Under the pieces are notes generated by a model. It was not told where the DNA came from, made no database searches, and worked only from the letters and a program-made list of their open reading frames with translations. A stretch of 20,035 bases of DNA from a virus: IMG/VR virus record IMGVR_UViG_3300005613_000513, positions 1 to 20,035 of that record. The stretch is one strand, 5' to 3'. Of this stretch, positions 1 to 20,035 are shown piece after piece. Positions within the stretch are counted from its first letter, which is position 1, and each line of letters starts with the position of its first letter. The translations under genes and the position numbers were made by a program.

Positions 1-18
1 GACGCATCATCCAGCTAT

Positions 19-78
19 TCACATACTAATAACTGAGCAACTACTCAATCACATACTAATAACTGAGCAACTACTCAA
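19..78. repeat. Two exact 30-bp direct tandem repeats
   Basis: Positions 19-48 and 49-78 are identical 30-bp units, each beginning TCACATACTAAT. Each unit contains a short dyad, TGAG-CAACTA-CTCA (34-47 and 64-77). A looser match, TTCACAATAATCAGTGG, follows at 84-100 and may be a decayed third copy. Possible roles are protein-binding iterons or operators, or part of a packaging signal; nothing in the sequence settles this. There is no spacer between the units, so this is not a CRISPR array. Confidence 0.9.
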
Positions 79-309
79 CCACCTTCACAATAATCAGTGG
101 CCAATGTAATGTGTACAGACCTAGGGAAGTCAAGTCCCTGCATATATGTAGAGATGTATCCTTATATAGCGGGCGGGAGTCCCCCAATCGCGCTATCCTT
201 TATATGGGAGGCGTCAATCTCCACACAATCCTATTTTTGACCTTTCTACCCACTGCGTTAAGTTATGTTGTAACATACTTGATAGACGGAAAAATTTCCC
301 ACCAGGCGC

Positions 310-366
310 CTCCTTGCGTTCTTACCTATTTTGCCTTAGTGTTTAAGAAACAACCATTGCAAGGAG
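310..366 (+). promoter_or_regulatory. Possible SD-sequestering stem in the leader mRNA
   Basis: CTCCTTGC at 310-317 is perfectly complementary to GCAAGGAG at 359-366, which contains the AAGGAG Shine-Dalgarno sequence (361-366) of the gene starting at 374. An additional G-U pair (318/358) can extend the 8-bp stem. The loop is about 40 nt and contains a small CTTA/TAAG stem. Pairing would hide the ribosome binding site. The complementarity is seen directly; a regulatory role is inference. Confidence 0.4.
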
Positions 367-373
367 ATCTAAA

Positions 374-805
374 ATGGCTAAGAGAATGTTAAATGAAGAA
401 GGCAGATTTGAAACTTATAGAGAAGATGTTGAAGCATCAGAAGCAGTCTTTAAGGCTCAAGGCACTACACGTGTGGAAGTTGAAGCACTTAGACATCAAA
501 AGCGAATGAGAAATAAGCAGAATGCAGCTACGGCCAGTAAGGAAATTCTCATTTCTACTATGAGTGATGAGGAATTGAAGGCAGAGCTTGAGAAGCGTTC
601 GGTTCTTAAAGAAGAGATTTCGCCAGTAATTGAAGTAAATGAAGATGACTCAGCTGGACCGGTCGATGCGCCAGTCGTCTATGCAGATATGACTAATGCC
701 GACCTACAGGCAATGATCCTTGATAAAGGACTGTCACTACCTAAACAGATCAATAAGAAGAACCTTATTGAAGTTCTTATGAACGGTGACGAACCTGAAC
801 TATAA
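374..805 (+). CDS. Small acidic protein with C-terminal HeH/SAP-like motif; candidate small terminase subunit
   Basis: This is a 143-residue protein starting at ATG 374, with AAGGAG (361-366) 7 nt upstream. The N-terminal 60 residues are charged and probably helical. Residues 63-75 form a helix rich in Glu and Lys, then comes a Pro/Asp-rich linker (84-103). The C-terminal 34 residues (about 106-138, beginning MTNADLQAMI) have the short helix-extension-helix look of HeH/SAP-type nucleic-acid-binding motifs. It overlaps the large terminase gene by 20 nt, the usual place for a small terminase subunit, which recognises phage DNA and regulates TerL. That role is inferred from position and the possible DNA-binding tail; I do not recognise the full-length family. 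It could equally be an uncharacterised head-associated protein. Confidence 0.7.
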   Translation: MAKRMLNEEGRFETYREDVEASEAVFKAQGTTRVEVEALRHQKRMRNKQNAATASKEILISTMSDEELKAELEKRSVLKEEISPVIEVNEDDSAGPVDAPVVYADMTNADLQAMILDKGLSLPKQINKKNLIEVLMNGDEPEL

Positions 806-2486
806 GAAGGAAGCTGCTGGGCCGGCGGATCTTCTATATGGTCCGCAAACTCCGGCGGAAGTTAAGAATATTAAGACGGGCTATATGCCCAGACCTCTCC
901 AGCAGGTATTACATAATAGCCTTAAGCGGTTTAATGTACTTGTTTGCCATCGCCGTTTTGGAAAGACTGTATGCATGGTTAATGAATTAATTGACCGTGC
1001 CCTTCTTAATCCACTAAGGAATCCACACTATGCGTATATTGCTCCCACATACAAGCAGGCTAAGAAGATTGCGTGGCAATATTTCGTGGATTATACTCGA
1101 TTCCTGCCGGGAGTTACGACTAACAAATCGGAGCTTACTGTTTATATTGAGCGTCCTGGTCGTCGTGACCCTGTTACTGGAGAGTTGGACCCCGATACAA
1201 TCGAAATTACCCTTTTGGGCGCGGACGACCCAGATGCAATCCGGGGTATCTACCTGGACGGATCGATAATTGATGAGTTCGCCCAGTGCGATCCTATAAT
1301 TTGGGGGCAAGTGGTGCGTCCCGCCCTAGCTGATAGGAAGAAGATCGCCCAAGATCTAGGAATTTTTGAGGATATGGGTGGAATTGCGCTTGAGCCGTGG
1401 GCGGTTTTCATTGGAACCCCCAAAGGGCAGAATCATTTCTACTACAGGTACGAAAAGGCCAAAGGTCACGAGCTATATTGTGAATTATACGCGAAGGATA
1501 AGGATATTGCCGCCGAAAGAGAGAAATGGGCGAAGATGGAGGAGGTATATGGTATCGGCAAGGATACCAACTCCAGAGATCGGTCGGAGATCATAGCCAA
1601 ATGGCCTGAATCCAGACTCGCCGCCTACAAGGCGTGGAGAAAGTTTGTTGTGGCCAGTAATTGGTTCACCTCCCTCTATAAAGCGAGCGAGACTGCGGTT
1701 CTCGATCAAGATGAAATCGATGAGATGAAAGAAGACCTTAGCCCGGAAGAAGTGGACCAGGAGCTGGAATGCTCTTTCACCGCCGCTATTTTGGGTTCCT
1801 ACTATGGACATATCATCAATCAGATGCGTGAGAGAGGGCGGATTGGCAATTTCCCATATAATCCTAAACATCCGGTAGATACTTACTGGGATATCGGGAT
1901 TTCCGATAAGCTCGTTATATGGTTTGTACAGAAGACTGATGCCGGATATAACTATATTGATTACTATGAAACTAACGGAAAGGGCGTGCCAGAGCTGATC
2001 CAGGTGCTTGATGCGAAGAAAGCGCGGCTAGGATCCAGGATTGAAGTATCCCCCGGGGAGTTCATAGATGGGTATGGATACAGGTTCGGTCGGCATGTTT
2101 GGCCACACGATGGGGCGGCTCGGGAGTTCGGAACCGGTAATACCCGACAAGAACAGGCAAGGCAGCAGGGGCTAATTGTGGATATCCAACAGCGGGTGGC
2201 AAAGCCCGATCAGATCTCTGCGGTCCGTACTCGGCTAAAGATTTCTAATTTTGATGAAAAAAAGTGTGCAAGAGGTTTAGAATGCCTGTATAATTACCAG
2301 AAGGAGTATGACTCTAAACTGATGATGTTTAAGGATAAGCCGAAGCACGATTGGTCATCTCACGGGGCGGAAGGTTTTGCCTATTCTGCGTTGGATGATC
2401 GTCCTAGTTACTTTCCAGAAGATCGTCGGCGGTGGAGTAATCAACAAATGGTTGCGGACAATGACTATGACGAGTTCGCGCTTTAG
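786..2486 (+). CDS. Terminase large subunit (packaging ATPase-nuclease)
   Basis: TerL is the motor that cuts concatemeric phage DNA and drives it through the portal into the procapsid. The 566-residue product shows an N-terminal ATPase with Walker A CHRRFGKT (residues 54-61), Walker B IIDEF (161-165) and a GTP coupling motif (210-212). A C-terminal RNase H-like nuclease follows, with acidic residues in YWDIG (D369), IDYYE (D392) and PHDG (D442), and the motif GAEGFAYSALDD near the end. Between the two domains (about 235-290) lies a highly charged helical stretch that seems longer than usual. The GTG at 786 is the first possible start in this frame, because a stop codon lies two codons upstream; its ribosome site is weak, so translation may be coupled to the overlapping upstream gene. 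ATG 882 is an alternative start. Confidence 0.97.
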   Translation: MTNLNYKKEAAGPADLLYGPQTPAEVKNIKTGYMPRPLQQVLHNSLKRFNVLVCHRRFGKTVCMVNELIDRALLNPLRNPHYAYIAPTYKQAKKIAWQYFVDYTRFLPGVTTNKSELTVYIERPGRRDPVTGELDPDTIEITLLGADDPDAIRGIYLDGSIIDEFAQCDPIIWGQVVRPALADRKKIAQDLGIFEDMGGIALEPWAVFIGTPKGQNHFYYRYEKAKGHELYCELYAKDKDIAAEREKWAKMEEVYGIGKDTNSRDRSEIIAKWPESRLAAYKAWRKFVVASNWFTSLYKASETAVLDQDEIDEMKEDLSPEEVDQELECSFTAAILGSYYGHIINQMRERGRIGNFPYNPKHPVDTYWDIGISDKLVIWFVQKTDAGYNYIDYYETNGKGVPELIQVLDAKKARLGSRIEVSPGEFIDGYGYRFGRHVWPHDGAAREFGTGNTRQEQARQQGLIVDIQQRVAKPDQISAVRTRLKISNFDEKKCARGLECLYNYQKEYDSKLMMFKDKPKHDWSSHGAEGFAYSALDDRPSYFPEDRRRWSNQQMVADNDYDEFAL

Positions 2487-2494
2487 GAGGATTT

Positions 2495-2860
2495 ATGCCG
2501 GCTTCATTAGGATATATAAACCCCAATACATTGCCTAGGATTAAACGTACCTCAGGATATAGCCAGGCGGATGTTCTAGCTTTCCTGGCAAAGGGTGATA
2601 CCCTGGGCAAGGGCAATGGCAGAAGCGGACCAGATGCCTTCAATCCTGAGAAGGACTCCCCCGTGATGAAAACCAGAACCGACCTACAGAGTCTATGGAC
2701 TGGGCAAACTATTATGTCATCAGGTTTCACTGGCCAATTTTCCGACAAAACTACAGAACAACTTGAAGGTATTATGGAAGCCTTCACACGTAGAAAAGAA
2801 GTTATTCGCGCCAGAGCGGCAGCTCCGGGCATGAGCCAACTATTTTTCTCAGGGAGATAA
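2495..2860 (+). CDS. Hypothetical protein between terminase and portal
   Basis: The product is 121 residues from ATG 2495, with a strong AGGAGG (2485-2490) that overlaps the TerL stop codon. I do not recognise it. The N-terminal half is Gly/Pro/Lys-rich and probably poorly structured. Residues about 80-110 (from FSDKTTEQLEG) look helical with many Arg and Ala, ending in FFSGR. It is only 3 nt from the portal gene and is certainly cotranscribed with it. Its place between TerL and portal suggests a packaging or head role, but no motif supports a specific function. The good ribosome site and tight spacing argue that it is a real gene. Confidence 0.85.
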   Translation: MPASLGYINPNTLPRIKRTSGYSQADVLAFLAKGDTLGKGNGRSGPDAFNPEKDSPVMKTRTDLQSLWTGQTIMSSGFTGQFSDKTTEQLEGIMEAFTRRKEVIRARAAAPGMSQLFFSGR

Positions 2861-2863
2861 TTA

Positions 2864-4462
2864 ATGGAAGCACTTGCTAAGAAGGCACTCCACATTCAGG
2901 GCCAAATGAGAGCTAATAGAGCGAATTGGGAGGCAACTTGGGATGAGGTTGGTCGATTCGTTAATCCGAATAAAGATGATGCCTCTGCCGGAAGGGCAAG
3001 AGTGAAAGGGCGCGAGAAGCACTTTCGCCTGTATGATGGCTCGGCTATTCACTATAATGAGCTTCTAGCTAGTGCTCTGCACTCAATGTTGACTAATCCA
3101 ACAGCTCAGTGGTTTGAATTGACCACAGGAGATCCAGAAATCAATAAGATTCCTGAAGTGCGGGAATACCTGCAAAAGCTAGTTAGGAAGATCCATCAAC
3201 TCCTCAACAACTCCAACTTTCAATCTGAGATTCATGAAGTCTATTTGGACCTCGGCAGTTTTGGAACCGGAGTTCTGAGGATGGATGAGGATGAGCAGCT
3301 AGTATTCCGCTTCCGCAGTCGCCCTATCTATGAGGTCTACATTCGCACAAACGCGAAGGGTGATGTGGTTGGTGTGAGTACGGACGATAAGTTCACGGCT
3401 CGCCAGATTGTGGAAGAGTACGGAGAAGAAGCTTTCGGCGATAAGCTGGAAGAAGTAATGAAGAATCCAGATAATCAATATATTGTGGTCCACCAAGTTC
3501 TCCCTAAAGAGGAATATGGTGATGTTGACCAGGGAAATCCTTTTAATAAGCCCTGGGCATCTGTCCACGTATTAGAAGAGTTCTGTAAGGTGATAAGGAA
3601 GAAGGGTTTTAATGAGTTCCCATATGCTATTCCACGTTGGATAAAGCTATCGGGCGAGGATTATGGCAGGGGTCCAGGAATGAAGGCGCTTCCAGATATT
3701 CGCATGATAAATGCGATGATGAAGACTACAATCCAGGGTGCTCAGAAGATAGTGGATCCTGCACTTCAAGTGCCAGATGACGCTATTTTGGGCAGAGTTA
3801 ATACTCGCCCAGGTGCTCTAAACGCGATTCGTTCCGGTACGAAGGACGAGATCCGCCCGATATTGACTGGCGGTCAGCCTGGCATCGGTTTAGATATCAT
3901 GGACAATGTTCGTCAGAGAGTTAAGGAAGCTTTCTTCATTGATCAACTCCAGATCCGTGAAAGCGACAGAATGACAGCAACTGAGATTAATGTGCGCGAT
4001 GATGACCGCATTCGTCTTCTTGGCCCAATCGTAGGTCGCCAATACACTGAACTATTGAAACCTATGATCGCCCGACTATTAGGGATTATGGAGCGCCGGG
4101 GGCTTATGCCAGAAGACATGCCAGATGTGCTAAGAGGTGTTAGACCAGAAGTATATTTCAGCTCTCAGATAGCCAAAGCACAGAAGATAGCGGAAGCCCA
4201 GGTAGTCACTCAGTTCTTGGCCACTGTCGGTCAGGTAGCCACGATGTTCCCAGCAGCTGGGGATAATGTGGATGTGGATTCTATGGTTAGATTACTTGCG
4301 GAATTCTACTCGGTACCAGAAGAAGCCTTGAGAAAGCCGGAAGATAGAGATAAGATACGTCAAGAGCAGGCAGCTCAGATGCAACAAGCACAGGAGCAAG
4401 AAGCAATGTTAAACGAGTCCCAGGCAGCGAAGAATATGGCGGGGGCACAGCAAGGAGCATAA
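2864..4462 (+). CDS. Portal protein (T7 gp8-like head-to-tail connector)
   Basis: The portal forms the dodecameric ring at one capsid vertex, nucleates assembly, and is the channel for DNA entry and exit. The 532-residue length matches the T7 gp8 family. Typical features are the N-terminal helical WEATWDEVGRFVNP block (22-36), YDGSAIHYNELLASALHSML (57-76) followed by TNPTAQWF, the GSFGTGVLRM strand-turn near 126-135, DYGRGPGMKALPDIRMIN near 265, and RESDRMTATEIN near 365. The tail (about 490-532) is Gln/Ala-rich and probably disordered. The start ATG 2864 has AGGGAG (2851-2856) upstream. The next gene follows after one base. Confidence 0.95.
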   Translation: MEALAKKALHIQGQMRANRANWEATWDEVGRFVNPNKDDASAGRARVKGREKHFRLYDGSAIHYNELLASALHSMLTNPTAQWFELTTGDPEINKIPEVREYLQKLVRKIHQLLNNSNFQSEIHEVYLDLGSFGTGVLRMDEDEQLVFRFRSRPIYEVYIRTNAKGDVVGVSTDDKFTARQIVEEYGEEAFGDKLEEVMKNPDNQYIVVHQVLPKEEYGDVDQGNPFNKPWASVHVLEEFCKVIRKKGFNEFPYAIPRWIKLSGEDYGRGPGMKALPDIRMINAMMKTTIQGAQKIVDPALQVPDDAILGRVNTRPGALNAIRSGTKDEIRPILTGGQPGIGLDIMDNVRQRVKEAFFIDQLQIRESDRMTATEINVRDDDRIRLLGPIVGRQYTELLKPMIARLLGIMERRGLMPEDMPDVLRGVRPEVYFSSQIAKAQKIAEAQVVTQFLATVGQVATMFPAAGDNVDVDSMVRLLAEFYSVPEEALRKPEDRDKIRQEQAAQMQQAQEQEAMLNESQAAKNMAGAQQGA

Positions 4463-4463
4463 A

Positions 4464-4763
4464 TTGGATAGGAAAGGGAAAGAAGATCAGCGCATCTTAG
4501 ATGTGATCAAAGCTTATCAAGAAACATTCAGTACCGAAGCAGGGCAACTCGTGCTTTATGATCTAATGGAGAGAGGATTCTTCCTCAAAACCACCCTACA
4601 ATTGGGAGATCAACGCCACGAGGTTGAGAGAAAAGAGGGGCGCCGTGACCTAGTGTGTTACATTATGAGCCGCTTAGATCAAAATCCAGAAGCATTGAGG
4701 AAATTTATAGAAACGCAAAACGAGAATAGGAAGGAGTATCAGGATGAAGAAGACATTATTTGA
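4464..4763 (+). CDS. Bbp19-like small phage protein
   Basis: This 99-residue protein begins with TTG at 4464, supported by AAGGAG (4452-4457) 6 nt upstream inside the portal gene end. It has the pattern of the Bbp19 family named after Bordetella phage BPP-1: an Phe-Xn-Gly-Gln-Xn-Leu-X-Asp-Leu helix (residues about 22-36), a middle segment containing the HEVERKEGRRDLVCYI block (about 52-67), and a short helical C-terminus. Members typically sit right after the portal gene, as here. The molecular role of the family is not established; a head-assembly function is plausible by position. It overlaps the scaffold gene by 20 nt. The assignment is by eye from sequence pattern and context. Confidence 0.8.
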   Translation: MDRKGKEDQRILDVIKAYQETFSTEAGQLVLYDLMERGFFLKTTLQLGDQRHEVERKEGRRDLVCYIMSRLDQNPEALRKFIETQNENRKEYQDEEDII

Positions 4764-5682
4764 GTATTTTCTACAAGTATTAACATGTACCCGTGGCAGT
4801 ATGATGAGCGGCGGCGGAGAGGGAGATGATCCCCCGGCCGATTCAGCACCGCCAGCCGGAGATGGTGGGGGTGCTCCAGAAATTTCGTGGCCTGGCGGCC
4901 TGGAAGAGGAATACCATGGAGATAAGACTCTTCTCAAGCATTATGACCACGAAAACAAGCAATTCAAGACACCTGCCCTGATGAAGGCACTTGTCCACGC
5001 CACTCGTGTAATTGGCAAAGACAAGACTGCTTTGCCCGACAGCCACTGGACGGATGAGCAGTATACAGAGCTTTACCACAAATTGGGACTTCCCAAAGAA
5101 ATCGAGAAGTATGAGGTGTCCAACAATCTCGCGGAAGGTATCACGGCTAACGAAGAGTTGTTTAATGGGTTTAAAGAAGTTGCCTATGCCAACGGGATTC
5201 TCCCAAAACAGGCGCAGCCTATTCTAGATTTCTATAATAATAAGATCTCTGAGCAGATTAAAGCGCAGCAAGAGCAGTATAAGACGGAACTCGCCGAGAA
5301 TAAAGCGATCCTCGAGAAGGAATATGGGAATGCTTTTGATCGCAAAATGCAGGTTGCCGAGCAAGGCGCCAAGGCTTTTGCTGACGACGAGACCTTCAAT
5401 AGAATGCGTGAGAATGGGCTTTTCGACGATCCAGACTTTGTTCGCTACCTAGTTAAGGTGGGCGAAGGTCTTGGAGAGGACAAGTTCAATGACCGAGCAG
5501 ATAAGTCGGGATCTATGACCCCAAGTGAGCTGGATGATGAGATTGCAAAATTCCATCAGCCCCACCACCCATTTACCGATCATAGCCATCCTGAGCACCA
5601 GAAGTATATGGATCGTTACATTCGCCTCCAAGAAATGAAGTTGAAGGCCAATGGACAGACGAACAAAGTGGTGATAGGATAG
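4744..5682 (+). CDS. Probable scaffolding (capsid assembly) protein
   Basis: The 312-residue product is acidic and helical. It has a low-complexity Gly/Asp/Pro segment (about 21-50), then the block seen in many podovirus assembly proteins: GGLEEEYHGD (51-60), a helix with HATRVIGKDK near 85-94, and YHKLGLPKEIEKYEV around 110-124. Residues about 165-210 look coiled-coil (Gln/Glu/Lys-rich). A His-rich segment and a basic helix lie at the C-terminus, the part that usually contacts capsid protein. It sits between portal and capsid, as gp9 does in T7. The start at ATG 4744 is chosen for AGGAAGGAG (4728-4736); ATG 4801 has no ribosome site. A strong terminator follows the gene. The role is inferred from composition, motif pattern and place. 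Confidence 0.85.
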   Translation: MKKTLFEYFLQVLTCTRGSMMSGGGEGDDPPADSAPPAGDGGGAPEISWPGGLEEEYHGDKTLLKHYDHENKQFKTPALMKALVHATRVIGKDKTALPDSHWTDEQYTELYHKLGLPKEIEKYEVSNNLAEGITANEELFNGFKEVAYANGILPKQAQPILDFYNNKISEQIKAQQEQYKTELAENKAILEKEYGNAFDRKMQVAEQGAKAFADDETFNRMRENGLFDDPDFVRYLVKVGEGLGEDKFNDRADKSGSMTPSELDDEIAKFHQPHHPFTDHSHPEHQKYMDRYIRLQEMKLKANGQTNKVVIG

Positions 5683-5728
5683 TTATAACGAATCTTTTCA
5701 TCTCCGTGAAAAAATCAGTTAGTTCATC

Positions 5729-5759
5729 GAAAGCCTTGATTTTATCAGGGCTTTCTTTT
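5729..5759 (+). terminator. Strong intrinsic terminator after the scaffold gene
   Basis: A 12-bp stem pairs GAAAGCCTTGAT (5729-5740) with ATCAGGGCTTTC (5744-5755), containing one G-U pair and a TTT loop, and is followed directly by TTTT (5756-5759). It lies 46 nt past the scaffold stop codon and should end, or partly attenuate, transcription from the packaging block before the capsid genes. Confidence 0.85.
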
Positions 5760-5764
5760 ATACT
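5736..5764 (+). promoter_or_regulatory. Candidate sigma70-type promoter overlapping the terminator
   Basis: TTGATT (5736-5741, four of six matches to TTGACA) and TATACT (5759-5764, five of six matches to TATAAT) are separated by exactly 17 nt. The -35 element lies in the top of the terminator stem and loop, and the -10 element begins at its last T. A start near 5771 would give a leader of about 118 nt before the capsid gene. The match is seen in the sequence; function is inferred from the need to restart transcription after the terminator. Confidence 0.4.
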
Positions 5765-5776
5765 TAAATCTGATCA

Positions 5777-5821
5777 GACTTTTTCGGGCACCCACCTTGT
5801 GGCCCACAAAACGAAAAAGTC
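5777..5821 (+). other. Large hairpin in the capsid mRNA leader
   Basis: GACTTTTTCG (5777-5786) is a perfect inverse complement of CGAAAAAGTC (5812-5821), giving a 10-bp outer stem. The interior can form CCAC/GTGG (5792-5795/5799-5802), and it also carries the DNA dyad TTGTGG-C-CCACAA (5797-5809). There is no T-run after the 3' arm, so it is not a typical terminator. It could be a 5' mRNA-stabilising structure, an RNase III site, or a protein-binding site. Confidence 0.65.
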
Positions 5822-5888
5822 AGGCGAGACCCCCAAGGACACTTTTGCCGAGAATTGTTTTTATTAACTTTAGCCAGAGGTAAATACT

Positions 5889-6836
5889 ATGAGTTTTCAA
5901 ATTACTACTGCTTTTGTTGAGGGATTCAAAAATAACATTTATATGTTGTCTCAGCAGAAGAACGCCAGACTTTTCAATAAGTCTAGAAAAGAATCACAAA
6001 GATCAGACACTGACTATTACGAAATCATCGGCGAAACAGAAGCCAATGACGTTCTAGATCGTCACGGTGACACTCCAATCAACAACTCTCCCCATACGAG
6101 AAGAGCTGTTAGTCTTCAAGACGCTGATTGGGGCGACATGATTGACAAGCTAGACCGCGTTAGACTTCTAATACGTCCAGACGATGCTTATGTTAAGATC
6201 GCAGTTGCAGCTATGAACCGTAAGAAAGATGATATCTTCATCGCAGCGGCTCTTGGTATCGCAAGATCAGGCAGAACTGGCAGCACGAATGTAGCTCTTC
6301 CAAACGCTCAGAAACTAGTTTCTGTAGACGAAGATGGAACTACTGGTTCAGCTCCTTTCTCAGTTTATACTTTGACATTGATGCTTCAGAAGTTTGAAGA
6401 AGCAGATATTGATGAAGATTCTAAGCTGTATTTTGCATGGTCAGCGGCGGCTAAGAGACAGCTTCTTAACCAAACAAAAGCAACTTCTTCTGACTACACG
6501 ACTGTTCAAGCACTCGTTAAAGGTCAGATCAACAGCTTCATGGGATTTGAGTTTATCAGAACTCAGAGACTTCCTGTAACTGCTGCGGCCACTACTTATA
6601 CAGTAGCTGGCGGAGCCGTTGGTTCTGGTTCTGGCACATTAGCTGCTGGCGCAAGACGCTGTGTTGCATGGGTTGAGGATGGAATGATTTCTGCTACAGG
6701 AATCGATCTATTTGCTAAGATGAGCGAACGTGACGACAAGAGATACTCTACTCAGATATACGTTAACCACTCTGTTGGTGCCGTACGTATGGAAGAAGTA
6801 AAGGTTATTGAAGTCCTAGTAGACGAATCACTATAA
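5889..6836 (+). CDS. Major capsid protein
   Basis: This 315-residue protein builds the icosahedral shell and is expected to have the HK97-type fold. Its place directly after the scaffold and a dedicated leader supports the call. The block from ADWGDMIDKLDRVRLLIRPD (79-98) through AAMNRKKDDIFIAAALG (107-123) matches the phage capsid pattern with Asp-Trp, two spaced Asp-Arg/Leu pairs and an Arg-X2-Asp-Asp helix. A Gly/Ala-rich loop (about 235-260) precedes the C-terminal strand-rich region. Start ATG 5889 follows AGAGG (5876-5880). Ile codons here are almost all ATC/ATT, with only about two ATA, unlike the ejection-protein genes, which fits high expression. T7 gp10A is somewhat longer. Confidence 0.92.
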   Translation: MSFQITTAFVEGFKNNIYMLSQQKNARLFNKSRKESQRSDTDYYEIIGETEANDVLDRHGDTPINNSPHTRRAVSLQDADWGDMIDKLDRVRLLIRPDDAYVKIAVAAMNRKKDDIFIAAALGIARSGRTGSTNVALPNAQKLVSVDEDGTTGSAPFSVYTLTLMLQKFEEADIDEDSKLYFAWSAAAKRQLLNQTKATSSDYTTVQALVKGQINSFMGFEFIRTQRLPVTAAATTYTVAGGAVGSGSGTLAAGARRCVAWVEDGMISATGIDLFAKMSERDDKRYSTQIYVNHSVGAVRMEEVKVIEVLVDESL

Positions 6837-6848
6837 TCGGAGGATATT

Positions 6849-7334
6849 ATGGCTACATTATACGGTGTAAATTATTCAAAAAGCTTGTCAGATCCTATCG
6901 AGAAGATCGCTCCTAGTGAGTTAAACTCACGAAGTAAAATTTTCTATGGTAAGTTCATTACAAGCCAAATCTTGGCAGACGATGACGAAATCGAATTTGG
7001 GTTTTTACCTGAAGGCGCACTAGTCCATGATGCTAAGATTCTTATTAGTGGAACAATGGGTACTGGCGGTATCATTAACTTAGGCCACAAAGCTTTCGTT
7101 AATAGCGCGGGTTCTTCTGTTGTAGAAAATGAAGATGCTTTTATTGTTGGCGCAGATGCTGGCGGACAAGGTGTTCTTCAGAGAGCAGCTTTGGGCAGCG
7201 TTTTAGGCGCGGCTCTTGGCAAGATCGGTAAAGGTGGAGCGCAGGTTTTCGGTAAAATGAGCGAAGCTTCTACAAGCACTGATACAGTTCCAGTAACAAT
7301 TGAAGTTTTTATTGAGTACAGTTTAGAATCGTAG
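6849..7334 (+). CDS. Putative capsid decoration/stabilisation protein
   Basis: The 161-residue product begins at ATG 6849 behind a strong GGAGGA (6839-6844), 12 nt after the capsid gene. It has a short N-terminal arm (MATLYGVNYS), then a strand-rich region in which FLPEGALVHDAKILISGTMG (about 57-76) resembles the beta-sandwich repeat of small phage head proteins made beside the major capsid protein. A Gly/Ala-rich stretch (about 100-130) and a C-terminal strand (VPVTIEVFIEYSL) follow. The spacing, ribosome site and shared transcription unit suggest it is made in large amounts. Decoration or cement function is inferred from place and pattern; I cannot name its family with certainty. Confidence 0.7.
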   Translation: MATLYGVNYSKSLSDPIEKIAPSELNSRSKIFYGKFITSQILADDDEIEFGFLPEGALVHDAKILISGTMGTGGIINLGHKAFVNSAGSSVVENEDAFIVGADAGGQGVLQRAALGSVLGAALGKIGKGGAQVFGKMSEASTSTDTVPVTIEVFIEYSLES

Positions 7335-7393
7335 ATCCTTTTGGATCTTCTTCGATCTCTTTCCATCGGGGAGTCCTTCGGGACTCCTCTTTT
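7333..7393 (+). terminator. Double hairpin and intrinsic terminator after capsid genes
   Basis: A small hairpin, AGATCC-TTTT-GGATCT (7333-7348), overlaps the stop codon of the decoration gene. A second, strong one pairs GGGGAGTCC (7368-7376) with GGACTCCTC (7381-7389) around a TTCG tetraloop, with one G-U pair, and is followed by TTTT (7390-7393). The second is a classic Rho-independent terminator. The ribosome site of the next gene starts right after it (AGGAGG, 7395-7400). The tail genes need either readthrough or a promoter; none is obvious in this gap. Confidence 0.88.
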
Positions 7394-7404
7394 CAGGAGG
7401 CTCA

Positions 7405-7998
7405 ATGTCTACAGGTGAAATACGGATATGTAATTCCGCATTAATCAAAATAGGCGTGGAGCCTATTGTCAGTTTCTCAGAACAAACAAAAGCGGCTAGA
7501 TTTTGCAACATCCAATATGAGACTATCAGAGATGAACTTCTCTCAGCTCATTACTGGAATTTCGCAATGGCTCGTGTCGCTTTGGCGCAGGTTTCAACCC
7601 CTCCACTATTCGGGTTTGATTACGCCTACCAGCTCCCAGCCGATTGCCTTCGGGTCCGGCAGATTGAGGAGAATGATGCTAAGTTTAAGATAGAGGGGAG
7701 ACTCCTCTACACGGACTCGGCCACAGCAAATATCCAATACGTATCAAAAAATACTGACGCTTCTCAGTACAGTCCATATTTTAAGGAGGCGCTTGCCAGT
7801 AGGCTCGCTGCCGACCTTGCATATCCTATGGTTCAGAGTGTATCATTATCAGAGAAAATGTTTCAAAAACACCAGTTCTTACTGGTCGAAGCGAGAGCAT
7901 TTGATGGGCAAGAGGGCGATATCGATCAATTCCAAGAGGATGTCTGGCTAGAGTCCAGAGTCGGTATAGCTGATGGAGTAGGGAATGTCGAAGTTTAA
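7405..7998 (+). CDS. Tail tubular protein A (T7 gp11-like adaptor)
   Basis: The 197-residue product matches the T7 gp11 adaptor family, which forms the ring joining portal to tail nozzle. The hallmark is the segment from ETIRDELLSAHYWNFAMARV (about 39-58) followed by ALAQV, and then FGFDYAYQLPADCLRVRQI (about 69-87); the N-terminal helix with ICNSALIKIG is also typical. Length is close to T7 gp11. Start ATG 7405 has AGGAGG 4 nt upstream. It overlaps the next gene by 14 nt, so A and B proteins are probably translated together. Confidence 0.93.
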   Translation: MSTGEIRICNSALIKIGVEPIVSFSEQTKAARFCNIQYETIRDELLSAHYWNFAMARVALAQVSTPPLFGFDYAYQLPADCLRVRQIEENDAKFKIEGRLLYTDSATANIQYVSKNTDASQYSPYFKEALASRLAADLAYPMVQSVSLSEKMFQKHQFLLVEARAFDGQEGDIDQFQEDVWLESRVGIADGVGNVEV

Positions 7999-10156
7999 CA
8001 AATCGGTAAATAACTTTACGCTTGGGGAGATCTCTCCTCGCGCCCTGGGTAGAATAGATCTAGATGAGTATTCTTCCTCCTGCAAATACATGCAGCGTTT
8101 TACTCCTCTGAAGAACGGCGGGGCTGCTAAGTTATCAGGTACCGAGTATGTTAAGAGATTAGGCACGGTCGCCAATCTTGCCAATGTGGCACTTATTCCT
8201 TTTGAAACTGCTGACGCCTCTTATCAGATCATGATCACCCCTAATGATTACAATAACACTCGTTTTACGGTGTTTAAGGTGACTACAGTCGGAGCGCCAA
8301 CAGTAGGGGTTTGCAACAATACTTCCGACCTTTACTATCCCAAGACAGGAATAGATACTAAGCAATTCCAGTATGCTCAGGCAGGGGATGTGATGTTTAT
8401 CACTCACCTATCAGGTCTATGGCCAACAACAATGGTCACCTACTTTGCAGGGAACTTCCAGTTTACGGACCACAACCAGGTGTGGGGGTATGCTATGCCC
8501 CCAGAGATTAAAGGTCTGGACACGACTCGGATGGCTTTTCGTCCAGCGAATACAACAACTACAACTATCACCCCTAGTGGCACGAGTATAGGCATCTTAA
8601 CAGCTAGCTCCGGTATCTTTGATCCTGGGCATGTCGGGTATTACTTTAAGCTAACTCACGGCTCGACCACAGGTATCGCCAAGATCACCTCATACTCAAA
8701 TCCTGCAATAGTGCACTTCTCTGTGATCAATGGATTCACCCTTGGAGCAACTACAGCCACCACGAATTGGGAAGAGTGTGCCTGGTCTACATATCGTGGC
8801 TTTCCTAAGACGGTCGCCTTCTACGAACAATCCTTATATTTGGGAGGCAGCCCCTCTCAGCCTGGCACTCTTTGGAAGTCCAGGACAGGCGATGTTGTTT
8901 TCTTTATGGAGAGCAAATTCATCCAGGATACTATCGGCACTCCAGCTACGGATGTGACGGGCCTTAACTATTTCGGTGACGCTACAACCAGCGACCCGGC
9001 CTCCTTCACTATCGCCTCCCATGAGAGGAACGATATTGTGAGCCTCAGTGCTCTGAGACAGCTAAACGTGCTTACCAACCACACGGAATATGTGGCTTAC
9101 GGGAAAAACACTATTCTAAGCAACGATGATGTAACCATCTCACCCCAGACCAACTATGGCGCCCACACGGCGATGGCGGTGAGAAGAAATAACGAAACAG
9201 TTTTTATTAGGCGAGATAAGCTACAGGTCCGCAACTTTAAATATTCGGACAGCAATGGGTCGAATATCTCCCAGGATCTCACCCTTATGGCAGATCACCT
9301 CTACACTGAGGGCGGCAATAGCTGGGGATTCTCTCAGATTGTTTACCACAAATCTAGAGACACCTTTTGGTTACTAAATGAGAATGAGAAACTCCTCGCC
9401 TGCACCTACTTGCCAGAGGCGAAGGTGCTGGGCTGGAGTAAGCACGATATCGCGAGTGTGGAGGACATCCACCACTTGTCAGTTTCTAGAGCACCGGATA
9501 AGTCTGAGGCTTTGTATATTGTGGTTGAGCGGGATGTTGATGGGACAAATGAGTTTGTTCTAGAGAGAATACTTCCGGATTTCGACGGAACTTCCTACGC
9601 CTCTTTCTCTTCTACCGGGCCTAACAGGGGCGCATATCTTGACTCTCATGTTGCCTATAATCTATCGGGCAGCGGCACCGTAATTCCTGGGCTAGACCAC
9701 CTAGAGGGGAAAGAGGTTGCTGTGATAGTTCAGGGTAGATACATTGGAGATTACACAGTATCTAGCGGAGAGGTTGACTTGGGCGACCCAGTTAGTACTT
9801 TCAGCAGATACACTATTACAGGACTCAAATATTCAGCAGAAATCCAAACCTCCGATATTGAGGCAGGTGGAGACTTCGGTACAGCACAGGGTGCGATCCA
9901 GCGTATAGACCGAGTGACAGCTAAGGTGCATAAAACCTTCGACCTCCAGATTGGACAGACTGACGGTAACGGGATTATGGAGGCGGTGCCTTTCATAGAC
10001 AGCGATCCAACAAGTGGGCTAGTGCCTGAATCAAAGGACTATAGGGTTAATGGGTCATTCGGTCCAGATGGTCAGCAGTCGGTGCGCCTTCTATCAGAAG
10101 AACCCTACCCCTGCACGATTCTGAGCCTGGCACTTAGAGGGGTGACACATGATTAA
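7985..10156 (+). CDS. Tail tubular protein B (T7 gp12-like nozzle)
   Basis: This 723-residue protein is expected to form the conical nozzle of the short tail. The N-terminus, with NKSVNNFTLGEISPRALGRI (4-23) and then YMQRFTPLKNGGAAK (about 35-49), is characteristic of gp12-like nozzle proteins, and the rest is strand-rich as expected for a beta-propeller. The segment with LRQLNVLTNHTEYVAYG near 356-372 also fits. T7 gp12 is 794 aa, so this is of similar size. Start ATG 7985 lies within the end of the A gene, behind GGAG (7975-7978). It overlaps the next gene by 8 nt. Confidence 0.93.
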   Translation: MSKFNKSVNNFTLGEISPRALGRIDLDEYSSSCKYMQRFTPLKNGGAAKLSGTEYVKRLGTVANLANVALIPFETADASYQIMITPNDYNNTRFTVFKVTTVGAPTVGVCNNTSDLYYPKTGIDTKQFQYAQAGDVMFITHLSGLWPTTMVTYFAGNFQFTDHNQVWGYAMPPEIKGLDTTRMAFRPANTTTTTITPSGTSIGILTASSGIFDPGHVGYYFKLTHGSTTGIAKITSYSNPAIVHFSVINGFTLGATTATTNWEECAWSTYRGFPKTVAFYEQSLYLGGSPSQPGTLWKSRTGDVVFFMESKFIQDTIGTPATDVTGLNYFGDATTSDPASFTIASHERNDIVSLSALRQLNVLTNHTEYVAYGKNTILSNDDVTISPQTNYGAHTAMAVRRNNETVFIRRDKLQVRNFKYSDSNGSNISQDLTLMADHLYTEGGNSWGFSQIVYHKSRDTFWLLNENEKLLACTYLPEAKVLGWSKHDIASVEDIHHLSVSRAPDKSEALYIVVERDVDGTNEFVLERILPDFDGTSYASFSSTGPNRGAYLDSHVAYNLSGSGTVIPGLDHLEGKEVAVIVQGRYIGDYTVSSGEVDLGDPVSTFSRYTITGLKYSAEIQTSDIEAGGDFGTAQGAIQRIDRVTAKVHKTFDLQIGQTDGNGIMEAVPFIDSDPTSGLVPESKDYRVNGSFGPDGQQSVRLLSEEPYPCTILSLALRGVTHD

Positions 10157-10589
10157 GATCTCTAGGTTAGATTACTCCCAGGTTGCTGACATAATCGATC
10201 AGTTTAATCCAGTAATTGAGCCAGAGAATCTTGCTAAAGATCTCTTCAAATCTCTCCGTAATATCGAGGAGGATGTGATGGTTATGACTCGCGGGAGTGA
10301 GTTTATTTGTGTTGGCGGGTTCAAACACCTAAGGCGCGGAGTAGCTGAGGTGTGGCTTTTCTTAGATAAAAATGCTTATAAATATAAATTTGAATTTACC
10401 AAAGCAGTTAAGCGAATGGTAGACTTTGGATTAAATGAGATGGATCTCCATAGGATTGAGGCGGCAGTGCCAACCAGTCTGAAGAATGGAGCTAAATTTG
10501 AACGGCTATTGGGCTTTGAATTGGAGGGTGTCGCTACAAACTACGACTCCGCCATGCAAGACCACTGGCTATTTGCGAGGACAAAGTAA
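10149..10589 (+). CDS. T7 gp13-like protein with GNAT-like fold
   Basis: The 146-residue product lies where T7 carries gene 13 (138 aa), between the nozzle and the internal virion proteins. The C-terminal part looks like an acetyltransferase (GNAT) fold: VKRMVDFGLNEMDLHRIEAA (about 87-106), then NGAKFERLLGFELEGVA (about 113-129), which matches the motif of GNAT proteins in which a helix precedes the GF.xEG strand. Catalytic activity is not evident and gp13-like proteins are considered structural or assembly factors. The start at ATG 10149 has AGAGGGG (10136-10142) upstream, and the TAATG end overlaps the next gene by one base. Confidence 0.82.
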   Translation: MIKISRLDYSQVADIIDQFNPVIEPENLAKDLFKSLRNIEEDVMVMTRGSEFICVGGFKHLRRGVAEVWLFLDKNAYKYKFEFTKAVKRMVDFGLNEMDLHRIEAAVPTSLKNGAKFERLLGFELEGVATNYDSAMQDHWLFARTK

Positions 10590-11047
10590 TGGCAGCACCA
10601 GCAATTATGGTAGGCGCAGCAGTCTTAGGCACAGGGGTTTCAATCTATGGCCAAAGAAAGGCAGCAAAGGCTCGTCAAGCAGCCTTAAATGCGGCAGCAG
10701 GTGCCAAGAGACAAGCAGCCCTAGCGATGTTAGACCGCTTCGAGCTAAACAAAAAGATGATTCAAGAAGAGGGGCGAGTTATCCAGGGCAAGCAAGTAGG
10801 GGCCTTCGCCAAAGCGGGCGTTGATGTAGGAGAGGGAACACCTCTCGCGGTATTAGAACAAACTAATAAGACGATTGTAAAAACTATAGATTTAGAAGAG
10901 ATGGAAGTAGATGCCCAAGTAGCGGCTATGTTGGCGGGAGCTTCGGCAGATGAGACTGCTGGATATCAAGCCAAAGAAGCTTCTAAATACCAAATGTTGG
11001 GCACATTTTTCTCAGGCGCCGGTACGGCTGCCGAAGCAGCGAAATAG
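10589..11047 (+). CDS. Internal virion protein B (T7 gp14-like)
   Basis: The 152-residue, Ala-rich helical protein begins with a hydrophobic N-terminal segment (MAAPAIMVGAAVLGTGVSIY) followed by a basic helix (QRKAAKARQAAL). This is the layout of gp14-like ejection proteins, which insert in the outer membrane during infection. Residues GVDVGEGTPLAVLEQT (about 77-92) are also typical of this family. It is shorter than T7 gp14 (196 aa). The gene starts in the stop codon of the gp13-like gene (TAATG), with GAGGA (10577-10581) upstream. Confidence 0.85.
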   Translation: MAAPAIMVGAAVLGTGVSIYGQRKAAKARQAALNAAAGAKRQAALAMLDRFELNKKMIQEEGRVIQGKQVGAFAKAGVDVGEGTPLAVLEQTNKTIVKTIDLEEMEVDAQVAAMLAGASADETAGYQAKEASKYQMLGTFFSGAGTAAEAAK

Positions 11048-11054
11048 GTGAATT

Positions 11055-13340
11055 ATGGCAGAGATACCCAAATTAGGTGGAACCAGTAGATTAGCAAGAC
11101 AGGCACCAGTCGATCCTCAAAATATGAGTTTCGTAGCTGCCGAAGGGCAGGCAATTCAGCAGCTCGGTAAAGGGCTAATGGATTTCGGGAAGGGTGTTGG
11201 CTCTTTGATGGCGGAGAGAGAAAGAGCAGAGGTGACGGAATTTGCCGATACTATGTCTCGAGAGTTCCGCGATAAGGCACGACAAGCCCATATCTCACTA
11301 AACAAACAATATGAAAAGCACGAAAATGATCCAGATGCTGGCGGCTATATCGGATATGGTGACTCCTTAAAGTCAGTTTTGACAGATCTCCAGCAGAGTT
11401 TGATCAAGGACTCGGATGCCTCGCAAGCGGCAAAAGATGCCTACTTGAAAAAGACAGGCACCACCCTGACCAACTATACCGTGAAAGGTAGAGTGGAAGA
11501 GAGTGAGTTGCAGTCGAATTTCTACCTTCGTCGCAGATCTGAAGCCACATATGGTTTAGGCCAATTCGCCTACACCGCTGGACCTTTTGAAGGAGACATG
11601 GAGCTTAAGAGGCACATGGTAGAGCTTAAAGGTCAGGAAGGGCACCAGCTCACGCCTAAACAAGTCCACGCCGATCAGATGAAGGCGATCAAGATAGCCA
11701 GAGACGGTGCTATTATGGGGATGGCTGAGAGAGGGTTGAATGGCTTAGTCGACCCAACAGCCTCACAGGAAGAGAAAGAGAAGGCAGTAGATGCTTTCCT
11801 AGATGGGAAAGTAAAAGGCACTGGGACCATGATGAGCACCATGACTCCTGCAGAGCACAGACGATATCGCAGCATGCTTCTAGCTAAGTCAAAATCAGAA
11901 TCTAAAGAAGTAGAGAAGAAGATGACAGTTGCTGTAAATAATGCTGTCGATCTAATGGTGTCAGGAGAGATCCCCGCCCCGAAGCAAGCCCAACAGATTG
12001 ATGAGGCCTTACAGTATGTAAATGCTTTGCCAGATGGTGTAGAGAAGACGAGAATACAGAAGGAGATCGCGGTAGCCAAAGAGGTTGGAGAGCTAACAAA
12101 AGAATTTCCTAATATGACTCAGTCTGAACTAGTTAGCGTTATGAAGGCAGATGGGTATAAGACAGCAGAGCTGGGAAGTAGGGATATCGAAGAGAAGTAT
12201 GATTCTATGGCTGACAGGGCTGCTAAGAGGATGATAGATAATAGGGAGTATGATTTCCCCCAAAGCGTAGCACATCTAGACCTATCTCCTGCGGAAGTGA
12301 TGGAGAAAGCTAAAGAGCTACAGGTGGGGAATGTAATGGCCATCTCTAAAGGGGAACAAGCCTCGATATTAAAAGCCTACGGATCGCTGTCGACATCTCA
12401 TGAGAAGAGTCTTTTCATAGACAGACTTGTAATGGCCCACCCAGAGGATGAGGATTTCGCTAGATTTGCCGGAGCACAGAGGCAGGTTCTAGCAGACTTA
12501 GAGAAAACGGACAGTACAACAGGGGGCTTAATGCTTATGGCTTCCTACTTCGATAACAATATATCTAAGGAACGAGTTATAGATAATTCTACTCCAGATA
12601 GGAAATCTGCTATAACAGACTCTTTCAATCAGAAATTTAGAGGGCAGGGTCCGGCGCTAGAGGATGCAGTGGCCAAGGCAATAGAGGACCACACTGCATA
12701 CATGGATATCTCTAACCTGCAAGAACGGGCTGAGATGGTACATGAGCAGACAACACTGGAGGCTAAACGCCTAATGACCACTGGGGTAAATAGAGATGCT
12801 GCCATAAAGCGGGCTGCCAATACGCTGCTTAACTCTAATTTCCAAGCAGTTAATACGGAAACTGCAAATTATGGGGTTCCAAAGAGTTTAAAAATAAACA
12901 AAGATGATATAATAAATTTCTCAGAAAAGGGTTTATCTAATGAGGTGTTGGCTGCCCTGGGCGTAAGCGAGTCTATCCAAATATTCGCGGGAACTGATCA
13001 GGAGTTTTTCGATACTATTCGGGACCAGAATCCCGTACTTGTCAACAACTCCACAGGCGATGGCGTTATTCTCACTGTAGAAGATCCGGATGATTATTAT
13101 ACTAGAAAGCCTCTCCCGAGAGAGGATGGCACCCCGGCAGAAATAATGTTTAAAGATATGAATAAAGTAGATATACCGACACCATCAGAGCAAACACCCA
13201 TAGGGTTACTGCCTACTAGGGGCGGACTATTTGCTGCCGAGTTTTATGCCAACTTCCCAGAAGCAGAGGAAGAGATGAAGGCATTTCAAGAGCAGGTCAT
13301 TAAAGAAAGAAGGGAAAGTTTCAGGAGAGTAAATGAGTAA
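11055..13340 (+). CDS. Internal virion protein C (T7 gp15-like)
   Basis: The 761-residue, almost wholly helical and charged protein corresponds in place and size to T7 gp15 (747 aa), an inner-core protein ejected to help form the DNA channel across the periplasm. The N-terminus (MAEIPKLGGTSRLARQAPVD, then a segment with AIQQLGKGLMDFGKGVGSLM around 33-52) resembles the start of many gp15-like proteins, and LRRRSEATYGLGQFAYTAGP is present near 159-178. I see no enzymatic motif, in particular no lytic transglycosylase signature. Start ATG 11055 follows AGGTG (11046-11050). It overlaps the next gene by 8 nt (ATGAGTAA). Confidence 0.85.
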   Translation: MAEIPKLGGTSRLARQAPVDPQNMSFVAAEGQAIQQLGKGLMDFGKGVGSLMAERERAEVTEFADTMSREFRDKARQAHISLNKQYEKHENDPDAGGYIGYGDSLKSVLTDLQQSLIKDSDASQAAKDAYLKKTGTTLTNYTVKGRVEESELQSNFYLRRRSEATYGLGQFAYTAGPFEGDMELKRHMVELKGQEGHQLTPKQVHADQMKAIKIARDGAIMGMAERGLNGLVDPTASQEEKEKAVDAFLDGKVKGTGTMMSTMTPAEHRRYRSMLLAKSKSESKEVEKKMTVAVNNAVDLMVSGEIPAPKQAQQIDEALQYVNALPDGVEKTRIQKEIAVAKEVGELTKEFPNMTQSELVSVMKADGYKTAELGSRDIEEKYDSMADRAAKRMIDNREYDFPQSVAHLDLSPAEVMEKAKELQVGNVMAISKGEQASILKAYGSLSTSHEKSLFIDRLVMAHPEDEDFARFAGAQRQVLADLEKTDSTTGGLMLMASYFDNNISKERVIDNSTPDRKSAITDSFNQKFRGQGPALEDAVAKAIEDHTAYMDISNLQERAEMVHEQTTLEAKRLMTTGVNRDAAIKRAANTLLNSNFQAVNTETANYGVPKSLKINKDDIINFSEKGLSNEVLAALGVSESIQIFAGTDQEFFDTIRDQNPVLVNNSTGDGVILTVEDPDDYYTRKPLPREDGTPAEIMFKDMNKVDIPTPSEQTPIGLLPTRGGLFAAEFYANFPEAEEEMKAFQEQVIKERRESFRRVNE

Positions 13341-14562
13341 TCTTAGCTGGGGTTTTGGCAAAGAAAAAAGATTTGCCCGAATAAAGAAGAAGCCAGGCTT
13401 CGGAGAGGGTCTAATGGCCAGCTTCATACAGGGCGCCGAGTTCGGCGAATCCCTATCTCTAGTGAGGGCAGCTCAGATAAAACTAGCTGAAAGAGAAGAT
13501 GACGTTTGGGATGCTGACACTTTAAATGAAGAATTTACAGCAGTATCAAAACCTTTCACAGAGCCAATGTCATACTCTAAGGCTAAATTGATTAATAGGT
13601 TTGCCAAGGATAAAAGAAAGGTAGAAGAACTCAAGCAGGGGGGAGACCCTGACAGCAACTTTGAAGCAGCTATGAAGTTCGGCATGGGTATGATCCCTCA
13701 AATCCTAGACCCTATCGGGGTAGGCCTGTCTCTGGCATTAGGCGGCGGCATAACTAAAGCTATGGCTGTTTACGCGAACAGAGCCAGAAAGGCGGCGGTA
13801 GCTGCCCAAGCAATAAAAGGCGGCGTTAAGGAAGTAGCAGAGCAGGGGGCGAAAGAGGTCGCAAAGCAGAGCCTGACTAGGTCTATGGGCGAAGGTGTCG
13901 CGGGTAACGTGCTGTCAGAAGCTGCTTTCGTCACACCATCTCAAGAGTATCAGAGAGAAGAGGTTGACGCATATATAAGTATAAGAAATGCGGTTATTGC
14001 TGGTATGGCTTTTCCGGGCGTTATTCACGGTATGAAAAAGAGCCTACAGTTTACGAGTGCAGCCATAAATGAGAAACTTATAAAGAATGCAGAAATGCAG
14101 CTACAGCATAGCAAGAGAATAGACAACGAGGCTTTGGCATTTTTCAAAGCTAAGGATGAGCTACCTGCACTTCGGAAAAGAATAGATGATATGTGGAAGG
14201 AGAAGACTCCTAAGGTTGAGCAGATAGAGGAGTTGGAGAAACTATATAGAGAGATTGACGAATACGAGATAGATAGAGCCGCAGAGATAGAGAAGGCCAA
14301 CAGCCCTGAGGCAGGAGTCCACTACGACCAAGAGGCTTCTGCCCGGTATAAAGAGAACCTAGATAAGAGCTTTGATGATAAGGATATAGACAATGTTCGC
14401 CAATCTTTAGATGAACTAGATGAGGAAGTAGCTATTTTAGAAAAAGAGGGTATGGATAATGAATATATAAAAGAGATAGAAGAGGTCAGACAGGAAAGAG
14501 GAAAGATGGAAGAATTGGATAGAGCAATTAAGGCCGCCAAGAAGTGCGCCGAGGAAGGATAA
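13333..14562 (+). CDS. gp16-like ejection protein, N-terminal part (separate gene)
   Basis: This 409-residue protein has a basic N-terminus (residues 9-20), two hydrophobic helical segments (about 115-147, containing MIPQILDPIGVGLSLALGGG, and 218-236) and a long charged coiled-coil C-terminal half (about 278-409). The LDP motif with adjoining Gly/Ala-rich membrane-active helix is typical of large gp16-type ejection proteins. T7 gp16 (1318 aa) would correspond to this product plus the next one (409 + 820 aa). The T7 transglycosylase region is not seen. Start ATG 13333 is preceded by AGGAGAG (13323-13329). The stop codon overlaps the next start by one base (TAATG). The assignment rests on order, length and layout. 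Confidence 0.8.
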   Translation: MSNLSWGFGKEKRFARIKKKPGFGEGLMASFIQGAEFGESLSLVRAAQIKLAEREDDVWDADTLNEEFTAVSKPFTEPMSYSKAKLINRFAKDKRKVEELKQGGDPDSNFEAAMKFGMGMIPQILDPIGVGLSLALGGGITKAMAVYANRARKAAVAAQAIKGGVKEVAEQGAKEVAKQSLTRSMGEGVAGNVLSEAAFVTPSQEYQREEVDAYISIRNAVIAGMAFPGVIHGMKKSLQFTSAAINEKLIKNAEMQLQHSKRIDNEALAFFKAKDELPALRKRIDDMWKEKTPKVEQIEELEKLYREIDEYEIDRAAEIEKANSPEAGVHYDQEASARYKENLDKSFDDKDIDNVRQSLDELDEEVAILEKEGMDNEYIKEIEEVRQERGKMEELDRAIKAAKKCAEEG

Positions 14563-17024
14563 TGTCGGACAAATGTTTATTAAAATTAAGCAAGCTGCAC
14601 CCAGATATCGATAAGGATACTCTAAAGCAGATTACCGATAACATGGATGAGCTGCACGCCGCAGAAAACTATGGGGCAAGGGCGCAGGAGTGGAGATCTT
14701 ACTTTCTGTATGAGAAAGAGCGCCAGCTAGAGCTTAAGACTAGAAATATAGTGGCCAAACAGAAGCTAGACAAGTTTATAGACAAGGCAGAGTTTGAGGG
14801 TCGCCCGCAGGATGCTTTCTTGGCTAAAGTTTTTGGAGTGGACTATCTTACAAAAGGCGGCAATTTCAACTTTAATCAGGTCAGAAAGAACATAATGGAG
14901 AAGCACCTTCTTCAGCTAGATGAGGGTCTTGGCAAGCACCGCCACGAGATTGCCAGTGGCAAGTTTGATAGGCAGATAGCACAGGCAATATACGACCTCA
15001 ATAATGGTAATAAGCTGGGAGATCTGCCGGAAGTGGTAGTCACAGCGGCGAGGTCGATAAGGGCAGTAAACAGAGCCCTAGTTACAGAGCTTAGAGATTT
15101 GGGGGTTTTGATTTCTATAAGAGATGATTATATTGCCAGGCAGACCCACGATGCTGCCAGGATAAGGGAGAAAGGGTTCGATACCTGGAAACAAGATATA
15201 GAGCCTAAACTAGATGCTCCCAAAACATTTGGTCCAAAGAATACCCCCGCAGGCAGAGAGGGTATATTGCGTCAAATATATGATGATATCCTAGCAGATG
15301 AATATGAGGAGGGAGTTGGAGCTTTCGGAGGCAAGAGATCTCTACACTTCCTTGATGGCAATAATTGGTCAGACTATAACAGCCTTTATGGGCGGGGAAA
15401 CCTACTAGATACAGTGGTAGCCTCAGTAGCTTCTGGCTCTAAAGCCGGAGCCTCTACAGCTATTTTTGGCCCAGACGGGAAGGCTCTGTGGAAACACATG
15501 GAGAAGAAGGTTGTAGAGAAGCTCAAGAAGGCTGGAGATAATAAGGCTGCTGCAGAGTTTATGAACGAGTCCAATACTGGGCAGAAAGGCATTAGAGATC
15601 AGTGGCTGAAAGAGATGTACGGGTATGAAAGGCATGATCACAAAGCTTGGTGGTCCAAAGCCCGAGCAGAGTTATCAACCTGGGCGGCTATCACTAAGTT
15701 GGGTAAAGCAGCTATATCTACCATGACTGACCTTGCTGCATCATCCATGAATCTAAGAGCATCTACTGGCGGGCACCTTATGTCCGCAGAGTGGGATACG
15801 ATAACCTCCTTCTTCAAAACGCTATCCGGAGACAATCGCAAGCAGTGGGCTAAAGCTCTATCTATGTATACTGGATCCATGCTCAATGAGACATTCGACA
15901 GGTTTGGCGGGTTCTCGGGGGATGGAACAATTCATACGAAAGCCGGACTATATCGAACCTTTACTAACGGGATGATGTCTTTAACTATGTTGCAGAGGCA
16001 GTCAACTACCATGAAGATGGCAAACGCCAGACTGTTCGCCATTGATATGGGTATGAATGCGGGCAAGGCTTTTGACCAACTCCCAGCTAGACAGAGAGCG
16101 GGGATGCAGCGATTCGGTATTACAGCCGAAGAGTGGGATCTCCTACGCCAAAACACAGTTGAAATAGAGGGTATGCAGGTTATAGTCGGAGAGTCCGCCA
16201 CTAAGATATCTGATGGGGCTTTGAGTGCAGCCAGAAAGAAAGAGCTGGAGCTTAAGGTGCAATCCTATCTTAGAGATATGTCAGAAGTGGGTTCCCCAGA
16301 AGCTACGGGCAGGGAGCGCCGGATGATAACTAGGGGTACATCTCCTGATAGTAAAGAAGGGGCACTTCTTAGATTGGCGGGGCAGTTTAAATCATTCCCT
16401 TTGGCCATACCAAGAGTTATGCGCCGGATCGCCCTATCTAACCCAGAGATTATGGCGAAGGATATAACTGGTGCTAAATCTATAAAAGAAATACTGGCTG
16501 CGGCTAAAGACCCAGAGGAGCTGCTTAGGCTATATAGGCAGTCAGGCGACCTCCACATGGTCGCGGCCTTGATGACAGAGGCTACCGCTCTCGCAGGGGT
16601 TGCCCTAATTCTTAAGGACTTTGCGGCAGGGAGAACTCCAGACCCAACGACTCCGGACTTCTTTATGGATGCAATAGCTAGTGGGGCAGCACCTCTCTCC
16701 TTATCCTATACAATGGATGCCCTTCGTGGGGAATATAACCGCTATGGTCGGACAATATTTAAAGATCTGGCAGGGCCAACACTAGGACAGGTGCCAGATC
16801 TTATGCGTATAATGGCAGGTACCGCCCGGCTAGATCCGAAGACAGCACCAAAGGCACTAAGATTTTTGGAGAATAATACTCCAGGAATAAATATGCCTCT
16901 TGTTAGACCTGTGCTGCACAAAAACTTCTTAGATGATATGTACTCGCACTATAATCCTAGATATATGAAAAGAATGAGAATGAAGCGAGAAAGAGAAAGA
17001 ACCAACTCCCTTTTTGGGCGATAA
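14562..17024 (+). CDS. gp16-like ejection protein, C-terminal part (separate gene)
   Basis: The 820-residue protein is helical. I place the start at ATG 14562 (MSDKCLLKLSKLHP), which has GAGGAAGGA (14551-14559) upstream and overlaps the previous stop by one base; a GTG at 14544 in the same frame lacks a site. The middle (about 365-420) carries WSKARAELSTWAAITKLGKA followed by AISTMTDLAASS, and the segment GLYRTFTNGMMSLTMLQRQS lies around 472. The C-terminus has the conserved-looking ENNTPGINMPLVRPVLHKNF and a very basic end (YMKRMRMKRERER), a pattern common in large podovirus internal proteins. Hydrophobic helix: about residues 667-690. It is probably part of the ejected channel complex with the preceding product. 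Confidence 0.83.
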   Translation: MSDKCLLKLSKLHPDIDKDTLKQITDNMDELHAAENYGARAQEWRSYFLYEKERQLELKTRNIVAKQKLDKFIDKAEFEGRPQDAFLAKVFGVDYLTKGGNFNFNQVRKNIMEKHLLQLDEGLGKHRHEIASGKFDRQIAQAIYDLNNGNKLGDLPEVVVTAARSIRAVNRALVTELRDLGVLISIRDDYIARQTHDAARIREKGFDTWKQDIEPKLDAPKTFGPKNTPAGREGILRQIYDDILADEYEEGVGAFGGKRSLHFLDGNNWSDYNSLYGRGNLLDTVVASVASGSKAGASTAIFGPDGKALWKHMEKKVVEKLKKAGDNKAAAEFMNESNTGQKGIRDQWLKEMYGYERHDHKAWWSKARAELSTWAAITKLGKAAISTMTDLAASSMNLRASTGGHLMSAEWDTITSFFKTLSGDNRKQWAKALSMYTGSMLNETFDRFGGFSGDGTIHTKAGLYRTFTNGMMSLTMLQRQSTTMKMANARLFAIDMGMNAGKAFDQLPARQRAGMQRFGITAEEWDLLRQNTVEIEGMQVIVGESATKISDGALSAARKKELELKVQSYLRDMSEVGSPEATGRERRMITRGTSPDSKEGALLRLAGQFKSFPLAIPRVMRRIALSNPEIMAKDITGAKSIKEILAAAKDPEELLRLYRQSGDLHMVAALMTEATALAGVALILKDFAAGRTPDPTTPDFFMDAIASGAAPLSLSYTMDALRGEYNRYGRTIFKDLAGPTLGQVPDLMRIMAGTARLDPKTAPKALRFLENNTPGINMPLVRPVLHKNFLDDMYSHYNPRYMKRMRMKRERERTNSLFGR

Positions 17025-17041
17025 TACTATAGGATATTATT

Positions 17042-18352
17042 ATGACAGTATCGAACACGACAGTAAAACAAACCTACAACGGAACTGGATCACAAACGAC
17101 CTTCGCTATTCCCTTCGCTTATATTTCTGGGGAAGCCTTGGATGTGACAGTCGTCACCCTAATAGATAATGCGGGAGTAGAAACAGAGCTGACTGAGGGC
17201 ACTCACTACACGCTCACGCCAGCGGGTGACACTCCGAATAATGTGGAGATGATCACGCCTCCAGCAGCAGATGAGACCCTGAGAGTGCAGCGTAGAACAC
17301 CTCTCAAGCAAGAGGACGATCTATCAGTTAGTCAGGTGTACCAGCCAGAGATAATTGAGAACGGATTAGACCGACTAACATACCAATCACAAGAACAAGC
17401 GGACAATATAGATACATTAGAGGCGGGCGGAAGCACCTCTACTATAGTTTCCGGTGCAGTTGTTGCTGACTGGGCTGCTGCCACAGATTACTTAGAAGAT
17501 GAACTCACCATTGAAGGTGGGGTATGTTATAGAGCACTTTCCGATCACACTTCATCGGGTGCTTTTAACACTGACCTAGTGGGAGGAAAATGGGAAATTT
17601 TTCCAATAGTAGGAGAACAGGGTCCAAAGGGAGACACGGGCGACACCGGAGCAACGGGTGCGACCGGAGCCACAGGGGCAACCGGACCAGCCGGAGCGGA
17701 CGGGGCAGACGGGATCTTTTCCGAGATAGCGAGCCAGGCAGAGGCAGAAGCGGGCGTAAACAACACAAAAGGCATGACACCCCTACGGACCAAACAAGCG
17801 ATAGACGACCAAGTACCAGACCTGACAGTGATAACGGATCTACAAGCGCAACAAACAACGAACACCGCGAACATAGTGGACCACGAATACAGAATCACGC
17901 AGCTAGAAGGCTACGCGACTTTTGCAACCGGAAGATTCTCCGGCTCACAGAAACTAAAAAATAATCTCGCAGTTGCCGAGCCGCTCTTAGGGGCGACAGC
18001 ACCTATCGTCGGCGAAGGTAAGGGAAGCAGTCTCCTGAGAGATGGTGATGGCACCGAGTTTGCTGAGGTTATGGTTTATATTAAAAGAGTTGATGATTTA
18101 ACAACTAGATTCACATCTTTCCGCCTCATCATGCAGTATGTAGTTGATACATGGTACATCGGCAGAGCTGATACCTACCAGTTAGCGGAAACCCTAGAAG
18201 TAGACGGTGTCACCTTGTCGGTCGTTACTGACGGAGGGACCAAGGAAGGTCAAGTATATTATGTCACGGATGACATGGGCGGGGATGACACCGTCCATTT
18301 CAACAGCAGTGAGATTAAATGGTTTGGGCAAGAAATCCCAATTGGAGTATAA
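17042..18352 (+). CDS. Tail fibre with T7 gp17-type N-terminal domain and collagen-like stalk
   Basis: The 436-residue fibre attaches to the tail through its first about 125 residues, which match the T7 gp17 N-terminal domain: TYNGTGSQTTFAIPFAYISG (11-30), GTHYTLTP (53-60) and LRVQRRTPLKQEDDLSVSQV (80-99). Residues about 141-188 (VADWAAATDYLEDELTIEGG and YRALSDHTSSGAF) resemble small sugar-binding modules of the chitinase type. A collagen-like run of 11 Gly-X-Y triplets (191-224) follows, then the fibre motif NNTKGMTPLRTKQAID (240-255) and a short coiled coil. The C-terminal domain (about 289-436) is unfamiliar and is the likely receptor-binding part. Start ATG 17042 has AGGA about 7 nt upstream. 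Base composition is clearly GC-rich around 17620-17930 compared with the flanks, suggesting mosaic origin. Confidence 0.92.
   Translation: MTVSNTTVKQTYNGTGSQTTFAIPFAYISGEALDVTVVTLIDNAGVETELTEGTHYTLTPAGDTPNNVEMITPPAADETLRVQRRTPLKQEDDLSVSQVYQPEIIENGLDRLTYQSQEQADNIDTLEAGGSTSTIVSGAVVADWAAATDYLEDELTIEGGVCYRALSDHTSSGAFNTDLVGGKWEIFPIVGEQGPKGDTGDTGATGATGATGATGPAGADGADGIFSEIASQAEAEAGVNNTKGMTPLRTKQAIDDQVPDLTVITDLQAQQTTNTANIVDHEYRITQLEGYATFATGRFSGSQKLKNNLAVAEPLLGATAPIVGEGKGSSLLRDGDGTEFAEVMVYIKRVDDLTTRFTSFRLIMQYVVDTWYIGRADTYQLAETLEVDGVTLSVVTDGGTKEGQVYYVTDDMGGDDTVHFNSSEIKWFGQEIPIGV
17612..17713 (+). repeat. Collagen-like Gly-X-Y repeat in the tail fibre gene
   Basis: Eleven consecutive Gly-X-Y triplets, with GAT repeated four times, are encoded here. 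At DNA level this is a near-tandem 9-bp repeat of the type GGNGCNACN, with varied third bases. Such segments form trimeric rods in phage fibres and are common sites of recombination and of length change. The complementary strand gives a spurious long open frame for the same reason. Confidence 0.88.
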
Positions 18353-18357
18353 TCACT

Positions 18358-20035
18358 ATGAGAAAACTATTATCCCTATTCATCATTACGTTGGCACTTA
18401 CGAGTATCTATGGTTTCCGTTTCTACGAAGGGCGCACCCTTCTTGGTGCTAATGCAAAACCTGATGCCTCTGCGGTGTTGGATCTTCAAACCACAACTCT
18501 AGGATTTCTATCTCCCAGAATGACCACTGTCCAAAGGGATGCGGTAGTTTCTCCGGCGGAAGGTTTACAGATCTATAATACTGATACTGACACCATAGAC
18601 GTGTACAGCGGGATAGCGTGGGAATCAATTGCCCCAGAGGCCAGTCTTGGAGACTTGACGGATGTTACCATTGGCACCCCAGTTACAGGGGAAGTGCTTC
18701 AGTATACCGGAGCTGTTTGGGAAGACCAAACTCAAACCTCTCAGTACATAATTCATGACGGTACGGAGACCGTTGAGCAGATGTTTGATGAAACCGTTAA
18801 CAGGGGGATATTTGAGGACCTTGTTGTTTCGGATGATGGGGGTCTGTCAATCAGCTGGACAGCTGGAGAGGTTTACGATATTGCAACCAAGTCAGTGATT
18901 AATGTTAATGCCGGATCAGACAGCTGTACGGCTAATGACATTACTTACATTTACTGGGTAGCAGGCAACACGCTTACGGTAAGCACCACTGCTCCTTCTG
19001 GTAATAATGTGCGGATAGCGGAGGTCGGCTGCTCTAATGGAGATATTGTATCCCTACATAACGAATCCCCGATATTTTCAAGGGAGTCTGATATAGTTAA
19101 CGGGCTTTCGGAAATCGCCCCTATGCTAGTCACAAGCGGCATGCAGATAACAGAAGATACTGACGTAACTAACATCTGGGATATTTCGATGGGCGCAGGC
19201 GCTTACTACATCGACCAACGTAAGAAGCAAACTATAGCAGCGGCAGACTCTCGCACAGCCCTAATGGTCCGCCATTTTAGGGCTGCCGGAGTATGGACTA
19301 TAGATACGAACGCAGAGATAGATACTACTCAGTATGATGATGGCACTAACTTAGTTGCTGTTACAGCGGGAAAATATTATAAGTCCTGCTTCTACACTGC
19401 CGAGTCCGGAACTATCCACTGGGTATATCCACAGGCGGAATATGATACTGGTTCCGAAGCGATAGGGGCTGCTTGTCCTATAGCGGACGGAATGGATAAT
19501 ATGGTCCCTCTAACTGCCTTATCACTGTCGGCGGGTGCGACTGAGCTTCCTAATGCTCTATCCTCGGCATGGCAGGACATTAGACCTCGCTTTGTGAAGA
19601 GTGAGGAGGTCCACGATCAGCAATATTATGATGTTAAAAACATTTATAAAAACTATTCTAGTGATGCGGTATATACTGCGATCTACGGCGCAGGGAGTCC
19701 AGTCTATGACAACTTCGGTACTGAGTCTCCTACAGTTCCAGCGGGAACCGCCTACCCTAATGGCGACAGTGTAAGCGCCGGACTAATAAATATCGGTAGA
19801 AACTGGACCTTCACTATAGAACTAGACCCTGAGACTCTTGCAGGTACAACTCGTCAAACATGGGTTGGCTGTGAAGACTACACTACCGAAGAATGTGGTT
19901 CTACAGCAGGTACGAACTTCCTCTTTGGGTACATCCCCAACACAACCACTTTTTATGTTGGCGGGGTTCAGGGAACTAACTACCAAGTTATCCAAAATAT
20001 CGGGGCTATTCTAACGGATTCGTCCTTCAACACTA
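18358..20035 (+). CDS. Fibre-like structural protein with N-terminal hydrophobic (signal-like) segment, incomplete at the window edge
   Basis: An open frame from ATG 18358 runs 559 codons to the window end with no stop. It is 5 nt after the fibre gene and has GGAG (18344-18347) 10 nt upstream. The N-terminus MRKLLSLFIITLALTSIYG looks like a signal peptide or a membrane anchor. Then come two modules common in fibre-type proteins: SAVLDLQTTTLGFLSPRMTT (38-57) with AEGLQIYNTDTDTIDVYSG (67-85), and LGDLTDVTIGTPVTGEVLQY (97-116) with TGAVWED. The rest is strand-rich and Gly/Thr/Asp-rich, with several Cys residues (SCTAND, GCSNGD, GCEDYT, EECGS). It is probably a second tail fibre or appendage, or an exported phage protein. 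The C-terminal domain lies outside the window. Confidence 0.85.
   Translation, partial: MRKLLSLFIITLALTSIYGFRFYEGRTLLGANAKPDASAVLDLQTTTLGFLSPRMTTVQRDAVVSPAEGLQIYNTDTDTIDVYSGIAWESIAPEASLGDLTDVTIGTPVTGEVLQYTGAVWEDQTQTSQYIIHDGTETVEQMFDETVNRGIFEDLVVSDDGGLSISWTAGEVYDIATKSVINVNAGSDSCTANDITYIYWVAGNTLTVSTTAPSGNNVRIAEVGCSNGDIVSLHNESPIFSRESDIVNGLSEIAPMLVTSGMQITEDTDVTNIWDISMGAGAYYIDQRKKQTIAAADSRTALMVRHFRAAGVWTIDTNAEIDTTQYDDGTNLVAVTAGKYYKSCFYTAESGTIHWVYPQAEYDTGSEAIGAACPIADGMDNMVPLTALSLSAGATELPNALSSAWQDIRPRFVKSEEVHDQQYYDVKNIYKNYSSDAVYTAIYGAGSPVYDNFGTESPTVPAGTAYPNGDSVSAGLINIGRNWTFTIELDPETLAGTTRQTWVGCEDYTTEECGSTAGTNFLFGYIPNTTTFYVGGVQGTNYQVIQNIGAILTDSSFNT

Follow-up and report, generated by a model that had tools for sequence, protein, structure and literature searches.

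A signal-tagged fibre gene behind a dock-bearing adaptor in T7-like phages, and a possible exported route for phage fibres

Phage tail fibres are textbook cytoplasmic products, and a gene pair that joins a tail adaptor to a fibre with a signal-peptide-like start is unexpected for proteins that normally assemble within the cell. Such a pair lies at the end of the stretch of virus DNA analysed here (the window, 20,035 bases, i.e., the entire virus record), where an initial annotation had described a fibre-like protein that might be membrane-anchored or secreted, docked by a hydrophobic helix, or shared with host secreted adhesins. The question raised by this locus is whether the fibre leaves the cytoplasm and, if so, where it would end up. 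The features concerned are listed below.

17042..18352, + strand: adaptor gene, 436 aa, with a T7-fibre-like N-terminus, a collagen stalk and a C-terminal dock; no signal peptide
17906..18349, + strand: dock domain, the last 148 aa of the adaptor (profile search; structure model)
18344..18347, + strand: GGAG, likely ribosome-binding site of the fibre gene (read from the sequence)
18358..20035, + strand: incomplete fibre-like gene, 559 codons, stop-less; body variable from about residue 95-144
18358..18417, + strand: signal-peptide-like N-terminus MRKLLSLFIITLALTSIYGF (rule score 3.04; aligned counterparts in relatives)
18460..18639, + strand: conserved domain behind the signal, residues 35-94, KPDASAVLDLQTTTLGF...MTTVQRDA...GLQIYNTDT (alignments; viral and bacterial matches)

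The gene order of the window is that of a T7-like podovirus, i.e., portal (phrog_332), major capsid (phrog_3437), tail protein (phrog_376), internal virion proteins (one of which matches phrog_684) and fibre. Right behind the tail protein gene, positions 10149-10589 encode a small acetyltransferase-like or internal virion protein (phrog_4177, phrog_308). Compared with isolated phages, the portal reached at best 38% identity, with mainly Pelagibacter phages among the matches listed. In bacterial genomes, it was matched in 3 of 368 genomes from the phylum (taken to be Bdellovibrionota) to which a Halobacteriovorax marinus record belongs, at 25-32% identity (too distant for naming a host), and in none of 198 Bacteroidota genomes. 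Loci of the window lineage have a G+C content of 37-63%.

The start of the fibre gene and its signal-like N-terminus

Since the window is the whole record, the fibre gene is truly incomplete, as had been claimed, and its C-terminus is out of reach; 559 residues can be read from ATG 18358 without a stop codon before the window ends. This ATG is situated 5 bases past the adaptor stop codon, and the start position is the same in relatives. Over the next 60 codons, the only further in-frame starts are TTG 18391 (within the hydrophobic stretch), GTG 18475 and TTG 18478 (both inside the KPDASAVLDL motif) and ATG 18520 (beyond the motif), and the upstream in-frame ATG 18319 falls within the adaptor gene. 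Because of these positions, no start omits the hydrophobic part yet retains the conserved domain, and the search for an alternative start proposed in the initial annotation hence supported ATG 18358. That the start is misassigned, or that an ordinary cytoplasmic fibre happens to begin with hydrophobic residues, could be argued from the incompleteness of the gene and from a start known from sequence alone, but would have to contend with the ribosome-binding site, the spacing from the adaptor stop, the conservation in 13 T7-like phages and the lack of any other start that retains the conserved domain, and we consider it very improbable indeed. As the counts given below bear out, the hydrophobic start of the window fibre is not due to chance.

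The basic pair and hydrophobic stretch noticed earlier were readily recovered, i.e., R2-K3 followed by 17 uncharged, mostly hydrophobic residues. Signal-like starts were called with a home-made rule rather than with SignalP, namely a net positive start followed by at least 8 uncharged residues with a mean hydropathy of at least 2.2. By this rule, the window N-terminus carries a net charge of +2 ahead of its core and an uncharged run of 17, i.e., both the positive n-region and the hydrophobic core of a Sec signal. The candidate -1 cleavage positions are 16 or 19, and the site is not a classic AXA. A lipobox Cys is absent, the window fibre having no Cys in its first 90 residues, so that it does not resemble a bacterial lipoprotein. 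The several Cys residues that had been taken as a sign of export are present (six in 559 residues), but the other structural proteins of the window carry 0 to 7 each (7 in 566 for the gene in the terminase position). As its Cys content is not special, this character was dropped as export evidence.

The conserved motif (KPDASAVLDL...MTTVQRDA) comes after MRKLLSLFIITLALTSIYGF in the fibre protein, and the motif at residues 35-94 often occurs in phage fibres as well as in secreted proteins of bacteria. The fibre-type repeats previously proposed were borne out only in part, as reading the sequence by eye showed a single copy of this 60-residue motif. In the alignment of relatives, the hydrophobic part varies as signal peptides do, and the adjoining domain is conserved. 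A motif search returned 31 viral loci, and in L005 and L012 the motif likewise stands directly behind a hydrophobic N-terminus. Since the motif genes of both loci lie just 3' of the same kind of adaptor as in the window, the adaptor was used as search query instead of the fibre. Of 74 further viral ORFs that contain the motif and have their start intact, 11 passed the signal rule and only that of L253 had the motif right behind the signal; the motif alone was for this reason rejected as evidence of export.

Searches with the fibre protein gave no match in Pfam and NCBIfam, nothing of weight among PDB sequences and one marginal PHROG match to its body (phrog_1959, E 0.0038), while comparison of the whole protein found no direct relatives among viral contigs and four weak matches among phage records. 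Structure prediction of the window fibre alone reached a mean pLDDT of 31.5, and therefore no fold is claimed. In pairwise BLASTP of 11 signal-tagged fibres, the similarity of the window fibre was mostly confined to the first 90-150 residues; such a conserved N-terminus with a variable rest is what a docked fibre would be expected to show.

The adaptor, its dock domain and the gene pair

The adaptor matches the PHROG tail protein phrog_1640 (E 1.4e-19, residues 1-119) and Pfam Collagen (PF01391, residues 191-224). The T7 tail-fibre N-terminal domain is absent from the window fibre and present in the adaptor preceding it, where its Pfam match (PF03906) falls under its cut-off. Adaptor counterparts in L005/L038 and L012/L036 are 43-61% identical. 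As with the T7 gp17-type fibres of podoviruses, the window fibre is positioned behind the internal virion protein genes, with the T7-like N-terminus on the preceding gene; in contrast to those fibres, it is split into an adaptor and a distal fibre, of which the distal part has a predicted export signal.

The adaptor search yielded 56 loci, and 24 entries, including the window and loci from the earlier adaptor search, were inspected by eye. In each locus whose adaptor ended in the dock, the following gene had a signal-like start, which was lacking where an adaptor-like protein had no dock. A dock profile built from 14 members (L253 being outside it) was run with hmmsearch over all collected loci. 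The dock was found in 16 distinct loci, in 15 of which a signal-tagged fibre directly follows it, i.e., in 13 T7-like phages (window, L036, L038, L041, L123, L125, L126, L039, L127, L128, L129, L147 and L253) and in two phages in Bdellovibrionota genomes. Nine of the 13 T7-like pairs were found via the adaptor alone, without selection for a signal. Upon inspection of its genes, G045 was dropped as a dock locus, as its match covered only 32 positions of the adaptor linker. The adaptors at L128:10019-10936 and L253:5080-5988 have collagen and a dock without a T7-like N-terminus.

The signal rule was changed once, from a 10-residue to an 8-residue core, and the change was applied to all sets; with it, the number of passing fibres rose from 10 to all of the 12 (the fibre start of L125 having been placed by hand at ATG 11310). 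None of 82 upstream genes in the same loci passed, with any start in the first 40 codons allowed, and neither did any of 10 genes following adaptors without a dock, several of these ten being near-copies. The rule was likewise passed by none of 42 tail/fibre genes from six phages of other hosts, a set hand-picked from annotation rather than covering all genes of those phages. These 42 comprised 28 genes of the phi1422-group phages 56, 138, ZF40 and phiPLPE and 14 of two Pelagibacter phages; the Pelagibacter relatives HTVC034P and HTVC035P had no signal-tagged gene among those tested 3' of the fibre.

The dock domain has no sequence match in Pfam, PHROG or PDB. An AlphaFold2 model of the adaptor end (pLDDT 80, pTM 0.63) best matched the C-terminal domain of T4 gp9 (1qex; Z 8.4, 2.9 Å, 105 residues), Z 8.4 being a level that unrelated models reach too. 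Further structural matches were, in order, a protein of Klebsiella phage KP1 and Acinetobacter phage tailspike C-terminal parts, then C1q/TNF-like domains. Foldseek of the dock model against PDB gave none below E 0.001, the best being a phage tail fibre (E 1.8e-3). A predicted gp9-like fold at Z 8.4 proves no function, and it is the gene order that suggests a fibre connector. The dock may be likened to T4 gp9, the baseplate connector of the long tail fibres, in its predicted fold and suggested fibre-holding role, but it differs in its lack of a PDB sequence match and in ending a collagen stalk or standing alone.

Signal-tagged proteins in relatives, bacterial genomes and isolated phages

Some T7-like relatives have a second signal-tagged fibre downstream (881-1342 aa), and further small signal-tagged proteins were observed in their fibre cassettes:

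L036:13890-16535: second signal-tagged fibre
L038:16064-18895: second signal-tagged fibre
L123:14562-18590: second signal-tagged fibre
L125:15194-18376: second signal-tagged fibre
L125:14038-14955: small signal-tagged protein
L125:18378-18929: small signal-tagged protein
L038:18906-19412: small signal-tagged protein

The second fibres begin with MKK..., followed by NYP or QYP and a GGG run. An S74 chaperone domain was found in that of L036 (E 5.2e-10), i.e., in one of seven related virus records, and CBM5/12-like modules in those of L123 and L125. In some relatives, the fibre body has matches among phage tail-fibre or spike PHROG families.

In bacterial genomes, the dock profile had matches in 3 of the 368 Bdellovibrionota genomes (two of them already in the profile) and, in searches with no positive control, in none of 198 Bacteroidota genomes and none of 115 genomes of a third phylum (with a record titled Gammaproteobacteria). 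Clear pairs of a dock and a signal-tagged fibre were present in two of the 368 (G281 and G364), and neither of these docks had a match in the phage and plasmid collections. The pair on contig 52 of G281 lies within a phage with a gpA-type terminase, a lambda-family portal, a capsid-protease and a tape measure, which appears to be integrated since the contig continues with genes for GTP cyclohydrolase I and ABC transporters. On contig 76 of G364, the pair is located 3' of tail genes and 5' of a region resembling a lysis cassette. The third, weaker dock (contig 71 of G202, E 2e-7) belongs to a phage with a P22-type coat, where the dock-like protein is followed by a gene other than the fibre. Signal-tagged proteins of this phage and of the isolated Bdellovibrio phage phi1422 are situated as follows:

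G202 (L306) 11677-12234: stand-alone 185-aa adaptor-like protein (phrog_26190) of the P22-type-coat phage
G202 (L306) 12221-14026: signal-tagged fibre following the adaptor-like protein
phi1422 (L307) 40429-42273: gp68, annotated hypothetical, textbook signal peptide, tail-fibre region
phi1422 (L307) 44298-44810: gp75, annotated hypothetical, textbook signal peptide, tail-fibre region

The adaptor-like protein and signal-tagged fibre of G202 are, going by their predicted products, another split layout. In phi1422, gp68 (614 aa, MKFMIAFIIALFSVTMATAQIKG...) comes directly after gp67, the annotated tail fibre, and gp75 (MKSFAFLFILLFGFLAQASFW...) is encoded further along; gp68, gp75 and gp01 were the only 3 of 48 tested genes to pass the signal rule. 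What phi1422, an isolated phage, shares with the window is the presence of signal-tagged proteins around its tail-fibre gene; gp68 differs in being annotated as hypothetical and in matching only its own record in the phage collection. This phage is reported to be among myoviruses that share their virion morphology across other hosts (PMC3391216). In the Bdellovibrio phages phi1402 and MAC3UK, none of 7 tested fibre or collar genes, hand-picked from annotation, had a signal, and by this predicted lack both phages count against generalising signal-tagged fibres to Bdellovibrio phages.

Across 18 comparable proteins, the uncharged hydrophobic runs span 8-17 residues, a length rather small for membrane anchors and typical of signals that are cleaved, so that a cleaved signal fits better. 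Together with the conservation of the trait across the lineage, these short runs make secretion the best supported of the three readings offered initially. Docking by a hydrophobic helix is less likely than secretion. It would make the hydrophobic N-terminus a retained plug, never exported, that inserts into the adaptor dock in the cytoplasm. The almost invariant pairing of the dock with such an N-terminus would fit a plug, as would the N-terminal docking of the long fibres of T4. However, the second fibres and the small cassette proteins share this kind of N-terminus with no dock ahead of them, and the hydrophobic part is variable like signal peptides next to a conserved domain. Because the second fibres and the signal-tagged fibres of G202 and phi1422 start alike without a dock directly ahead, we regard the plug as improbable.

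Possible export and docking, and the relation to secreted adhesins

Our preferred reading, held tentatively and at slightly below even chances, is that the window protein is exported via Sec and docks to the adaptor, as the distal fibre within a receptor-binding module made up of two genes. The first gene would provide a tail-bound adaptor with a T7-fibre-like N-terminus, a collagen stalk and a gp9-like dock at its tip, and the second a fibre whose Sec-type signal peptide would lead it out of the cytoplasm. The exported fibre would then shed its signal and fold outside, assisted by the S74 chaperone in some relatives, after which its mature conserved N-terminus (the GDRVKPDASAVL... domain) would attach to the dock as virions exit the cell. 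While we infer export and cleavage of the fibre from its sequence, docking, and docking at or after lysis, are conjecture. What was directly seen is that the signal-like N-terminus is conserved, that adaptor and fibre genes form a strict pair, that this pair recurs in phages within Bdellovibrionota genomes, and that phi1422 has a similar layout. Against such a module count the adaptors of L128 and L253, with their predicted lack of a T7-like N-terminus, and the fact that an exported fibre and a cytoplasmic virion would have to meet late; we know of no precedent for an exported fibre joining a cytoplasmic virion late. No report of signal-tagged phage fibres behind adaptors was found in the literature searched, the coverage of which left most subscription journals outside.

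The closest secreted counterparts are the mosaic adhesive trimer (MAT) fibres of Bdellovibrio bacteriovorus, described as having a signal peptide, a conserved 130-residue domain, variable tips and S74 in 13 of 21 (PMC10769870). The signal peptide, the phage-fibre-related body and the S74 end in some are shared with the fibres studied here, but the window fibre lacks the approximately 130-aa beta-rich domain behind the signal, the place of which is taken by the KPDASA motif, and its gene sits in a phage tail module. An hhalign comparison of three MAT-like N-termini, taken from Bdellovibrionota loci rather than from the 21 published proteins, with the fibre alignment gave a probability of 7.4 over 13 columns. 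Because the MAT N-terminal domain is absent, the window fibre was not filed as a MAT. The 60-residue motif is nevertheless common to large fibre-like proteins in 36 of the 368 Bdellovibrionota genomes, so the suggestion of a protein shared with host secreted adhesins survives for the motif and not for the MAT domain. Fibre-like frames of up to 4503 aa with an internal, often multi-copy motif were observed in Bdellovibrionota (L054, L061, L063 and others). Some secreted Bacteroidota proteins also carry this motif (SAALDVxSTTKGFLPPRMTT) directly behind the signal peptide, but differ in that the dock was not found in 198 Bacteroidota genomes.

The main alternative is that the fibre, once exported, would remain on or around the infected cell, much as MAT fibres do on Bdellovibrio, and act as a phage-made, non-virion adhesin, which might block superinfection or change adhesion or prey binding. 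The signal-like N-terminus throughout the paired fibres, the motif in large proteins of those 36 genomes and the several other small signal-tagged proteins in the same cassettes would all be in line with such an adhesin. Moreover, the hosts of the paired loci are related to bacteria that display secreted phage-fibre-like MAT adhesins (PMC10769870), and lambda Lom, an exported outer-membrane protein, is encoded between tail spike and tail fibre genes (PMC12309495). On the other hand, a surface adhesin would leave the adaptors ending without a variable tip, and it sits poorly with fibre genes that, in T7-like phages, strictly adjoin a virion-type adaptor ending in a connector-like dock, and with relatives whose fibre bodies match tail-fibre families; we deem it a doubtful but serious candidate.

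Returning to the two-gene module, it is conceivable, though we would not yet count on it, that phages of Bdellovibrionota make their fibres by a split route, with a cytoplasmic adaptor and a Sec-exported distal fibre that is matured outside and added at release. If true, the secreted MAT prey-recognition fibres of the host and the phage fibres share an exported-fibre lifestyle and may swap parts. More generally, if an adaptor and a signal-tagged fibre form a conserved pair in several virion types, then either receptor-binding proteins could be extracytoplasmic and join the virion late, or phages would regularly coat their infected hosts with exported fibres. The question can be tested in an isolated phage, phi1422, and the pair bears on the origin of the phage-like adhesins behind prey recognition in predatory bacteria.
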